Positions 1-64,000 of a DNA stretch of 64,000 nucleotides are shown here, one piece after another. Both the position numbers and the translations under genes were made by a program. Source of the stretch: an uncultured Caulobacterales bacterium (lineage in GTDB: Bacteria; Pseudomonadota; Alphaproteobacteria; Caulobacterales; Maricaulaceae); assembly GCA_938009235.1 (NCBI GenBank), contig CALLIK010000007.1, forward strand, positions 310,001 through 374,000. Reading direction: 5' to 3'. Each line of letters begins with the position of its first letter. The stretch's first letter is position 1. The notes under the pieces are model-generated. The model was not told the DNA's origin, did not search any database, and worked only from the letters and a program-made list of their open reading frames with translations.

Positions 1-54
1 ATCGAAGTGAAGTTCAAGCGACACCCAGATGACCGCGCGGCTGTTGGGGTTTAG
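1..54 (+). CDS. possible 3' end of an upstream gene (partial)
   Basis: Frame 1 is open from the window edge to a TAG at 52-54, giving a 17-residue tail rich in charged residues (IEVKFKRHPDDRAAVGV). It could be the C-terminus of a gene lying to the left. Seventeen codons are too few to prove coding, and no family can be assigned. Confidence 0.25.
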   Translation: MEVKFKRHPDDRAAVGV

Positions 55-179
55 GCGCTCTTTGAATTTGGTCTAATTTCGGTCATATTCTACGCCCACT
101 CATGGACTGAAATGATACTATGAGTTGCGCCCTTGGGCGTGCTCTAGTGTTTTTAGAGTTTAAACTGAGGCTAGTTATC

Positions 180-1688
180 ATGACGCATAGAAAATTATAT
201 CATCACCTAGCTCTAGGCTCCGCTATATTCGTATTAAGCGCCTGCGCCACATCAGGACAAAAGACATCTTTGGACCCTACCACAGCGGCAATATCCGAAG
301 TCTATGTAGAAGATTTTGGTAATGACACTCGTGACTCTGATGATGCTATCGTCACAACAGGTGCGCGTTCAAGAGCCTCATCTAGACCCGCTCCTGCGCC
401 TATCGTTATACGCGCGCCAGTAGTGGAAGCCTTGCCCGCGCCGTCAGCTGAATATGCGGATGAGGATATATTAGCCAGCAGCCCCTCTGCGTCCATCGTC
501 CGCCCTAGTCCGTCATCTCCACCCACAGACGGTGGCTCATACTCAAACCCTCAAGCCGGATTACTCACCGCTGGAGATTATGACGATGTGCTGAACCCTG
601 ATCTTTATCAGGCCTATCTCGAGAAAAAATTGCAAGGCGCATTAGGCAACAAGAGCCTGCCCTATGTTGATGCCGACCAACGTATTACAATTCGCGTCTT
701 AGATCGTTTGGGAAAACCCATGCCACAGGCGGATATTTCATTGCGCTATAGTGATGGCGAGAAAATGTTTCCATTACGAACAGGCGCAGACGGCTTGGCG
801 TATATCTACCCAAATTTTGATGCCTTAAAACCAGAGACCGTCATTAAAGTCTCGGCCAAGAACGCCAAGTCAGTTGAAAAAATATTACCCGGGGGGCTGA
901 TTCATGTAGGCGGCAGTATTACCGTTGACCTCAACACAGATAGAAAACGTCTAAATAATTTAGACCTACTTTTAACTATCGATGCCACAGGCTCGATGGC
1001 TGACGAAATGCGGTATTTGCAAACGGAATTGCAAGCTATCTTAAATCGAGTCGAGGCCCGTAACCCTGGCGTCAGCATTCGCACAGGCTTGATTGTGTAT
1101 CGTGATAAGGGCGATGACTATGTCGTCAAGACAATCCCCTTTACCGATGATATTGATGATTTCAAAAGAGCCTTAAGCAACCAAAATGCCAATGGCGGTG
1201 GAGATAGGCCCGAAGCCATGCACGTCGCCATGCGAACGGGCCTTAAGATGGATTGGCGGAAGAACGCCGTGAAGGTCAATCTTTTGGTCGCCGACGCTCC
1301 GCCGCATGATGAAGATATTTCAGACACGTGGAAAGCAGGCCTTATTTCTCGCACACGCGGCATCCATGTCGTTCCCATAGCCGCCAGCGGTATTGACCCA
1401 ACTGCAGAGTTTCTAATGCGAAGCATGGCGCAAATCACGGGCGGGCGTTATTTATTTTTAACCGATGATAGCGGTATCGGAAACCCACATGCAAAGCCGA
1501 CTGTAGATTGCTATGTTGTGACGCGTCTGGACGGTTTGGTGACACGGGTGCTGAACAGCCTAATGACAGGAGAACGCGATGAACCCGAAGCGGCTGATAT
1601 TATACGAACTGTCGGGAATTACCGTTCAGGCGTTTGCGCTATTAGCGATGCAGCTGCGGGCGCCATGCTTAAAAATGTAAGTCAATAA
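180..1688 (+). CDS. VWA-domain lipoprotein
   Basis: This 502-residue protein is probably an envelope lipoprotein. The ATG at 180 is preferred over an in-frame ATG at 120 because it is preceded by GAGG and opens directly into a signal peptide with the lipobox LSAC (Cys about residue 22). A low-complexity Ser/Pro/Ala stretch follows (about 60-125), then an Ig-like region (about 165-250), then a von Willebrand factor A domain from about residue 261. The metal-binding loop reads DATGSM at 268-273, a variant of the DxSxS MIDAS. VWA domains bind protein ligands through a divalent metal. The partner is unknown, and no enzymatic motif is visible. It appears monocistronic, with an unrelated small membrane gene 62 bases downstream. 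Confidence 0.8.
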   Translation: MTHRKLYHHLALGSAIFVLSACATSGQKTSLDPTTAAISEVYVEDFGNDTRDSDDAIVTTGARSRASSRPAPAPIVIRAPVVEALPAPSAEYADEDILASSPSASIVRPSPSSPPTDGGSYSNPQAGLLTAGDYDDVLNPDLYQAYLEKKLQGALGNKSLPYVDADQRITIRVLDRLGKPMPQADISLRYSDGEKMFPLRTGADGLAYIYPNFDALKPETVIKVSAKNAKSVEKILPGGLIHVGGSITVDLNTDRKRLNNLDLLLTIDATGSMADEMRYLQTELQAILNRVEARNPGVSIRTGLIVYRDKGDDYVVKTIPFTDDIDDFKRALSNQNANGGGDRPEAMHVAMRTGLKMDWRKNAVKVNLLVADAPPHDEDISDTWKAGLISRTRGIHVVPIAASGIDPTAEFLMRSMAQITGGRYLFLTDDSGIGNPHAKPTVDCYVVTRLDGLVTRVLNSLMTGERDEPEAADIIRTVGNYRSGVCAISDAAAGAMLKNVSQ

Positions 1689-1750
1689 GGTTACGCCCAG
1701 AGGACAGCACAACGGGGGAGATTTAAATTAAATCCGTAGATCAAAATAAG

Positions 1751-2173
1751 ATGCGACGCTCATGGCTCATTGTGGCCGCTCTTGTCATGACTGCGCTAAT
1801 CTGTGGGGAATATTTTGGTTCATTCCTATATGGCTCTATTGTCGGATCATCCGCTTATCCGCGAATTGAAGTTGGCCCTTTCAGCCTGCCCTCCTATTTT
1901 AATAACGCACCCTTGTTGTGGCCCTTTGGCGCTGCGCTTTTTTCTTTAATTGGGTTATTCAAACCTCGCTGTTTTCGAACGCTAGGATTACTTTTAGGCC
2001 TCACGTTCTCATTATTCATGACGGCCCTCTTCGTGCATCAATATACTTGGAGTTTAGAATATGACCCGAACCGTATGGGCGGCATGATCCAAACGACACT
2101 TATGTGGATGGGTTTGTTTACTGTGAATGTTTTTGCGTCATGGGCGGCAATTAAGCAAAAACTTAAACCCTAG
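1751..2173 (+). CDS. small multi-pass membrane protein, unknown function
   Basis: A 140-residue hydrophobic protein with about four predicted membrane segments (roughly residues 5-30, 52-68, 76-95 and 115-133) and a basic tail (KQKLKP). The second half of the loop before the last helix carries a Met/Gly-rich stretch (RMGGMIQ). I recognise no family. Its 3' end overlaps the convergent GFA gene by 11 bases, so the two transcripts would overlap at their ends. Confidence 0.6.
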   Translation: MRRSWLIVAALVMTALICGEYFGSFLYGSIVGSSAYPRIEVGPFSLPSYFNNAPLLWPFGAALFSLIGLFKPRCFRTLGLLLGLTFSLFMTALFVHQYTWSLEYDPNRMGGMIQTTLMWMGLFTVNVFASWAAIKQKLKP

Positions 2174-2561
2174 GCCCCAACCAAACATCACGCGCGCCGT
2201 CTGTCACGACATCCATGTTCGCGCCTTCGGTGGCGCGGATTGGTATTGTTTTTGGGTCGACGTCATCTAGGCAGAAGACATTGATGCCGTAGTGGTCTGG
2301 CATCGCTTGTTTTCGGTGGTGGGTATAAATCCCGCAGGTCTTGCAGAAATAATGCCGCGCGATTTCTGTGTTCCACCTATATTCGGATACGCTGTCTTCA
2401 TCCGACAAAAGCCTAAACTGGCTTTCGTGGACTTTGACCATCAGCGCATTTTTCTTGATACAGAGCGAACAGTCACACGTCGTGAGTTCTGAAAGGTCGC
2501 TATTGATTTCAAACCGAACCGCGCCGCAATGGCACGATCCAGAATGAGACTTCGCGCTCAC
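2163..2561 (-). CDS. GFA/CENP-V family zinc-binding protein
   Basis: A 132-residue protein with the cysteine pattern of the glutathione-dependent formaldehyde-activating enzyme (GFA) fold: SCHCGAVRF near the N-terminus, CDCSLC about residue 30 and FCKTCG about residue 73. These bind zinc, and family members act on or carry small thiol adducts. The true substrate cannot be read from sequence, and most family members are not proven formaldehyde enzymes. It starts with GTG one base after the stop codon of the upstream porin gene, so it is probably translated from the porin message. Confidence 0.8.
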   Translation of the reverse strand: MSAKSHSGSCHCGAVRFEINSDLSELTTCDCSLCIKKNALMVKVHESQFRLLSDEDSVSEYRWNTEIARHYFCKTCGIYTHHRKQAMPDHYGINVFCLDDVDPKTIPIRATEGANMDVVTDGARDVWLGPRV

Positions 2562-2562
2562 C

Positions 2563-4695
2563 CTAAAACTTAAAGCCAGCCTGAACGAAGACGCTTGTCG
2601 CGGTTTGGTCTAGCGGGGTTAGGACGTTGGCGACGACGCCATTGGTTGTGCGGTCAACATATTGAACGCCTGTACCAACGGTGAATTTATCCAAGTCATA
2701 GGTGATGCCGAATGTGGCTTGGTCAGATGTTAGGCTTACATTGTCATCTTCTGCATGGCCATAGCCGAGCGTGAATCCGAGCGCGCCCGGTTTCCATGTC
2801 AGGCCAGCGTCATAAGCGGTGTAAGTCCCATCCAACAAACCATTGTTAGATTGCAGCCAAGAGCCGCCCAATGTCCAATTGCCATAGCCAAGTTCAAGAC
2901 CCGCGCCATAGCTTTCGAGATCATCCAATCCTGCGAGGCCTGATGTTTCAGTTCCGCGGGCATATGTGACGGTGCCTTCGACGGACATGCCATTTTGGAA
3001 TGTGCGATCAAGCGCGAGGCCTGCTTCCATGACGTCTTCAATCTCAGGGCGGGTCACGCCTGTAATGTCGCGGTCGACACAATAATCAACGCCACACGCA
3101 TCTGCATTGAGCGCATAGGATGCGCCAAATTGCACACCAACGCCGATTTGATCACCCAAGAGACGCGGCGATGTATAGGTAACTTTTTCAGAGAAACCTG
3201 ACGCGTCATTGACGGTCTTGACGCTGTCTAGTCCTGTGAAATCGACGGGAGAGTTGGACGCGCCAAGGACCAATAATGACGGTGCGCCCAGGCTAAAGAT
3301 ATAAGCCGCGCCGTCATCACGACCAACGGTGACATCACCATATGCCGAGCGCAAAAAGACATGCGCAGATTCGAGTGCATATTGGACATCTGTTTCTTGG
3401 TCTTCGCCCGCTGTATAAAATTGTGATGTGTGTCCGCGTAAGCTTGATGTGCCTAGCGCGGAACCAGAACACCCAGCGACAGTGACAGGGCAATCGGATA
3501 AACGTCCGCCAAAGCCGCGGCGATACGGATCATGTTGGACTCGTCCGCCAACATTGACGCCATATTCAAAGCCGCCTTGCGTGATGGCGCTGACTTCGAG
3601 TTCGAGTTGCGCGTCCCCAATGAAGTCTTCGGACCATCCATCAGGCGGCCCATATTGATTGTCTTCTACGTCGCGATTGGACGCCGCTGCGCCAAGATTA
3701 AATGCGCCGCGTAGAACCGTAGCGATATTTCCAAGACCGAGGCGATCTTTCCAGCTCTGTGGTTTTTGCGGGGTTGGGTATGATGTTCCGCCCTGAGCTG
3801 GGTACTGATTTTGATACGGCGTTTCAGATGGGTATTGGTTTTGGGCTTGATATTGATTTTGGTACTGATTTTCCGTTTTACCTAGATACTGACCTTGGCT
3901 TGGCGCGGCGGGTTCCGCATACGTATAATTCTGATACTCAGTTTGTGGCGCGCTACGCGGCGCATAAGGCGAAGCGGATTGTGTGTATGGAGCAGCTTGG
4001 CCATAATCTTGGGCAACGGGTTTTTGCGTACCGTAAGTTTGAGCGCCATATGCACCAGCCTCATAAGACGGAGTATCATAAGATTGGGACTCATATGGCT
4101 GCGGTTGCGCAGGGGCTTGCGCATAAGACGAACCACGTTTTGGCAGACCAGGCGGTAATGCGCCGCCCGTCAGAGAAATTGGCTTCCCAAAATCTGGAGC
4201 TTGCGTCACGCGCGGCGCAGCAGGCGGCGTATAAACATACGCTGATTGAGTGACCGGCGCTGTGCTGATTGGGGCCTCAGCGGCATATGTCTGATATGAA
4301 GGCGCGGGCATGGGTTGAGCCGCGGCGATCGGTTGAGCTGTTCCAATAGGAGGCAAAGGCGACCCTGACCCCGACGAACTCATCACGGGTGCAGAGTATG
4401 GAGCCGAAGGCGTATCATATGCAGATCCATAGGATGCAGCAGGCGGTTCATATGTCGGTGACGTATATGTTGGTGTTGAATAGCTCGGCGGCGCTGAATA
4501 ACTTGGCGGCGTTGAATAATTCGGGGCCGAATAACTTGGTGCTGAATATGACGGCGCGCTCTGCTCTGCTGGCACATCCCACGCTTGTTGTTTCTTCTTA
4601 CTCGCAAAGGGCGAGCTGGACTGCGCGGTCGCTAAACCCGCTATCGCTAAAATAGCGATCGGCGTTGCAGTATATAGAAAGCGCGAAGCAGACAT
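2563..4695 (-). CDS. outer-membrane porin with long Tyr/Pro/Gln-rich N-terminal region
   Basis: A 710-residue exported protein. A signal peptide (about residues 1-24, ending GLATAQ) is followed by about 320 residues of low-complexity sequence. This is made of PSYSAP-like units, then Gln/Tyr/Asn-rich units such as YQNQYQAQNQY, encoded between about 3780 and 4560. From about residue 350 to the end the sequence alternates in the amphipathic pattern of a Gram-negative porin barrel and finishes on Phe (AGFKF), the usual BamA recognition end. Porins let small solutes cross the outer membrane. An N-terminal disordered extension of this length is unusual: it could sit in the periplasm and touch peptidoglycan, or carry a signal. 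The GFA gene follows after one base. Confidence 0.8.
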   Translation of the reverse strand: MSASRFLYTATPIAILAIAGLATAQSSSPFASKKKQQAWDVPAEQSAPSYSAPSYSAPNYSTPPSYSAPPSYSTPTYTSPTYEPPAASYGSAYDTPSAPYSAPVMSSSGSGSPLPPIGTAQPIAAAQPMPAPSYQTYAAEAPISTAPVTQSAYVYTPPAAPRVTQAPDFGKPISLTGGALPPGLPKRGSSYAQAPAQPQPYESQSYDTPSYEAGAYGAQTYGTQKPVAQDYGQAAPYTQSASPYAPRSAPQTEYQNYTYAEPAAPSQGQYLGKTENQYQNQYQAQNQYPSETPYQNQYPAQGGTSYPTPQKPQSWKDRLGLGNIATVLRGAFNLGAAASNRDVEDNQYGPPDGWSEDFIGDAQLELEVSAITQGGFEYGVNVGGRVQHDPYRRGFGGRLSDCPVTVAGCSGSALGTSSLRGHTSQFYTAGEDQETDVQYALESAHVFLRSAYGDVTVGRDDGAAYIFSLGAPSLLVLGASNSPVDFTGLDSVKTVNDASGFSEKVTYTSPRLLGDQIGVGVQFGASYALNADACGVDYCVDRDITGVTRPEIEDVMEAGLALDRTFQNGMSVEGTVTYARGTETSGLAGLDDLESYGAGLELGYGNWTLGGSWLQSNNGLLDGTYTAYDAGLTWKPGALGFTLGYGHAEDDNVSLTSDQATFGITYDLDKFTVGTGVQYVDRTTNGVVANVLTPLDQTATSVFVQAGFKF

Positions 4696-4904
4696 GGGCA
4701 GACCCTAGGTAGTCAAATAGACGTGTCATTAACCTTTGCCCTGCGTCCCCCTAAAAAAGTGTTAACGCTTGTTTACTATATAATGTAGCGAAGAATCTGT
4801 ATTCTTGCCGCGAATTTATGAAAAGTGCTCTGGCCGCGAGAGGCAGAGCCGTTTAAGACGCTTTCACACGACTGACCAAGATTTGCATTTGGGATGCCCA
4901 TAAC
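4696..4904. other. divergent intergenic region between porin and DUF3576 gene
   Basis: This 209-base gap separates two divergently transcribed envelope genes. It contains a perfect TATAAT hexamer at 4779-4784 with a CtrA-like site just upstream (entered separately). I see no open frame or stable RNA here. Confidence 0.6.
4762..4776. promoter_or_regulatory. CtrA-like binding site next to a TATAAT promoter
   Basis: The sequence TTAACGCTTGTTTAC fits TTAA-N7-TTAA at seven of eight positions. It ends two bases before a perfect TATAAT at 4779-4784, so it covers the -35 position. CtrA-activated promoters in Caulobacter have this geometry. The hexamer orientation points to the DUF3576 gene and leuS. 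Binding is inferred, not shown. Confidence 0.4.
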
Positions 4905-5336
4905 ATGACTTTTAAACCTGCTATAGCTGCTGTTCTCGCGACGACCCTCATTCTCTCTGGGTGTGCTTCGAAATCAAAATCATCTTCGAACTCACAGAAC
5001 ATTTCGCCGAATATGGGTGTGAACACATTCCTTTGGCGTGCCTCTATGGAAACATTGAACTTTATGCCATTGGCGCAAGTTGATCCATTTGGCGGTGTTA
5101 TCATCACGGACTGGTACGCAAACCAAACTGTGCCGAATGAGCGTTTCAAGGCGAACGTCTATATCCTCGACACGAATCTCCGCGCAGATGGCCTTAAAGT
5201 TTCGATCTTTAAGCAAACTAAAACAGCCGCGGGTTGGGCCGATGCAACAGTTGACGCCGATACAGCGCGTAAGATTGAAAACTCGATCCTAACACGCGCC
5301 CGCGAACTCTTCATCGCAACAACAGACGCACAGTAA
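4905..5336 (+). CDS. DUF3576 family lipoprotein
   Basis: A 143-residue lipoprotein with signal peptide and lipobox LSGC (Cys about residue 20), a short Ser/Lys linker (SKSKSSSNSQN), then the conserved body with GVNTFLWRASMETLNFMPL and DPFGGVIITDW. This is the DUF3576 family, an alphaproteobacterial envelope lipoprotein commonly encoded upstream of leuS, as here. Its biochemical role is unknown. A convergent frameshifted membrane gene separates it from leuS in this genome. Confidence 0.85.
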   Translation: MTFKPAIAAVLATTLILSGCASKSKSSSNSQNISPNMGVNTFLWRASMETLNFMPLAQVDPFGGVIITDWYANQTVPNERFKANVYILDTNLRADGLKVSIFKQTKTAAGWADATVDADTARKIENSILTRARELFIATTDAQ

Positions 5337-5349
5337 TTTAGCTGCGTCT

Positions 5350-5855
5350 TTAGGTGGCGGTTCTGTCCTCTGGGAATTTTGTGACGGCCCAAAATATTGT
5401 GGCGCATAAGTATGAAAGTGGCAGGGTTATAAAAATCCAAAGCCCCACATTTATTAACGGCGACATAATAAAAATAAAAATTGCACGAATAACACCTCCT
5501 TCGGGGAAAAGAACATCAGTGAAATAATCGTATAAATAAGCGCCGCCCAAAAATGGACGCTTGAGGCACTGTGTAGAGCGGCCCCAACAGCAGATTCCCA
5601 AGACTCTCGCTTTTCTAAATTAAAAACCCTTTTCAATCTGAAATACGCCAGCCATGCTGCGAGCGGCGTCCCGAATATAAAACAAAGTACGACCGGGAAT
5701 GTAAAAAAATGCATTGAATCTGAAAAGGATCGACCTGTTCGGAAACTCGGATCAAATATCAACGTAAACGTTAAGCCAAACACTCCAAGTCCCACAGGCA
5801 ATGCGCAGGCCCAGAACGCGCCGCGTATCATCTTTGTCTCTTCTACTGCGTTCAT
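5350..5855 (-). pseudogene. multi-pass membrane protein gene broken by a frameshift
   Basis: Two leftward frames look like one gene. The first, from an ATG at 5855, encodes about 115 residues with three or four membrane segments and then runs into a short Phe/Leu-rich tail and stop at 5454. The other frame continues with RAIFIFIMSPLINVG and a last membrane helix, ending at 5350. The switch falls at a TTTTCCCC run (5503-5510 on the minus strand): one extra base there would restore a single frame of about 165 residues. This is either a genuine decayed gene or a homopolymer sequencing error. No family was recognised. Confidence 0.5.
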
Positions 5856-6001
5856 TCCTGCGGTCCCTTACGGTGCGCTATAGCAAAAACAGCTTTAGAT
5901 TTTGTTGATTTGCGGTCCCTTTGAAGACGCAAATGCCACTAGCCGCGTTTCACTGGTCTGCTATAGCTTGGCACTTACACGGATGACCAAAGTGATTTGC
6001 C

Positions 6002-8779
6002 ATGACTGAAAAATATAACGCAGCAGAAGTAGAACCGCGCTGGCAGAAAGTATGGGCCGAGCGTGATATTTACCGCGCGCATGACGATAGCGATAAGCCG
6101 AAGTTCTTTGCGCTAGAAATGTTCCCCTATCCATCGGGCCGCATCCATATGGGTCATGTGCGCAATTACGCGATGGGCGATGTCGTCGCGCGTTATAAAA
6201 AGGCGCAAGGCTTTGAAGTCCTGCATCCGATGGGCTGGGATAGTTTCGGCATGCCTGCGGAAAACGCAGCGATTGCAACGGGCGGCCACCCGAAAGATTG
6301 GACCTATAATAATATTGACGAAATGCGCGCCCCGATGCAGCGCCTCGGCTTTGCGCTGGACTGGTCCCGCGAATTCGCGACCTCCGATGTGGCCTATTAT
6401 AAAGAACAACAACGGATCTTCCTTAAATTCTGGGAAAAGGGTTTGGTGTACCGCAAGACTGCCAAAGTGAACTGGGACCCCGTCGACAATACGGTCCTCG
6501 CGAATGAGCAAGTCATCGACGGTAAAGGCTGGCGCAGCGGCGCAACCGTCGAGCAACGCGACATGGACCAATGGTTCTATAAAATCACACATTACGCCGA
6601 AGATTTGTTGAAGGGTTTAGACGGACTAGACCGCTGGCCTGAGAAAGTGCGGACGATGCAAGCGAACTGGATTGGGAAATCCGAGGGTTTGCAGATGCGG
6701 TTTGAATGGGATGGTGGCAAGTTTGAAGCTAAATTTGTTGATACAGAAAAGACTTTAGAAAATAGAGTTATTCCCAATCTTGCGGAAGATAAACAATACT
6801 ACAATTTGGCCAAACTGTGGGTTGGAGGAGAATATCCAACAGGAGTAGAGGTTTTTACAACACGACCTGACACTCTTTATGGAGCGTCCTTTCTTGCTCT
6901 TTCACCTGATCACCCAATTTCTAAAAGACTGGCAAACGATGGATATGATCACGCCGATCACCCAGTTAAGCAAATGCATGACAAGTCTGCATCCAGTATA
7001 GAAGTCGAAACATTCTTAAAAGAATGCGCGAAGATTGGCACCTCGGAAGAAGCTATTGCCCAAGCTCCTAAACTTGGTTTCGATACAGGTTTCAGAGTCA
7101 AACATCCTTTCATCGAAGGTGCAACCCTCCCTGTTTGGATAGCGAACTTTGTGCTTATGGGTTACGGCACAGGCGCGGTCTTTGGCTGTCCTGCACATGA
7201 CCAACGCGATTTAGATTTTGCGCGGAAATATGGATTGCCTGTGACGGCAGTTGTCCTTCCAGACGGCGAAGACGCCGCTACATATGAAGTGGGCACAGAA
7301 GCCTATACGGGCGAAGGCAAGTTGTTTAACTCTGGCTTCCTTGATGGAATGAATAAAAACAAAGGCATCAAGGCCGCGACCTATAAAATCACTGAAATGG
7401 GTCTAGGCGAGAGCGTGACGAATTATCGCCTCCGCGATTGGGGTGTGTCCCGTCAGCGCTATTGGGGTTGCCCAATTCCAGTTATTAAATGCGGAACTTG
7501 CGGCTCTGTTCCTGTGCCTGAAGATCAGCTGCCTGTTGAACTGCCCTATGATATTAGTTTCGAGACACCTGGGAACCCGTTGGACCATCATCCAACGTGG
7601 AAATCCGAAGGCGTCACCTGCCCGACATGCGGCAAGGCGGCCGAGCGTGAAACCGACACATTAGATACATTCGGCGATAGCTCTTGGTATTTCGCGGCCT
7701 TTGGCGGGTCGCTCTCTGCCGATGGCATGGATTGGGACGCGGCGAGTAAATGGCTGCCCGTCGATCAATATGTTGGCGGCGTGGAACATGCGGTTTTGCA
7801 TTTGCTCTACGCGCGGTTCTTCACACGCGGATTAATTGATTGTGGATTGCTTGATCTCTCCCATAGTAATTTGGCCCCTAACCCAATTGGAAATGAACCC
7901 TTTGCGGGATTATTCACGCAGGGCATGGTGACACATGCGACCTATGCGCTGGCCGACGAAAAAATCGACAAAGACAAATGGGTTCTGCCCGAAGATGTAG
8001 ACGAAAATGACGACGGCACATTCGTGCATCTGCCAACGGGTCGCCCCGTGTTAAAAGGCGACATCATCAAGATGTCCAAGTCCAAGAAGAATGTCGTCGA
8101 CCCCGACGAGATCATCAAAGGGTACGGCGCGGATGTGGCGCGTTGGTTTGTCCTATCCGATAGCCCGCCAGAACGCGATGTTGAGTGGACCGAGTCTGGC
8201 GTCATTGGCGCGTGGCGTTTTTCGAAAAAAGTTTGGTCTGTTGTGTCAGACACAACAGCGACGGATGGCCCAATGGCGGTTGCGTCTGAGGCTTCGGGTG
8301 ATGCACTCGAATTACGCAAGCTGGCCCATCGCGCATTAGACAAACTAACGACAGGCATTGAAGTCTTCCGCTTCAACACCTCCGTTGCGCAAATCTATGA
8401 GCTGACCAATGCGCTGTCGAAATATAAAGGCCAAGACGCGGCCCGTATGGAAGCGCTCGGCATTTTGATCCGCGCGATTGCGCCCTTCATGCCGCATTTG
8501 GCCGAAGAATGTTGGTCCAAAGTTGGCGGTGAGGATTTAGTCTATCACGCGCCGTGGCCTGTGGTTGATCCCGCGATGTTGGTGGATGATACAATCACGC
8601 TACCTTTGCAGGTCAACGGCAAACGCCGCAGTGAATTGACCATCCCGAAAGACATGCCCAAAGACGAGATTGAAAAACTCGCGCTGGCCGATGAAGCCGT
8701 GTTGCGGTCGATTGGTGACGCAACGGTAAGAAAAGTCATCGTTGTGCCGGGCCGTATCGTCAATATAGTGGCAAAATGA
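6002..8779 (+). CDS. leuS: leucine-tRNA ligase
   Basis: A 925-residue class I aminoacyl-tRNA synthetase that charges tRNA-Leu in the cytoplasm. Visible motifs are the HIGH signature HMGH at 49-52, the CP1 editing domain with TTRPDT at 286-291, zinc-type cysteines (CGTCG and CPTCG) around 498-545, and KMSKS at 690-694, followed by the anticodon-binding domain. Length is slightly above the usual 860-880. The segment from about 6700 to 7160, which covers much of the editing domain, is clearly lower in GC and uses GGA and AGA codons rare in the rest of the gene, suggesting a recombined segment. The last four bases overlap the start of lptE. Confidence 0.97.
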   Translation: MTEKYNAAEVEPRWQKVWAERDIYRAHDDSDKPKFFALEMFPYPSGRIHMGHVRNYAMGDVVARYKKAQGFEVLHPMGWDSFGMPAENAAIATGGHPKDWTYNNIDEMRAPMQRLGFALDWSREFATSDVAYYKEQQRIFLKFWEKGLVYRKTAKVNWDPVDNTVLANEQVIDGKGWRSGATVEQRDMDQWFYKITHYAEDLLKGLDGLDRWPEKVRTMQANWIGKSEGLQMRFEWDGGKFEAKFVDTEKTLENRVIPNLAEDKQYYNLAKLWVGGEYPTGVEVFTTRPDTLYGASFLALSPDHPISKRLANDGYDHADHPVKQMHDKSASSIEVETFLKECAKIGTSEEAIAQAPKLGFDTGFRVKHPFIEGATLPVWIANFVLMGYGTGAVFGCPAHDQRDLDFARKYGLPVTAVVLPDGEDAATYEVGTEAYTGEGKLFNSGFLDGMNKNKGIKAATYKITEMGLGESVTNYRLRDWGVSRQRYWGCPIPVIKCGTCGSVPVPEDQLPVELPYDISFETPGNPLDHHPTWKSEGVTCPTCGKAAERETDTLDTFGDSSWYFAAFGGSLSADGMDWDAASKWLPVDQYVGGVEHAVLHLLYARFFTRGLIDCGLLDLSHSNLAPNPIGNEPFAGLFTQGMVTHATYALADEKIDKDKWVLPEDVDENDDGTFVHLPTGRPVLKGDIIKMSKSKKNVVDPDEIIKGYGADVARWFVLSDSPPERDVEWTESGVIGAWRFSKKVWSVVSDTTATDGPMAVASEASGDALELRKLAHRALDKLTTGIEVFRFNTSVAQIYELTNALSKYKGQDAARMEALGILIRAIAPFMPHLAEECWSKVGGEDLVYHAPWPVVDPAMLVDDTITLPLQVNGKRRSELTIPKDMPKDEIEKLALADEAVLRSIGDATVRKVIVVPGRIVNIVAK

Positions 8780-9291
8780 TGCGAACTCTTTTTCTCTCTC
8801 TCTCTCTCTTGTCTGGTGGCATTTTGTCGGGCTGTGGGTTTACACCCATGCACGCCTCTGCGCCTGATGGAACGAGCCTTTCTGATATTTCGGTGAGCCT
8901 TGTTAAAGGGTCACGGATTTCAGATAATCAGGCAGGGTTTTTCCTCACGCAGCGTTTACGTGACCGATTGGGAAAAGCGTCTGCCGCCTCACCCTATGAA
9001 ATTAAAGTCGTCCCTACCTATCGCCGTACGCGCTTGGGTTTGACCGAAGGTGATGTCGCCACGCGATATGACGTAACCGTTCGTGTCAAATGGGAATTGA
9101 TTCAAACGAAGACAGGCAAAGTCGTCGACAAAGGCGTCACCTCGACAGTTTCAACATTTGGCGCACCCGAAGGTCCGTATGGCGTCATCACTGCAGATAA
9201 TATTGGTGTCCAACAAGCCTCCAAGCAAACTGCCGATAAATTGGTGATTGAGTTGGCGAGTTATTTTGCCAAACAATCCAAAACTAACTAA
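8776..9291 (+). CDS. lptE: LPS-assembly lipoprotein LptE
   Basis: A 171-residue lipoprotein with signal peptide and lipobox LSGC (Cys about residue 20) followed by the typical GFTPMHA. LptE plugs the LptD barrel in the outer membrane and guides lipopolysaccharide to the surface. Its sequence is poorly conserved across bacteria, but the short lipoprotein between leuS and holA is LptE by position and by the CGFxP start. The ATG overlaps the leuS stop (ATGA), which indicates translational coupling. Confidence 0.88.
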   Translation: MMRTLFLSLSLLSGGILSGCGFTPMHASAPDGTSLSDISVSLVKGSRISDNQAGFFLTQRLRDRLGKASAASPYEIKVVPTYRRTRLGLTEGDVATRYDVTVRVKWELIQTKTGKVVDKGVTSTVSTFGAPEGPYGVITADNIGVQQASKQTADKLVIELASYFAKQSKTN

Positions 9292-9357
9292 CCCCTGACT
9301 TTATCTCCAATTCTTCACCTTTAGACATAATAGAGCCCGTCACGTGATGTCCGTTCA

Positions 9358-10410
9358 ATGAAAATTACTGGATCACGCCAAGACCGTTTTCTCGGCTCAC
9401 CGCCAGAGGAAATTATCGGCGTCCTTTTATTTGGGCCTGATCGTGGACGCGTCAAATCTCGTGGTGCGGCACTCGCACACGTCTTTGTACCAGATGTTGA
9501 TCCGACCTTTGGCTCGACGTTAATTACTGCGGATGATTTGTCGTCGGACCCTGCAAAACTCGCCGATGAAATGAGCGCGATGAGTTTGTTGGGCGGCGGG
9601 CGTTTGGTGCGCTTGCGCCTGGACCATGAACGCCAAGCGTCTGCAATTTCAAAACTCATCAAAGGGTTTGATACGGACCCGACCCGCGCCGAAGCGAAAC
9701 TCATCATCGAAGCCGGTGATATGACGACCCGCTCTGCTATTCGTAAAGCCGTCGAAGCGTCGAAACATTTCGCCGCCATTGCCTGCTATGCGGCCAATGC
9801 CAATGATTTGCGCGAGCAAATGCGCGACGGACTTGGGGCGCATAATATCAAAATCACGCCTGACGCCGTTGAAAATTGGCTACCCCTGATCGAAGGCGAC
9901 CACGCTTTGGCCGCAGGCGAAATTGAAAAAATGGCTTTGTTCAAAGGCTATGGCTCCGTTGAGGGCGCGACCGTGACACTCGAAGATATTCAGGCCATCG
10001 CTGCGGGCGGGCAATCGGCCTCTATTGATACCATCGTGACCGAAAGTTTGACGGGGCAAATCGATGCGATGGATGCCAGTTATCGTCGCGCCGTTGCAGG
10101 CAAGGTTAGTCCCATCGGAATCCTGTTCGGATTGCAACGTCAACTCATGCGCCTGACCGAAGCCTCCATCGCGATGGATTCAGGTCAGCCCAAAGGCCAA
10201 GCCATGAAGGGTCTGCGCCCCCCCGTTTTCATGATGCAAGAACGTGTATTCTCTCAGCAGCTCGACATTTGGGGATTACGTATGTTGCAGCGATCTTTAC
10301 TGGAATGCCAAAATGCAGAACGTGCCTCTAAAACGGCAGGCGCGCCGATTGATTCCATCGTCTCTCGCCTGTTGTTGGCATTGGCGGGTTACGCGGCAAA
10401 ACGGAGATAG
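9358..10410 (+). CDS. holA: DNA polymerase III delta subunit
   Basis: A 350-residue protein with the HolA pattern: the LLFGPDRGRVKSRG stretch at about 20-37 in place of a full Walker A motif, then a collar domain with RQLMRLTEA near residue 265. The delta subunit opens the beta sliding clamp within the clamp loader. It follows lptE after 66 bases and precedes mscS by three bases, so the leuS-lptE-holA-mscS run is probably one transcript. Confidence 0.93.
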   Translation: MKITGSRQDRFLGSPPEEIIGVLLFGPDRGRVKSRGAALAHVFVPDVDPTFGSTLITADDLSSDPAKLADEMSAMSLLGGGRLVRLRLDHERQASAISKLIKGFDTDPTRAEAKLIIEAGDMTTRSAIRKAVEASKHFAAIACYAANANDLREQMRDGLGAHNIKITPDAVENWLPLIEGDHALAAGEIEKMALFKGYGSVEGATVTLEDIQAIAAGGQSASIDTIVTESLTGQIDAMDASYRRAVAGKVSPIGILFGLQRQLMRLTEASIAMDSGQPKGQAMKGLRPPVFMMQERVFSQQLDIWGLRMLQRSLLECQNAERASKTAGAPIDSIVSRLLLALAGYAAKRR

Positions 10411-10413
10411 ATC

Positions 10414-11247
10414 ATGGACACATTCATTGAACAATGGACCCATGTAAGAGAACAATTCCCAGTGCTAATCAGCTTAGCTGGAAATATTGTAGCCGCTATT
10501 TTGATTTTTATCATCGGCATGACTGTCGGTGGATGGGTTCGATCTCGCGTTAGAAACTCGCGTTTGGGCGGCAAGCATTTAGACGCCACATTGAAGCCCG
10601 TTCTCGCCTCTGTCGTTTTCTACATTATCGCCGCGATGACGCTTTATGCGGTATTGATTAAAGTTGGCGTGCCGCCTTCATCACTCATTGCTATATTTGG
10701 CGCAGCAGGTCTAGCGATTGGCCTTGCGCTTAAAGATACACTTTCAAATATCGCGTCTGGTATGATGCTCTTATTCCTGCGCCCGATTGCGGTAGGCGAG
10801 TTTGCAGATCTTGGCTCTACGTCAGGAACCGTCACCGAGGTCGGTTTGTTTGCAACGACGTTAAAAACGTCAGAGGGTATCTTTCAATATGTGCCCAACT
10901 CTCAAGTTTGGAATCAACGCATCCAAAATTTTGGACGCCACGAGATGCGCCAACTCCGTTTTGATATTGGCGTGAGTTACGACTCAGACCTTCGCCACGT
11001 AAAGGCCGTCTTGATTGAATCACTCTCGACTGCGGAAGACCGTATTATTAATGATGAGGTCAGCGAGCCAGAAGCTTTTGTTATGCTGTTCGCCGATAGT
11101 TCTGTGAACTTTAATTGCCGCGTTTGGATACCATCAGATAATTGGCTTCACCGCACATCTGAAATCCGCATTCAAGCATTTGAAGCCCTCGGCAAAGCCA
11201 ATATAGAAATTCCGTTCCCGCAACATGTTGTCACGATGAAGTCCTAA
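10414..11247 (+). CDS. mscS: MscS-type mechanosensitive channel
   Basis: A 277-residue inner-membrane channel of the small-conductance MscS family, which releases solutes on hypo-osmotic shock. Three N-terminal helices end in the pore-lining TM3 (FGAAGLAIGLALKDTLSNIA), followed by the beta domain (LRPIAVGEFADLGSTSGTV) and a C-terminal alpha/beta cage. Its length matches the 280-residue E. coli MscS. It starts three bases after holA and ends convergent to the CorA-family gene. Confidence 0.93.
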   Translation: MDTFIEQWTHVREQFPVLISLAGNIVAAILIFIIGMTVGGWVRSRVRNSRLGGKHLDATLKPVLASVVFYIIAAMTLYAVLIKVGVPPSSLIAIFGAAGLAIGLALKDTLSNIASGMMLLFLRPIAVGEFADLGSTSGTVTEVGLFATTLKTSEGIFQYVPNSQVWNQRIQNFGRHEMRQLRFDIGVSYDSDLRHVKAVLIESLSTAEDRIINDEVSEPEAFVMLFADSSVNFNCRVWIPSDNWLHRTSEIRIQAFEALGKANIEIPFPQHVVTMKS

Positions 11248-11259
11248 ACTTAGCTTAGG

Positions 11260-12231
11260 CTAAAACCACTTTAACTTTCGGAAAATCACGACTTGCGCCG
11301 CCACAACGGCAATCAGGAAAACGCAAAAGACTGAGAACGCAATCGGACTATCTACGCCCGGAATACCGCCAATGTTGATACCCAACAGCCCTGTCAAAAA
11401 CCCTAGCGGTAGGAAGATCGCAGCAATCACCGACAGAATATATGTGTTCTTACCCATGCGGTCAGCAATGACGTTGGCGAGTTCATCTTTGACGATTTGC
11501 GCGCGTTCGCGGATCGCGTCTAATTCTTCGATGTAGCGAACACTATTATTGTAGCTCTCATAGAGATCGCGTTTTTTATCTGTCGGGAACCAATCAAGCT
11601 CCGCCATACGCAACTGCGAGATGGCTTCTCTTTGCGGGGCCATATGACGTCTGAATTTGATCGCTTTACGGCGAATGTTGACTGTGTCCTGACGCAGCGC
11701 CGCGTCGGCTTTGGTCAACAACATTTCCTCTGTGTCATCAGTTAGGTCATCCAAATCAGACAGCGCAGGTTCGAAATTCAAAACTAAGCGTGAGATCAAC
11801 TTGGACAAAAAGTCCGCAGACGTTTTCGGCCCGCGGCCCTTTTCATATAGAGTTTTGATTTCAGACACCGCTCTGATGTCTCGCATCTGAAGGCTGATGA
11901 TGCGGGACTCGTCTATGAATAAACGGATTGAAACCATGTCTTCAGTCTCTGCGCCTGGGTTTAAATTTACGCTGCGCAATATCACAATCACGCCGTCCCC
12001 AATTTGCACCATGCGCGGCCGTGTTTCGTCTGCCGTTAGAGCCGTGACAACGAAACTATCTAGATAATCGAGTTCTTTGGCGAGCCACGTTCGGGTATCT
12101 GCGTGATCTGCGTCTAAATGTACCCACGCCAAATTGTCATCGCGCAAGGCTTTACCTACGGCGTCCACGGATAAAGCCGTAGCCGATCCGTCGCCTTTAA
12201 TATCATATGCAAAGTGAATATGGTTCGTCAT
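11260..12231 (-). CDS. CorA/ZntB-family divalent cation transporter
   Basis: A 323-residue protein with a large soluble N-terminal domain, a long helical stalk (about 150-260) and two C-terminal membrane helices joined by the family loop GIN (LLGINIGGIPG). CorA forms a pentameric Mg2+ channel, while ZntB proteins move Zn2+. The GIN in place of GMN and the basic end (FRKLKWF) favour the ZntB-like branch. The ATG at 12231 was chosen over one 45 bases upstream because MTNHIHFAY begins the conserved domain. It is convergent with mscS, 12 bases apart. Confidence 0.85.
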   Translation of the reverse strand: MTNHIHFAYDIKGDGSATALSVDAVGKALRDDNLAWVHLDADHADTRTWLAKELDYLDSFVVTALTADETRPRMVQIGDGVIVILRSVNLNPGAETEDMVSIRLFIDESRIISLQMRDIRAVSEIKTLYEKGRGPKTSADFLSKLISRLVLNFEPALSDLDDLTDDTEEMLLTKADAALRQDTVNIRRKAIKFRRHMAPQREAISQLRMAELDWFPTDKKRDLYESYNNSVRYIEELDAIRERAQIVKDELANVIADRMGKNTYILSVIAAIFLPLGFLTGLLGINIGGIPGVDSPIAFSVFCVFLIAVVAAQVVIFRKLKWF

Positions 12232-12386
12232 GTCACTGCTTTGCTGATTACTGTGAGCATTACAATAGGCAGACAATTCCGACCTGAACGCCCACCTGCT
12301 CCGCGATTAAGCCTAGGTTCAAGCGAGTTTACCTAATGTGACCTTAAATGATTAGCCGTTTTGGCGACTAATGTTGGAGATTGATT

Positions 12387-12905
12387 ATGAAATTACGTTT
12401 GACACTCGCGACGACCCTTGGCGCACTTATGTTTTCAAACAGTGCTTTTGCGTTGAGTTGTGCGCAGCCAGATATGTCTAAAACCCTCGAAACAGCCAAA
12501 GCGAGCGAAGACGTCTATCATATTCTCGTGGGTAAATTTGTCTCCGAAAGCGTGCCTGTTCATACACAATCAACGCTCGTCGATAATGGTGATGGCACAT
12601 CGACGATCAATCGCCCTCCGCTACGCCAAGCGCCAATCACAACTCGGTCTTGGTTCGAAGGCTCATCGATTTCACCCAATCGCCACAGTGATGTTGCGCT
12701 AACCCGTTTTCCTGTTGATATTGAAACGAGTTGCATTGGCGGCCGTTGGTGCACATCAGTCCCATCTGCGAACCGCGACATGATCGCCTTCATTCAAGCG
12801 CGCGACGGCCAACCGCCTGTCCTAAAAATTAAGCCCTGCTCTGCATTGGTCTTTAGCTCGAACATTGCCGAACATGTCGAAACAATACGGCAAGGTTTGA
12901 GGTAG
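12387..12905 (+). CDS. secreted cysteine-containing protein, unknown function
   Basis: A 172-residue exported protein. The ATG at 12387, six bases after GGAGA, gives a clean signal peptide ending SAFA before LSCAQPD. The mature part has four cysteines (CAQP, CIGGRWC and KPC) and alternating beta-strand-like segments such as YHILVGKFVSE and DMIAFIQARDG. Cys-rich beta proteins of this shape resemble the netrin/TIMP OB fold, but that is only an impression. It lies alone between the divergent CorA-family gene and an AT-rich orphan gene. Confidence 0.7.
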   Translation: MKLRLTLATTLGALMFSNSAFALSCAQPDMSKTLETAKASEDVYHILVGKFVSESVPVHTQSTLVDNGDGTSTINRPPLRQAPITTRSWFEGSSISPNRHSDVALTRFPVDIETSCIGGRWCTSVPSANRDMIAFIQARDGQPPVLKIKPCSALVFSSNIAEHVETIRQGLR

Positions 12906-12990
12906 GGCTGTTGGGAACCAACTCGTTATTAATTTTATCAATTGTATTCTTGAATGGATTATAAAGTGACAAGCAGTTATACATTATATC

Positions 12991-13743
12991 ATGTACAGTT
13001 TTAACGCTATTATAGAGGTTAAAAAATCCCATCAAGAAAAGAATACTAGCCCTCTATTAAGGGATTATATTTTCTCATTAATAGATAAAACTAATGAAGA
13101 ATTTTTTGGTAACAGATCAAGTTTTAAATGTGCACAAACCGCTTTAGCGACAGCTTACCTTCTCCATAAGTTCAACATAAAACCCATTTATATTTTAGGG
13201 GCTATATGTGTTCCAAAAATAGCTGAAGATCATACAAGGTCAAATTGGCATGGGTTTTGGGGAGCGGATCACCATTATTGGATAATGACAGAATTTGGAG
13301 AGATTGTAGATCTATCTGTAGCCTACATACATGGACACCCTAAAGAACAAGATACCATATTTCAGATGCCCCCAATTTGGATAAATACCAAAAATGGCAT
13401 GCCTAATTGCTTTAAGTACCTTCCTGATCAGTGGTTCAATATTGATTTTTCTAACGGAAAACCAAATACTTCTTTCGAAGTAGATAATGACGAAACAACA
13501 GATTTATCCCCAAAGGAGGAGCTCAGCCAATATTGGAAAGCCCTGGATAAAAATCTAGAACTTCCTAAAATTAAACTCCGCAATCGATTTTCCTGTCGTA
13601 TCGAAAGCGGTATTACTGAAGAAAGTTTGAAAACTTTCCCATCAGTATATTTGAACTCTATTCCAGCATTTTTAAATTTACAGTTAGAACTGCCAAGTTG
13701 GGTTAGAAACAGAGAATCCGAACTTATGGCCTCTTACACTTAA
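12991..13743 (+). CDS. AT-rich orphan protein with a Cys-His-Asp pattern
   Basis: A 250-residue cytoplasmic protein of unrecognised family. Its base composition differs sharply from its neighbours: the 60-base block at 13021-13080 has only 17 G or C. No clear ribosome site precedes the ATG. Possible catalytic residues in papain/transglutaminase order are Cys47 (FKCAQTALATA), His94-His95 (GADHHYWIMT) and Asp107 (IVDLSVAY). In that superfamily the Cys sits at a helix start and His and Asp lie on following strands, as here. Low GC and isolation between conserved genes suggest horizontal transfer. Function and substrate are unknown. Confidence 0.65.
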   Translation: MYSFNAIIEVKKSHQEKNTSPLLRDYIFSLIDKTNEEFFGNRSSFKCAQTALATAYLLHKFNIKPIYILGAICVPKIAEDHTRSNWHGFWGADHHYWIMTEFGEIVDLSVAYIHGHPKEQDTIFQMPPIWINTKNGMPNCFKYLPDQWFNIDFSNGKPNTSFEVDNDETTDLSPKEELSQYWKALDKNLELPKIKLRNRFSCRIESGITEESLKTFPSVYLNSIPAFLNLQLELPSWVRNRESELMASYT

Positions 13744-13798
13744 TTTTAGTCTCAAGGTTTATTGAATCTGTCATAATTCAGATACCTCACATAACAAT

Positions 13799-14821
13799 CT
13801 ACCCCTTCAAACGCTTCACAACCTCTTCGAGCTGATCGCCTGTTTTATACTTAATCCGCAACTCTCCGCCTGGACCTTTATGTTGTAGGTCGACCTTTAG
13901 GCCGAGATAGTCTGAGAGCTCTTGCTCTAGGGCTTTGATATTTGGATCGTCTTGGCGCGGAACGGTCAGGTTCGAAATAATCGGGCCGCTCTCTTTATAG
14001 CGTTTCACATATTGCTCGGTTGCGCGAACGGACAGGCCTTCGCGAATAATCATATCCGCAATTTCCGTAGGGTCGGGCATATTGACGATGGCTTTAGCAT
14101 GACCCGGCGTGATGCGGCCGAGTTGCAACCACCGCACAACTTGTAACGGCATATCAAGCAGGCGTAGCAAGTTCGCAATATGGCTGCGGGATTTCCCAAT
14201 CGCCTCTGAGACTTCAACTTGGGTACGGCCAAAATCATCCATCAGCGCGCGATAGGCGCGGGCTTCTTCAATCGGGTTGAGGTCTGCGCGTTGCACATTC
14301 TCGACGACGCCAATTTCGAGGACTTCTTGATCCGTAAGGTCACGGATCAAAACAGGCATGGCATCGAGGCCCGCCTTTAGGGAGGCTTGCCAACGGCGCT
14401 CGCCCGCCACGATTTGGAAGTCAGCTTTCGTGCCAGAGGAGCGTTTGCTGCTGGGAATTGGGCGGACCAAGATCGGCTGTAAAACACCAGAGCGTTTGAT
14501 CGACTCCGTTAGCTCGGCCATGTCCGTTTCATTGAACATTTTACGCGGCTGATCGGGGTTACGGTCCAAACGCGAAATGGAGATGAATTGCACATTGCGC
14601 GAACTGGCGTCTGGCGTTTCCGTTACAGGCGTGACCGTAGCCTTTGAAGTCGGGGCGGCCGCAGGTTTTCCACTAAATGTCTTATTCGCGGCGATGGGGT
14701 CTGTCGCCTCCGCAGATGGGATCGACACATCCGCCATCAAAGCCGACAAGCCGCGACCTAAACCGCGTGCGCTTGCCTTCTTTGGCGCTTTTTTCTTAGG
14801 GGGGATATTCGTCTCCGCCAT
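13799..14821 (-). CDS. parB: chromosome partitioning protein ParB
   Basis: A 340-residue DNA-binding CTPase that loads at parS, spreads, and guides origin segregation with ParA. An Ala/Lys-rich N-terminus ends in GRGLSALMADV, the ParA-contact region. The ParB/Srx domain follows with ISRLDRNPDQPRKMF and GERRWQASLKAG (CTP-binding box). The HTH reads TQVEVSEAIGKSRSHIANLLRL, in parts, about residues 195-220, and a C-terminal dimer domain ends the protein. It lies 17 bases after parA. Two parS palindromes occur within 5 kb (16274 and 18404). Confidence 0.97.
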   Translation of the reverse strand: MAETNIPPKKKAPKKASARGLGRGLSALMADVSIPSAEATDPIAANKTFSGKPAAAPTSKATVTPVTETPDASSRNVQFISISRLDRNPDQPRKMFNETDMAELTESIKRSGVLQPILVRPIPSSKRSSGTKADFQIVAGERRWQASLKAGLDAMPVLIRDLTDQEVLEIGVVENVQRADLNPIEEARAYRALMDDFGRTQVEVSEAIGKSRSHIANLLRLLDMPLQVVRWLQLGRITPGHAKAIVNMPDPTEIADMIIREGLSVRATEQYVKRYKESGPIISNLTVPRQDDPNIKALEQELSDYLGLKVDLQHKGPGGELRIKYKTGDQLEEVVKRLKG

Positions 14822-14838
14822 GATGCTAACCTACTGTT

Positions 14839-15618
14839 TTAATTACGGTTTCTATGTTTTTTGATCAATTCGTCGGCCAAGTCGAAATAGGCCTTCGCCC
14901 CTACGGATTTAGGGGCATAGGTCGTCACAGGTTGACCAAAACTTGGGGCCTCTGCAATGCGAACATTGCGCGGAATGATCGTTTGAAAGACGGCCCGGCC
15001 TAAATGCTTGCGGACGTCTTCGGCAACTTGCGCGGATAGACGATTACGGCGATCATACATCGTTAGCATCACGCCATCGATAGCCAACGCCGGATTGATT
15101 GAGGTCTTCGCCATTTCAACCGTTTGTAAAAGTTGGCTCAACCCTTCGAGCGCAAAGAACTCACACTGCAACGGCACGATCACAGAGCGCGCCGCAGACA
15201 AAGCATTGATCGTCAGCAAGTTCAGAGACGGCGGGCAGTCAATCAGGACATAATCAAAACTGGTTTGCGCGGCCTCTATGCCATTGCGCAAGAGACGTGT
15301 GCGCCCCTCTGCGTTGCCAATTTCCATTTCCGCCGCAGAGAGATCAACATGACTGGGCAGAACAAAGAGGTTTTCAACTTCGGTGGGGTAAATCGCATCG
15401 TCAATCGGAAGGTGTTCGGTCAGGACATTATATATAGTGTGTTCGCGTTCGGCCCGCGAAATACCCAATCCCGTCGACGCATTGCCCTGTGGGTCCATAT
15501 CAATCAGCAAGACGCGAAGGTTTTTAGCCGCAAGCGCCGCCGCGAGATTGATGGAGGTCGTCGTTTTACCGACGCCGCCCTTTTGGTTCACAATGGCAAT
15601 AATACGATCAGGGTTCAT
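14839..15618 (-). CDS. parA: chromosome partitioning ATPase ParA
   Basis: A 259-residue Walker-type ATPase with the deviant Walker A NQKGGVGKTTTSINLA at about 11-26, Walker A' DMDPQGNASTGLG at about 41 and Walker B VLIDCPPSLNLL at about 124. It forms ATP-dependent dimers on the nucleoid and moves ParB-parS complexes after replication. It is followed by parB in the usual order; rsmG lies 85 bases upstream. The length is typical for chromosomal ParA. Confidence 0.97.
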   Translation of the reverse strand: MNPDRIIAIVNQKGGVGKTTTSINLAAALAAKNLRVLLIDMDPQGNASTGLGISRAEREHTIYNVLTEHLPIDDAIYPTEVENLFVLPSHVDLSAAEMEIGNAEGRTRLLRNGIEAAQTSFDYVLIDCPPSLNLLTINALSAARSVIVPLQCEFFALEGLSQLLQTVEMAKTSINPALAIDGVMLTMYDRRNRLSAQVAEDVRKHLGRAVFQTIIPRNVRIAEAPSFGQPVTTYAPKSVGAKAYFDLADELIKKHRNRN

Positions 15619-15703
15619 TCAAGTCTCATTTCGTCTTTTGGTCAGTCTTTTGAATCATAGGGCCGTTTCCAGACCTATATTTTTAGTCGCTCTCTTAAGC
15701 GGT

Positions 15704-16408
15704 TTATTTTGCGTGCAACTCTGTAATCCGAAGAATAGAGGCCGCAGGATCTGTGGCGCTCTTGAACGCGTCCACTTCAAAGTTCCAGTGCTCTCGCGCT
15801 GATTCGACTTCGTTATCCGCAGTTTCCCCTTTGGGCAGGATCAAAACAGCGCCCTCTTTTAGGTGCGGCGCGGCATAGGCAAAGAGCTTTGGCAGCGGCG
15901 CAAAAGCGCGGGCCGTCAGAACATCAGCCTTGAGCGGTGCTAAATTTTCAACGCGGTCCGTGTGAACGGTCACGGGAAGCTTCAACTCGCGCGTCACAGT
16001 TTTGAGGAAACTCGTCTTTTTGCCGACAGACTCCACAAGATGCACCTCACATGATCCCCGCTGTTTCGCATATATACCTAGCGACAATCCTGGGAAGCCT
16101 CCCCCAGACCCCAAATCGACTAAACGGTCCCATTTTTCAGGGAGATACTGGTTTAACTGAAAGGAATCAAAGGCATGACGATGCCAGAAGGCGTCGATTT
16201 CCTTTGACGCAATGAGGTTGATACTCTTGTTCCACTTCCTCAGCAGGGTTTCCCACCCCACAAAGTCAGATAATGTTCCACGTGGAACATTTGAATGATC
16301 CGCGAAATCTTCGGCGGTCCAGATTGGGCCACCCTCAGATTTGCCATCGGGCTTTGAAGCCATTGCGGCTTTTGATTTAGTTTTACGGCTCTTCATATTG
16401 GGTCTCAT
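15704..16408 (-). CDS. rsmG: 16S rRNA (guanine-N7) methyltransferase RsmG
   Basis: A 234-residue SAM-dependent methyltransferase that makes m7G527 in 16S rRNA. The SAM motif LVDLGSGGGFPGLSLG is seen at about 92-107. The N-terminus has a Lys-rich extension of about 30 residues before the conserved start. Its ATG shares one base with the mnmG stop (TAATG), so the two are coupled. Residues NVPRGT (about 40-45) are encoded by a perfect parS palindrome. Confidence 0.95.
   Translation of the reverse strand: MRPNMKSRKTKSKAAMASKPDGKSEGGPIWTAEDFADHSNVPRGTLSDFVGWETLLRKWNKSINLIASKEIDAFWHRHAFDSFQLNQYLPEKWDRLVDLGSGGGFPGLSLGIYAKQRGSCEVHLVESVGKKTSFLKTVTRELKLPVTVHTDRVENLAPLKADVLTARAFAPLPKLFAYAAPHLKEGAVLILPKGETADNEVESAREHWNFEVDAFKSATDPAASILRITELHAK
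16274..16289. promoter_or_regulatory. parS centromere site (inside rsmG)
   Basis: TGTTCCACGTGGAACA is a perfect 16-base palindrome matching the widely conserved parS consensus recognised by ParB; the palindrome extends to AAT...ATT on both sides (16272-16291). An identical copy lies at 18404. It is 1.4 kb upstream of parB and about 13 kb from the proposed origin, the normal distance range. Confidence 0.93.
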
Positions 16409-18285
16409 TACGCGGCGCGTTGCGCTTTTTTGATATGAGCCAGAACCGCCATCAAAGCGCCCGGCGTGACGCCTTCAATACGAGAGGCTTGTCCGAGCGT
16501 GGCAGGACGCGCATCCAGTAACTTTTGACGGACCTCATTCGACAGTCCGCCGATCTTCGTATAATCAAGACGGTCTGGAATGCGCAGGCCTTCATCGCGC
16601 TGAAAGGCTGCAATGTCTCTGGCTTGGCGTTCGAGATAGCCCGCATAAGTCGCGTCCGTTGTCAGATATTCGACAGTCTCAGCATCTAGGTCTAAAAGTT
16701 CAGGCCAGACATGTGCGAGATCAGGGATTCTAATATTCGGATAAGCCAACAAATCCATCACAGAGCGGCGAACACCGTCTTGATTGATCTTAATCCCCGC
16801 CTTCTGCAACACGGAGGGTGTATCACGCAGCTCGTTCGCGCGAGACTTAGCTGTGTCGAATTTCGCAATTTTTTCAACGGTATAGGTCGTTCGGTCCTCG
16901 CCCACGAGGCCAATTTCTGTGCCCATCGTGGTCAGGCGTAAATCTGCATTATCCGCACGAAGTAGCAGGCGATATTCTGCGCGAGAGGTGAACATGCGAT
17001 AAGGTTCTGTGACGCCCTTTGTGATAAGGTCGTCAATCATCACGCCGATATAGGCTTGGCTGCGGTCTAGAATAAAGGCGTCACGGCCTTGTGCAGACAG
17101 CGCCGCATTCGCGCCCGCCATCAGGCCTTGCGCGGCGGCTTCTTCGTACCCCGTGGTTCCGTTGATTTGTCCCGCAAGGAAGAGGCCGGCTTGGACTTTG
17201 ACTTCGAGCGTTGCGCGCAATTCTCGCGGATCGACATAGTCATACTCAATCGCATAGGCGTAGCGTTGGACTTCGACCTGCTCCAAACCGCGAATCGACC
17301 TCAGGAATAAGTCCTGCACATCATAAGGCAAAGACGTGGATATCCCGTTTGGATAGACTGTATTTCCATCTGGATTCCCAGGTAGGCCTTCAGGTTCAAG
17401 GAAAATTTGATGCCTGTTACGGTCAGCAAAGCGGACGACTTTATCCTCAATAGACGGGCAATAGCGCGGGCCCTTGCCCGAAATGCCGCCCGTATAAAGC
17501 GCAGATTTTTCTATGTTATCTGCGATGATGCGGTGCGTGTCCTCATTTGTATGCGTAATCGCGCAGGTGATCTGCGGGACTGTGATTTCGCGGTTCATAA
17601 ATGAAAACGGCACAGGCACATCATCTGCGGCCTGTTGGTCCAAAAGACTCCAGTCAATCGAGTCCTTCGCCAAACGCGCGGGTGTGCCCGTTTTCAAGCG
17701 GCCCATTTTGAGACCCATACCATAGAGGCGGTTTGAAAGACCTAGCGCAGGTGCCTCGCCCCAACGTCCTGCGGGCGTACGCGTTTCGCCGACATGGATC
17801 ATCCCTTTCAGGAATGTACCTGTCGTTAGAACAACTTGATGAGTCTTATACTCTTCGCCGCCCTCAGTTCGAACACCCACAACTCGGTCGCCCTCAACAA
17901 TGATATCATCAACAGCACCCGCAAGGATCGTCAGGTTTTTTTGCCTCTTGAGTGCAGCTTGCATTTCAGTGCGGTAAAGCCAGCGATCAGATTGTGTTCT
18001 TGGGCCCCGTACAGCTGGTCCCTTCGAGCGATTCAACAGCCGAAACTGTATGCCCGACGCATCAGCAACACGGCCCATCACGCCGTCGAGCGCATCGACC
18101 TCACGGACTAAATGACCTTTGCCTAATCCACCAATCGCTGGATTGCAGGACATTTCACCGATAGTCTCAACCTTATGCGTCAGAAGCAAAGTCGAGACGC
18201 CAAGTCGTGCAGATGCCGCAGCGGCTTCACAGCCTGCGTGACCACCGCCGATAACGATGACATCGTATGTTTGGGTTGAACTCAT
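16408..18285 (-). CDS. mnmG: tRNA uridine-5-carboxymethylaminomethyl modification enzyme MnmG (GidA)
   Basis: A 625-residue FAD protein that works with MnmE to modify the wobble uridine (position 34) of several tRNAs. The N-terminal dinucleotide-binding motif [18 protein letters not shown] starts at about residue 10; the second conserved block reads [20 protein letters not shown]. The C-terminal helical domain contacts MnmE. Its length is normal. It is coupled to rsmG by a one-base overlap and separated from mnmE by 160 bases that hold a parS site. Confidence 0.97.
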
Positions 18286-18403
18286 GGCGGCGATATAGGG
18301 GTATGGGTTAGAACTGTCGAGTCGCTGTTTAGCCCCGTTGGTTAAATTTCATGGGCGAGTTTTATAATTTACGCCCCAAACGCACGCCGCTACCCGCTTA
18401 AAA

Positions 18404-18419
18404 TGTTCCACGTGGAACA
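18404..18419. promoter_or_regulatory. parS centromere site (mnmE-mnmG intergenic)
   Basis: A second TGTTCCACGTGGAACA palindrome identical to the one at 16274, again flanked by AAT and ATT. It lies in the 160-base gap between mnmE and mnmG, 2.1 kb from the first. Paired parS sites favour ParB nucleation and spreading across the rsmG-mnmG segment. Confidence 0.93.
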
Positions 18420-18445
18420 TTATGCTCTAAAGCGCGGATCTTTCT

Positions 18446-19813
18446 CTATTTGCCTATGCAGAAACTAGAGAATATGCGGTCGAAAACTTGCTCCATATCA
18501 GAGCGACCCGCCAATTCTTCTATATTTATCAATGCGTTACGCAAATCTTCACTCGCCAACTCAGGGTCAGAGCCAAGCTTTTCGCGCGCCACATCAACCG
18601 CCATAAGCGCGGACGCAATACAGTCCACATGACGAATCCGCGTGAGCGCCGCATTTTCCAGCCCCGCAAAGCGCTCAAGGATATGACGCTCCACGGCCGA
18701 CATCAAAATAGAGACGCCCTCACCAGACAGCGCATTACCTTGAACCTCATCTAAAGCACCCTCGCCTAAATCACCCTCGCAGTTATGAAACGTAATGTCC
18801 GCATCAAGTCCCACTGCCAACTCAGACACATCCTCACTCACACCGCCGCGAACCACATGCACGACCAAATGTGCCTCTTCCGCCCTCGCCCGCGCGCGCC
18901 GCACACCTTCTGCTTCAATCGCATCAGAGCTTTCGCGCAAACCCGCCGTGTCCGAGAATGTCACAGGCAGTCCCGCAATCACGGCTTGAGCTTCAACAAT
19001 GTCGCGCGTCGTCCCTGCGCTCGGCGAGGTAATCGCAACATCACGGCCAATCAACGCATTCAGCAATGACGACTTCCCCGCATTCGGCACGCCAATGATC
19101 GCAACCTGCAAGCCATCACGAACCGCCCGCCCCCGCGCAGAACTCGCCAGCGCCGCCGACATACTCTCGCGAACCTGCGACAAATACGGATAGGCCGCAT
19201 GAGAGAGCGCGTCAGGCACATCGGCCTCATCCGCAAAATCAATCTCGCCTTCGATCTGCGCGAGCGCGTCCAAGATCAAACCCTGCCACCCCTCATAGGT
19301 TACCCGCAACGCGCCGCCCATATTCGAGAGCGCCTGAACACGCTGCCCCTCAGTTCGCGCATCAATCAAATCCGCAAGGGCCTCGGCCTCGGTCAAATCC
19401 ATCTTGCCATGTTCGACGGCGCGGCGCGTAAATTCACCTGGGCGCGCTTGACGCAACCCCAGCTCTGTCAATCGACCCGCAACAGATTCCAAAATGGCGA
19501 CGCTGCCATGCACATGAAGCTCAACGCAATCTTCGCCCGTAAAACTACGCGGCGCAGGAAACCAGAGCACCAAAGGCTTATCAATGACCTCGCCCTCCGC
19601 ATCACGAATGGACCGTAACGCGGCAACGCGCGGCACAGGCAGATCGCGGCGCGTCAATTCACGCAGCGTGGTCCCAGATTGAGGCCCCGACAAACGCAGA
19701 ACACTCACCCCCGCGCGGCCCGGCGCAGAGGACAATGCGAAAATCGTAGCCGCCTCATAGGGGGCGCACTCCTGAACGGAACGAGGGTCTTGCGGAGAAA
19801 GAGCGTCTGACAT
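18446..19813 (-). CDS. mnmE: tRNA modification GTPase MnmE (TrmE)
   Basis: A 455-residue GTPase partner of MnmG. The N-terminal tetrahydrofolate-binding domain begins ATIFALSSAPGRAGVSVLRL after an unusual extension of about 20 residues. The G domain has the P-loop GVPNAGKSSLLNALIG at about 241 and SAGTTRD in switch I. The protein ends CIGK, the conserved C-terminal CxGK needed for modification. Its start codon is two bases from the divergent GDPD gene start, so the promoters of both must lie inside the other coding region. Confidence 0.96.
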   Translation of the reverse strand: MSDALSPQDPRSVQECAPYEAATIFALSSAPGRAGVSVLRLSGPQSGTTLRELTRRDLPVPRVAALRSIRDAEGEVIDKPLVLWFPAPRSFTGEDCVELHVHGSVAILESVAGRLTELGLRQARPGEFTRRAVEHGKMDLTEAEALADLIDARTEGQRVQALSNMGGALRVTYEGWQGLILDALAQIEGEIDFADEADVPDALSHAAYPYLSQVRESMSAALASSARGRAVRDGLQVAIIGVPNAGKSSLLNALIGRDVAITSPSAGTTRDIVEAQAVIAGLPVTFSDTAGLRESSDAIEAEGVRRARARAEEAHLVVHVVRGGVSEDVSELAVGLDADITFHNCEGDLGEGALDEVQGNALSGEGVSILMSAVERHILERFAGLENAALTRIRHVDCIASALMAVDVAREKLGSDPELASEDLRNALINIEELAGRSDMEQVFDRIFSSFCIGK

Positions 19814-19815
19814 AG

Positions 19816-20754
19816 ATGCGACCTATGACGCACGCGACCATTTTAAAAGCCCCTATCTCTCACTCTTTCTATCGGACATTATATATAGGCCTATCTACGC
19901 TGCTTTTGGCGGGCGCAGTGTCAGGCTGCAAAGCCCCCATAAATAAAGCCGCAACGCCCGCCGTAGGCGCGGTTGAAAACACGCTCCCGCCCTTTCGCAA
20001 AGCGCTAAGCTGCCTCCCCGAAAATGCGGCGATCATCGCGGCCCATCGCGGGACCGATAAGACATGGCGAGACCAAGCCGAGAACTCCGTCGGCGCTCTC
20101 AATGCGCTGATCAAACACGGCACGCTGATAGCGGAAATTGATGTTGCGGGTTTAAAAGACGGTACGCTGATCACATTTCATGATGGTGTCTGGGATAAAA
20201 TCTCAACCGCCAAAGGCCCAATATCAACCAGCCGAAAAGCAGACCTCGAGAGCATCCTCTTACGCTCACGCGCGGGTGGCCTCACCGCCGACCGACCGCC
20301 CCAGTTCAAAGACATGCTCCGCGCCGCCAAAGGCCAGATGTATCTCGAAATCGACTTCAAATCCTCGGCCAATAAAAGCTCCGTTATCAAGGCTATTCGC
20401 GACGCAGATATGGCCGACCACGTCATGCTCATCGCCTATAATTCCCGCCAAGCCGCAGAGCTAGAACGCCTCGCGCCAGAGATGTTCAGATCGAACCCAC
20501 CAGAGGCTGCCAAACGCGGTCATGCCGTGTGGATGGGCTATGAGGTCGCCAATGGCGGACAAGCTAAATCTTTGAGATCAAAAGGAAATTATACCATTGG
20601 ACGCATCGGTGACCCAAACCGCCAACCCCCACTCTCCGCCCTAAGAAAAGCCTCAGACATCCTCGTCACAGATTACGCGGACCGCCATGACGGAATTATT
20701 GGACTGACGAAGAAAACGCGAGCAGCGTATGAGGTTTGCCTCGTCAGCAAATAA
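19816..20754 (+). CDS. glycerophosphodiester phosphodiesterase-family lipoprotein
   Basis: A 312-residue protein with signal peptide and lipobox VSGC (Cys38). The GDPD catalytic pattern is present: His77-Arg-Gly (AAHRGTDK), Glu89-Asn (QAENSVGAL), Glu107 and Asp109 (AEIDVAG) and His122-Asp123 (ITFHDG). Such enzymes cleave glycerophosphodiesters to glycerol-3-phosphate and an alcohol using a divalent metal. Envelope anchoring suggests lipid-headgroup scavenging. The next ATG (19825) is an equal start candidate; neither has a clear ribosome site. Confidence 0.87.
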   Translation: MRPMTHATILKAPISHSFYRTLYIGLSTLLLAGAVSGCKAPINKAATPAVGAVENTLPPFRKALSCLPENAAIIAAHRGTDKTWRDQAENSVGALNALIKHGTLIAEIDVAGLKDGTLITFHDGVWDKISTAKGPISTSRKADLESILLRSRAGGLTADRPPQFKDMLRAAKGQMYLEIDFKSSANKSSVIKAIRDADMADHVMLIAYNSRQAAELERLAPEMFRSNPPEAAKRGHAVWMGYEVANGGQAKSLRSKGNYTIGRIGDPNRQPPLSALRKASDILVTDYADRHDGIIGLTKKTRAAYEVCLVSK

Positions 20755-20784
20755 TTCCGACTACTAATTACAGGTAGAATCATC

Positions 20785-20820
20785 CCCAAAGCGGACCTTA
20801 GCCTAGTGTCTTGCTTTGGG
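20785..20820. repeat. left inverted-repeat copy with internal hairpin
   Basis: Bases 20787-20812 match, in reverse complement, 23 of 26 bases of 24224-24249 on the far side of the DUF2855/FAD/TetR cassette. This copy also forms a hairpin with CCCAAAGC (20785-20792) pairing GCTTTGGG (20813-20820). It could be a terminator, a dispersed palindromic repeat, or one end of a mobile cassette. Confidence 0.6.
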
Positions 20821-20889
20821 CAATTTTAAGCCGCTGTTGAATCCCTATTGCACCTTCAAATCTGAATTCCCAACTTAACAAGAGATGTC

Positions 20890-21972
20890 TTACACGATAA
20901 CTATAACACCTTCATTGGCTGGAATACGGCCGTCGCAAACGTCTTGATATATTTCTGAAAAGTCACTCAAACCCACGACGTTTTTGACCTTAAGCCAGCT
21001 TTGGCTTGACCCAATAGATTGCATCATAAAGCCCATGGAGCACTTGCGGAACTCTGCGGTTCCCCAATCGCTCATACGTTGCTGTATATGCGCCGGCGCA
21101 AAAAACTGAGTTACCCGTTCATCTTGATCCTCCATAGCACTCGAGCCCAGCGCTTCCCAATGAGTGAAACCGACTTTGACACAATGGGTCATATTATCGC
21201 CAAGGTGCGCTCTAAGTTCTTTTATGAGAGAGGCGTTTCCGGACATATCAACAATGACGGTTGGCACGTTTTTAATGCCGCCAAGCGCGTCATAGGTCAC
21301 GGCCTCATCATAATAGCCGACGCCGTTTACGAAATCCAGATTGCGCGAAGATGTTAGCCCAACCGCTGGCGGAGCTGTCTCATCACTATGGAGCGCATAG
21401 GCGAGACCGAGGCTTGTTTTGCTGGAGGCGCTTATAATAATGACTTGCTTTGCGCCGAACCAATCTGCGCTCGATACATAGTCATGCAGGCAAAATGAGG
21501 TAACATGAAGCGGAAATAATAACATCCGCATATCATCCATGTCGGGATTATAACCCGCTTCGCCAGCGACTCTTGAGTATTGGTTATAACCTGGCGACAA
21601 AGCCGCGCGGTGATCTGCGCCTTCCACGAAGTTGGTATCAGTGATGTTCACAGGTGTCATTTTCGTGTGCGTAGCGGGCGGGAAATATCCGAATATGCGG
21701 TCTCCAACTGGAATGCCTTCTGCCTTGCTCTCTATGACATCTGCAAAGCCCCATACGGGCAGAATACCCCAGCCTTCGCTTTGGGAAACTTTTGGCGGGA
21801 AGAACTGCCAATATCCCAACATGTCGCCTGCAACGCCGTAAGTGATGTTGTTAGATGTAAAGGCAAAGCGGTCAACTTTCAGGCAGATTTCGCCGTCAAG
21901 AATTTTGGGAATATCTGTCTCAACGAGCTGAGTTTCTTGCAAGTTGGACTTACGTGATTGAAGTTCTGTCAT
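20890..21972 (-). CDS. DUF2855 family protein (MDR-like)
   Basis: A 360-residue protein of the DUF2855 family. The N-terminal half looks like the GroES-like domain of medium-chain dehydrogenase/reductases (FTSNNITYGVAGD, GWGILPVWGFADVIES, VGDRIFGYFPP). The middle, VIIISASSKTSLGLAYAL, takes the place of the Rossmann glycine motif. No zinc-binding cysteine/histidine set is evident. It probably acts as a reductase-like partner of the adjacent FAD enzyme, whose stop codon lies eight bases upstream in the same leftward unit. The substrate is unknown. Confidence 0.8.
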   Translation of the reverse strand: MTELQSRKSNLQETQLVETDIPKILDGEICLKVDRFAFTSNNITYGVAGDMLGYWQFFPPKVSQSEGWGILPVWGFADVIESKAEGIPVGDRIFGYFPPATHTKMTPVNITDTNFVEGADHRAALSPGYNQYSRVAGEAGYNPDMDDMRMLLFPLHVTSFCLHDYVSSADWFGAKQVIIISASSKTSLGLAYALHSDETAPPAVGLTSSRNLDFVNGVGYYDEAVTYDALGGIKNVPTVIVDMSGNASLIKELRAHLGDNMTHCVKVGFTHWEALGSSAMEDQDERVTQFFAPAHIQQRMSDWGTAEFRKCSMGFMMQSIGSSQSWLKVKNVVGLSDFSEIYQDVCDGRIPANEGVIVIV

Positions 21973-21980
21973 AACGGCCT

Positions 21981-23381
21981 CTAAGCAATCTGTGTCATGT
22001 ATTGGGTTAATTTACCCATGGCTGGAAACGCGTTATCTCTCAGCTTTTTCATGACCGCCATTTTCTCATTATCATCTTTATCTATGGCAGCGACGACGTG
22101 GCTAAAACCATCAAGGCGGTTATTAAATAACCATTTACCGAGACTGGGGTCTTGAGACCAAACATACTGGTTTTTCATAAAGGCAGCGGTGAATTTGATA
22201 AAGTCTGTGTCTTTGTCTGGAATGGCGACCACTCCGCAAATTTCATTCTGTTTTTCTTCCGTATCATAGGCCGTTTCAGCGTGCGCAATGAACGCCGCGC
22301 TGAATACGGGTTGATAGGACCGTACCATTTGAGGCGTGATTAAATCACCTTGAAAAATAGGTTTCATTTTAAGGTTTGACAGGGCGCTGGCGGAGCAATC
22401 TACATGTATGTAATTCGGGCCGGTGGTAATTTCGCCCTTGTCTAGAACGGTTTTGTTTACTCTAACATCTTTAACTCGCCCAAGACGGACGACGTTCTTA
22501 AGACGGCGGAGCTGCGCTAGTTCTAATTCACTTATGGTGGCTCCGTGGAACATTTCCGGCCTGACATTTGGGTCTAGCCGTAAGAAATACCCGCAGTCTT
22601 CTAGGCGGTCGAACATATCCGTGATTGATTCAGAATTTGCGATAGCTTCGAATTGATTGGCTTGCGCGCCAATCGTATCATTGAAGAACTCCAGTGTTGG
22701 CTGGGTGTTTTTACGGTTCAAAAGCCAAGCGTCACGCGACACAACCCACTGAATTTTATCTGGGTCAACATTGTGCTCAAGCAGCCAAAGGCAGGCGTCA
22801 ATACCAGTTTTACCGCCGCCTATAACAACATATCCATCTGGCGCGTCAGTTATAGAAGGGAGGTCATTAAGCGGCATGAATTTAACGCCTTCAGCAACCG
22901 AGAAGTTTGGCGTGTGCGTGGACGGAACCGAGGTGTTGAGATAGGTACAGTCCACAGTTTTGAGCTCTGCTGTCACATGATAGCTTTGACCCGAAAGTGT
23001 ATGCTCAAAAACACCGTCTCCTTTATAGTCACACATAGGGAAGTACTGTACGCGGCCAGAGGGTAGAAATGTTTGACGCATGACATTTTCATAATAGGCG
23101 CTGACCTCTGCGCCAGTCGCAACTTCGAAGAGACCTTTATTGAGGCCGACTTTATCTTTTAATCCACTACCAAGCTCACGGGATGATACACCGTAATAGG
23201 CTGAGGGTTGATGCAAGGTCACAAAGGGGTAAGCAACATTCCAGTGTCCGCCAGGTTTTTGATACCGATCAATAATAGCAATGGTTGCATCGGTTTCGCT
23301 GAGAATGACATCTGCGAAAGCCATGCCGACTGCGCCGCTGCCGACGATGACATAATCTGCTTTTATCGTTTCATGTTTCAT
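21981..23381 (-). CDS. FAD/NAD(P)-binding oxidoreductase
   Basis: A 466-residue flavoprotein. The FAD motif YVIVGSGAVGMAFADVIL is at about residues 10-27 and a second dinucleotide motif VIGGGKTGIDACLWLL at about 186-201 should bind NAD(P)H. The layout resembles flavin monooxygenases and related FAD-dependent reductases, but the FMO fingerprint is not obvious. It is divergent from a TetR regulator and followed by DUF2855, which suggests an inducible catabolic or detoxification unit for a small organic compound. Confidence 0.8.
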   Translation of the reverse strand: MKHETIKADYVIVGSGAVGMAFADVILSETDATIAIIDRYQKPGGHWNVAYPFVTLHQPSAYYGVSSRELGSGLKDKVGLNKGLFEVATGAEVSAYYENVMRQTFLPSGRVQYFPMCDYKGDGVFEHTLSGQSYHVTAELKTVDCTYLNTSVPSTHTPNFSVAEGVKFMPLNDLPSITDAPDGYVVIGGGKTGIDACLWLLEHNVDPDKIQWVVSRDAWLLNRKNTQPTLEFFNDTIGAQANQFEAIANSESITDMFDRLEDCGYFLRLDPNVRPEMFHGATISELELAQLRRLKNVVRLGRVKDVRVNKTVLDKGEITTGPNYIHVDCSASALSNLKMKPIFQGDLITPQMVRSYQPVFSAAFIAHAETAYDTEEKQNEICGVVAIPDKDTDFIKFTAAFMKNQYVWSQDPSLGKWLFNNRLDGFSHVVAAIDKDDNEKMAVMKKLRDNAFPAMGKLTQYMTQIA

Positions 23382-23529
23382 ATAACGCTCTCTTTGTTAC
23401 CTCAATGAAGTTAGAAACGGGAAGGTTACCGATGTGGGGCAATAACCTTCCCGTCCTCCAAGCGCTGTAAGCGCTTGAATGTTGTAAAATTTAAAAGCGC
23501 ACATAATCTGCTTTAACGTTTATCATTTA

Positions 23530-23544
23530 CATAACGCCGTTATG
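23530..23544. promoter_or_regulatory. TetR operator candidate O1
   Basis: CATAACGCCGTTATG is a perfect 7-base inverted repeat with one central base. It lies in the divergent region between the FAD gene and the TetR gene and is repeated 23 bases away (centre to centre) as O2. Confidence 0.65.
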
Positions 23545-23552
23545 GCTTTATG

Positions 23553-23567
23553 CATAACAGCGTTATG
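23553..23567. promoter_or_regulatory. TetR operator candidate O2
   Basis: CATAACAGCGTTATG has the same 6-base arms as O1 (CATAAC/GTTATG) with a three-base centre. It ends 21 bases before the chosen TetR start codon. Twin sites two helical turns apart fit cooperative binding by two TetR dimers and autoregulation. Confidence 0.6.
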
Positions 23568-23588
23568 ATGAGTCAAGAAGGAAATGAA

Positions 23589-24164
23589 ATGGCTGTTCGA
23601 GAAATACCGCTCACGAATAAAGCAAAAATTTTGGACGCCGCTTCAGCCTTGTTTTTGGAAGGCGGTGTTTCTGCACTAAGCGTCAGAGCGATTGCGGCAA
23701 ATGCAGGTGTTTCAACAATTGGAATTTACAGTCACTTTAAAGGGAAAGATGGTCTGCTTGAGGCGCTCTATATAGAGGGCTTTGCCTTGATTAACGCGGC
23801 CATGAAGGTAGATTCTTCTGAGGACCCTCATGTTTCGGCCTTGGCAGCCTGCGAGCGTTACCTGGATATTGCCGAAAACAATCAGGCTCATTACCAACTT
23901 ATATTTGGGGACGCAGGGGCTGATTACGTACCGTCTGAGGCGGCCCGCGCCGCAAGTGTTGAGGCCTTCGGTGGTCTTTTATCTTTTGCCTCAATTCTTC
24001 TGCCGGAGGATGCGAGCGCTGGAATGAAACAAAAAAAGGCTCTTGAAATTTGGGCTATGCTACACGGTTCTGTCAGCCTTAAGCGCCATAGCGTTGGGCA
24101 GTTAATGCCCGCGATGGATTGGCGGGGCGCAATTATGGAAAGCTTAGAAAAGCTTATTTCTTAA
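23589..24164 (+). CDS. TetR/AcrR family regulator
   Basis: A 191-residue repressor-like protein. The ATG at 23589 was chosen because AAGAAGG lies seven bases upstream; an earlier in-frame ATG at 23550 would fall inside the operator. The N-terminal helix-turn-helix reads ALSVRAIAANAGVSTIGIY, followed by SHFKGKDGLLEAL, typical of TetR. The C-terminal ligand domain is unassigned. It is divergent from the FAD/DUF2855 operon and probably controls it. Confidence 0.9.
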   Translation: MAVREIPLTNKAKILDAASALFLEGGVSALSVRAIAANAGVSTIGIYSHFKGKDGLLEALYIEGFALINAAMKVDSSEDPHVSALAACERYLDIAENNQAHYQLIFGDAGADYVPSEAARAASVEAFGGLLSFASILLPEDASAGMKQKKALEIWAMLHGSVSLKRHSVGQLMPAMDWRGAIMESLEKLIS

Positions 24165-24223
24165 AGGACTAAGTTATTTCTTTGCATTCCCTGCAAAATT
24201 GGAGCGGTTTATTTGGGTGTTCT

Positions 24224-24249
24224 AAGACACTCGCCTAATGTCCGCTTTG
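24224..24249. repeat. right inverted-repeat copy flanking the TetR cassette
   Basis: This 26-base segment is the imperfect inverted partner (23 of 26) of 20787-20812. The outer ends share GTCCGCTTTG and the inner ends AAGACACT. It lies 60 bases after the TetR stop, so the two copies bracket exactly three genes. The rest of the 278-base gap from 24165 to 24442 shows only the palindrome at 24368. Confidence 0.6.
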
Positions 24250-24367
24250 CCCCCTGAGCACGCATTACCTACACCTCAAACTCTAACACTGCCCTCCAGA
24301 TCACCTTTCCGTGTTTTGAGCCTTCGAGACGTATTTTCCATTTGACGAACCGTTGAAATATATTATC

Positions 24368-24383
24368 TACCTATCACTAGGTA
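24368..24383. promoter_or_regulatory. palindromic operator candidate upstream of VOC gene
   Basis: TACCTATCACTAGGTA is an inverted repeat of TACCTA around a four-base centre. It lies 60 bases before the VOC start, close to an AT-rich segment (AAATATATTATC) that could serve as promoter. The regulator is not identified. Confidence 0.35.
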
Positions 24384-24442
24384 AGCAAATTAAACTCACC
24401 TAGACATTATGAACACATCTCAGTCCCAGAAAGGACAATGAT

Positions 24443-24805
24443 ATGATTGGCTACACAACACTCGGCGTGAAAAACCTAGACGCTGCGAAAAAATTCTACA
24501 CCGAATTATTTGACGCTGACGTCCTTGTCGATGTTGGCCGTCTTGCCATGATTGGTAAATCTATTGATCAGCCAAAAATCGCAGTTTGCGAACCGTTCAA
24601 CGAAGCCAACCCGCATCCAGGTAACGGCGTCATGGTCGCATTCCCTGGTGGATCCAGAGAAGGCGCAGACGCGCTTTATCATAAAGCCATCGCCCTAGGC
24701 GCAACCTGTGACGGTAAGCCGGGCCCTCGCATCGAAGACGTATTCTATGGCGCATATGTCAAAGATGCCGATGGCAACAAATTGTGTTTCTTCGACTTTA
24801 GCTAG
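24443..24805 (+). CDS. VOC (glyoxalase/bleomycin-resistance-like) protein
   Basis: A 120-residue single vicinal-oxygen-chelate domain starting IGYTTLGVKNLDAAKKFYTELFDA and ending YVKDADGNKLCFFDF. The VOC fold pairs beta-alpha-beta units around a metal and covers glyoxalases, dioxygenases and binding proteins. AAAGGA precedes the ATG. The usual metal-binding His at the first strand is absent (Thr-Thr-Leu), so activity is doubtful. The downstream CmcJ-like gene may share its transcript. Confidence 0.85.
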   Translation: MIGYTTLGVKNLDAAKKFYTELFDADVLVDVGRLAMIGKSIDQPKIAVCEPFNEANPHPGNGVMVAFPGGSREGADALYHKAIALGATCDGKPGPRIEDVFYGAYVKDADGNKLCFFDFS

Positions 24806-24817
24806 TTTAGAAAACGA

Positions 24818-24848
24818 GTGAGCGCGAGGTTTTATGGCTCGCGCTCAC
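24818..24848. terminator. 11-bp perfect hairpin between VOC and CmcJ-like genes
   Basis: GTGAGCGCGAG pairs perfectly with CTCGCGCTCAC around a nine-base loop. There is no T-tract, so it is not a textbook intrinsic terminator. It may stabilise the VOC message end or reduce read-through into the next gene. An in-frame ATG (24834) lies in the loop. Confidence 0.55.
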
Positions 24849-24881
24849 GCTTCATCAGTTCTCAGTTTAGAAGTATTTGAA

Positions 24882-25706
24882 ATGCGCGATCAAAACCCAT
24901 CAAACATCACAGGTCCAATAAAGGCTGAGCTGAATTATATAAAACCAGACGCCACAGTCGCGCCTGAAGTTTTTTACTCAGGCAAATCCGCCCCGCAAAA
25001 ATATAATGACGCCTATGCATTCATGCCCGCAATGATCGAAGACGGGCGCGAGAGAAGGGGTGACTTTAGAATACATAAACAAGGCTTTGAGCTAGTCACT
25101 ACGCCAACACTAATACGTGATTTCGAAGATACTAAAACAATCGAAGGTGAGTATTACGATGAAGTCAGAGACATTGTTCGAGCCGTCACTGGCGCAAAAG
25201 ACGTCTTTGTTTTTGACCACACGGTAAGACTCGGAAAAGCTAACAGTCGACGTAAACCTGCACATCACGTCCACAATGATTACTCGGACGCGACAGCACA
25301 GTCCCGCGCAGAAGAAATGATAGGCAAAGAGGAATTTGCAAAGCTGAAAACTCGCCGCATGATCCAGATCAATCTTTGGCGGCCATTGGTGGATATTGTC
25401 CACCGCTCCCCACTCGCCTTTTGCGATGCCAGTAGCATTGAGCCTAAAGATCTCCTCCCTGCGAAAATCCACTTTCCAGATACAGACCATATTGGCGAGA
25501 TTTACGCTTTGCGAAAACAACCTCAACAACGCTGGTATTATTTCTCAGAAATGACGCATGATGAAGTTGTCTTGATAAAGGGCTACGACAGTTTAACGGA
25601 CGGAACGGCGCGGTTCACACCTCACACAGCGTTTGAATATCCAGATCAGAACACACATGTCGGGCCTCGTAAAAGTATCGAAACACGGACATTTGCTTTC
25701 TATTAG
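24882..25706 (+). CDS. CmcJ/NvfI-like oxidoreductase
   Basis: A 274-residue protein resembling the CmcJ/AsaB family of hydroxylases/methyltransferase-like partners found in secondary metabolism. Recognisable parts are KPAHHVHNDYSDATA (a likely metal-binding HxD region), RMIQINLWRPLVDIVHRSPLAFCDASS and WYYFSEMTHDEVVLIKGYDS. The start at 24882 (MRDQNPSN) is preferred over 24834, which lies in the loop of an 11-bp hairpin. No biosynthetic cluster surrounds it, so its substrate is unknown. Confidence 0.75.
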   Translation: MRDQNPSNITGPIKAELNYIKPDATVAPEVFYSGKSAPQKYNDAYAFMPAMIEDGRERRGDFRIHKQGFELVTTPTLIRDFEDTKTIEGEYYDEVRDIVRAVTGAKDVFVFDHTVRLGKANSRRKPAHHVHNDYSDATAQSRAEEMIGKEEFAKLKTRRMIQINLWRPLVDIVHRSPLAFCDASSIEPKDLLPAKIHFPDTDHIGEIYALRKQPQQRWYYFSEMTHDEVVLIKGYDSLTDGTARFTPHTAFEYPDQNTHVGPRKSIETRTFAFY

Positions 25707-25724
25707 AGAGCTAAACCGTCAGAG

Positions 25725-26444
25725 CTAACCGCGTCCGCGCTCACGTCGGGTCCAAACTTTTTCCCAAACCGCGTCGCCTTTCAACTCACCAACAAATACG
25801 CGGTGCGCTTCGCGTTCCTCAGAGGTTAGTTTGCCGATCAACATTTCGGGGCGGCGGCGAGCAGACGGGAAACCACTTTCATTCTCAGTCGCCTCTGGCA
25901 CCGCGTCGAGGCCAAGATTCATGGCACGCCCGCCACATAGTTCTAGGTAAACAGCCGCCAATAATTCCGAGTCAACAATCGCGCCATGCTTGTCGCGGCC
26001 AGAGAGTGAAATGCCGAACTTCTTACAGAGCGCGTCGAGCGAAGCGGGAGAGCCCGGGTATTTCGCATGGGCCATCGCGAGTGTATCTTTGAACCGACTT
26101 TGGGGCAGGGGATCGCGGCCAGAGCGCACAAGCTCTGCGTTAATAAAGCCAATATCAAATTGAGCATTATGCGCGATCATAATTGAATCGCCCACAAAGG
26201 CGAGGAAGTCATCTGCCACGTCCGTGAACAAAGGTTTGCCGCGCAGAAACGCTGTTGTCAGACCTGTGATCTCAACGACTTTTGGCGGAACATCTCGCAG
26301 CGGATCACAATAGGCATGAAAGCTTTTCCCTGTAGGGAGCAGGTCAATAATTTCGATGCAGCCAATTTCGGTAATGCGGTCATCACCATTGGCGTGAAAC
26401 CCAGTCGTTTCCGTATCAAAAACAATTTCGCGAATACCATCCAT
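25725..26444 (-). CDS. dnaQ: DNA polymerase III epsilon subunit (proofreading exonuclease)
   Basis: A 239-residue DEDDh 3'-5' exonuclease. Exo I is FDTETTGF at about 8-15, Exo II is HNAQFDIGFIN at about 95-105 and Exo III is HGAIVDSELLAAVYLEL near residue 158, which supplies the His and Asp. It proofreads for the replicative polymerase. It is the last gene of the ppsR-maf-aroE-coaE-dnaQ leftward operon, 48 bases after coaE; this linkage to coaE is common in alphaproteobacteria. Confidence 0.95.
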   Translation of the reverse strand: MDGIREIVFDTETTGFHANGDDRITEIGCIEIIDLLPTGKSFHAYCDPLRDVPPKVVEITGLTTAFLRGKPLFTDVADDFLAFVGDSIMIAHNAQFDIGFINAELVRSGRDPLPQSRFKDTLAMAHAKYPGSPASLDALCKKFGISLSGRDKHGAIVDSELLAAVYLELCGGRAMNLGLDAVPEATENESGFPSARRRPEMLIGKLTSEEREAHRVFVGELKGDAVWEKVWTRRERGRG

Positions 26445-26492
26445 GTGAAGACTATAGCGAGCCAGACGCTGGAGGGCAGGGGGCGAAGAGCT

Positions 26493-27116
26493 TTAAGTGT
26501 GGAGGATGTGAGGGAGGATAACCGAAACCTGCTGGCGTGTTTGATCAAGGTCATGTTCAGTCGAAACAACAAAATCCGCACGTTCACGCTTTTCGGCATC
26601 AGGCATTTGCTTAGAGAGTATCATCTCAAACAAACCTCGGGTCATACCAGGCCGCGCCATAACGCGGGCGCGTTGCGTTTCTGGTGAGGCCGTTACGACA
26701 ACAATAGCGTCGACATGTTTATCACCGCCCGTTTCAAATAAAAGTGGAACGTCAAAGACAACAGCTTTCGCACCCCCTTTAACAGCCTTATCTATGAATA
26801 CACTCCGCGCCTCAGCCACCCAAGGGTGAATGAAACTCTCAAGGACTTTCAAATTAAAACGGTCGGCCCGCATGTGATCACCCAGACGTTTTCGGTCCAC
26901 GGCACCATCAACAGTAATAGCATTTGGAAAAACAGCTCGGATTAGAGGCACAGCTCGCCCGCCGTTCGCGTACATTTTATGAACCGCGGCATCTGCATCA
27001 AAGACAGGACAGCCCAAGTCAGCAAACATCTGAGCCGTCGTCGATTTTCCCATACCAATAGACCCTGTCAGGCCAATCAGTTTTGGGCGGACAGATTTAG
27101 AGCGGGGGGCCTTCAT
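26493..27116 (-). CDS. coaE: dephospho-CoA kinase
   Basis: A 207-residue P-loop kinase carrying out the last step of coenzyme A synthesis. The Walker A motif GLTGSIGMGKSTTAQMF is at about 15-31, followed by FADLGCPVFDADAAVH and the conserved VFDVPLLFETGGDKHVD. Its ATG overlaps the aroE stop by four bases (ATGA), showing translational coupling. Confidence 0.95.
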   Translation of the reverse strand: MKAPRSKSVRPKLIGLTGSIGMGKSTTAQMFADLGCPVFDADAAVHKMYANGGRAVPLIRAVFPNAITVDGAVDRKRLGDHMRADRFNLKVLESFIHPWVAEARSVFIDKAVKGGAKAVVFDVPLLFETGGDKHVDAIVVVTASPETQRARVMARPGMTRGLFEMILSKQMPDAEKRERADFVVSTEHDLDQTRQQVSVILPHILHT

Positions 27117-27982
27117 CGGCGACCACTTTGCAGCGCGTCAATCAAGACCTCAGTTGGGTCAAGCGCAAGAGGCGGAAATTGACCGTAGAAAAGTTTGAAA
27201 CTCGGTCGAGCTTGCGCAATCAACATCTCTAAACCGCCCAAGGTATCCATCCCATTCGCGATTGCATCTTGCATTAAAGCCGTCACGCGCGGTGTGTAAA
27301 TTAGATCATAAACAAGTGCGCCGCTACGGCCACCTTCCATTGAAATATCAAGGACCGGTTTACCCTCCATACCTGCGGCACTCGCATTGACAATAAGATC
27401 AGCCCGCCCAACAGCCTCCTGACGACGCGCCCAAGGCAACGCATAAAGGCTGGGTACATCAACTTGCTCAACGAGGGTATCAGCCTTTGAATCAGTGCGG
27501 TTCACCAAACAAATTTCAGGCACGCCCAAAGACATCAAAGCTCCAATCACCGCTCGGCTCGCACCGCCAGCGCCAATTACAAGCACAGAACTAGCTTGTA
27601 AAACATCAGCGCCCATCTTTGCGAGGAGCGGCGCAGCAAATCCTTCAAGGTCTGTGTTATGTGCCACAAGCTGACCGCGCGATTTATAAAGGCAATTTGC
27701 GACCCCTAACTTCTGCGCATCCTCAGTTGCCACATCTGCGGCTTCAAAAGCAGACGTCTTAAGAGGCAATGTTACATTGAGGCCAGAAATCGACGTGTCT
27801 TTAAGGGACCTAAACGCGTCAACTGCCGTTCTGGGATTAACAGCAAACGGAACATAAGCCCCAGAAACACCCATTTGTTTCAGCCACCAACTATGCATCA
27901 ATGGAGACAGTGAATGGTGAATAGGCCATCCGCATACACCTGCAAGCCTAGGGATAGGCCGTGATGAAGACGATGTGTTCAT
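27113..27982 (-). CDS. aroE: shikimate dehydrogenase
   Basis: A 289-residue NADP-dependent enzyme reducing 3-dehydroshikimate. The substrate-binding block reads GWPIHHSLSPLMHSWWL at about 18-34. The catalytic Lys lies in GLNVTLPLKTSAF (about residue 76), and the cofactor motif is VIGAGGASRAVIGAL near 135. It follows maf by ten bases and overlaps coaE. Confidence 0.95.
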   Translation of the reverse strand: MNTSSSSRPIPRLAGVCGWPIHHSLSPLMHSWWLKQMGVSGAYVPFAVNPRTAVDAFRSLKDTSISGLNVTLPLKTSAFEAADVATEDAQKLGVANCLYKSRGQLVAHNTDLEGFAAPLLAKMGADVLQASSVLVIGAGGASRAVIGALMSLGVPEICLVNRTDSKADTLVEQVDVPSLYALPWARRQEAVGRADLIVNASAAGMEGKPVLDISMEGGRSGALVYDLIYTPRVTALMQDAIANGMDTLGGLEMLIAQARPSFKLFYGQFPPLALDPTEVLIDALQSGRR

Positions 27983-27992
27983 GATACGCGGC

Positions 27993-28601
27993 TCATGATT
28001 GTGCTATTCCGCGCGTTCGTAAATAATCGAGCACAGGTAAAAGATCGAGGCCAAGGATACCAAAGAACCCGCCTTCAACCTTTTCAAATAATTGCGCGCC
28101 CGGGCCTTCGAAACGATAGGCACCGACACTCTTCGTCAAGGCTTCGCCTTCTATCTCAATGTACCAATCAAGGAAGCTGTCTGAGAAGTCACGAACCCAT
28201 AATTTAGTCCGGCAGATATGACGCCAAACGGGCGCGCCATTTTCACAGATAACAACCGCGCCAATCAACTCATGTTTTTTACCGCGCATCTCTAACAGAC
28301 GGCTACGGGCCTCAACGAGGTCCTTAGGCTTATCGAATAATTGATCGATTCCGTTTTCATCACGCATAACCATGATTTGATCTGCGCCAATAACAAGGCC
28401 TTCTTCTTGACGAGAGACACGCATCGCCTTCGCTTCGGCAAGCGCATCAGCAATATCACGCAGGCGAGACCCTTCCGCTAACATAGCCTCTTTAATAGAC
28501 GCCTCATCAACAGGACGGACAATAACTTCATAGTCAAGACCAGCGCCATCCAGAATTTCACGGCGGATAGCTGATCCACTGGCGAGAATAAGGCGGCTCA
28601 T
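27993..28601 (-). CDS. maf: Maf-family nucleotide pyrophosphatase
   Basis: A 202-residue Maf protein starting LILASGSAIRREILDGAGL (the usual S-x-R-R phosphate loop) with the catalytic Asp in VIGADQIM. Maf proteins hydrolyse dTTP, UTP or modified nucleotides to limit their incorporation. The ATG overlaps the ppsR stop (ATGA), so the pair is coupled. Confidence 0.92.
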   Translation of the reverse strand: MSRLILASGSAIRREILDGAGLDYEVIVRPVDEASIKEAMLAEGSRLRDIADALAEAKAMRVSRQEEGLVIGADQIMVMRDENGIDQLFDKPKDLVEARSRLLEMRGKKHELIGAVVICENGAPVWRHICRTKLWVRDFSDSFLDWYIEIEGEALTKSVGAYRFEGPGAQLFEKVEGGFFGILGLDLLPVLDYLRTRGIAQS

Positions 28602-29461
28602 AAACGTAGGTCCTTACGGCGTTCTTCGACGGGACGCGCTTTATTATAGAGATTGATAATCCGCGCAGAGGTTTCTTCAATGGAACGTCGAGTGACATCA
28701 ATCACCTTATAACCCTTACGCACAAACATACGTTTAGCATCGCGCACTTCATCACGAACGCGGTCTTCATCAATATAATCGGTCCGCGCCACTTGCCGTA
28801 GTCCCGTCAGGCGCTGCTCTCTGATTTCGACAATGCGATCAGGTGAGGCAACAAGACCCACAATAAAGGGCTTTTTAAATGTATCTAGAATATCAGGCAA
28901 AGGCGCACCCGGTACCAAAGGAATATTCCCCGTCTTGTAACCCCGGTTTGCAAGGTAGATCGAAGTCGGTGTTTTGGAGGTTCGAGAAATTCCCAACAAT
29001 ATAATGTCTGCCGTTTCTAAACCGGGCACATTCTGACCATCATCATGAACCATCGCATAATCTAAAGCTTCGATCCGTGAATAATAAGCATCATCAAGAT
29101 TTCGCTGCGCCCCAATCTCATCTGTCATCGCTGAGCCAAGATAACGCGCGAGGACAGATAGCGTCGGATCCAATATAGAGACAGTCGGAATATTGCGTTC
29201 ACGACAGAAAGTCTCCAGACGCTTACGACGCTCTGGATTCACCAATGTAAACAATACAACACCCGGTTTAGCCTCAATCGTTTTCAAAGATTGTTCAAGC
29301 TGAGCCTCAGATCGTACCAAGGCATGTAAATGTTCCAGCGCTGTGGCTGATCTAAACTGAGCCGTAGACGCTTTCATCATCGCCACTAATGTCTCACCCG
29401 TAGAGTCAGACACGAGGTGAACGTGAAAATATATCGCGATATTGGCATTGCGCGTCGACAT
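28598..29461 (-). CDS. ppsR: pyruvate phosphate dikinase / PEP synthase regulatory kinase-phosphatase
   Basis: A 287-residue bifunctional ADP-dependent kinase and Pi-dependent phosphorylase (DUF299) that controls PPDK or PEP synthase by Thr phosphorylation. It begins IYFHVHLVSDSTGETLV and has the P-loop-like GISRTSKTPTSIYLANRGY at about 150-168. The ATG at 29461 is preferred to a TTG 15 bases upstream; GGAG lies about ten bases before it. This is the homologue of Rickettsia RP001, the gene that borders the Caulobacter origin. It leads the leftward operon. Confidence 0.93.
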   Translation of the reverse strand: MSTRNANIAIYFHVHLVSDSTGETLVAMMKASTAQFRSATALEHLHALVRSEAQLEQSLKTIEAKPGVVLFTLVNPERRKRLETFCRERNIPTVSILDPTLSVLARYLGSAMTDEIGAQRNLDDAYYSRIEALDYAMVHDDGQNVPGLETADIILLGISRTSKTPTSIYLANRGYKTGNIPLVPGAPLPDILDTFKKPFIVGLVASPDRIVEIREQRLTGLRQVARTDYIDEDRVRDEVRDAKRMFVRKGYKVIDVTRRSIEETSARIINLYNKARPVEERRKDLRL

Positions 29462-29854
29462 AAGGTGCGGCTCCAAACCTCAGCTAAAATCAGAGGTGTA
29501 TTCTTGACCCTCGTTTCGCGTGTTTACCTCCTCCTGTCCACAGGCAAAGGCTGAACCCACACTTAGGACTCGTATATCGGGCATAGGTTTCACTAACCCA
29601 CAGCATACATCCACAGCTCGAAGGATAAGCTGTTAAGATTGTGAACAACGAGGATAAGACTTATGCTAAATCTTATCCAAGGTTTTATCCCCAAGCCTAC
29701 GATAGGTAAAAGGTGTATTTAGAAACATATGCACTTACACAAAACAAAAGCCGCACACAGTAGGATAAAAATCCACTCCCGATTCAGCCCGTGCATATTA
29801 AACTCTCCTAACAAAAGGTGAATCCGCCCACATCATCACAGGCTCTACATCAAC

Positions 29855-29886
29855 TCCTCTTTAAAGATTCTTTTTAGAGAGGAGGA
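29855..29886. repeat. imperfect inverted repeat in the origin region
   Basis: CTCCTCTTTAAAGA and its imperfect partner TCTTTTTAGAGAGGAG form an AT-rich hairpin candidate between the DnaA-box cluster and hemE. It may aid unwinding or terminate transcription; neither is shown. Confidence 0.35.
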
Positions 29887-29914
29887 AGGTTGGCTTGGAT
29901 ATGTGTGGGGGAAA

Positions 29915-29946
29915 CGCTAAGACAGGCCTTCAAATCAGGCTTAGCG
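29915..29946. repeat. inverted repeat upstream of hemE
   Basis: CGCTAAG at 29915-29921 is mirrored by CTTAGCG at 29940-29946, with a further CCT/AGG pairing inside. The right arm overlaps the CtrA-like site at 29941, so structure and regulator binding may be linked. Confidence 0.4.
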
Positions 29947-29955
29947 ATCTCTTAA
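29941..29955. promoter_or_regulatory. CtrA-like site in the origin/hemE region
   Basis: TTAGCGATCTCTTAA matches TTAA-N7-TTAA at seven of eight positions. In Caulobacter, CtrA silences the origin by binding several such sites next to hemE. Here only one good match is seen. Confidence 0.4.
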
Positions 29956-29993
29956 ATCCAGATCGATGCCATCACATTATGTAAGCCGAACCT

Positions 29994-31025
29994 ATGAAAC
30001 TGCTCGATGTCTTAAACGGTCAGCAAACCGAAACACCTCCAATCTGGATGATGCGTCAAGCGGGTCGTCACTTACCTGAATATCTAGAAATTCGCGCGAC
30101 CTGCAAGAACTTCATCGATTTCTGCTTTACGCCAGACAAAGCGGCAGAAGTAACGCTTCAACCTATCCAACGCTATGATATGGACGCGGCCATTTTATTC
30201 GCAGACATCTTGCTCATTCCAATCGGATTAGGACGCAAAGTTGATTTCATCAAAGGCACTGGCCCTGTGTTGGAACCAATTGATGTAGATGGAATTGCAA
30301 AGCTTACCGTAGGCGGAGCGGCTGATCGGATTAGCTCTATCTACGAGACGGTAGAACGCGTGCGGGCAGGCCTAGCCCCAGAGAAAACTCTGATTGGCTT
30401 TGCGGGCGGTCCTTGGACAGTCGCGACCTATATGATCGAAGGCAAAGGTAGCCCGACAAAAGAAATAGCAAAACGCTTTGCTTATGAGAATCCAGAAGCC
30501 ATGTCAGACTTGCTCGCGGCGCTGGTTGAAAGCACCGCAGATTATTTGATAGGCCAAGCGAATGCGGGCGCGAATGTTCTCAAGATTTTTGAAAGCTGGG
30601 CCGAAGGTCTTGCGCCTGATCTCTTTGATCGTCTGGTTATCAACCCAACGCGAGATATTATTACCCGTGTGCGCGCTGCTGGGATTACAGTTCCAATTAT
30701 GGGCTTCCCGCGCGGCTCTGGTTTGAACGCTATTCGCTATGCACATGAAACAGGGATTACGGCCATCGCCGCAGGCACCCAAATGCCAATGGAAGATTTC
30801 CGCTCAACCATCCCTGAAGGGATGCCCGTTCAAGGCAATCTAGATCCATTGGCGCTTAGAATTGGCGGAACAACGCTCTACCGTTCAGTCGAAGCCGTGC
30901 TGCGCGACGCTGCCGGCGGCCCGCACATCTTCAACCTAGGCCACGGCGTCACGCCAGATGTGAAAATTGAGAACGTTCAAGCGGTGGTCGACCACATTCG
31001 TGGCAAAGAGCCTAATTACGTTTAG
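29994..31025 (+). CDS. hemE: uroporphyrinogen decarboxylase
   Basis: A 343-residue enzyme converting uroporphyrinogen III to coproporphyrinogen III in heme synthesis. The signature PPIWMMRQAGRHLPEYLEIR, in parts, is at about 19-38 with the substrate-binding Arg residues, followed by DAAILFADILLIPIGLG and IGFAGGPWTVATYMIEG. It begins the rightward block away from the origin. In relatives hemJ and rho usually follow directly; here a lipoprotein gene intervenes. Confidence 0.96.
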   Translation: MKLLDVLNGQQTETPPIWMMRQAGRHLPEYLEIRATCKNFIDFCFTPDKAAEVTLQPIQRYDMDAAILFADILLIPIGLGRKVDFIKGTGPVLEPIDVDGIAKLTVGGAADRISSIYETVERVRAGLAPEKTLIGFAGGPWTVATYMIEGKGSPTKEIAKRFAYENPEAMSDLLAALVESTADYLIGQANAGANVLKIFESWAEGLAPDLFDRLVINPTRDIITRVRAAGITVPIMGFPRGSGLNAIRYAHETGITAIAAGTQMPMEDFRSTIPEGMPVQGNLDPLALRIGGTTLYRSVEAVLRDAAGGPHIFNLGHGVTPDVKIENVQAVVDHIRGKEPNYV

Positions 31026-31147
31026 TAGAGTAAGAGTGGAAGGCAGTTTCTAAAGACATAACAGCCCTCGCAGCTATAGTTTCTTGACATGTTTTATAAA
31101 TAACTACTTAAAGTTAGTCGGCGCATGATTGAACTTGGGGAATATAT

Positions 31148-32884
31148 ATGTCTACGTCTTTTGGGAAGCTGTCGCTGTCTTGTGTGAGCTTAATCGCAAT
31201 CGTTGCTTTATCTGCCTGTGGTGGTGGTAGCGGTGGCGGGTCTTCGACAACGCCATCATCTTCAGATTTCACAGCCCCAGATGTTTCATTTACCCCGGAT
31301 AGTTTAACAGTTGAAGGCGGAGAAACGGGTACATCTACACTTAGCTCAAGCGATAATATTCGTGTTGTATCTGGACCCACTGTTAGCTGCACCAATGGGG
31401 GTAGTTTTGCGAATGGCGTCTTTACGGCTCCCACAGTAACAGAAACCGTGACGAGTGTGTGTACGGCAACGGCCTCAGATGCAGCAGGGAATACAGGTCG
31501 AGATACACTGACCGTAACTATCCCGTCACCTCAGCCCGATACAACTGATCCAGTTGTTACATTTAGCCCTAACACTTTAACCGTGGTTGGCGGTGGGACA
31601 GCCTCCTCGACGTTGACCGCTACGGATGACACTGTTGTGGAAAGCGGTCCAACAGTCGTGTGTACAAATAATGGTAGTTTCTCTAATAATACCTTTACGG
31701 CGCCAATTGTTACAACTCAGACGACAAGTGTGTGTACGGCCACGGCAGCCGATCCAGCAGGTAATATGGGTGAAGCAATCTTAACTGTCGTCATGTCGCC
31801 TCAAACGTCAGAATTTTTTGCAACGATTGTGGATACGATCATAGTTGATCCTGTCCTAGGGTTTGTAGAGATTCCAACGGACCCCTCTACACTCATAGGC
31901 GTCTCTAAAAACGCATCTGGTGCGGTTTCAACCTTTGCCGTTACAAATACAGGGATAGGTACTTACGACGAGGTAGTTTTAACAGCTCAACCTACGTTGG
32001 GAACTGTGGGAACCCCGCCACTAGATCTTCTGTACGGAGACATAGACGGCGTTGATGGCGGCGTGAGTGACCTTATCTTTTTAGACGAGTTTAACGACCT
32101 TATCATCGGCGCATCATTTAATGCCGATAATACTTTTGGTGCACCCGTGACACAATCCATCAGTAATGGATGCGATGCAGGCAGCGGAGGTGGCACAAGG
32201 TTTGTCGGCACTGGTGATGACTCTACGCGCGATGACATATTGGTAGGTACGACAGATGGGCTATTTTACGTAGGTGCTGGATTTGCGAATGATGGTGTGA
32301 ATACTTCTGGTCTTTCAGCTCCGGTCCCTATTGTTTCTAGCGGAAATTTTTGTTCCTTGATCGTGGGGCCGACTGGCCAAGGAGATACGACATATATATC
32401 TTACGATCCTGATACGGCTTTGATAACGGGCGTCGAAGGCAGTAGTAATGATGCGAGTAGCTATGAAGAAGATTTTACTGCTGATTTGTCGGGCCAAATA
32501 AGCACTGGATTAACACCCGTTCTTTTTGATGCTTTTTTTGGAACATTTTCAGCCGAACAAGTCATCACAGTATTTAACGATCCACAACAAGTTGGATCCA
32601 CCGTTATTATCTCTGACGTTGGGGTTATACCTGATACAACTGTTATAAATATCGATATGGAAAACCCGACTGATATACTTCTCATATCACGCGGTACCTC
32701 TGATGATGTCCTGCTCGTGAGCCCCGACAGTCAGTTTGCCGTTTACATTCGTGATATTAATAACCGATCTGTCTCAGTCGAGTTAATAGATATTGGCCTT
32801 GGTTTTGATCAAGTTGAATTTGCGGGGGGCGGCGTTGCGTTTGCGAGCTCAACGCAAGGCAATATTGTTGTACGTAGCCTTTAG
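31148..32884 (+). CDS. large lipoprotein with two Ig-like repeats and a repeat-rich C-terminus
   Basis: A 578-residue lipoprotein with signal peptide and lipobox LSAC followed by a Gly/Ser linker. Two tandem repeats of about 85 residues follow (about 38-125 and 131-218). Each starts DP/APDVxFxPxxLTV, contains a Cys pair about 27 residues apart (SCTNGGSF..., VCTATA) and ends in A(A)GN, resembling HYR/Ig-like domains. The C-terminal 340 residues have FG-GAP/VCBS-like pieces (GDIDGVDGGVSDLIFLDEF, DDSTRDDILVGTTDGLFYVG) that suggest a beta-propeller. It is probably surface or periplasmic, with an adhesion or binding role; no catalytic site is seen. GGGGA precedes the ATG, and TTGACA occurs at 31084-31089. 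Confidence 0.75.
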   Translation: MSTSFGKLSLSCVSLIAIVALSACGGGSGGGSSTTPSSSDFTAPDVSFTPDSLTVEGGETGTSTLSSSDNIRVVSGPTVSCTNGGSFANGVFTAPTVTETVTSVCTATASDAAGNTGRDTLTVTIPSPQPDTTDPVVTFSPNTLTVVGGGTASSTLTATDDTVVESGPTVVCTNNGSFSNNTFTAPIVTTQTTSVCTATAADPAGNMGEAILTVVMSPQTSEFFATIVDTIIVDPVLGFVEIPTDPSTLIGVSKNASGAVSTFAVTNTGIGTYDEVVLTAQPTLGTVGTPPLDLLYGDIDGVDGGVSDLIFLDEFNDLIIGASFNADNTFGAPVTQSISNGCDAGSGGGTRFVGTGDDSTRDDILVGTTDGLFYVGAGFANDGVNTSGLSAPVPIVSSGNFCSLIVGPTGQGDTTYISYDPDTALITGVEGSSNDASSYEEDFTADLSGQISTGLTPVLFDAFFGTFSAEQVITVFNDPQQVGSTVIISDVGVIPDTTVINIDMENPTDILLISRGTSDDVLLVSPDSQFAVYIRDINNRSVSVELIDIGLGFDQVEFAGGGVAFASSTQGNIVVRSL

Positions 32885-32907
32885 TAATTTTGGTTACGCA
32901 TGACAAA

Positions 32908-32936
32908 TTTCAGCCTAACCTAAGGTTGGGCTGAAA
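32908..32936. terminator. 29-base near-perfect palindrome after the lipoprotein gene
   Basis: TTTCAGCC and GGCTGAAA pair, and AACCT pairs with AGGTT inside, giving a 13-bp stem with two mismatches and a tiny loop. It lies 24 bases after the stop codon. No T-tract follows, so it is either a processing hairpin or a factor-assisted terminator. A TATAAT hexamer at 32940-32945 follows and may serve hemJ. Confidence 0.55.
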
Positions 32937-32997
32937 CTATATAATCCTGAAACCATTTTGGCTTCCTATCTCGCATCTGTGAGTTTAGGGAGTGAGT

Positions 32998-33438
32998 ATG
33001 TTCGACACACTCTATCCATGGCTCAAGGCCTTTCATCTGATCGCCGTTATCTTCTGGATGGCGGGCTTGCTCTATTTACCGCGTTTGTTTGTTTATCACA
33101 GCGTTTCGAAACCTGGCGGAGAGCTAGAAGATAAAATGGTTGAGGCAGAAGCCAAACTTCTGCGGATTATTATGAACCCTGCGATGATTGTCGCCTTTGT
33201 TCTGGGTCTTGTTCTCATTGCCTATAATGCGATAGCGGGCGGCGTAGCTTTATGGCTGTGGGTTAAAGTCGCCCTCGCATTTTCTCTGATCGGTTATCAC
33301 GGCTTCCTCGCAAAAACACGCAAAGCCTTTTTGGATGGCGGACGCCCAAAGTCTGAAAAATTCTTCCGCAGCATCAATGAAATACCTGCTGTTTTGACAG
33401 TCATCATTGTCATACTCGCGATTGTGAAACCGTTTTAG
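32998..33438 (+). CDS. hemJ: protoporphyrinogen oxidase HemJ
   Basis: A 146-residue four-helix membrane protein oxidising protoporphyrinogen IX. The hallmark start LYPWLKAFHLIAVIFWMAGL carries the conserved heme-ligand His, and GLLYLPRLFVYH follows. The ATG at 32998 was chosen, five bases after AGGGAG; a GTG six bases earlier overlaps that site. It lies between hemE and rho as in related genomes, though separated from hemE here. Confidence 0.93.
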   Translation: MFDTLYPWLKAFHLIAVIFWMAGLLYLPRLFVYHSVSKPGGELEDKMVEAEAKLLRIIMNPAMIVAFVLGLVLIAYNAIAGGVALWLWVKVALAFSLIGYHGFLAKTRKAFLDGGRPKSEKFFRSINEIPAVLTVIIVILAIVKPF

Positions 33439-33616
33439 GCTTCCATCTCTCCACCTAAGTGCTGTCTTGACGACAGCTGCGTTTTCGCACATAGGGAATT
33501 TATTGAAGCAGGCCGTCCTGGTCCTGCCGCCAATTCCGAACGACATTTTCAAATGATTTGACCGCCACGGCGCGTTCAATCGGATGGCTTTCTCTCCCCG
33601 AACTGAAGACTTACAC
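33439..33616. promoter_or_regulatory. rho leader region
   Basis: A 178-base gap before rho. It has a small hairpin (GCTGTC TTGAC GACAGC, 33461-33477) and a TTGACG at 33467 with a weak CATAGG 17 bases on, a possible promoter. Autoregulatory leaders are known for rho in other bacteria; no leader peptide is evident here. Confidence 0.35.
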
Positions 33617-34915
33617 ATGACTGACTTACTCAACCAAGACCTCGACGAGATGACTGCCATCTCTCTTGATGATCTGAAAAAACTAAAACCAAAAGACTTG
33701 ATCCGCTTTGCCGAAGATGTTGGCATCGAAAACGCTGCGTCTATGCGTAAGCAAGATATTTTCTTTGGTATCCTTAAAGACCTCGCCGAAGATGATGTCC
33801 GCACAGATGGCTCTGGCGTTCTCGAAGTTCTCCAAGATGGTTTTGGATTTCTACGCGCGCCAGATGCAAACTATTTGCCGGGTCCAGATGATATTTATGT
33901 CGATCCACAGCTGATCCGTAAATCTGGTCTCCGTACAGGTGACACAGTCTCTGGCCAAATTCGCTCCCCAAAAGATAATGAGCGTTACTTCGAACTCTCC
34001 GAAGTGACCTCGATCAACTTCTCCACGCCAGAACAGGCGCAGAATAAAGTTCACTTTGATAACCTCACGCCGCTCTATCCAGAAGAGCGCATGCAGATGG
34101 AAATCGAAGACCCATCTCGCAAAGACCAATCTGGTCGCGTTATTGATATTGTTGCGCCAATCGGGAAAGGCCAACGCGCCTTGATCGTTGCGCCACCGCG
34201 GACAGGTAAAACGGTTCTACTCCAAAACATCGCGCATTCCATCGAACGTAATCACCCAGAGTGTTACGTGCTCGTGTTGCTGATTGATGAGCGACCAGAA
34301 GAAGTGACCGACATGCAGCGCAGCGTAAAAGGCGAAGTTGTCTCTTCAACATTTGATGAACCTGCAACACGTCACGTACAGGTCGCGGAAATGGTTATTC
34401 AAAAAGCCAAGCGCCTCACAGAAAACGGCAAAGATGTTGTTATCTTGCTCGACTCGATCACGCGTCTAGGCCGCGCCTATAACACAGTGGTTCCATCCTC
34501 TGGTAAAGTCCTTACCGGCGGTGTCGATGCGAACGCGCTACAACGTCCAAAGCGTTTCTTTGGTGCTGCGCGGAATATCGAAGATGGCGGGTCGTTGACA
34601 ATTATCGCGACAGCTTTGATCGATACAGGCTCACGCATGGACGAAGTCATCTTTGAGGAATTCAAAGGGACAGGTAACTCGGAAATCGTCCTCGACCGTA
34701 AAGTCGCGGATAAGCGTATCTTCCCAGCCATCGACGTGACGAAATCTGGTACACGGAAAGAAGAACTTCTGATCGCGCCAGACGTCTTGCAAAAGACATA
34801 TCTCTTGCGCCGTATTCTAAACCCGATGGGAACAATGGATGCGATCGACTTCTTGTTGTCTAAACTTAAAGACAACAAAACGAACAGCGATTTCTTCGAT
34901 AGTATGAATACTTAG
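33617..34915 (+). CDS. rho: transcription termination factor Rho
   Basis: A 432-residue hexameric RNA helicase. The N-terminal OB domain has the RNA-binding stretch [18 protein letters not shown]. The ATPase domain has Walker [13 protein letters not shown] at about 191, the [10 protein letters not shown] block and the secondary RNA-binding R-loop [12 protein letters not shown]. The ATG at 33617 ([12 protein letters not shown]) is preferred over one 33 bases upstream, which would add an unconserved tail. Length is near the usual 420. An intrinsic terminator follows. Confidence 0.96.
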
Positions 34916-34937
34916 TCGAAACGTCAGCTATAAATTA

Positions 34938-34973
34938 GAAGGCCTTCGTGTTTACTCGCGGAGGCCTTTTTCT
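34938..34973 (+). terminator. intrinsic terminator after rho
   Basis: AAGGCCT (34939-34945) pairs with AGGCCTT (34962-34968), followed by a run of T. It overlaps the last codons of the convergent membrane gene, as is common for bidirectional ends. Confidence 0.8.
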
Positions 34974-35413
34974 TTGGGCTTTTCACTTACCTGCGAAAAC
35001 ACATATCCACCGATAGCGCCCGCTAACATCTGCAAGGTGATACCAAATCCGCTGCGTGCGCCTGCAATCAAATGAACATCAAAGAAAGCCTCTTTCATTG
35101 TGAACAACATCACGAGAATTCCGATTGCTCCAGCGGCCGTGTAAATAACAGGACATCCAAATTTCGCACGTTTGAAAACAAGGCTGCCCGCTAAAAAGGC
35201 GACAATAAAAGCTAAGCCTACAAAAATAAAATAAAGCGACCCCAGATAGCGTAGATCATAAAATGTCATTGCGACCCGCTCGGCTATGCCAACATCTGCG
35301 CCAATGCCGCCCAGACGGGAAATGACATTTTGGGTTTGAAGCCCAACGCCCAGAATGACGGTTGTGAAAACTGCAGCCACCCAGCCGACAACATATTTGA
35401 AAAAGCGTTTCAT
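34952..35413 (-). CDS. four-helix membrane protein, unknown function
   Basis: A 153-residue protein with about four membrane helices (about 8-28, 57-77, 86-104 and 121-140) and a charged tail (SEKPKEKGLRE). It starts MKRFFKYVVGWVAAVFTTVILG. No family motif is recognised. It is convergent with rho and divergent from the sugar dehydrogenase gene, 49 bases away. Its last codons form part of the rho terminator. Confidence 0.65.
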   Translation of the reverse strand: MKRFFKYVVGWVAAVFTTVILGVGLQTQNVISRLGGIGADVGIAERVAMTFYDLRYLGSLYFIFVGLAFIVAFLAGSLVFKRAKFGCPVIYTAAGAIGILVMLFTMKEAFFDVHLIAGARSGFGITLQMLAGAIGGYVFSQVSEKPKEKGLRE

Positions 35414-35462
35414 AAGCCTATGGCTAAAGCCTAGATTGGTTGCAGGTCAAGCGGAGCTTATA

Positions 35463-36662
35463 ATGCGTAAGAGTAATTGGATTTCAGCTTTAGTATTATC
35501 TGGCGTTTTATTGACGGCTTGCCAAGAACCACAGCCTGCACCTGATTTCACGCAGCGCCTATCTACCGAATTTACGATTACGAAGATGGCTAAAAACCTT
35601 ATTGCGCCGTGGTCTGTCGCAGAACTTCCAAACGGTGATTATTTAATCACAGAAAAAGCGGGTAAATTAATCCAAGTGCCTCCACGCGGCGTTGACGGAG
35701 TTTTCCCTGAACGCATAAATATCAAAGGGCTTCCAGGAGATATTTTCTCTGGCGGGCAGGGCGGATTATTGGATGTGGTTCTTGCGCCTGACTACGGCGT
35801 CACAAATGAAATCTATCTCTCTTATTCTTACGGCACCGCAGACAGTAACGGGACCGCATTGATGCGGGCGACCTTAAATGGCGACACTCTGGAAAAGCTA
35901 ACAATCATATTTCGCGCGAGTCCTCCTAAAGCCGCGGCCTCACATTTTGGCGGGAAAATAGCGTTCTTGCCTGATGGTACATTGGTGCTGACATTGGGCG
36001 ATGGGTTTGCCTATCGTGAAGACGCCCAAAAACCTGACACGCATTTAGGCAAACTTGTGCGCCTGACCCATGATGGCGGCCTACCAACAGACAACCCTTT
36101 TATTGGGCAAGATATTGATGGCCGCGCATTCAAACCGCAAATTTATTCGATGGGGCATCGTAACGTTCAAGGCCTCGCCGTGGATTCTGAAACGGGTGAG
36201 CTGTGGGAACATGAACATGGACCACGCGGCGGGGATGAATTGAACCTCATTACGGCTGGCGCAAACTATGGCTGGCCGATTGCGACAACTGGACGTGATT
36301 ACCAAGGCGCGCGGATTTCGCCCTTTGAATCATATAAAGGCATGGTTGACCCCATCCATGATTGGGTTCCCTCCATCGCGCCCTCAGGCTTGGTGATTTA
36401 CCGGGGCGAGATGTTTCCAGACTGGAATGGGGACGCCTTAGTTGGCGGCCTCGCCAGTCGTGATTTGCGTCGCGTCGATTTGGAAAAAGGTGTGAGTGTC
36501 GGTGAAGACATTCTTCTGTCTGACCTGACAGCGCGCATTCGTGATGTCCGCCTCGCACGTGATGGCGCTATTTTGATATTGGTCGAGAATTACGATCAAG
36601 CGCGAAAAGATGCGACGACCGATATATCACGAGGTCAACTTTTGAAGCTAACGCCGAAGTAA
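35463..36662 (+). CDS. PQQ-dependent sugar dehydrogenase-like lipoprotein
   Basis: A 399-residue lipoprotein (lipobox LTAC) with the soluble aldose sugar dehydrogenase (GDH-B/YliI) six-blade propeller. Signatures are NLIAPWSVAELPNGDYLITEKAGK, in parts, GGQGGLLDVVLAPDY, SHFGGKIAFLPDGTLVLTLGD, in parts, and GHRNVQGLAVD with the catalytic His in the EHGPRGGDELN stretch. These enzymes oxidise sugars in the periplasm using PQQ. The ATG at 35463 was chosen because it begins the signal peptide and has GGAG upstream. Confidence 0.88.
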   Translation: MRKSNWISALVLSGVLLTACQEPQPAPDFTQRLSTEFTITKMAKNLIAPWSVAELPNGDYLITEKAGKLIQVPPRGVDGVFPERINIKGLPGDIFSGGQGGLLDVVLAPDYGVTNEIYLSYSYGTADSNGTALMRATLNGDTLEKLTIIFRASPPKAAASHFGGKIAFLPDGTLVLTLGDGFAYREDAQKPDTHLGKLVRLTHDGGLPTDNPFIGQDIDGRAFKPQIYSMGHRNVQGLAVDSETGELWEHEHGPRGGDELNLITAGANYGWPIATTGRDYQGARISPFESYKGMVDPIHDWVPSIAPSGLVIYRGEMFPDWNGDALVGGLASRDLRRVDLEKGVSVGEDILLSDLTARIRDVRLARDGAILILVENYDQARKDATTDISRGQLLKLTPK

Positions 36663-36737
36663 ATTTTCCTAACAGCTATGTGCTGTTTGTTGCACGTGCT
36701 GCTTAACGCCCTGCCAAGACTTTTACTCTATGGCCTG

Positions 36738-37358
36738 ATGACTGTGAAACGGGTGATTTTAAAATTCTTGGTAGTTGGTCTGTCCTCAGTGCTATTGTCG
36801 GCCTGTGGCTCGGCCCCGCGTATAGATACGCCTGCGCCCGGCTCTGAGCCTACCCCATCATCTGGCGGAATTGTGCTTCGAGATAGCGCGGCCTATTCGC
36901 AGAAAGACCCGCGTTGGAAATCTGACAGTTTGGGAAATACATCTGATACAATGGGTAGCGATGGATGCCTCGTGACATCAGCCTCAATGGCTCTGACCAA
37001 TCTCGGTTTTCAAACAAACCCCAAAGATTTGAACCAACGCCTGACAGAAACAAAAAGCTACACGAAAAATGGATGGCTGATTTGGGATGGTATCCGCCGC
37101 GTCACCGAAGGCCGCGCCGTTGCGACATTTTACGATAAAGTTGACGCGCCCACGATTGATGGATGTTTACGGTCTGGCGAATATCCGATGGTTCAATTCT
37201 ACCTCCCTAGCGGGCGATCCCATTGGGCGATGATTGTAAAACATGACGCGCGTGGTTATCATATGCGTGACCCGCTGCGGACGAGTAAGAAGCCACTGAT
37301 TTTTCCAGCGGGTATAAAGGGCTTTAGGGCGGTGCGTTGTATAGGGTTAGCAGAGTAA
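36738..37358 (+). CDS. C39-like papain-fold lipoprotein
   Basis: A 206-residue lipoprotein (lipobox LSAC) with a C39-like peptidase fold. YSQKDPRWKSDSLG begins the domain, the nucleophile Cys is in GSDGCLVTSASMAL, the His is in RSHWAMIVKHD and the Asp is in MRDPLR. Many C39-like proteins cleave or bind peptides. The fold and all three catalytic residues are kept, so it may be an active periplasmic peptidase. Two small membrane proteins are encoded directly downstream, the first three bases away. The ATG at 36738 opens the signal peptide. Confidence 0.82.
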   Translation: MTVKRVILKFLVVGLSSVLLSACGSAPRIDTPAPGSEPTPSSGGIVLRDSAAYSQKDPRWKSDSLGNTSDTMGSDGCLVTSASMALTNLGFQTNPKDLNQRLTETKSYTKNGWLIWDGIRRVTEGRAVATFYDKVDAPTIDGCLRSGEYPMVQFYLPSGRSHWAMIVKHDARGYHMRDPLRTSKKPLIFPAGIKGFRAVRCIGLAE

Positions 37359-37361
37359 ATT

Positions 37362-37658
37362 ATGGTGGACCATTTTCTAATCAAACATATTCTTATTATG
37401 TTGATCCCCTGCATCATCGTTGTCTTCTTTAATAGAAGGCCAGTGTTGACCTTTACTTTAGCTGTGGTTTTTCTTTACCTAACTCTGGCGGGACCTGAGA
37501 TTAAGAAGACAATTGAGATAATGTCAGCCTATGGGACGACCAACCCAGGTTTAATGTTAAGCCGAGTGTCAAAAGTTTTTGTGAAATCAGCACATGATCT
37601 ACCCGTCTACCTTTTGGTATTGGCGGTTATCCAATGGGTTACGCGACGGCGAGATTAG
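37362..37658 (+). CDS. small membrane protein, tandem paralogue 1
   Basis: A 98-residue protein with two to three membrane helices. It aligns over its length with the next gene: RRPVLTFTLAVVFLYLTLAG against RRPIWAFGIASILLYLIIAA, and IQWVTRRRD against IQWIARRKY. It starts three bases after the C39-like lipoprotein gene, so it is probably co-transcribed. No family is recognised. Confidence 0.65.
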   Translation: MVDHFLIKHILIMLIPCIIVVFFNRRPVLTFTLAVVFLYLTLAGPEIKKTIEIMSAYGTTNPGLMLSRVSKVFVKSAHDLPVYLLVLAVIQWVTRRRD

Positions 37659-37701
37659 TTAAAGATGAGTGAGAGACATTTTGGGTGAATGGAGAGCATA
37701 G

Positions 37702-38079
37702 ATGATGACTTTTGTATACTTTATGATTGGCCTCTTCGTTATCTTTTTTATTCCGAGCTTAATCGTGATTATTTGGAAACGGCGACCGATTTGGGCCTTT
37801 GGTATCGCCTCTATTCTTCTTTACCTTATAATTGCGGCACCTGGCATAATCAAAACATTCCAAGCTATGGCTATATATGGAGTGGGCGATCCTGAATTAA
37901 TGGCAGGTGAAATTTCAGAGGCTTTAGTGCGGGCTTTACTCGTTCTCCCGGTCTTACTCTTAATCCTTGCACTCATTCAATGGATTGCGCGGCGTAAATA
38001 TAAACGCAAGAAGGCCTTATCTTTAGAAACAACGAAAAAACCTTTGAATAAAAGACACAAAAAAGCGCCAGACACCTAA
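37702..38079 (+). CDS. small membrane protein, tandem paralogue 2
   Basis: A 125-residue paralogue of the preceding gene with the same hydrophobic layout and a strongly basic C-terminal extension (KYKRKKALSLETTKK). GGAGAG precedes the ATG. The pair probably arose by tandem duplication. An unknown role in the envelope, perhaps with the C39-like lipoprotein, is inferred from position only. Confidence 0.65.
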   Translation: MMTFVYFMIGLFVIFFIPSLIVIIWKRRPIWAFGIASILLYLIIAAPGIIKTFQAMAIYGVGDPELMAGEISEALVRALLVLPVLLLILALIQWIARRKYKRKKALSLETTKKPLNKRHKKAPDT

Positions 38080-38115
38080 TGGCGCTGGCGCTTCGTCATT
38101 CAGTGTAAGGCTAGA

Positions 38116-38412
38116 CTAGCCTTTGCTTGGCATAACTTTACCAAGAATGGCGGTCAGGATTGTACCGCCTACGCCGCCAGACACTGCCCCGCCGAGGAGG
38201 CTCATTGGGTTAAGTGATGCGCCAGCTCATGGGTCAGCAAACATACCTCCTAAGCCTGGAATCATTGGCGCAAGTGCTGCCAATCCAGTGCCGCCAACGA
38301 TACCTGTTAGTACGCGTCCCATTGTACCCATATTTGAGTTCAACAATTTACCAGCAACAAGTCCGCCGCCGCCGCCGCTGACGAGTCCTAAAATCAAACT
38401 AATTGGATCCAT
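38116..38412 (-). pseudogene. Gly-rich hydrophobic small protein with an in-frame TGA
   Basis: One continuous leftward frame of 99 codons is split by a TGA at 38227-38229. The first 61 codons read MDPISLILGLVSGGGGGLVA and onward to GLGGMFADP. The frame then continues AGASLNPMSLLGGAVSGG to KVMPSKG and a TAG. Both halves share Gly-rich amphipathic character (GGTGLAALAPMIPG, SGGVGGTILTAILG), as expected for one protein. AAGGGGA lies six bases before the ATG. A nonsense mutation is the simplest reading; read-through cannot be excluded. The second half has no ribosome site of its own. Confidence 0.6.
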
Positions 38413-38433
38413 GATATTCCCCTTAAATTATAT

Positions 38434-38451
38434 CCCACAATTACCTGTGGG
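38434..38451. promoter_or_regulatory. small inverted repeat between the Gly-rich gene and comM
   Basis: CCCACA and TGTGGG pair around six bases. It lies 22 bases upstream of the Gly-rich gene start. It may be an operator; the rest of the 205-base gap shows nothing clear. Confidence 0.3.
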
Positions 38452-38617
38452 TAATGAAAGGTGGCGTTTTGTTGCAGGTGAGCAAGTAAATAAGCATATT
38501 TTTCACCTTAAACGGGTGATGGCTTAGGTTACGCAACTAAAGTTCTTGCTTTGTTCGTTTAATTCTGTTTGCATCATGTAAGACATTTCTCTGTAATATT
38601 TTTGCTGTTGAGGACTT

Positions 38618-40183
38618 ATGGTCGCTCGTATTACCACTGTTGCCTTCCAAGGTACGGATGCTCTCCGCGTGGATGTTCAGGTCCAAGTCGTCTCTGGCGG
38701 CAAGCAAATATTCAATATCGTAGGCTTGGCTGATAAGTCTGTTTCAGAAGCGAGAGATCGCGTGCGCGCCGCATTTGTATCACTTGGATTACACCTGCCG
38801 GGTAAACGCATCACGATTAACTTAGCGCCAGCTGACTTACCCAAAGAGGGTGCTCATTATGACTTACCTATTGCGATTGGTTTACTCGCCGCGATTGGCG
38901 CTATTCCTGCAGATGCGGTTGAGGGCTTTGCGGCCATTGGTGAGTTATCACTGGATGGAACAATTTGCGCTGTCCCCGGCGCGCTACCTGCGGCCGTTAT
39001 GGCGAGCAGTCATGACCTCGGTTTGATTTGTCCCGAAGCAAATGGGTCAGAAGCGGCATGGGCGGGCAGTCTCGAAATTCTAGCGCCACAAACTTTGGTT
39101 CAGCTGATAAATCATTTCAAAGGAACACAAGTTCTGGCACCGCCCAAAGCAGGGCAGATGCGAGAGGTGAAAAGTTCGCTCGATATGCGGGATGTACGTG
39201 GACAAGAAACGGCCAAGCGAGCCTTAGAGGTGGCGGCCGCGGGTGGACATAACCTTCTCATGGTTGGTCCTCCGGGATCAGGTAAATCTATGTTGGCGGA
39301 ACGTCTGCCGGGTTTGCTACCGCCGCTCGAAGCGAGTGAGTTGCTTGATGTGTCGATGGTCCATTCCGTTGCAGGATTACTAAGTAAGGGTGAGTTGTCA
39401 CGCGCACGGCCTTTTCGCTCTCCGCACCATTCTGCCTCTATGGCGGCGATGGTCGGCGGCGGGTCAAAAGCGAAACCGGGCGAAGCATCATTGGCCCATC
39501 GCGGCGTTTTGTTTTTGGACGAGTTACCCGAGTTCACGCCACAAGTTTTAGACAGTCTTCGGCAGCCACTGGAAACGGGAGAAATCTCGGTGGCACGCGC
39601 GAATGCGCATGTGTCTTACCCCGCTCGGTTTCAATTGATCGCAGCCATGAACCCATGCCGTTGCGGGACAGGCGGAGCGGACGGAATTGCTTGTCGACGC
39701 GGCGCGCGGTGTGCGGCGGATTATCAGGCGCGAGTCTCTGGACCATTTATGGACCGCATTGATATTCAGATTGATGTACCAGCGGTTACACCTGCTGACC
39801 TTGCGTTGCCGCCATCCGCAGAAGGTACGGCTGAGATTGCTGCGCGGATAGCTGTGGCACGGGCGTGGCAAATGGATCGTAATGACGGCGTAGTGAATGC
39901 GGCTTTGGTACAATCGGAGCTAGAGCGCGTGTCTGAACCTGATGCAGATGGGCGCAAATTATTGATCCAAGCGGCCGAAACACTCGGTTTGACGGCGCGT
40001 GGCTATCACCGTGTGTTGCGCGTGGCCCGAACTTTAGCTGATTTATCAGGCTCAGAAGGTGTTCATCGCCTTCATATCGCCGAAGCACTCTCTCATAGGC
40101 GGGCCAGAAAAGGCCTTATTGCGGGGCAATCACCTGTGAGCAGAGCCTCTAAAAGACCGAGAAATCCATTTTATTCACAGTAA
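38618..40183 (+). CDS. comM: ComM/YifB family AAA+ ATPase
   Basis: A 521-residue protein with an N-terminal Lon-type protease-like domain (VGLADKSVSEARDRVRAA) and a Mg-chelatase-like AAA+ core: Walker A GPPGSGKSMLAERLPGLLPP at about 218, RPFRSPHHSASMAAMVGGG and Walker B GVLFLDELPEF. A zinc-like cluster NPCRCGTGG...C...C follows. ComM is a helicase that drives branch migration during natural transformation. The gene stands alone in this genome, with an upstream AT-rich promoter region. Confidence 0.92.
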   Translation: MVARITTVAFQGTDALRVDVQVQVVSGGKQIFNIVGLADKSVSEARDRVRAAFVSLGLHLPGKRITINLAPADLPKEGAHYDLPIAIGLLAAIGAIPADAVEGFAAIGELSLDGTICAVPGALPAAVMASSHDLGLICPEANGSEAAWAGSLEILAPQTLVQLINHFKGTQVLAPPKAGQMREVKSSLDMRDVRGQETAKRALEVAAAGGHNLLMVGPPGSGKSMLAERLPGLLPPLEASELLDVSMVHSVAGLLSKGELSRARPFRSPHHSASMAAMVGGGSKAKPGEASLAHRGVLFLDELPEFTPQVLDSLRQPLETGEISVARANAHVSYPARFQLIAAMNPCRCGTGGADGIACRRGARCAADYQARVSGPFMDRIDIQIDVPAVTPADLALPPSAEGTAEIAARIAVARAWQMDRNDGVVNAALVQSELERVSEPDADGRKLLIQAAETLGLTARGYHRVLRVARTLADLSGSEGVHRLHIAEALSHRRARKGLIAGQSPVSRASKRPRNPFYSQ

Positions 40184-40365
40184 TTGGCTTAAAAACAACT
40201 TTAAGGTTAACTAAATCTCACTAAATACGCATAGAAATGCCAATTTAACGATCTTGGTAACCGTTTTTTCAGATTGAGCGGTTTAACAAGGTTGAACATC
40301 TTAACCATACTGAGCTGCGAAACCGTTGTAACGGGTGTGGAGACAGGAAAATCGGGGATACAACT
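40184..40365. other. intergenic region upstream of the PAS-REC gene
   Basis: The 182 bases are rich in TTAA and TTAAC words (for example 40189, 40201, 40207, 40283 and 40301), but none forms a TTAA-N7-TTAA pair; 40189 pairs with 40201 at N8. I see no open frame or hairpin worth naming. Confidence 0.4.
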
Positions 40366-41658
40366 ATGTCACCAGACGATATTTTTGCCGCACAATTCTG
40401 GCCTTGGCCTGATCCGGCCATAAAAAGAGACGCCCAAGGGCGTGTTCTATTCGTAAACGCTGCTTTTCTAGCGCTCTACGGTGGGAGCGTCGAAGATTGG
40501 CGCGGCAATGCTGTTGGAGGCTGGACCGCGCCTCAAGCTGGCGGCGCACCCTTCAGGTTTGAGACACGCATGCCGTCCGTGGATGGTTCAGAGCAAGTCT
40601 ATGACTGGATGGAGCAAATACTAGCGGACGGAAATGCTTTCGCATTGGCACGTAATGTTACTGTCTTTACGCAGGCCCCTGATCCGAAACCTTCTGAGAG
40701 CATTGTACCTCAAACACAATTTCAGGCGCAATCTCAGGTGCCTCAAGCGGCGGCCACTGCAGCGCCACAAGGTGCTCCTGTCTTGGAAAACCAGATGGAT
40801 TTACAGGCGAGCCAAGTTCCAGAAATGGCGCCTACGATTGAAGCGGAAGCTCCAATGGCTGCACCAGCAATTGAAGCTCCAATGGCTGCACCAGAAATTG
40901 AAGCTCCAGTATTTGCTGCCGAACCTATGTTCCCTGCAGCGCCCGTTGCTGAAATCGCGGCTCCTGTCGCTGAAATGCTGGCACCTGAAATTCCAGAGAT
41001 TAGCATTCAGTCAAATGAGACTTATGCCCTGACTGAAGCGGCTCCAGCACTCCCTCCTATTGAAGAGCCTGTGCGTGATTTTGAACGACGGGCTTTGCCT
41101 ATTGAAGATGAATCTGCTGTTTTAGGTAATAATTGGCGCGATGCCGTGATTGCTAAGGCTGTTGGCGCATCTAGTGTTGCTGAAAATGTTAATGCTAATG
41201 CTAATGCTCAACCTACTAATGAAGCAGATAGTCAAGCCGAGCCGTCATCAGACGGTAGTACAATTCGTATTTTGCTTGCTGAAGATAATGCAATCAATGC
41301 GTTGCTAACACGCACGCTTCTTGAGGCAGATGGCCATACGGTTGATACTGTCGAAGACGGTCAGCTCGCTGTAGAAGCGATGAAAACATCGACATATGAT
41401 TTGATATTCATGGATATGCGCATGCCAAACATGGATGGCTTGGAAGCGACACGTAAAATTCGGACCCTTCCTAATGTAGGTAAAAACCTTCCAATTATTG
41501 CTCTTACGGCGAACGCTTTTGATGATGATCGTAATGCCTGCTTTGATTCAGGCATGAATGATTTCATGACGAAACCTGTTAGCGCAGAAGAATTATCTGA
41601 AAAAGTACGAGACTGGACAAGTCCAGAAGCAAAAGCACGAATTGCTAACGCTGCCTAA
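40366..41658 (+). CDS. PAS-like domain plus response-regulator receiver protein
   Basis: A 430-residue signalling protein. The first 105 residues resemble a PAS sensor (RDAQGRVLFVNAAFLALYGG and DGSEQVYDWME). A linker of about 180 residues is Ala/Pro/Glu-rich and includes near-exact nine-residue repeats (IEAPMAAPE-like). A receiver domain begins IRILLAEDNAINALLTRTLLE at about 299 with phospho-acceptor Asp350 (FMDMRMPN) and the conserved Lys in DFMTKPVSAEEL. Histidine-kinase DHp and ATPase domains are absent, so a separate kinase must phosphorylate it. A perfect terminator follows. Confidence 0.83.
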   Translation: MSPDDIFAAQFWPWPDPAIKRDAQGRVLFVNAAFLALYGGSVEDWRGNAVGGWTAPQAGGAPFRFETRMPSVDGSEQVYDWMEQILADGNAFALARNVTVFTQAPDPKPSESIVPQTQFQAQSQVPQAAATAAPQGAPVLENQMDLQASQVPEMAPTIEAEAPMAAPAIEAPMAAPEIEAPVFAAEPMFPAAPVAEIAAPVAEMLAPEIPEISIQSNETYALTEAAPALPPIEEPVRDFERRALPIEDESAVLGNNWRDAVIAKAVGASSVAENVNANANAQPTNEADSQAEPSSDGSTIRILLAEDNAINALLTRTLLEADGHTVDTVEDGQLAVEAMKTSTYDLIFMDMRMPNMDGLEATRKIRTLPNVGKNLPIIALTANAFDDDRNACFDSGMNDFMTKPVSAEELSEKVRDWTSPEAKARIANAA

Positions 41659-41689
41659 GCGACTGCAAATCTACTGAGAAATCCTAATG

Positions 41690-41712
41690 GGGCCGCAATG
41701 CGGCCCTTTTTT
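41690..41712 (+). terminator. intrinsic terminator after the PAS-REC gene
   Basis: GGGCCGC and GCGGCCC pair perfectly around AAT and are followed directly by six T, a textbook Rho-independent terminator 31 bases after the stop codon. Confidence 0.92.
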
Positions 41713-41741
41713 ATGCGCGCAGAGTGGTCTAACGCATACGG

Positions 41742-43076
41742 ATGGGACAAATCAGACACACGAAGATGAATAATAGCTGGGGCGACGCACTGCGTAGTTA
41801 TGCTCAACCTAAAATGCTCGCAATGCTAGCGTTGGGGTTTGGCTCTGGGCTTCCATTTATGATGTTCATATCAAAGTTGTCACGATGGCTTTCTGAGGTC
41901 GGGATTGAAAAGTCGACCATTGGATTCTTTTATTGGATTGGTCTCGCTTACGCTTTGAAATTTGCATGGTCACCCGTCGTTGATCGCGCGCGACTTCCTA
42001 TACTCACAAAGTTACTCGGCCAAAGGCGGTCTTGGATGCTCATCGCTGTCATCGGGACTATACTTGGTATGGTCGTGATTTCAGGCGCGAACCCTTCGCC
42101 TGATATTGCAGGGTCTCTTACGCCAATAATTTTTGGGTGTTTTATCCTAACCTATTCTGGGGCTACTTTGGATGTTGCCGTGGATGCTTGGCGAATAGAG
42201 AGTGGTACGAATGAAGAGCAGGCAACTTTCGCTGCTGTATATCAACTAGGCTATAGGTTTGCGATCATGGCGGCAGGTTATTCACTTATCCTCGCCGATT
42301 GGGTTAGCTGGCAAGCAACATATCTTGCAACCGCCGCATTGATGGGCGTTGTAGCCGTTATCATATTTTTTGTAAAAGAACCTGAAGCGGCTGACCGCAG
42401 ACCCGCAATTGGCTTAAAGGATTCTTTGCAAGCCAACGTAATTGAGCCTTTTTGGGACCTCTTCAGACGCTTAGGTAAATGGATGATACCAGTCTTTGGT
42501 CTTATTATTATTTACCGCCTATCAGACTTTACAATGGGGGTTATGACGCAACCCCTTTATCATGAACTTGGATATTCAAAGACTCAAGTGGGGTTAGTTC
42601 AAGGTACATTTGGGCCGTGGCCAATGATTGCGGGCTCAATCATTGGCGGATTAGTCGTGGTTAGATACGGGTTGATGCGGGCTCTGTTTTTGGGTGCTAT
42701 CCTTATGCTTGTCACGAATGGAGCCTTTGCTTGGCTCGCGTTGCAATCAGGCGCGGAAACGTGGAAGTTACTTGTGACAATCTTTTTTGACAATCTAGCT
42801 GTAGGCATAGTTGGGACTGGGTTTATTGCCTATATGTCATCGCTTGCAAGTCGTGAATATGCTGCAACACAATACGCATTGATGACGTCTGCTTGGGCGT
42901 TGTTTAATAAAATAGCGGCTGGATTTTCTGGCATTCTTTATGATGCAGTTGGCAGCTTCCAGTTCTTTCTGATTACAGCCTTGTTTGGCGTTCCTGCTAT
43001 CTTTCTTTTACTCTATATTTGGCGGTACGGCTCTCCCATTGCACGCGGCATAGATATGTCAGATTCAAACAAATGA
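41742..43076 (+). CDS. ampG: AmpG-like MFS transporter
   Basis: A 444-residue twelve-helix major facilitator protein. The start [20 protein letters not shown] and [20 protein letters not shown] match the AmpG muropeptide permease, which imports anhydromuropeptides for peptidoglycan recycling. An in-frame ATG at 41766 ([12 protein letters not shown]) is an equally good start. The stop codon overlaps the mutS ATG (ATGA). Exact substrate is inferred from family. Confidence 0.85.
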
Positions 43077-45781
43077 GCGCGCCCATAAATTCCAAAACGG
43101 ACAAACCCGAAACAGCGCATAAACTGACACCAATGATGGCGCAGTTCTTGGCCATCAAAGAAGGCGTCGGGCCAGAAGCCGTGTTGTTTTATCGCATGGG
43201 GGATTTCTACGAGTTATTTTTTGACGATGCTGTTCGCGCGGCGGCGGCATTAGATATTGCGCTAACGAAACGCGGCAAACATCTCGGCGAACCTATCCCG
43301 ATGTGCGGCGTGCCTGTCCATGCGTCTGAGGTTTATCTTCAACGCTTGATCAAAAAAGGTTTCCGCGTCGCCGTTTGCGAACAAACCGAAAGTCCTACCG
43401 AAGCCAAAAAGCGTGGCTCTAAATCCGTTGTGCGCCGCGAAGTCGTGCGTCTCGTCACGCCAGGGACATTGACGGAAGACTCGCTCTTGGATGCCCGCGG
43501 TTCAAACCTCATCGCCGCCATCACGCGCATACCGTCGGGTGATTATGGTTTGGCGTGGGCAGATATTTCGGAGGGTCTGTTTAGAACTGCCTCTGCGCCG
43601 TCCAAAGATATACCTGCGCAAATAGCGTCCCTCAGTCCGCGTGAACTCGTGCTCCCCGAAGCCCTATATTATGATCCTGATTTTATGGCGACACTGTCGC
43701 TGGATGGGATTGCGCTCACCCCGCAACCTGAAATGAAATTCGATACACGCGCGGGCGAACGCCGTTTGTCAGAACGGTTCAAAGTTGATGGCCTCGACGG
43801 GTTAGGTGATTTCTCAAAAGCTGAGATTTCTGCAGCGGGCGCATTGCTCGGATATTTAGAACTCACCCAAGCGGGTGCACCTGTGCAGTTGTCTGCGCCT
43901 AAAGCCTCAAAAACGAGCGGCTACCTCGCGATTGATCCTGCAACGCGCGCGAGCCTCGAAATTGACCGCACGCAAAAAGGCGCACGCGCAGGCTCGCTAT
44001 TATCTGTCATTGACAGAACCGTCACAGGTCCGGGCGCGCGGGAATTATCAGCGCGCCTGAACCGACCCCTATTAGATATCGCAGAAATAAACGCACGATT
44101 AGACGCGGTAGAGTTTTTCCACCGCCATGATGATTTACGTCAAGCGTTGCGGGGACATTTGCGCGGCGCAGGTGATATGGCGAGAGCAGCCTCTCGTTTA
44201 GCGTTGGGCCGCGGCGGACCGCGTGATTTGAAAACCTTGTCCGATACATTACGATTGGGCGAAACTATCAATTCCCACTTTGCGCAAAACCCAGATATTC
44301 AAACGCCTACAAATGTAGAGCGCGCATTAAGCGGCATTAGCCTTGCGGCGACGCCAGAGATTGCCAAACTCGCGCATGATTTAACCAAGGCTCTTTTACC
44401 TGATGTGCCAATGATGGCGCGCGATGGCGGGTTCGTGGCGCTGGGGTGGACGGCAGAAATAGATAAACTCAAAGCATTGCGGGATGACTCGCGGCGCTTG
44501 ATTGCAAGTCTACAGGCGGGATACGCAAAGCTCGCAGAAATACAAACGCTCAAGATTAAACATAATAATGTGTTGGGTTACTTCATCGAAGTGACGCCTA
44601 AATATGCGGATACGATGTTGTCGAAAGGCCCCGAGAGTCCTTTCATTCACAAACAAACCTTGGTCTCAGCCGTGCGCTTTACAACGGTAGAGCTAGCGGA
44701 TTTGGACAGCCAAATTTCGAGCGCCGCAGAGCGTGTCACCGCGCTGGAACTAGATGTGTTTAATGGATTCGTTGAACGCGTAATGGCGCATGTCGAAACG
44801 ATACGCGGCATGGCGGCGCATTTGGCACAGTTAGATGTGCAAGCGGGTTGGGCGATATGGGCAGAAGAAAATAAAGCCGTACGACCCGATGTGAGTGATG
44901 GACCTGATCTTGTTATCACGGGCGGGCGTCATCCAGTCGTTGAAGACGCTTTGCGCAAATCGGGCGCACCTGCCTTTACGGCAAATGATTGCGCGTTGTC
45001 GTCGGATGCAAAATCAGCATCGCGTTTGACTCTGATTACGGGTCCAAACATGGCGGGTAAATCGACCTATTTGAGACAGAATGCGCTGATGTTTATATTG
45101 GCGCAAGCGGGCGGTTTTGTCCCTGCGGCCTCTGCCAAAATTGGCGTGGCGGATCGTTTGTTCTCTCGGGTGGGCGCATCTGATGATCTCTCCAAAGGCC
45201 GCTCGACCTTTATGACAGAGATGATTGAAACCGCAGCTATCCTGAATCAATCAACAGAGCGCAGCTTTGTTATCTTGGATGAAATTGGCCGAGGCACGTC
45301 AACGTTTGATGGGCTGTCGATTGCCTGGGCGAGTGTTGAGCATTTACTGAGCGTGAATAAATCTCGCGCATTATTCGCGACGCATTACCATGAGTTGACC
45401 GAATTGATTGATAGTCTCGACGGGGCAGACAATGCGAGTTTACGGGCAAAGGAATGGGATGGTGATCTCGTCTTTTTACATGATGTGCGTCCTGGCGCAG
45501 CGGACCGTTCTTACGGCGTCCAAGTCGCGAAGCTCGCGGGATTACCGCCTGCAGCTGTGGAGCGTGCGTGCGCTGTCTTGGAAAAACTAGAATCCGAGTC
45601 TGAAAATACAGCATCAGCCCCTGTTGGCTTGCCTTTATTTACAGCGGCAGTGTCCGCACCGCCTGAACCGAGTGAGCTGGACCTTGCGCTGGCACGTCTT
45701 GATGTAGATGCCTTGTCCCCAAGGCAGGCACTAGATTTGCTTTATGATCTAAAGATCAAAGCCCAAGGTAAAGCAGGATAA
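43073..45781 (+). CDS. mutS: DNA mismatch repair protein MutS
   Basis: A 902-residue mismatch-recognition ATPase. The N-terminal mismatch-wedge motif [14 protein letters not shown] holds the Phe and Glu that contact the mispair. The ATPase domain has Walker [17 protein letters not shown] at about 656 and the composite site [20 protein letters not shown]. The ATG at 43073 overlaps the ampG stop; an earlier in-frame start would lie deep in ampG. glnD follows after one base. Length is near 850-900 for the family. Confidence 0.96.
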
Positions 45782-45782
45782 T

Positions 45783-48590
45783 ATGGCTCGCATCCCTCAA
45801 AACTCAGTCGGCATTCCGGACCGCGTTGCCGCTCCAGATACGGGCTTTTCGAAAGGTAAGCTGATTGCAGACTTAGACGCTTTGGCGGCTGAGGGCGGCC
45901 CTAACCTCAGATCGAATGTTCTAGGGCATTTGAAAACCCAATTAACAACAGCAAAGAATGACGCTCGCAAACGATTTGAAATGGGCCGCTTGGACGGCTT
46001 AGAAACTGCGCGTGTTCTGGCTGCGCTTCATGATGTTATTGTGACAGGTCTTTGGGACTTCACGACCCGTCATTTCGTCAGGATAGAAAAACCGTCTGAG
46101 GGAGAAAGAATTTCTCTCTGCGCGGTGGGTGGATATGGGCGCGGCGAAATGGCACCAGAGTCGGATGTGGACCTTTTGTTCCTAACAACCGACAAATCAG
46201 ATTCTGCCTATACGGAACGTGTAACGGAATATATTCTATATATGCTCTGGGATTTGGGTCTGAAAGTTGGTCACGCGTCTCGCACCGTAGATCAATGTTT
46301 GAAACTGGCAAAAGAAGATCAAACTATTCTGACAAGCCTTTTGGATGTCCGACATTTATCGGGTGATGAAGATTTGTCCGAAGACCTTTACCGTAAATTT
46401 CGCAAGGCAATTTCTCGTGGTAAAGGGCGAGGCTACATATCCGAAAAGTTGGCAGAACGCGATGCGCGCCACAGCCGCGATGGAGATTCGCGATATGTCA
46501 TTGAGCCTAATATAAAAGAAGGAAAAGGCGGTCTGCGTGACCTTCATGTCCTTTATTGGATTACCAGATTTCTTGATAAAGATGGTCAAATCAATGACCC
46601 TCAAGAGGCAAAAGATTATACAAAACTAGGTCTCTTTGATGAACGTGCCGCGCGCCGTTTCCGTAGTGCTGCGGACTTCTTGTGGCGTACGCGACATCAT
46701 TTACATTGGACCGCAGGCCGTCCAACTGAACAACTTAGCTTTGACATGCAGGTCAACCTCGCTCCAAAAATGGGACATGCGGTAGAAGAAGTCGAAGTTG
46801 CGGTAGAGCGTTTCATGCGAGAATATTTTACCAATGCTCGCGAAGTTGGCGCGTTGACTCGAATTGCTTGTGCCAAGCTAGAGGCGCAAAAAGCGATCCG
46901 CCTCCCCAAGAGCCTTGATGCACTTTTACCTGGGTCACGACGCAATTTGAAAAACAAAGACTTCGTCATTGATCATGGTCGCTTAATGTTTGCAGACCCG
47001 ATGACAATCCGCGAAAAGCCCTCTCAAATTTTGCAATTATTTGAAACGGCAGGACGGCGGAATATTGATATTCATCCAGATGCTTTTTCCGATATCGATT
47101 TTCGGCGAAACCTGATTGATCGTGAATATCGATGTAACCCAGAGCATTCAAAGATTTTTCAAAAGACATTGCTGAATGCCAAAGCGCCTTATGCCACGCT
47201 AAAGACAATGAATGAGGCCGGCGTATTAGGACGCTATCTTTCGGAATTTGGCGGGATTGTCGCGCGTACACAATTCAATATGCATCACGCCTACACCGTC
47301 GATGAGCATACGCTACGGCTCATCGATAACTTTGATGATTTGGCAAAAGGCCGCCTTGAAGAAGACATTCCTATTGTGACAGGTATCGCGCGTAGTTTCG
47401 ACTCTACGGCGCGCCTGACGATGATGTTGACCTGCCTTCTTCATGACACAGGTAAAGGCAAGGGCGACCAATGTATTGAGGGCGCGCAACTTGCCCATCG
47501 AGCCTGCAACCGTTTGGGTATCCCCCAAGATGTTACAGATGATGTTGCATGGTTGGTTCGAAGACATCTTGATATGAGCGAGACTGCGCAAAGGCGCGAT
47601 ATTTCTGACCCAGAAACAATTGCAGGATTTGCAAAACTTGTTGGATCAAAGCGCCGACTAGACCTTTTGTCGGTTTTGACAGTCGTCGATATTAAGTCGG
47701 TTGGCCCTGGGATTTGGAATGATTGGAAAGCAACCCTTCTAAGGGGGCTGTATCTTGCGACGAGTGCATATCTTAATGGGCGGGATGAATTAGCCCCTGC
47801 GGCTAAGGCGGCTGCGCGGAAAGAACAAATCCTAGAGCGATTGCCAGAGGGTAACCCTGAATTCATTGCTTCGATCACGGATTCACTTCCCGATACCTAT
47901 TGGTCTGGATTTTCTATGGCAAAACTTGTCATGCACATGCGGTTTTTTGAAACCTTGCTGAAATCTGGGCATGACCCTTTGGTGAATTCTGCGACGAAGA
48001 CACGCGTAAATCCTCGGCGGAATGTAACGGAACTTTGGGTTCTAACGCGGAATAGGCCTGGCCTCTTTCGAGACTTGTCCTTGTCTATCACGTCTAGCGG
48101 GGCTTCAATTACAGGCGCTAAGTTGAATACTGGCGAAGACGGTCTGGTCATGAATGTCTTTTATTTATTAAGCGCCGATGGTGAAGCCTTTGGCGCTCAA
48201 TCAGGACATTTACTAGAAAACTTACGTTTACGGGCAAGGCTTGCAGCAGAAAGTAAAACAGAAGACCTCGCGGTTCCGCAACCTATTCGGTCGCGGCGTG
48301 CAGGCGCGATTCCTGTTCGACCGCGTGTAAGGTTTCCAGAGACAGGTCAGGGCAGGGCTTGCATCATCGAAGTCCAAGGCCGTGATCGCCCGGGTCTTTT
48401 ATATGAATTGGCAGCCAAACTTAGCGAAGAGAATTTTGATATTATGTCCGCCCACATTGAAGTGGTCGGCACCACAGCCGTGGATGCCTTCTATGTGAGA
48501 TGTAGGAATTTGAGCGACATTCAAAAGAAAACGTTGCGCCGAAAGTTAATTAAAATTCTACGTGACCCCGATGCGAAAAAAGTCGCCTAA
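45783..48590 (+). CDS. glnD: bifunctional uridylyltransferase/uridylyl-removing enzyme GlnD
   Basis: A 935-residue nitrogen sensor that uridylylates PII under nitrogen limitation and removes UMP under excess. The nucleotidyltransferase motif GGYGRGEMAPESDVDLLFL is at about 115, the HD phosphohydrolase motif LLHDTGKGKGD at about 552, and two ACT domains (VLTRNRPGLFRDLS and VQGRDRPGLLYELA) that sense glutamine lie at the C-terminus. It starts one base after mutS and is followed immediately by murJ. Confidence 0.96.
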   Translation: MARIPQNSVGIPDRVAAPDTGFSKGKLIADLDALAAEGGPNLRSNVLGHLKTQLTTAKNDARKRFEMGRLDGLETARVLAALHDVIVTGLWDFTTRHFVRIEKPSEGERISLCAVGGYGRGEMAPESDVDLLFLTTDKSDSAYTERVTEYILYMLWDLGLKVGHASRTVDQCLKLAKEDQTILTSLLDVRHLSGDEDLSEDLYRKFRKAISRGKGRGYISEKLAERDARHSRDGDSRYVIEPNIKEGKGGLRDLHVLYWITRFLDKDGQINDPQEAKDYTKLGLFDERAARRFRSAADFLWRTRHHLHWTAGRPTEQLSFDMQVNLAPKMGHAVEEVEVAVERFMREYFTNAREVGALTRIACAKLEAQKAIRLPKSLDALLPGSRRNLKNKDFVIDHGRLMFADPMTIREKPSQILQLFETAGRRNIDIHPDAFSDIDFRRNLIDREYRCNPEHSKIFQKTLLNAKAPYATLKTMNEAGVLGRYLSEFGGIVARTQFNMHHAYTVDEHTLRLIDNFDDLAKGRLEEDIPIVTGIARSFDSTARLTMMLTCLLHDTGKGKGDQCIEGAQLAHRACNRLGIPQDVTDDVAWLVRRHLDMSETAQRRDISDPETIAGFAKLVGSKRRLDLLSVLTVVDIKSVGPGIWNDWKATLLRGLYLATSAYLNGRDELAPAAKAAARKEQILERLPEGNPEFIASITDSLPDTYWSGFSMAKLVMHMRFFETLLKSGHDPLVNSATKTRVNPRRNVTELWVLTRNRPGLFRDLSLSITSSGASITGAKLNTGEDGLVMNVFYLLSADGEAFGAQSGHLLENLRLRARLAAESKTEDLAVPQPIRSRRAGAIPVRPRVRFPETGQGRACIIEVQGRDRPGLLYELAAKLSEENFDIMSAHIEVVGTTAVDAFYVRCRNLSDIQKKTLRRKLIKILRDPDAKKVA

Positions 48591-50177
48591 ATGAAGCTTT
48601 TACGCTCAACAGCCGTGATTGGGTCATTGACACTCGTGTCTCGACTATTGGGTCTTGTGCGTGATATTTTGATTGCGCGCTTTCTGGGTGCAGGCGTTGT
48701 TTCCGACGCATTTTTTACAGCGTTTAAACTGCCAAATGTATTCCGCCGTATGTTTGCTGAAGGTGCATTTAACGCCGCCTTCGTTCCACTTTACGCCAAA
48801 CGCATAGAGCAAGATGGAGAGGTGGCTGCAGATGGATTCGCGAGCGAGGCGGCGGCTGCGCTCTTTTTTGTGGTGGCGCTATTGGTCATTGCGTTCGAGC
48901 TGACAATGCCGTGGGCGTTGAATATCATTGGTTCAGGTTTGGGAAAAACGCCAAATGCCTCTGGGATTACGCCTTATGATTTGGCGGTTCTCTATGCGTG
49001 GCTGACAATGCCCTATTTGTTATTTATGTCGATGACGGCTTTGTTCTCTGGCATTTTGAATACACGCAATCATTTTGCTCTCGCAGCGGGCGTACCGATT
49101 GTGCTCAATATTTTGATGATTGGCACGCTTGTCGCTGTCGGCGGCTTATCCTTCTCGCAACGGAATATCGGCCTAGCTCTATCGGCTGCTATCACAATAT
49201 CTGGCGCCATTCAGATGTGTCTTGTGATTTGGGGCTGCCGAAAAGCGGGCGTCAAATTTGGATTCCGCCGTCCACGTTATACGCCTGGGGTTCGCCGTCT
49301 TTTAACATTGGGCGTGCCTGGAATTATCAGCGCCGGCATCACGCAAATTAACCTGCTTGTCAGTCATTCGATTGCTGTACATCAAGAAAGTGCGGCGAGC
49401 TTTCTGACCTATGCCGACCGCCTGTATCAACTGCCTTTGGGCATCATCGGTATTGCAATGGGCGTGGCTTTGTTGCCAACTTTATCACGCTCCATTCGGG
49501 CAGGGGATGAAGCGGGTGCGAAAACCTCTCTCAATCGCGGCATAGAAATTTCGCTATTTTTGACGCTACCTGCGGCGGTCGCGCTTTACGTGATTCCAGA
49601 TTTTTTAATCGCAGGTATTTATCAGCGCGGGGCATTTACAGCAGAGACAACCTCCGCAGTCGCTAAAGCCCTCAGGTGGTTTGCTCTGGGCTTACCAGCG
49701 TTTGTCTTACTAAAAATTCTGACGCCTGCCTTCTTTGCGCGTGAAAATACACGGACACCGATGATATGGGCGGGTGTCTCTGCCGTGATTAACCTCTCAC
49801 TTGGCTACGCATTGTTTAAGGTAATCGGGTTCGAAGGCCTCGCCCTTGCGACAGCGGTTGCGGCTTGGGTGAATGTTATTGGCCTGTCAGTCTTGTTGCT
49901 GCGTTCGGGCGACCTGACTTTGGATGCGCGTTTGACGCGGTCATTCCCGCGTATGGTTCTGGCGAGCGCCGTGATGGGCGGCGGCCTCTGGTGGGCGCAG
50001 GCAAAGCTGCCTGATTTGGGCGCAACGAACATTTTTATGGATTTTATCTGGTTGGGAACGATCGTAGCGTCGGGCTTCATTCTTTACCTTGCAGCGGCCA
50101 CCCTCTTGCGGGCATATGACCCGGCAGATATAGGCAACGCGTTTTCACGTTCTAAAAAGACGCCACCGTCCGAATAA
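48591..50177 (+). CDS. murJ: lipid II flippase MurJ
   Basis: A 528-residue membrane protein of the MurJ/MviN MATE-like family with about 14 helices. It begins STAVIGSLTLVSRLLGLVRD followed by ARFLGAGVVSDAFFTAFKLPN and the conserved FRRMFAEGAFNAAFVPLY, where Arg residues lie in the lipid II cavity. It flips lipid II across the inner membrane for peptidoglycan synthesis. It directly follows the glnD stop codon, which suggests coupled translation. Confidence 0.96.
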   Translation: MKLLRSTAVIGSLTLVSRLLGLVRDILIARFLGAGVVSDAFFTAFKLPNVFRRMFAEGAFNAAFVPLYAKRIEQDGEVAADGFASEAAAALFFVVALLVIAFELTMPWALNIIGSGLGKTPNASGITPYDLAVLYAWLTMPYLLFMSMTALFSGILNTRNHFALAAGVPIVLNILMIGTLVAVGGLSFSQRNIGLALSAAITISGAIQMCLVIWGCRKAGVKFGFRRPRYTPGVRRLLTLGVPGIISAGITQINLLVSHSIAVHQESAASFLTYADRLYQLPLGIIGIAMGVALLPTLSRSIRAGDEAGAKTSLNRGIEISLFLTLPAAVALYVIPDFLIAGIYQRGAFTAETTSAVAKALRWFALGLPAFVLLKILTPAFFARENTRTPMIWAGVSAVINLSLGYALFKVIGFEGLALATAVAAWVNVIGLSVLLLRSGDLTLDARLTRSFPRMVLASAVMGGGLWWAQAKLPDLGATNIFMDFIWLGTIVASGFILYLAAATLLRAYDPADIGNAFSRSKKTPPSE

Positions 50178-50207
50178 ACGCCCAAATAAGTGCTAAAGGC
50201 AAAAGTC

Positions 50208-51242
50208 ATGACTGACTCAAATTCTGGTTCATATACTGGACCTGATCGCGTCTTCTCTGGAGTGCAGCCATCAGGCTCGCTTCATTTGGGCAATTATCTG
50301 GGCGCGCTCAAGAAATTCGCGCGGCTTCAGAATGAAAAAGACTGCGTCTTTTGTATTGTCGACTTGCACGCGATTACCGTTCCGCAAGACCCAGCCAAAT
50401 TGGCGGACCAAACCCGAGAGATTGCGGCGGCATATTTTGCGGCAGGTGTCGATCCGTCCAAGGCGATTGTTTATGCTCAATCGTCCGTTCGGGCCCACAC
50501 TGAACTTGCGTGGTATTTTAATTGTGTTGCGCGGACGGGATGGCTCAACCGCATGACCCAGTTCAAAGATAAAGCTGGTAAGAATGCAGAGCGTGCTTCC
50601 GTTGGCCTCTACACGTATCCCGTTTTGCAAGCCGCTGATATTTTGGCGTTCAAAGCGACGCATGTGCCTGTCGGTGAAGACCAGAAACAACATCTGGAAT
50701 TGTCGAGAGACATTGCGGGTAAGTTTAATCACGACTTCAATGCGCCTAACTTCTTTCCGTTACCTGAGCCGCTCATCAAAGGGCCGGGCGCAAAGGTCAT
50801 GTCATTGCGTGACGGCACAAAGAAAATGTCCAAGTCAGACCCGTCCGATGCCTCGCGCATTAACTTGACGGATACGCCAGACCAAATCGCCAAGAAGGTC
50901 CGTAAGGCGAAAACAGACACGGGCGCTGTACCTGCCACTGCAAGTGAGATGGAAGGTCGTCCTGACATCGCAAATCTCATTGGTATTTATTCCGCTTTGT
51001 CAGAACGCAGCGAAGCCGACATTATGAATGAACATGGCGGCGGCCAATTTGGACCGTTTAAAAATGCGCTTGCGGATGTTGCGGTGGAAACGCTCCGTCC
51101 TGTCACAGAGTCGATGAACCGCTATTTGGCGGCTCCAGATGAAATCGACGCGATTTTAAACAAAGCCGGCGATGCCGCAGCAGAGATTGCAGATCCAATC
51201 GTTGCAGATGTTCGCCGTATTATTGGTTTCAGAGGAGCTTAA
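50208..51242 (+). CDS. trpS: tryptophan-tRNA ligase
   Basis: A 344-residue class I synthetase. The HIGH-like motif is in [20 protein letters not shown] at about 18-37, and KMSKSDPSD is at about 206-214. It charges tRNA-Trp. The ATG at 50208 ([12 protein letters not shown]) is preferred over one 18 bases upstream. It follows murJ by about 30 bases; the order glnD-murJ-trpS is common in alphaproteobacteria. Confidence 0.96.
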
Positions 51243-51245
51243 TTC

Positions 51246-51737
51246 ATGCGCCACTTTTTAATAACGACCGCCATTTTTGCTTTAGCCGCTCCGCTGCTTT
51301 CGGGCTGTGGAGGTGATGAGCATACGCATTCTGGCGAAGGTATCGAGATTTCGAATGCTCGTATCAATCCGCCTCTGCCAGGCCAAACGACAGGCGTCGC
51401 CTTTTTCCGCCTGGACAATCATGGGGATGATGATCGACTGCTTTCAGTTTCGTCGTCCATCAGTAGCCGCGTGGAATTGCACTCTCATATAGACGAAGGC
51501 GGCGTCATGAAAATGCGCCGCGTTGAGGGTGTTGATCTGAAACACGGCGAAGCTGTTGAGCTAAAACCGGGTAGTTATCATGTCATGATGTTTGATACAG
51601 AGATAGCGCTTGGCGATGAAGCTGTTCTGACTCTAGATTTCGAAACAGCAGATGACCTGACTGTCGTTGCACCTGTCGTGATGCGCGGCAAAATGCCGAC
51701 GGGTGATATGGACGCGGGTAGTCATACGGGTCACTAG
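51246..51737 (+). CDS. PCu(A)C-type copper chaperone lipoprotein
   Basis: A 163-residue lipoprotein (lipobox LSGC) of the PCu(A)C/DUF461 family. The full copper signature H-x10-M-x21-H-x-M is present, from the first His of ELHSHIDEGG to HVMMF. The protein delivers Cu(I) to cytochrome oxidase in the periplasm. An extra His pair near the mature N-terminus (DEHTHSGEG) may bind copper. It starts four bases after trpS. Confidence 0.92.
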   Translation: MRHFLITTAIFALAAPLLSGCGGDEHTHSGEGIEISNARINPPLPGQTTGVAFFRLDNHGDDDRLLSVSSSISSRVELHSHIDEGGVMKMRRVEGVDLKHGEAVELKPGSYHVMMFDTEIALGDEAVLTLDFETADDLTVVAPVVMRGKMPTGDMDAGSHTGH

Positions 51738-51741
51738 CAGT

Positions 51742-52698
51742 TTATTTAAATTCAAGCGTTTTGAGTGATTTTGATTTCTTGATCCGCTTTAATTCTGCTT
51801 GGAAATTCTCATAGCGTGCGCGCGTTGTCGGGTGAGAGCTGTTGTTTGAATCGCCGCCTTCATGTGGGTGGGCGGCCCGCTCCCAATAGGCGACGGCTTC
51901 ATTTACATCATATCCAGCACGGGCCATCAACACGAGCGCCATGCGATCGGCTTCCAGTTCCAAGGTTTGACTCTGTGGCATCTTGGCGTGTCCTGCAATC
52001 ACGTGTCCCATTTCATGCGCTATGACGAGCGCCAGATTGGTGTCATCGGGAACCGCGTTCATCAACGCGGAGGTGATGAGGACATCTTCGCCATCAGTGT
52101 GGCCGTTGACGGTCTCTGAAAAAATGACTTTGGCCTGAACATCGCAGGCTGTGGTTGGTTTTATGCGAGCGAGGTACTCTTGGCCTTCGGGGGTTTGGAT
52201 GCGGACTTTCGACAAGACGCTCTCAAATCCATTCTGCAATACGGCTCTATTATAGACCGTCATTACTTTATCAGGGCTGATTTCATGTTCATTGACGGCC
52301 ATGATTTCATCACCGGGCGTAAGCTTCTGTTCCGCCGCAGAGGTGTTTGGCCGCACGCTCCGTATGAAAAGACCGCCTTCTTTTATACCCAACATGACCT
52401 TTGCCATGGATTGAACCGATTGCGGATAGTCTTCCAAACGGTGAATTGAAAACCCCGGGTCACGGATCAGATTTGGGCAGAGAGATGTATTGGATATACG
52501 TAAGGAGGCGGCGACGCGGTCTAAACGTAGGTTCAACGCCTGATACTCGGCCAATACATCTTCGAACGTTGTATCATTAGGCCGCGTGACTGAGGCGGGA
52601 GTCTGTATTTGCGGGATTCCGGTTTCAAGCGCGTCTGTGGTCTCGCCGCAGGCTGACAGTAGAGCGAGGGTCGCGCAAAACGTTACATATCGCATCAT
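51742..52698 (-). CDS. M48-family metalloprotease with PDZ domain (lipoprotein)
   Basis: A 318-residue lipoprotein (lipobox LSAC). A PDZ-like domain (GIKEGGLFIRSVRPNTSAAEQ and GDEIMAVNEHEI) is followed by a zinc protease domain with HExxH in VIAHEMGHVIAGHAKM and the third ligand Glu in LELEADRMALVLMARAGYD. BepA-type periplasmic proteases with this domain control outer-membrane quality. Its start overlaps the stop of the next M48 gene (ATGA), and the two are paralogues. Confidence 0.85.
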   Translation of the reverse strand: MMRYVTFCATLALLSACGETTDALETGIPQIQTPASVTRPNDTTFEDVLAEYQALNLRLDRVAASLRISNTSLCPNLIRDPGFSIHRLEDYPQSVQSMAKVMLGIKEGGLFIRSVRPNTSAAEQKLTPGDEIMAVNEHEISPDKVMTVYNRAVLQNGFESVLSKVRIQTPEGQEYLARIKPTTACDVQAKVIFSETVNGHTDGEDVLITSALMNAVPDDTNLALVIAHEMGHVIAGHAKMPQSQTLELEADRMALVLMARAGYDVNEAVAYWERAAHPHEGGDSNNSSHPTTRARYENFQAELKRIKKSKSLKTLEFK

Positions 52699-53681
52699 GA
52701 TTTAGATGAGTTATCTTTATTTATGAGGTTCGGCAAAAGAGGCACCCCCGCCGCTTGCTTGGCCTTTATCTCGTCGCGACCCGCGCGAATGCGTAGATAT
52801 CGATCGGGGAATGTCGGGTGAGTTTTGGCGCGGTTGATGCCTTTAGGAGACGCCGTCGCGAGACGTCGCCAAAAGGCTTCAACGCCATCGGGAGAATAAC
52901 CCGACCGTACAAGATAATAGAGGCCGACATAATCTGCCTCGCTTTCAAATGGCCGCGTATAGCGTGTCCCGCCGAGACTAACGATATAGTTCACGGTGAC
53001 TTTGCGTATATGGCTCATGGTGTTGTGACCTAATTCATGGCCAACAATAAGGGCGAGTTCTTCATCATTTTTGGTAAAATCCATCATACCTGCAGTGACG
53101 GTAATATTCCGCCCGTCAGCATAGGCATTCACAACAGAACTACCGCTTAGCCGTAGGTTATAATTGCAGGCCGAGACAGGCGTGACGGACAGAGACACAG
53201 TCTCGTCGCCGCGTTTAACCTCGATGGTATTATCAGCCAGCAGTTCACGCCATGTTTTACCGCTTAGTTTCGCAGGCTCCCCTGCCTCATTCAGGATCAC
53301 GTCGCCGCGTTTAAACCCAGCTACGTCTGCAGGACCGCCTTTGGCGATATGGAAAATACTTGGTTCAGTTTCTGCACCCAAAACACGTGTTGCCGCAGAG
53401 CGTAACTTCTTGGGGTAAGATTTCACGGTGTGCATTTTCACACCAATTGAAGGTTTAACCTTGGGGCAAAGTTCTGCATTCGCCGTCAACACGGGCCAAC
53501 CTATATTTAAGAGTTCAGCGCCATTCGCCTCAACCTTTCTTAAGGCGTCAGTTTCTTGCCGTTGTGTTTCCGCAACCAAGTCCTGCGCATTGACGTCAGG
53601 CAACCTTGTATTGATGCCTGCGCAGGACGCTAATCCAGTGCAGAGCAAGGCGGTGAGGTAGGAAGTGGGGCAATGTGTCAT
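52695..53681 (-). CDS. M48-family metalloprotease with PDZ domain (lipoprotein), paralogue
   Basis: A 328-residue lipoprotein with signal peptide and lipobox LASC. PDZ-like sequence HIAKGGPADVAGFKRGDVIL precedes the protease domain with HExxH in LIVGHELGHNTMSHIRK and the Glu ligand in FESEADYVGLYYLVRSGY. It shares domain order with the downstream protein, and the two overlap by four bases. The ATG at 53681 was chosen because an ATG 39 bases upstream would put an unusual tail before the signal peptide. Substrates are unknown. Confidence 0.85.
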   Translation of the reverse strand: MTHCPTSYLTALLCTGLASCAGINTRLPDVNAQDLVAETQRQETDALRKVEANGAELLNIGWPVLTANAELCPKVKPSIGVKMHTVKSYPKKLRSAATRVLGAETEPSIFHIAKGGPADVAGFKRGDVILNEAGEPAKLSGKTWRELLADNTIEVKRGDETVSLSVTPVSACNYNLRLSGSSVVNAYADGRNITVTAGMMDFTKNDEELALIVGHELGHNTMSHIRKVTVNYIVSLGGTRYTRPFESEADYVGLYYLVRSGYSPDGVEAFWRRLATASPKGINRAKTHPTFPDRYLRIRAGRDEIKAKQAAGVPLLPNLINKDNSSKS

Positions 53682-53761
53682 GGTCCGACTCTCATGCACC
53701 GATATGTCACATCTGGTCAATGCGGGTTGCGTATGACGCTCACCTGTCCCACATAGCTGTC

Positions 53762-54340
53762 ATGTTTATTCAAACCGAAGATACGCCGAACCCGGCGACG
53801 TTAAAATTCCTACCTGGCAAAGAGGTGGTTGGCCCCGAAGGGCGTGTCCGCGAATATACGCGCGGCGAAGCTGTCACCGATGCGCCTATGGCTGAGATGT
53901 TATTCATGATCCCAGACGTACACCGCGTCTTTTTTGGGAATGATTATATCTCCGTTACGCGCGGCGAAGATTCGCAGTGGAAACACCTCAAGCCTGCCGT
54001 ACTCGGCGCGATCATGGATTTCTATGTCGCGGGCGGCACGCCGCTGCTGGATCAACTCCAAGCGGGCGAAGTAGATGAGCGCGTCTATGAAGGCGATACG
54101 CTAGAAATTGTAGAACAGATCAAAGAGTTGATTGAACTTCGTGTGCGCCCTGCTGTGGCCGAAGATGGCGGCGATATTGTTTTCAAACATTTTGACGACA
54201 CAGACGGAACGGTTTTTCTGGAAATGCGCGGCGCCTGTGCGGGGTGCCCATCTTCTACCATGACGTTGAAACACGGCATCGAAAACTTGCTAAAGCATTA
54301 CGTCCCAGAAGTGACGAGCGTCGAACAGAGCACAGCTTAA
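53762..54340 (+). CDS. NifU-like Fe-S scaffold protein
   Basis: A 192-residue protein beginning FIQTEDTPNPATLKFLPGK (the Nfu N-terminal domain) and ending in a NifU C-domain with the cluster-binding CxxC in MRGACAGCPSSTMTL. It carries [4Fe-4S] clusters to target enzymes. Alphaproteobacteria commonly pair it with tsaB, as here (ATG five bases after its stop). The ATG at 53762 is the conserved start; earlier in-frame ATGs would overlap the divergent protease gene. Confidence 0.92.
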   Translation: MFIQTEDTPNPATLKFLPGKEVVGPEGRVREYTRGEAVTDAPMAEMLFMIPDVHRVFFGNDYISVTRGEDSQWKHLKPAVLGAIMDFYVAGGTPLLDQLQAGEVDERVYEGDTLEIVEQIKELIELRVRPAVAEDGGDIVFKHFDDTDGTVFLEMRGACAGCPSSTMTLKHGIENLLKHYVPEVTSVEQSTA

Positions 54341-54345
54341 CCTCC

Positions 54346-54942
54346 ATGCTTGTGTTGGGTTTAGACACAACGGGGCCTGATTGCTCAGTCTCGATTGTGG
54401 ATGATGCGACAATTTATGCCCACATCAGCCGCAATATTGGCCGAGGGCATGCCGAAGTATTGGCGGGCATGGTGGCCGAGGCTTTTGAGACCGCAAATCT
54501 AAAACCTAATGATATAGACCGATTGGCCGTCTGTACGGGACCGGGCAGTTTCACAGGGCTGCGTGTCGCGTTGTCTTTTGCGCTGGGGTTTGCCTTGCCG
54601 CGCGGATTGCCTGTTGTTGGTATTGATGCGTTAGCCGTTGCAGCCAGCACACGTGAACCAGAAGGTGTTCAATTCATGAGTGCTTTTCGAGATGTGCGTC
54701 GCGGCGAAGTCTTTTATGGCGAATTTAGTAATGGATATGCGATGGGAGACATACGCGCCATGCCTCGTGAAGAGATGGAGCGCTTAAATAACATCGTTCA
54801 ATTTGATTTGGTCGAAGCAGAAACAATCGACACCCGTATCCTCGCATGGCTCGCGATTGACCGTGACCCTGCTACGCACCCCGCCGAGCCGTTATATTCA
54901 CGCGGACCTGATGCGAAGCTGCCGGGCGGCAAGTCACTTTAA
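54346..54942 (+). CDS. tsaB: tRNA threonylcarbamoyladenosine biosynthesis protein TsaB
   Basis: A 198-residue ASKHA-fold protein starting LVLGLDTTGPDCSVSIVDD with the conserved CTGPGSFTGLRVALSFALG. With TsaD and TsaE it makes t6A37 in ANN-decoding tRNAs. The chosen ATG lies five bases after the NifU-like stop. The stop codon shares its last base with the rimI start (TAATG). Confidence 0.95.
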   Translation: MLVLGLDTTGPDCSVSIVDDATIYAHISRNIGRGHAEVLAGMVAEAFETANLKPNDIDRLAVCTGPGSFTGLRVALSFALGFALPRGLPVVGIDALAVAASTREPEGVQFMSAFRDVRRGEVFYGEFSNGYAMGDIRAMPREEMERLNNIVQFDLVEAETIDTRILAWLAIDRDPATHPAEPLYSRGPDAKLPGGKSL

Positions 54943-55403
54943 TGGAAACTGTCTTGCGAGAGCTCACCGCGCGTGACGCCCGTGAGATGGCAGACATTCA
55001 CGCACAGAGCTTCGCACCGCCATATGGCACTGGCGGTTGGCCTGCGCTTGAAATGGCGACCCACACACAAAAAGACACCTGCTGTGGCGTGGACGTTGAG
55101 GGTCAACTCGCCGCCTTTATTATTATCTCGGTCGCCGCAGATCAGGCGGAAATCCTAACCATCGCGACCGTCATTGCCGCGCGGCGCACAGGTTTGGCTC
55201 GAGAGATTTTACGCCTGTCCACTGCGCCCCTAATAACACGCGGCGTGGTAGACCTGTTTCTAGAAGTCGCGGAAGATAACGCCGCCGCCATCGCGTTATA
55301 CCGCAGCACTGGATTTATCCCGATGGGGCGACGTCCCGCATATTACCGCCGTGCAGGGGGACGCGTCGCGGCGCTGACATTGTCGAAAAAGCTCTCGCCC
55401 TGA
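54942..55403 (+). CDS. rimI: GNAT acetyltransferase RimI
   Basis: A 153-residue GNAT protein whose core has ILTIATVIAARRTGLAREIL, where the usual R/Q-x-x-G-x-A acetyl-CoA loop is present as RRTGLA, and the late motif DLFLEVAEDNAAAIALYRSTGF. RimI acetylates ribosomal protein S18 and sometimes other N-termini. It overlaps tsaB by one base and is followed by fur. Confidence 0.9.
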   Translation: METVLRELTARDAREMADIHAQSFAPPYGTGGWPALEMATHTQKDTCCGVDVEGQLAAFIIISVAADQAEILTIATVIAARRTGLAREILRLSTAPLITRGVVDLFLEVAEDNAAAIALYRSTGFIPMGRRPAYYRRAGGRVAALTLSKKLSP

Positions 55404-55469
55404 AGTTCTTCTTTTAAAAAAAGTTGGCTACATCTGGACGGCAGGTGCAACTCACCCTAGTGATGTCTA

Positions 55470-55880
55470 ATGACCAGTATTCTCGAAACCAGATGTATTG
55501 AGCGCGGCCTGCGCATGACGGACCAACGGCGCATCATCGCCAAGGTCCTATCAGAGGCCACAGACCATCCCGACGCGGAAGAGGTTTACACTCGCGCCAG
55601 TTCGCATGACCCAAAGATTTCACTCGCGACGGTTTACCGCACAGTGCGTCTTTTTGATGAAGCGGGCATTATCGAGACACATGATTTCCGAGACGGGCGC
55701 GCGCGCTATGAACTTGCAGAAGGCGATCATCATGATCACCTGATTGATGTGCAAACGGGCGACGTCATTGAATTTGTCGATGACGAAATCGAAGAGCTAC
55801 AAAAACGTATCGCCGAAAAACTAGGCTACGAACTCGTCGATCACCGCATGGAACTCTACGGCCGTAAAAAAACGACTTAA
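55470..55880 (+). CDS. fur: Fur-family metal-responsive regulator
   Basis: A 136-residue winged-helix regulator with LATVYRTVRLFDEAGIIETH for DNA contact, followed by the metal-sensing His cluster EGDHHDHLIDVQTGDVIEF. The CxxC pair seen in E. coli Fur is replaced by DVQTG, which is typical of alphaproteobacterial Fur/Mur. It may therefore sense manganese or iron. It sits downstream of rimI and tsaB, a common alphaproteobacterial order. Confidence 0.92.
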   Translation: MTSILETRCIERGLRMTDQRRIIAKVLSEATDHPDAEEVYTRASSHDPKISLATVYRTVRLFDEAGIIETHDFRDGRARYELAEGDHHDHLIDVQTGDVIEFVDDEIEELQKRIAEKLGYELVDHRMELYGRKKTT

Positions 55881-55884
55881 CGCA

Positions 55885-56493
55885 TTATGGTTTTGATGGA
55901 ACTTTAGTTGGTGTAAAGTCTAAAGATTCGTCCCGTTCAGAATACCACTGCTTTTGATAAAGACGTGTGTCTTCTTGTCCCTGTCGCTTCCAAGGGTCAG
56001 CTAGGTAATCGTCCCATACCGTACACTCAGGCGAATTTTCATTTATGCAGTCGTCGAGGGCTGGGATGTATGAATCTTCTCCAGTTTTAAGGTAATGCTT
56101 TAACTGGGCGTAGGGAATTTTGGGTGTGCATTCGCCAATATACATGTCTTCGCCACCATAGGAAAAAGCGGATATAAATTGAGCTACACCCATGGTGAGC
56201 TCCACTCCACAAGTGCCACCGTGTGGTATAGAAGAGCTTACAGTAATTTCTGGCTTTGTAACAAAATTGAAGGCGTCAATAATTTTAATTTTATAGTCCA
56301 CGCCGCGACCGGGCCAGTTTCCCGCATTTGGATGTACCTCGCTCTTAATTGGTACGCCCCAAAAGCTAGTATAGTCTTTTGCAAAATCACTAACTTTGCC
56401 GCCCTCCCATGACGCGCAGCTGCAAGCGAAAGCATGAGTTGACGTCATGAGTAGTGTGAAAATCACAACTGCAAGGGTTTGAAAAACTCTCAT
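55885..56493 (-). CDS. secreted cysteine-rich protein, possibly NTR/TIMP-like
   Basis: A 202-residue exported protein with signal peptide ending HAFA and mature start CSCASWEGGKVSDFA. The CSC start, the Cys in PHGGTCGVELTMGVAQFISAFS and the Cys in GECTPKIP fit the spacing of netrin/TIMP-like OB-fold proteins in bacteria, though this is an inference. The C-terminus is Trp/Glu/Gln-rich. It overlaps the upstream secreted gene by one base and forms a two-gene leftward unit convergent with fur. Confidence 0.68.
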   Translation of the reverse strand: MRVFQTLAVVIFTLLMTSTHAFACSCASWEGGKVSDFAKDYTSFWGVPIKSEVHPNAGNWPGRGVDYKIKIIDAFNFVTKPEITVSSSIPHGGTCGVELTMGVAQFISAFSYGGEDMYIGECTPKIPYAQLKHYLKTGEDSYIPALDDCINENSPECTVWDDYLADPWKRQGQEDTRLYQKQWYSERDESLDFTPTKVPSKP

Positions 56494-57059
56494 TATCTAC
56501 GCCTTAATTTCTTAGAGACACGATACTTTTGATCATATTCGACTTTGTATTGTTTACAGGTTATCGCGTCATCTAAGTTGTAGTCACCTAGCAACTCTTC
56601 GGTATCATAGGCTTGTTTGATTTTTTGAAAACAAAGTTCCTGTTCGCGGCTATCATCCCAACCTGATCGCTCTTTCGCCTGTGCCCGCCGTTCACGTTCT
56701 GTCGCATTCACGACTTCGCCATGTGATGAGGTTTCGATGTGCCATTCTGCACGACAATGCGCTCTATTAATTACAACGACATGCTGACCTTCAAACAACT
56801 CGAAATCAGGGTTATTGTGACGGACTTTGAGTTTCTCTATTCTGTAGGGTTGAATGTCTTTCAAATAGGAAATGCGACCAGAAATTTTTAGATAGCTATA
56901 TTTGTCACCATTTTTTTCGTTACGTTCAACATCGACAACTTCCGCTATAACCTGCTTGCGTGTGATGAGGTCGCACATGGGTGGGCTTATCTCGCCGACT
57001 TGGGCCAGACATATCTGAGGTATGCAAACCCATATATAGGTGAAAAGAACAAATCTCAT
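56493..57059 (-). CDS. secreted protein with OB-fold-like N-terminus, unknown function
   Basis: A 188-residue exported protein with signal peptide ending CLAQ. The first half has beta-strand-like segments and two Cys (PPMCDLITRKQVIAEVVDVE and INRAHCRAEWHIE). The second half is charged and helical (ATERERRAQAKERSGWDD) with two further Cys, ending KKLRRR. It is translationally linked to the next secreted gene. Its GC is lower than that of the flanking fur and miaB. No family recognised. Confidence 0.65.
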   Translation of the reverse strand: MRFVLFTYIWVCIPQICLAQVGEISPPMCDLITRKQVIAEVVDVERNEKNGDKYSYLKISGRISYLKDIQPYRIEKLKVRHNNPDFELFEGQHVVVINRAHCRAEWHIETSSHGEVVNATERERRAQAKERSGWDDSREQELCFQKIKQAYDTEELLGDYNLDDAITCKQYKVEYDQKYRVSKKLRRR

Positions 57060-57156
57060 ATTGTTATATAATTACATAATTGCGCTTATGTCCAGACCAC
57101 CTTGCTCAAATGTCCCCACCCTTCTATAGGCCCCCAACACATATTGGAGCCTACAC

Positions 57157-58578
57157 ATGTCACCCCGCGATAAAAACGCGCCCCGTGACGTCGATACCCC
57201 TGTGATCATCGCAGCTAAATCTGACGTTACGCTCGCGCAAAAAGATAACAGCAACACCAAAAAAGTTTTCATCAAAACTTATGGCTGTCAGATGAATGTC
57301 TATGACAGTGAGCGTATGGCCGATGTCCTCGCGCCGATTGGCTACGCGCCCGTTGATAAGCCCGACTTTGCGGACCTCGTTATTCTCAACACGTGCCACA
57401 TCCGTGAAAAGGCCGCCGAGAAAGTCTATTCAGAGTTAGGCCGCATCCGCAATCATAAGATCAAAAACAAACCCGATATGAAAGTCGCCGTCGCGGGCTG
57501 TGTCGCCCAAGCCGAAGGCGCAGAAATCATGCGCCGCGCCCCTGTCGTTGATATGGTGCTAGGCCCGCAAACCTATCACAAGCTTCCAGAGATGATCGCT
57601 AAGGTTCACCGTAAATCTGGCGAAGTCCTAGAAACAGAATTTGATACGATTGAGAAATTCGACCAACTGCCGAAGACCCGCAGCGTAAAAGGCTTCACCG
57701 CGTTTCTAACGATCCAAGAGGGCTGCGATAAATTCTGCACCTTCTGTGTTGTGCCCTATACGCGCGGCGCAGAAGTCAGCCGTAAAGTTCAACAAATCGT
57801 CGACGAAGCTCGCGACCTTGCCCGCCAAGGCGTCCGTGAAATCACGTTGATCGGGCAGAACGTAAATGCCTATCTCGGCGAAGGGCCTGATGGCACAAAT
57901 TGGGGTCTGGGTGAGTTGATCCGACACGTCGCATTGATTGGCGGCATTGACCGTATTCGCTTCACGACCTCGCATCCCCGCGATATGGACGATGATCTTA
58001 TACGCGTGATCGGCGAAGAGCCAAAGCTCATGCCGTATCTGCATTTGCCAATCCAATCGGGTAGCAATAAAATTTTACGCGCCATGAACCGCGATCACAC
58101 CTATGCGCATTACAAAGAACTGATCGGTAAAATTCGCGCCGCCCGTCCAGAGCTCGCCCTGTCAGGTGATTTCATTGTTGGCTTCCCGGGCGAGACTGAT
58201 GCTGATTTCGAAGACACGATGAAATGCGTCAGAGAGGTTGGCTATGCGTCGTCCTTTAGTTTCAAATATTCCATCCGTCCCGGAACGCCAGGCGCATCCA
58301 TGCCGCGCCAAGTGCCAGAAGATGTGAAAACGGAACGCCTCAAACGTTTGCAGGATTTGCTCTACACCCAACAACAAGACTTCAACCAATCCCTCATCGG
58401 GAAAACACTCTCCGTGTTGGTTGAAGGCACCGCGCGCAAAGGCAGCCAACTCTTTGGCCGCAGTCCCTATATAACAGGCACACATTTCGACGGCCCAGAA
58501 AGTTTGATAGGTACAATCGTCGAGGTGAAAATTCTGGAAGCGGGACGGAATAGTTTGATTGGGGTTTTGGCTGAGTAA
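57157..58578 (+). CDS. miaB: tRNA-2-methylthio-N6-dimethylallyladenosine synthase MiaB
   Basis: A 473-residue radical-SAM methylthiotransferase. The N-terminal cluster domain has [32 protein letters not shown] and [11 protein letters not shown]. The radical-SAM site is [18 protein letters not shown]-terminal TRAM domain ([18 protein letters not shown]) binds tRNA. It adds a methylthio group to i6A37. The stop shares a base with the following YcxB-like start. Confidence 0.96.
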
Positions 58579-59074
58579 TGGTCAATACAGGGATAATCTC
58601 ACGCGAAACTAAGATTGTCTTTCAAGATAATATCGATTGGTATTTGAATAGTTCTTATACGTTGAAGATGGGCCTCAAGTGCGCAGCACTGATGTTTGTC
58701 TTGAATGCGATTATCTACTTTTCGTTCGATTTAAAACTAACGTTATCCGAAATGAAGCTGTGCGTGTTTTTAGGCTTCCTCGTTATGATGCTTTATTGGG
58801 TGACGACCATCATCACTACAGTTATCTGTCATCATCGGCTGAAGCCTGAGCATTTGAAAGTTACGTGGGTTTTAATGAAGAAGCTGTGACTTTAGAGGAT
58901 GGCTTAGGTACTAAACTTATAACGCCGTGGGCATTGATCAAGAGTTTTGAATTTAAGAAAAAGGGCGTCGTAGTCAATTATAGACCACGGGGTTCAAGGT
59001 GGATTCCTGAGCGTAGTTTATCGGCGGCTCAAATTCTGGCATTGAAAGTGTTGTTTTTAGAACAGGCAGCATAA
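58578..59074 (+). pseudogene. YcxB-like membrane protein gene with a frameshift
   Basis: The first frame encodes about 97 residues with two membrane helices and then stops at 58889 after WVLMKKL. The -1 frame continues GFNEEAVTLEDGLGTKLITPW, then IPERSLSAAQILALKVLF, to a stop at 59074. Together they give a protein of about 165 residues with the two-helix plus C-terminal domain layout of YcxB-like proteins. The frame changes at a GGGTTTT run near 58868-58874; one more G would restore it. Either a true lesion, a sequencing error, or programmed slippage. Confidence 0.6.
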
Positions 59075-59083
59075 ACTCTAATG

Positions 59084-59410
59084 TTATAGCCATTCATGAA
59101 GGCGTTTCACCGACACTTCGCCAAGAGCTAACATTGACATCGTGAGGCTGAAATTCAGCCATGACCATGTCGATTTTTCACCGTCTATAATTTCGGCACC
59201 AAAATTAAAGGCGTGAGGCGAAGACCACCCCATGATACAAAGCGTACCTATGATTGAGAGCGTAACTCCAGTCCATTGCGTATGGCGAATATCAGAAGAC
59301 ATGCCTGGAATGCCCGCAAAGAGGGCGACAACAATATAAGAAACGCGCAGAAATCCGCCGATCCCGAGTATGAGGCCGCAGGTGGCGCATATGAGCGAGG
59401 TTATAAACAC
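59084..59410 (-). CDS. small membrane protein, unknown function
   Basis: A 108-residue protein with three predicted membrane helices (about 3-22, 45-62 and 83-98) starting MFITSLICATCGLILGIGGF. It is convergent with the frameshifted YcxB-like gene ten bases away. No family motif recognised. Confidence 0.5.
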   Translation of the reverse strand: MFITSLICATCGLILGIGGFLRVSYIVVALFAGIPGMSSDIRHTQWTGVTLSIIGTLCIMGWSSPHAFNFGAEIIDGEKSTWSWLNFSLTMSMLALGEVSVKRLHEWL

Positions 59411-59510
59411 GAAGCCCGTTTAGCGGATATCTCTATAAAAACCGTAAAATTATAAATATGAAGTAGGCGTCACGCGCGTAGAGATACGAGGTCGCCGCGC
59501 TGCAAAAATT

Positions 59511-60482
59511 TCACGGTACAAAACAGTCCGCATTATCCTCTTTTAGGCGCTTACATAATTTAACAGCGCTAGCTTTGTCGGGAATGAATGTAAGCCTAAC
59601 CCGATAAACTTGCCCAATGTTGTCTAGGGTCTTTTCTTGTAATTCGTAATTTAATGTATCCAGATAAGGAAGTCTGTTTCGCAATTGATTCAAATGCGTA
59701 ATCGCCTGCTCTTGTTTTTTAAACGCCCCAATTTGCAACGCAAAAAGAGGCGGAGCTATATCGAAAATTTCTGCGGGAAGGCTATCTATAGGTTGGACCT
59801 CAATCGTCATTTCATTCGGCGGTAGAGGGTTTACGTCTTGATTATTCGTCCAATTCTCAACTGGCGACGCTTGGACGTAAGGGAATGTGACCTCATCAGC
59901 ATTTTGAACGACAACCGTCTCTTGGATGACGGTATTAACTGACATCTCTGTTTGAATTTCATTGGGGGCTTTAAGCCAATTTGGAACAATAAGTGCAGCC
60001 GATAGATCATCGTATTTGATGTGGGTCACGACGTCTAAAGGATTGCAGGCCGAGACAGCTTTCGCGCTTTCGACTTGCAGCCAACCCTCTTCATTTTGCA
60101 GTGTCCATGTTCCAGTGTCATAAAAAATTACATCTGCTGCTGTGACGGCTGACCCAAGATGGAGTTGATACAAACGGTCTTTGCCGTCGTCAAAATCTTG
60201 CCGAGAATATTGGCCAAGTGAGTCAGAATCGGATGAAAACATACGTTTAAACTGTGTGGCTTCATTGAGACTATTAAACCCATATGCCTGTGTTGTGGAG
60301 CTAACTAAGCGTGGTGATTTTGAATTATCTATCCAAACAAAAAGGGCGCAGTCTTTTGGAGCAAGAGAGATTAGATTATCTTGAATTACAGTCGGCACAG
60401 TGTCTTGGCCGTGTGAAATGTGTGATAGCCCTAAAACGGTCATCAACACCAATATAGCTGTCATTCGAAAAGGGCTGAACAT
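59511..60482 (-). CDS. SPOR-domain exported protein
   Basis: A 323-residue exported protein. Signal-peptide helix (MTAILVLMTVLGLSHISHGQ) is followed by a unique middle region, and the C-terminal 75 residues form a SPOR domain (LFALQIGAFKKQEQAITHLNQL and YRVRLTFIPDKASAVKLCKRL) that binds denuded glycan strands at division sites. The start is uncertain: AGGAGGT abuts the ATG at 60482, and ATGs at 60524 and 60464 are also in frame. It separates the frameshifted gene from the divergent phoH. Confidence 0.75.
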   Translation of the reverse strand: MFSPFRMTAILVLMTVLGLSHISHGQDTVPTVIQDNLISLAPKDCALFVWIDNSKSPRLVSSTTQAYGFNSLNEATQFKRMFSSDSDSLGQYSRQDFDDGKDRLYQLHLGSAVTAADVIFYDTGTWTLQNEEGWLQVESAKAVSACNPLDVVTHIKYDDLSAALIVPNWLKAPNEIQTEMSVNTVIQETVVVQNADEVTFPYVQASPVENWTNNQDVNPLPPNEMTIEVQPIDSLPAEIFDIAPPLFALQIGAFKKQEQAITHLNQLRNRLPYLDTLNYELQEKTLDNIGQVYRVRLTFIPDKASAVKLCKRLKEDNADCFVP

Positions 60483-60587
60483 ACCTCCTCTTATAAACAG
60501 GGTTTTGTGTTGTGCTAGCGTCATAAATAAGAGTGCCTGCGGAGTTTTAGGCTCGCCTTTTTACATGCGGACACCTATCTTGCACTC

Positions 60588-61538
60588 ATGAGCAAACAGA
60601 CTGAAATTTTTGATTTTGATGATGTTGAATTGGTGCGGCGTTTGTGTGGTGCGAACCATGCGAATCTTGCGCTAATCGAAGAGGCCTTTGGCGTATATAT
60701 CGAGGCTCCCGGCGCGGCCGTACATATCAACGGCGATGGACCGTCTGTTGCGCGTGCGGGTGAGTTGGTCAAAGAAATCTATCAACGCCTCGAGCGCGGC
60801 TGGCCGTGTGGCCCAACAGATATTCGCGCCCTGATCCGCGCTATGGGCAAAGGCAAAGTCAAAGTTGCCACAGTCGATGCAATCATTCCATTTCCGCGCC
60901 GTAGTCCGATTGTACCCAAGACGCCTCGGCAAGAAAAATTTATTCATGCTATGCGTGACCAGACCATTACATTTGGCGTTGGCCCTGCGGGAACGGGGAA
61001 GACCTTTCTCGCGACGGCTTATGGTGCCTCGCTATTAGCGCGCGGTGAAATCACGAAATTCATCGCCTGTCGCCCTGCGGTTGAAGCGGGCGAACGGCTT
61101 GGGTTCTTGCCTGGTGATTTGAACGAAAAAGTTGATCCCTACATGCAGCCGATTTGGGATGCGCTGCATATGGTTTTGGGTAAGGACGAAGTCGACCGTC
61201 GTCGTGCCTCGGGTGATATTGAAATTGCGCCGTTGGCCTTTATGCGCGGACGGACATTGTCGAATGCCTTTGTTGTAATTGACGAAGCGCAGAACGCGAC
61301 AATTCCGCAAATGAAAATGGTGCTAACGCGCCTTGGTGAAAAAGCCAAATATGCGGTCACGGGTGATCCGACACAGACTGACCTTCCGCGCGGGCAAGAG
61401 TCTGGCTTGGCGCATGCGCTCGGTATTCTTCAAGGCATCAAAGGTATCGAGCAGATCAAATTCCTCGCGAGTGACGTTGTCCGTCATCCGCTCGTCGGGA
61501 AGATTGTAAACGCTTATGAAAAGGGCTCGAAAACCTAA
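60588..61538 (+). CDS. phoH: PhoH-like ATPase
   Basis: A 316-residue P-loop ATPase with an N-terminal KH-like RNA-binding region, Walker A VGPAGTGKTFLATAYG at about 126 and Walker B FVVIDEAQNATIPQMKMVLTR, in parts, at about 228. PhoH proteins couple ATP hydrolysis to RNA handling and are usually next to ybeY, as here with one gene between. Confidence 0.93.
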   Translation: MSKQTEIFDFDDVELVRRLCGANHANLALIEEAFGVYIEAPGAAVHINGDGPSVARAGELVKEIYQRLERGWPCGPTDIRALIRAMGKGKVKVATVDAIIPFPRRSPIVPKTPRQEKFIHAMRDQTITFGVGPAGTGKTFLATAYGASLLARGEITKFIACRPAVEAGERLGFLPGDLNEKVDPYMQPIWDALHMVLGKDEVDRRRASGDIEIAPLAFMRGRTLSNAFVVIDEAQNATIPQMKMVLTRLGEKAKYAVTGDPTQTDLPRGQESGLAHALGILQGIKGIEQIKFLASDVVRHPLVGKIVNAYEKGSKT

Positions 61539-62357
61539 ATGGGCTTACGCCAGACTTTCGTCTTAGCGCTCGCTTTGGCGGGTTACGCGTGGGCCACACC
61601 GAGTTATGCTGATAACGAGGCTGTCTATTGGCAAGGTCAAGATAAGTGCGACACGCTGTTTGATACGCCTGCATCTATGTTGCCTGGAGGCTCATACCTG
61701 ACAGAGATATTGGAAACTGACTCTGGCGGCATAAGGGCAAATTATACTTTAGCGACAGGTGGGAAATTACGGCTGACGATACCTGAGACAGAATTGGTCA
61801 ATGTGGACGGGCTTACATATTTGGCGGCGCGTAAAGACCTTAATACGCGCAGGCCGCTTCAAACCGCTTTTGCCCGAGAGTTTGATACTCATATTGTTCT
61901 TGCTGATGTTAATCTCACAATCGGCATTGGTTCAGTCAGAGGTAAGTCTGTTTACGGACATAAAATTAGACCGCAGAGCTTGAACTTGAAATTAAAAGCG
62001 AAGGTCCGTGTGGCGGTCTGGTCAGGCTATGACACTGCAAGCGAGGCCGATCAAACCTTATGGGACCGCCGCCTCTGCGAAAGTTACCATCATGAATTTG
62101 GACATATCTTAGTCGCCGCTCAAGTCTTGGAAGAGTCGCAAGACCAATGGTTGGCGATACGCGGCCGCACGCCAGAAGAATTTACAGAGGCTAAGGATAA
62201 TTTTTTAGCGCGACTCGGTGAAAGCATTTTGGCGCGTCAGGACGCGTATCATGATGGAATCAAAACGATGGGTAAGGTGATAAGTCATTCGCGGCCATAT
62301 CTCGACCTCCCATTCTCTTGGTTGTCTGGCGATAGTGTTGAGGTGACGCAGCCTTGA
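61539..62357 (+). CDS. secreted DUF922-type zinc metalloprotease
   Basis: A 272-residue exported protein (signal peptide ending SYA) with HExxH as HHEFGHILVAAQVLEES at about 186-200, the DUF922 family signature. The upstream Asp and Glu-rich regions differ between members. A periplasmic or extracellular protease is likely; the target is unknown. It starts at the base after phoH and overlaps ybeY by four bases, so it is embedded in the phoH-ybeY-corC-lnt unit. Confidence 0.8.
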   Translation: MGLRQTFVLALALAGYAWATPSYADNEAVYWQGQDKCDTLFDTPASMLPGGSYLTEILETDSGGIRANYTLATGGKLRLTIPETELVNVDGLTYLAARKDLNTRRPLQTAFAREFDTHIVLADVNLTIGIGSVRGKSVYGHKIRPQSLNLKLKAKVRVAVWSGYDTASEADQTLWDRRLCESYHHEFGHILVAAQVLEESQDQWLAIRGRTPEEFTEAKDNFLARLGESILARQDAYHDGIKTMGKVISHSRPYLDLPFSWLSGDSVEVTQP

Positions 62358-62800
62358 CTCACATCATCGACATTGCGGTTCAATCCGAAGGCTGGCCGTC
62401 TTGTGAGGATTTGATTGAGCGCGCGGTTACGGCTGTGTCGGATAAATTCGAAGACCCTCGCGCGGGGGAGTTATCCGTCGTGCTGACTGATGATGCGCAA
62501 ATCCAAGTTTTAAACCGAGACTATCGCGGCAAAGACAAGGCGACGAATGTGCTCTCATTTCCGCAAACAGGACTGTTGTTGGGCGACATTATTCTAGCGC
62601 AAGAAACGCTCAGGCGCGAAGCCGCAGAGAAAGACGTATCATTTGATGCGCATCTCACGCATCTCATCATTCATGGTTGGCTGCATTTACAAGGCTTTGA
62701 CCACCTGACAGATGCGACTGCAGAGGATATGGAGTCGATTGAAATTGATGCCTTGGCTACGCTCGGCATTGACAACCCGTATCAGGTAAACGACGAATAA
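62354..62800 (+). CDS. ybeY: endoribonuclease YbeY
   Basis: A 148-residue zinc-dependent RNase needed for 16S rRNA 3' end maturation and ribosome quality control. The metal-binding motif HGWLHLQGFDH lies at about 110-120. It starts with TTG (62354-62356) overlapping the TGA stop of the DUF922 gene. corC follows seven bases after its stop. Confidence 0.94.
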   Translation: MTHIIDIAVQSEGWPSCEDLIERAVTAVSDKFEDPRAGELSVVLTDDAQIQVLNRDYRGKDKATNVLSFPQTGLLLGDIILAQETLRREAAEKDVSFDAHLTHLIIHGWLHLQGFDHLTDATAEDMESIEIDALATLGIDNPYQVNDE

Positions 62801-62807
62801 CCCTATT

Positions 62808-63746
62808 ATGACCAAAGATAGCCCAGAGCTGGCTCCCAAAAAACGTCGCTTACGCGATTTGCTGACAAAACGTCCAGAGCCCGATGTTGCGGTAACGCCG
62901 CGCGCGTCTGATCTCTCGCAGCGCCGTATGGTGACGGCTGCTGAACGGTTTCACCGTTTGCGCGTAGATGATGTTATGGTCCCGCGTGCGGACATTGTTT
63001 CAGTAGATGGCGCGAGCACGCTGACGGAATTATCTGCCGCGTTTAAAGTTGCGGGTCATTCGCGATTGCCTGTCTATAAGGACACACTCGATGAGCCGAC
63101 GGGTATGGTCCATATAAAAGACTTGCTGCCCTATCTGATGTTGGACGCCAAGGGTCGAACAAATAAAACCTACCCAGACAAAAAAGTCCTACAATATATA
63201 AAGCGTGAAGTTCTCTTCGTGCCGCCGTCTATGCTTGCGCAAGATTTGCTGCGGCGAATGCAAGCGCGGCGAATTCATATGTCGATTGTGGTGGATGAAT
63301 ATGGCGGGACAGATGGCATCGTAACGATTGAAGATTTGATCGAAACTATCGTTGGCGATATTGACGACGAACATGATGAGCTAGAACCCGAAGTTCAAAT
63401 TGTTACAGGCAAGGGCGGGCGCTCTGTCTGGGAAGCTGATGCGCGAATTCACATTGATGATTTTGAAAAAGCCCTAGGCCGTGATTTTGCGACGCCAGAT
63501 GAAGAAGATGATGTCGACACATTAGGCGGTTTAATTTTCACCTTGGCAGGCCGTGTACCAGAACGCGGAGAAATTATTCGCCATGCGTCAGGTCTTGAGT
63601 TTGAAGTCATGGATGCAGATTCTCGCCGTGTGAAACGGTTACGTATTTCTGATACAAAACGGAAACCTTCCGAGAGCACTCAATCCAAAGTGGGCGAGAC
63701 AGATAAAACTGAGGGTGTTAAGGCTACGGCTGCGCCTAAGTCTTAA
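62808..63746 (+). CDS. corC: CorC-family CBS-domain protein
   Basis: A 312-residue protein with two CBS domains (VMVPRADIVSVDGASTL and HMSIVVDEYGGTDGIVTIED) and a C-terminal CorC_HlyC transporter-associated domain (GGLIFTLAGRVPERGE). It supports magnesium efflux or envelope homeostasis. It lacks the N-terminal DUF21 membrane domain, so it is the soluble CorC type. It precedes lnt, its usual partner. Confidence 0.93.
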   Translation: MTKDSPELAPKKRRLRDLLTKRPEPDVAVTPRASDLSQRRMVTAAERFHRLRVDDVMVPRADIVSVDGASTLTELSAAFKVAGHSRLPVYKDTLDEPTGMVHIKDLLPYLMLDAKGRTNKTYPDKKVLQYIKREVLFVPPSMLAQDLLRRMQARRIHMSIVVDEYGGTDGIVTIEDLIETIVGDIDDEHDELEPEVQIVTGKGGRSVWEADARIHIDDFEKALGRDFATPDEEDDVDTLGGLIFTLAGRVPERGEIIRHASGLEFEVMDADSRRVKRLRISDTKRKPSESTQSKVGETDKTEGVKATAAPKS

Positions 63747-63796
63747 TCTTGCACGCTTAGTTTTAAATTATAGGTCTAGGTTTGGCCTCATCTCAA

Positions 63797-64000
63797 ATGG
63801 CCATATCTATGCACGCTCTCCTCTCATCACGTTCAGAAGGTTGGTTAGGTCGCGGCATCGGTTTGTTACTTGGGGCGCTGGCCGTATTGGGTCATGCGCC
63901 CTTTCACCTTTGGCCAATTACTTTGCTCTCATTTGGGATCTTATATGTAAGACTTCAAAAGGCGAGAGAGGCTGAGCGCCCTGGTCGCCGAGGCTTTTCT
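63797..64000 (+). CDS. lnt: apolipoprotein N-acyltransferase, N-terminal part (window edge)
   Basis: The frame is open from an ATG at 63797 (or 63809) to the window edge, 68 codons. It begins MAISMHALLSSRSEGWLGRG and continues with the family-typical hydrophobic LLGALAVLGHAPFHLWPITL and LLSFGILYVRLQ. Lnt adds the third acyl chain to lipoproteins in the inner membrane. Position after corC is the normal order. The C-terminal nitrilase domain lies outside the window. Confidence 0.85.
   Translation, partial: MAISMHALLSSRSEGWLGRGIGLLLGALAVLGHAPFHLWPITLLSFGILYVRLQKAREAERPGRRGFS

Follow-up and report, generated by a model that had tools for sequence, protein, structure and literature searches.

Between the divergently transcribed ppsR and hemE genes of an uncultured Caulobacterales bacterium lies a 517-base gap, which raises the question of whether the chromosome starts its replication there and, if so, which parts of the gap would bind the initiator, open the duplex and restrain initiation. 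The gap is contained in a 64-kb stretch of DNA (the window; C7:310001-374000), and positions below refer to the window unless a contig is named. The genome analysed is a draft of 2,787,935 bases in 16 contigs, of which contig C7 (628,810 bases) is the one profiled whole. HemE is 94% identical to that of Litorimonas cladophorae (L085) and 76% identical to that of Algimonas arctica (L092), and its HemE relatives place the source genome in the same GTDB genus as these two species.

The ppsR-hemE gap and its surroundings

Pfam matches identify the two flanking genes as ppsR and hemE (Table 1), in agreement with the original prediction that the gap has the same borders as the Caulobacter origin. 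The ppsR reading frame starts with TTG (29476), and an in-frame ATG is located 15 bases farther inside. The gap contains 44% G+C, compared with 43-52% in the 20-kb blocks of C7 (one of 32 blocks is below 46%), and its A+T content exceeds the genome average, as expected of an origin. Rfam families and tRNA genes are absent from the 64-kb window.

Two descriptions of the surroundings in the original prediction are accurate in part. The gap was said to be the only gene-free stretch above 300 bases, which is nearly right but hinges on the gene models. When reading frames of at least 100 residues are counted, two further gaps above 300 bases appear (37359-37701 and 53721-54243). Each has a plausible small or overlapping gene: a 98-residue reading frame lies inside the first, and the second overlaps a reading frame with weak, below-cut-off similarity to NfuA. 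A 134-residue reading frame with a TTG start (38123-38527) has no family match; if it is no gene, 38080-38617 is another gene-free stretch of more than 500 bases. Housekeeping operons were also said to run away from the gap. This holds for the immediate flanks, where genes like dnaQ, coaE, aroE, maf and ppsR lie on the minus strand to the left and hemE, UPF0093 and rho on the plus strand to the right, but the contig-wide strand bias is weak. Outward-pointing long reading frames number 107 of 193 to the left and 87 of 147 to the right of the gap on C7, and 10 of 17 and 15 of 18, respectively, inside the window.

Table 1. Features of the predicted origin region (window coordinates; a dot marks features given no strand)
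Feature	Position	Strand	Basis or remark
parB	13799-14821	-	Pfam; only HTH_ParB match in the genome
parA	14839-15618	-	Pfam
Two perfect parS sites, TGTTCCACGTGGAACA, flanking gidA/mnmG	16274-16289, 18404-18419	.	Genome-wide search
ppsR (RP001-like, COG1806 family), kinase/pyrophosphorylase	28598-29476	-	PF03618, E 1.4e-85
Predicted chromosomal replication origin (gap between divergent ppsR and hemE, 44% G+C)	29477-29993	.	Skew, TTATCC cluster, conserved in relatives
ppsR-side DnaA-like box CTGTCCACAGGC, conserved	29534-29545	+	Genus alignment
Two weak DnaA-like boxes, partly conserved	29594-29615	+	TAACCCACA at 29594-29602, ACATCCACA at 29607-29615
Five-core TTATCC cluster	29623-29768	.	Cores at 29623(-), 29652(-), 29673(+), 29685(+), 29763(-)
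Segment of lowest duplex stability in the gap (50 bases), with poor conservation; rival opening site	29701-29750	.	Nearest-neighbour scan
Highly conserved ATTAAACTCTCCTAACAAAAGGTGAAT	29797-29823	+	Aligns with TTAA-N6-TTAC-N7-TTAA of relatives
Candidate opening module	29824-29880	+	Position kept across the family
Weak DnaA-like box CCGCCCACA of module	29824-29832	+	
TCATCACAGGCT, between box and trio-like tract of module	29833-29844	+	
Trio-like tract CTACATCAACTCCTCT of module	29845-29860	+	
AT-rich TTAAAGATTCTTTTTAGAGA of module	29861-29880	+	
Conserved GGATATGTGTGGGGGAAACG	29897-29916	+	Identity 0.91 in the 8 closest gaps
Single-mismatch CtrA-like TTAGCGATCTCTTAA near hemE	29941-29955	+	Same form in 4 of the 8 closest gaps, window included
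hemE, uroporphyrinogen decarboxylase	29994-31025	+	PF01208, E 1.1e-101

Position of the predicted origin on the chromosome

The cumulative GC skew of C7 has a single minimum at C7:340224 (window 30224), 231 bases beyond the gap. To its left (1-340 kb of C7) all 17 blocks of 20 kb have negative skew, and to its right (340-629 kb) all 15 blocks, the last of them 8.8 kb long, have positive skew, so that the skew switch expected of an origin lies at this locus on the 629-kb contig. An inversion elsewhere had been named as evidence against an origin here, and the profile of C7 leaves the origin reading standing. The minimum is broad (340-346 kb of C7), and its resolution is therefore several kb.

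Partition genes and sites are located nearby, with gidA and mnmE following parB and parA (13799-15618) in gene order. The genome contains three perfect parS sites, two of them in the window; these two and parAB lie 11-15 kb from the gap, compared with a parS distance of within 8 kb for Cori, the origin of Caulobacter (PMC4468827). The third perfect site, TGTTTCACGTGGAACA, is positioned at C7:505420-505435, roughly 165 kb away from the gap.

The arrangement of the two flanking genes recurs among the relatives, for which the best 80 of 234 loci were kept: ppsR is divergent from hemE in all 80 kept named loci, with projected gaps of 339-554 bases. Sampled GC skew changes sign at hemE, being negative on its left and positive on its right, in three genomes (G003, G018 and G040), and also in G013 save for the nearest right block, at -0.0015. 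It has no clear minus-to-plus pattern around hemE in G009 and G031, and in G015, where the contig ends, the samples come from the left side only and are negative. In G014, a complete genome of the same genus, 12 of 12 samples between 320 kb and 1.94 Mb are positive and 7 of the 8 others negative. Within the contiguous part of G014 the skew minimum falls at 292 kb and hemE at 357 kb, about 65 kb apart, so that skew and hemE position agree roughly, not exactly. G014 and G018 each consist of one contig, on which dnaA is located near base 500, with hemE about 357 kb and about 300 kb away, respectively.

The breadth of the skew minimum bears on a different explanation, in which the gap is merely a divergent ppsR/hemE promoter or regulatory region and the origin lies elsewhere, near the minimum (340-346 kb) or near dnaA. 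At C7:345500 the cumulative skew differs from its minimum (340224) by no more than 20 counts, origins usually lie beside dnaA (PMC10225481), and the 65-kb offset in G014 points the same way. We nevertheless consider this explanation very improbable, given that C7 has no second TTATCC cluster of this kind, that relatives retain both the gap and its excess of motifs, and that the Caulobacter origin provides a precedent between the same genes (PMC1914354). In this genome dnaA (C7:127847-128344) lies 212 kb to the left of the gap amid steady negative skew, on which ground an origin at dnaA itself is rejected.

The gap is thus very probably the chromosomal replication origin, of the hemE-ppsR type, of a Litorimonas-like alphaproteobacterium, as originally predicted: the skew minimum, the parABS neighbourhood and the conserved gap in relatives agree. 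The assignment draws on location, flanking genes, skew switch, parS sites, motif excess and conservation. It is a new example of an already known class, since the Caulobacter and Rickettsia origins sit between hemE and a COG1806 gene, the same pair as here (PMC1914354). Flanks, several DnaA-type boxes and nearby parABS are common to the window and to Cori of Caulobacter crescentus (the hemE/CC0001 interval). Unlike in Caulobacter, dnaA is distant from the predicted origin, and the gap is longer than the 404 bases tabulated for Caulobacter in PMC1914354. The predicted origins of Rickettsia prowazekii and the Wolbachia group share the hemE flank and, in Rickettsia, also the COG1806 gene (PMC1914354); compared with these, the gap is less AT-rich and has many TTATCC cores, and the lineage is not intracellular.

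DnaA-type words and the candidate opening module

The most conspicuous sequence element of the gap is a cluster of TTATCC cores. A recount confirms that five cores in both orientations fall within 146 bases, and the core singled out earlier as the best, TTATCCCCA, is found at 29685-29693 on the plus strand. Elsewhere on C7, which contains 281 cores in 628,810 bases, 146-base intervals contain two at most. Dinucleotide shuffling of the gap (200 shuffles) gives a mean of 0.33 cores, and none of the shuffles reaches five. As predicted boxes, the five cores supply the several DnaA boxes characteristic of this origin type. The consensus box TTATNCACA is absent from the gap, where the best box has one mismatch, as is a perfect TTATCCACA. 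TTATCCMCA is not enriched genome-wide (18 matches, compared with 32 for the reversed control). The G-boxes of Cori have the consensus TGATCCACA (PMC4285127); the gap contains TTATCC and TCCACA cores instead. The word TGATCCAC occurs in none of the 43 gaps of the family and twice in the 47 Caulobacteraceae-like gaps.

For motif counts, 95 distinct gaps were grouped into the 8 closest to the window, 8 others of the same genus, 27 others of the family and 47 Caulobacteraceae-like gaps, the last defined by locus number and HemE similarity; five gaps (L080, L081, L129, L140 and L161) are omitted from the group counts. Conservation of the individual cores differs among the 15 other same-genus gaps. 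Best preserved is the core at 29652, which is exact in 7 and has at most one mismatch in all 15, followed by those at 29673 (5 and 8), 29685 (2 and 7) and 29763 (0 and 3), and the core at 29623 has no counterpart at either level. The words themselves are in excess in every group: the 8 closest gaps contain 17 TTATCC and 24 TCCACA (2.5 and 2.0 in shuffles), and both words likewise exceed shuffles in the three wider groups. With no words preselected, the four most enriched 6-mers in the 95 gaps are TCCACA, CGTTAA, CACAGG and GGATAA. Weak conservation by position, together with excess in all groups, indicates that DnaA-type words shift place within the gap.

Two parts of the 16 same-genus gaps are best kept by alignment and block scores, one around CTGTCCACAGG near ppsR and the other at 29797-29916 near hemE. 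The early emphasis on 29600-29780 is therefore supported only in part, the best conserved DNA being 29797-29916. On the ppsR side, the conserved box at 29534-29545 reads CTATCCACA or TTGTCCACA in some relatives; its exact sequence occurs twice in the genome, the other copy being at C7:42316.

DnaA-type words also stand near one another at two further places of note. Four TTATCC cores, less tightly grouped (271 bases, 13280-13550), lie within a reading frame adjoining parB (12991-13743) that has no Pfam or NCBIfam match. At C9:143241-143383, TTATCCCCA and TTATCCACA occur at a distance of 134 bases from each other; this short stretch, possibly a DnaA-regulated promoter or titration site, lies between reading frames or at their edge.

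In basal unwinding systems a DnaA box is followed by a short spacer, a DnaA-trio and an AT-rich stretch (PMC8287927; for Helicobacter pylori, PMC8235120). The hemE side has a comparable family-wide order, in which TTAA-N6-TTAC-N7-TTAA is followed by TCCACA and TCACAGG, C-T-A triplets such as CTACTACTATCACT, and AT-rich DNA; the alignment on which this is based holds 15 of the 47 Caulobacteraceae-like gaps. In Caulobacter segnis (L135), our stand-in for Cori, an AT-rich element situated some 130 bases upstream of hemE can be likened to that of the window.

The published rule for such a module allows a box with up to two mismatches, a spacer of 0-16 bases and at least three NAN triplets (PMC8287927). 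The window's copy does not conform to it, with four mismatches in the box and a spacer of 21, and its trio score alone does not rise above shuffles (24 of 30 reach it). At the aligned place, 5 of the 27 family gaps conform (0.29 in shuffles; largest of 100, 2), as do none of the 8 closest gaps, 1 of 8 other same-genus gaps and 1 of the 15 aligned Caulobacteraceae-like gaps. Anywhere 60-220 bases before hemE, conforming modules are found in 15 of 27 family gaps (4.2 in shuffles; largest of 40, 7), 4 of 8 other same-genus gaps (0.6), 5 of 47 Caulobacteraceae-like gaps (0.3) and 1 of the 8 closest (0.6). These counts support the module in the relatives; in the window, the support is its kept position. 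Some relatives share with the B. subtilis oriC basal unwinding system (PMC8287927) a box, an 11-12-base spacer, CTA-type triplets and an AT-rich stretch, whereas in the window's copy the box is weak and the triplets are imperfect.

This weakness of the window's module, together with the low stability of 29701-29750 (only 0.7% of the 50-mers of the window are less stable), speaks for a different opening site, in or beside the TTATCC cluster, either at 29701-29750 or to the left of 29640. Two minus-strand boxes are suitably placed. TTATCCTAC (29760-29768) has three mismatches, a 9-base spacer and three triplets and is directed into 29701-29750, and TTGTTCACA (29640-29648, two mismatches, 10-base spacer) fits the published pattern and points toward ppsR. 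Conservation argues for the hemE side, whose module holds its place across the family; in the interior of the gap no part is less conserved than 29697-29756, with identities of 0.33-0.49 among the close clade. Opening at the cluster is a real but somewhat doubtful possibility.

With opening at the hemE-side module, we infer the following sequence of events. DnaA would bind dispersed boxes, comprising the ppsR-side CTGTCCACA, ATCCACA and the TTATCC cluster. A DnaA filament would then extend toward hemE, engage the box, spacer and trio-like tract at 29824-29860, and open the adjoining AT-rich stretch, where the helicase would be loaded. Replication forks would depart in both directions, and ParB bound to the parS sites 11-13 kb away would segregate the copies.

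CtrA and IHF sites

The canonical CtrA site TTAA-N7-TTAA is absent from the gap and from the whole window. It is present in 43 of the 47 Caulobacteraceae-like gaps (60 sites, 0.1 expected) and 16 of the 27 other family gaps (20 sites, 2.0 expected), but in only 1 of the 16 same-genus gaps, none of the 8 in the window's clade and 1 of the remaining 8. With 500 bases of flanking sequence included on either side, the site occurs in only one of 11 same-genus loci, L111, and there within the gap. C. segnis L135 has three such sites. The consensus IHF site is also missing from the window's gap: WATCA-N5-WTR occurs in none of the 8 closest gaps, 1 of 8 other same-genus gaps and 9 of 27 family gaps, and exceeds shuffles in no group. 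A second form, WATCA-N4-TTR, is in excess (5, compared with 1.0) in the Caulobacteraceae-like group only.

CtrA itself is encoded at C6:78779-79459 and is 82-83% identical to Caulobacter CtrA, with a nearly identical DNA-binding part. TTAA-N7-TTAAC has 40 matches genome-wide (34 distinct places), compared with 18 (17) for an 8-base spacer; the reversed-pattern controls give 24 and 52, respectively. On C7 alone the N7 excess is not clear (intergenic matches: N7 11, N9 11, N6 5, N8 6). A changed CtrA specificity as the reason for the missing sites is unsupported, given the conserved DNA-binding part and the genome-wide count.

Any CtrA silencing at this origin must use non-consensus sites. Such sites may be present: the gap contains two single-mismatch N7 sites, CTAA-N7-TGAA at 29808 and TTAG-N7-TTAA at 29941, and ATTAAACTCTCCTAACAAAAGGTGAAT is possibly a degenerate CtrA-type site. 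In the 8 closest gaps the single-mismatch N7 sites number 11, compared with 4.6 in shuffles (0 of 100 reach this), block 29797-29816 is 94% identical, and weak CtrA sites in Caulobacter are the subject of a published title. However, sites with a 6-base spacer are equally in excess (11, compared with 4.4; reached by 2 of 100 shuffles), so that the single-mismatch excess is not specific to CtrA spacing, and the window's gap has only the two sites. We regard continued silencing by CtrA through these degenerate sites as close to an even prospect.

Other lineages provide precedents in both directions. The origins of Ehrlichia ruminantium and one Wolbachia are reported, like the window's gap, to lack consensus CtrA sites (PMC1914354), and Brucella CtrA is reported not to have bound its own origin (PMC2877005); Hyphomonas CtrA binds adjacent to its own (PMC7200025). 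Among the literature matches listed for Hellea, Robiginitomaculum, Litorimonas and Algimonas, none concerns CtrA. In the stalked bacteria of the Litorimonas/Algimonas lineage, the origin may have escaped silencing through consensus CtrA sites even though the genome retains CtrA with its DNA-binding part and, elsewhere, the canonical motif; we consider this rather unlikely. If so, any swarmer-cell replication block would be imposed otherwise, by DnaA level, by weak sites or by a different protein on the conserved 29797-29816.

This is a family in which dnaA poorly marks the origin, lying 212 kb off here and about 300 and 357 kb off in two complete relatives. It also offers a set of close relatives, some having consensus CtrA sites at their origins and others lacking them, in which to ask to what extent a dimorphic cell cycle depends on replication control by CtrA.
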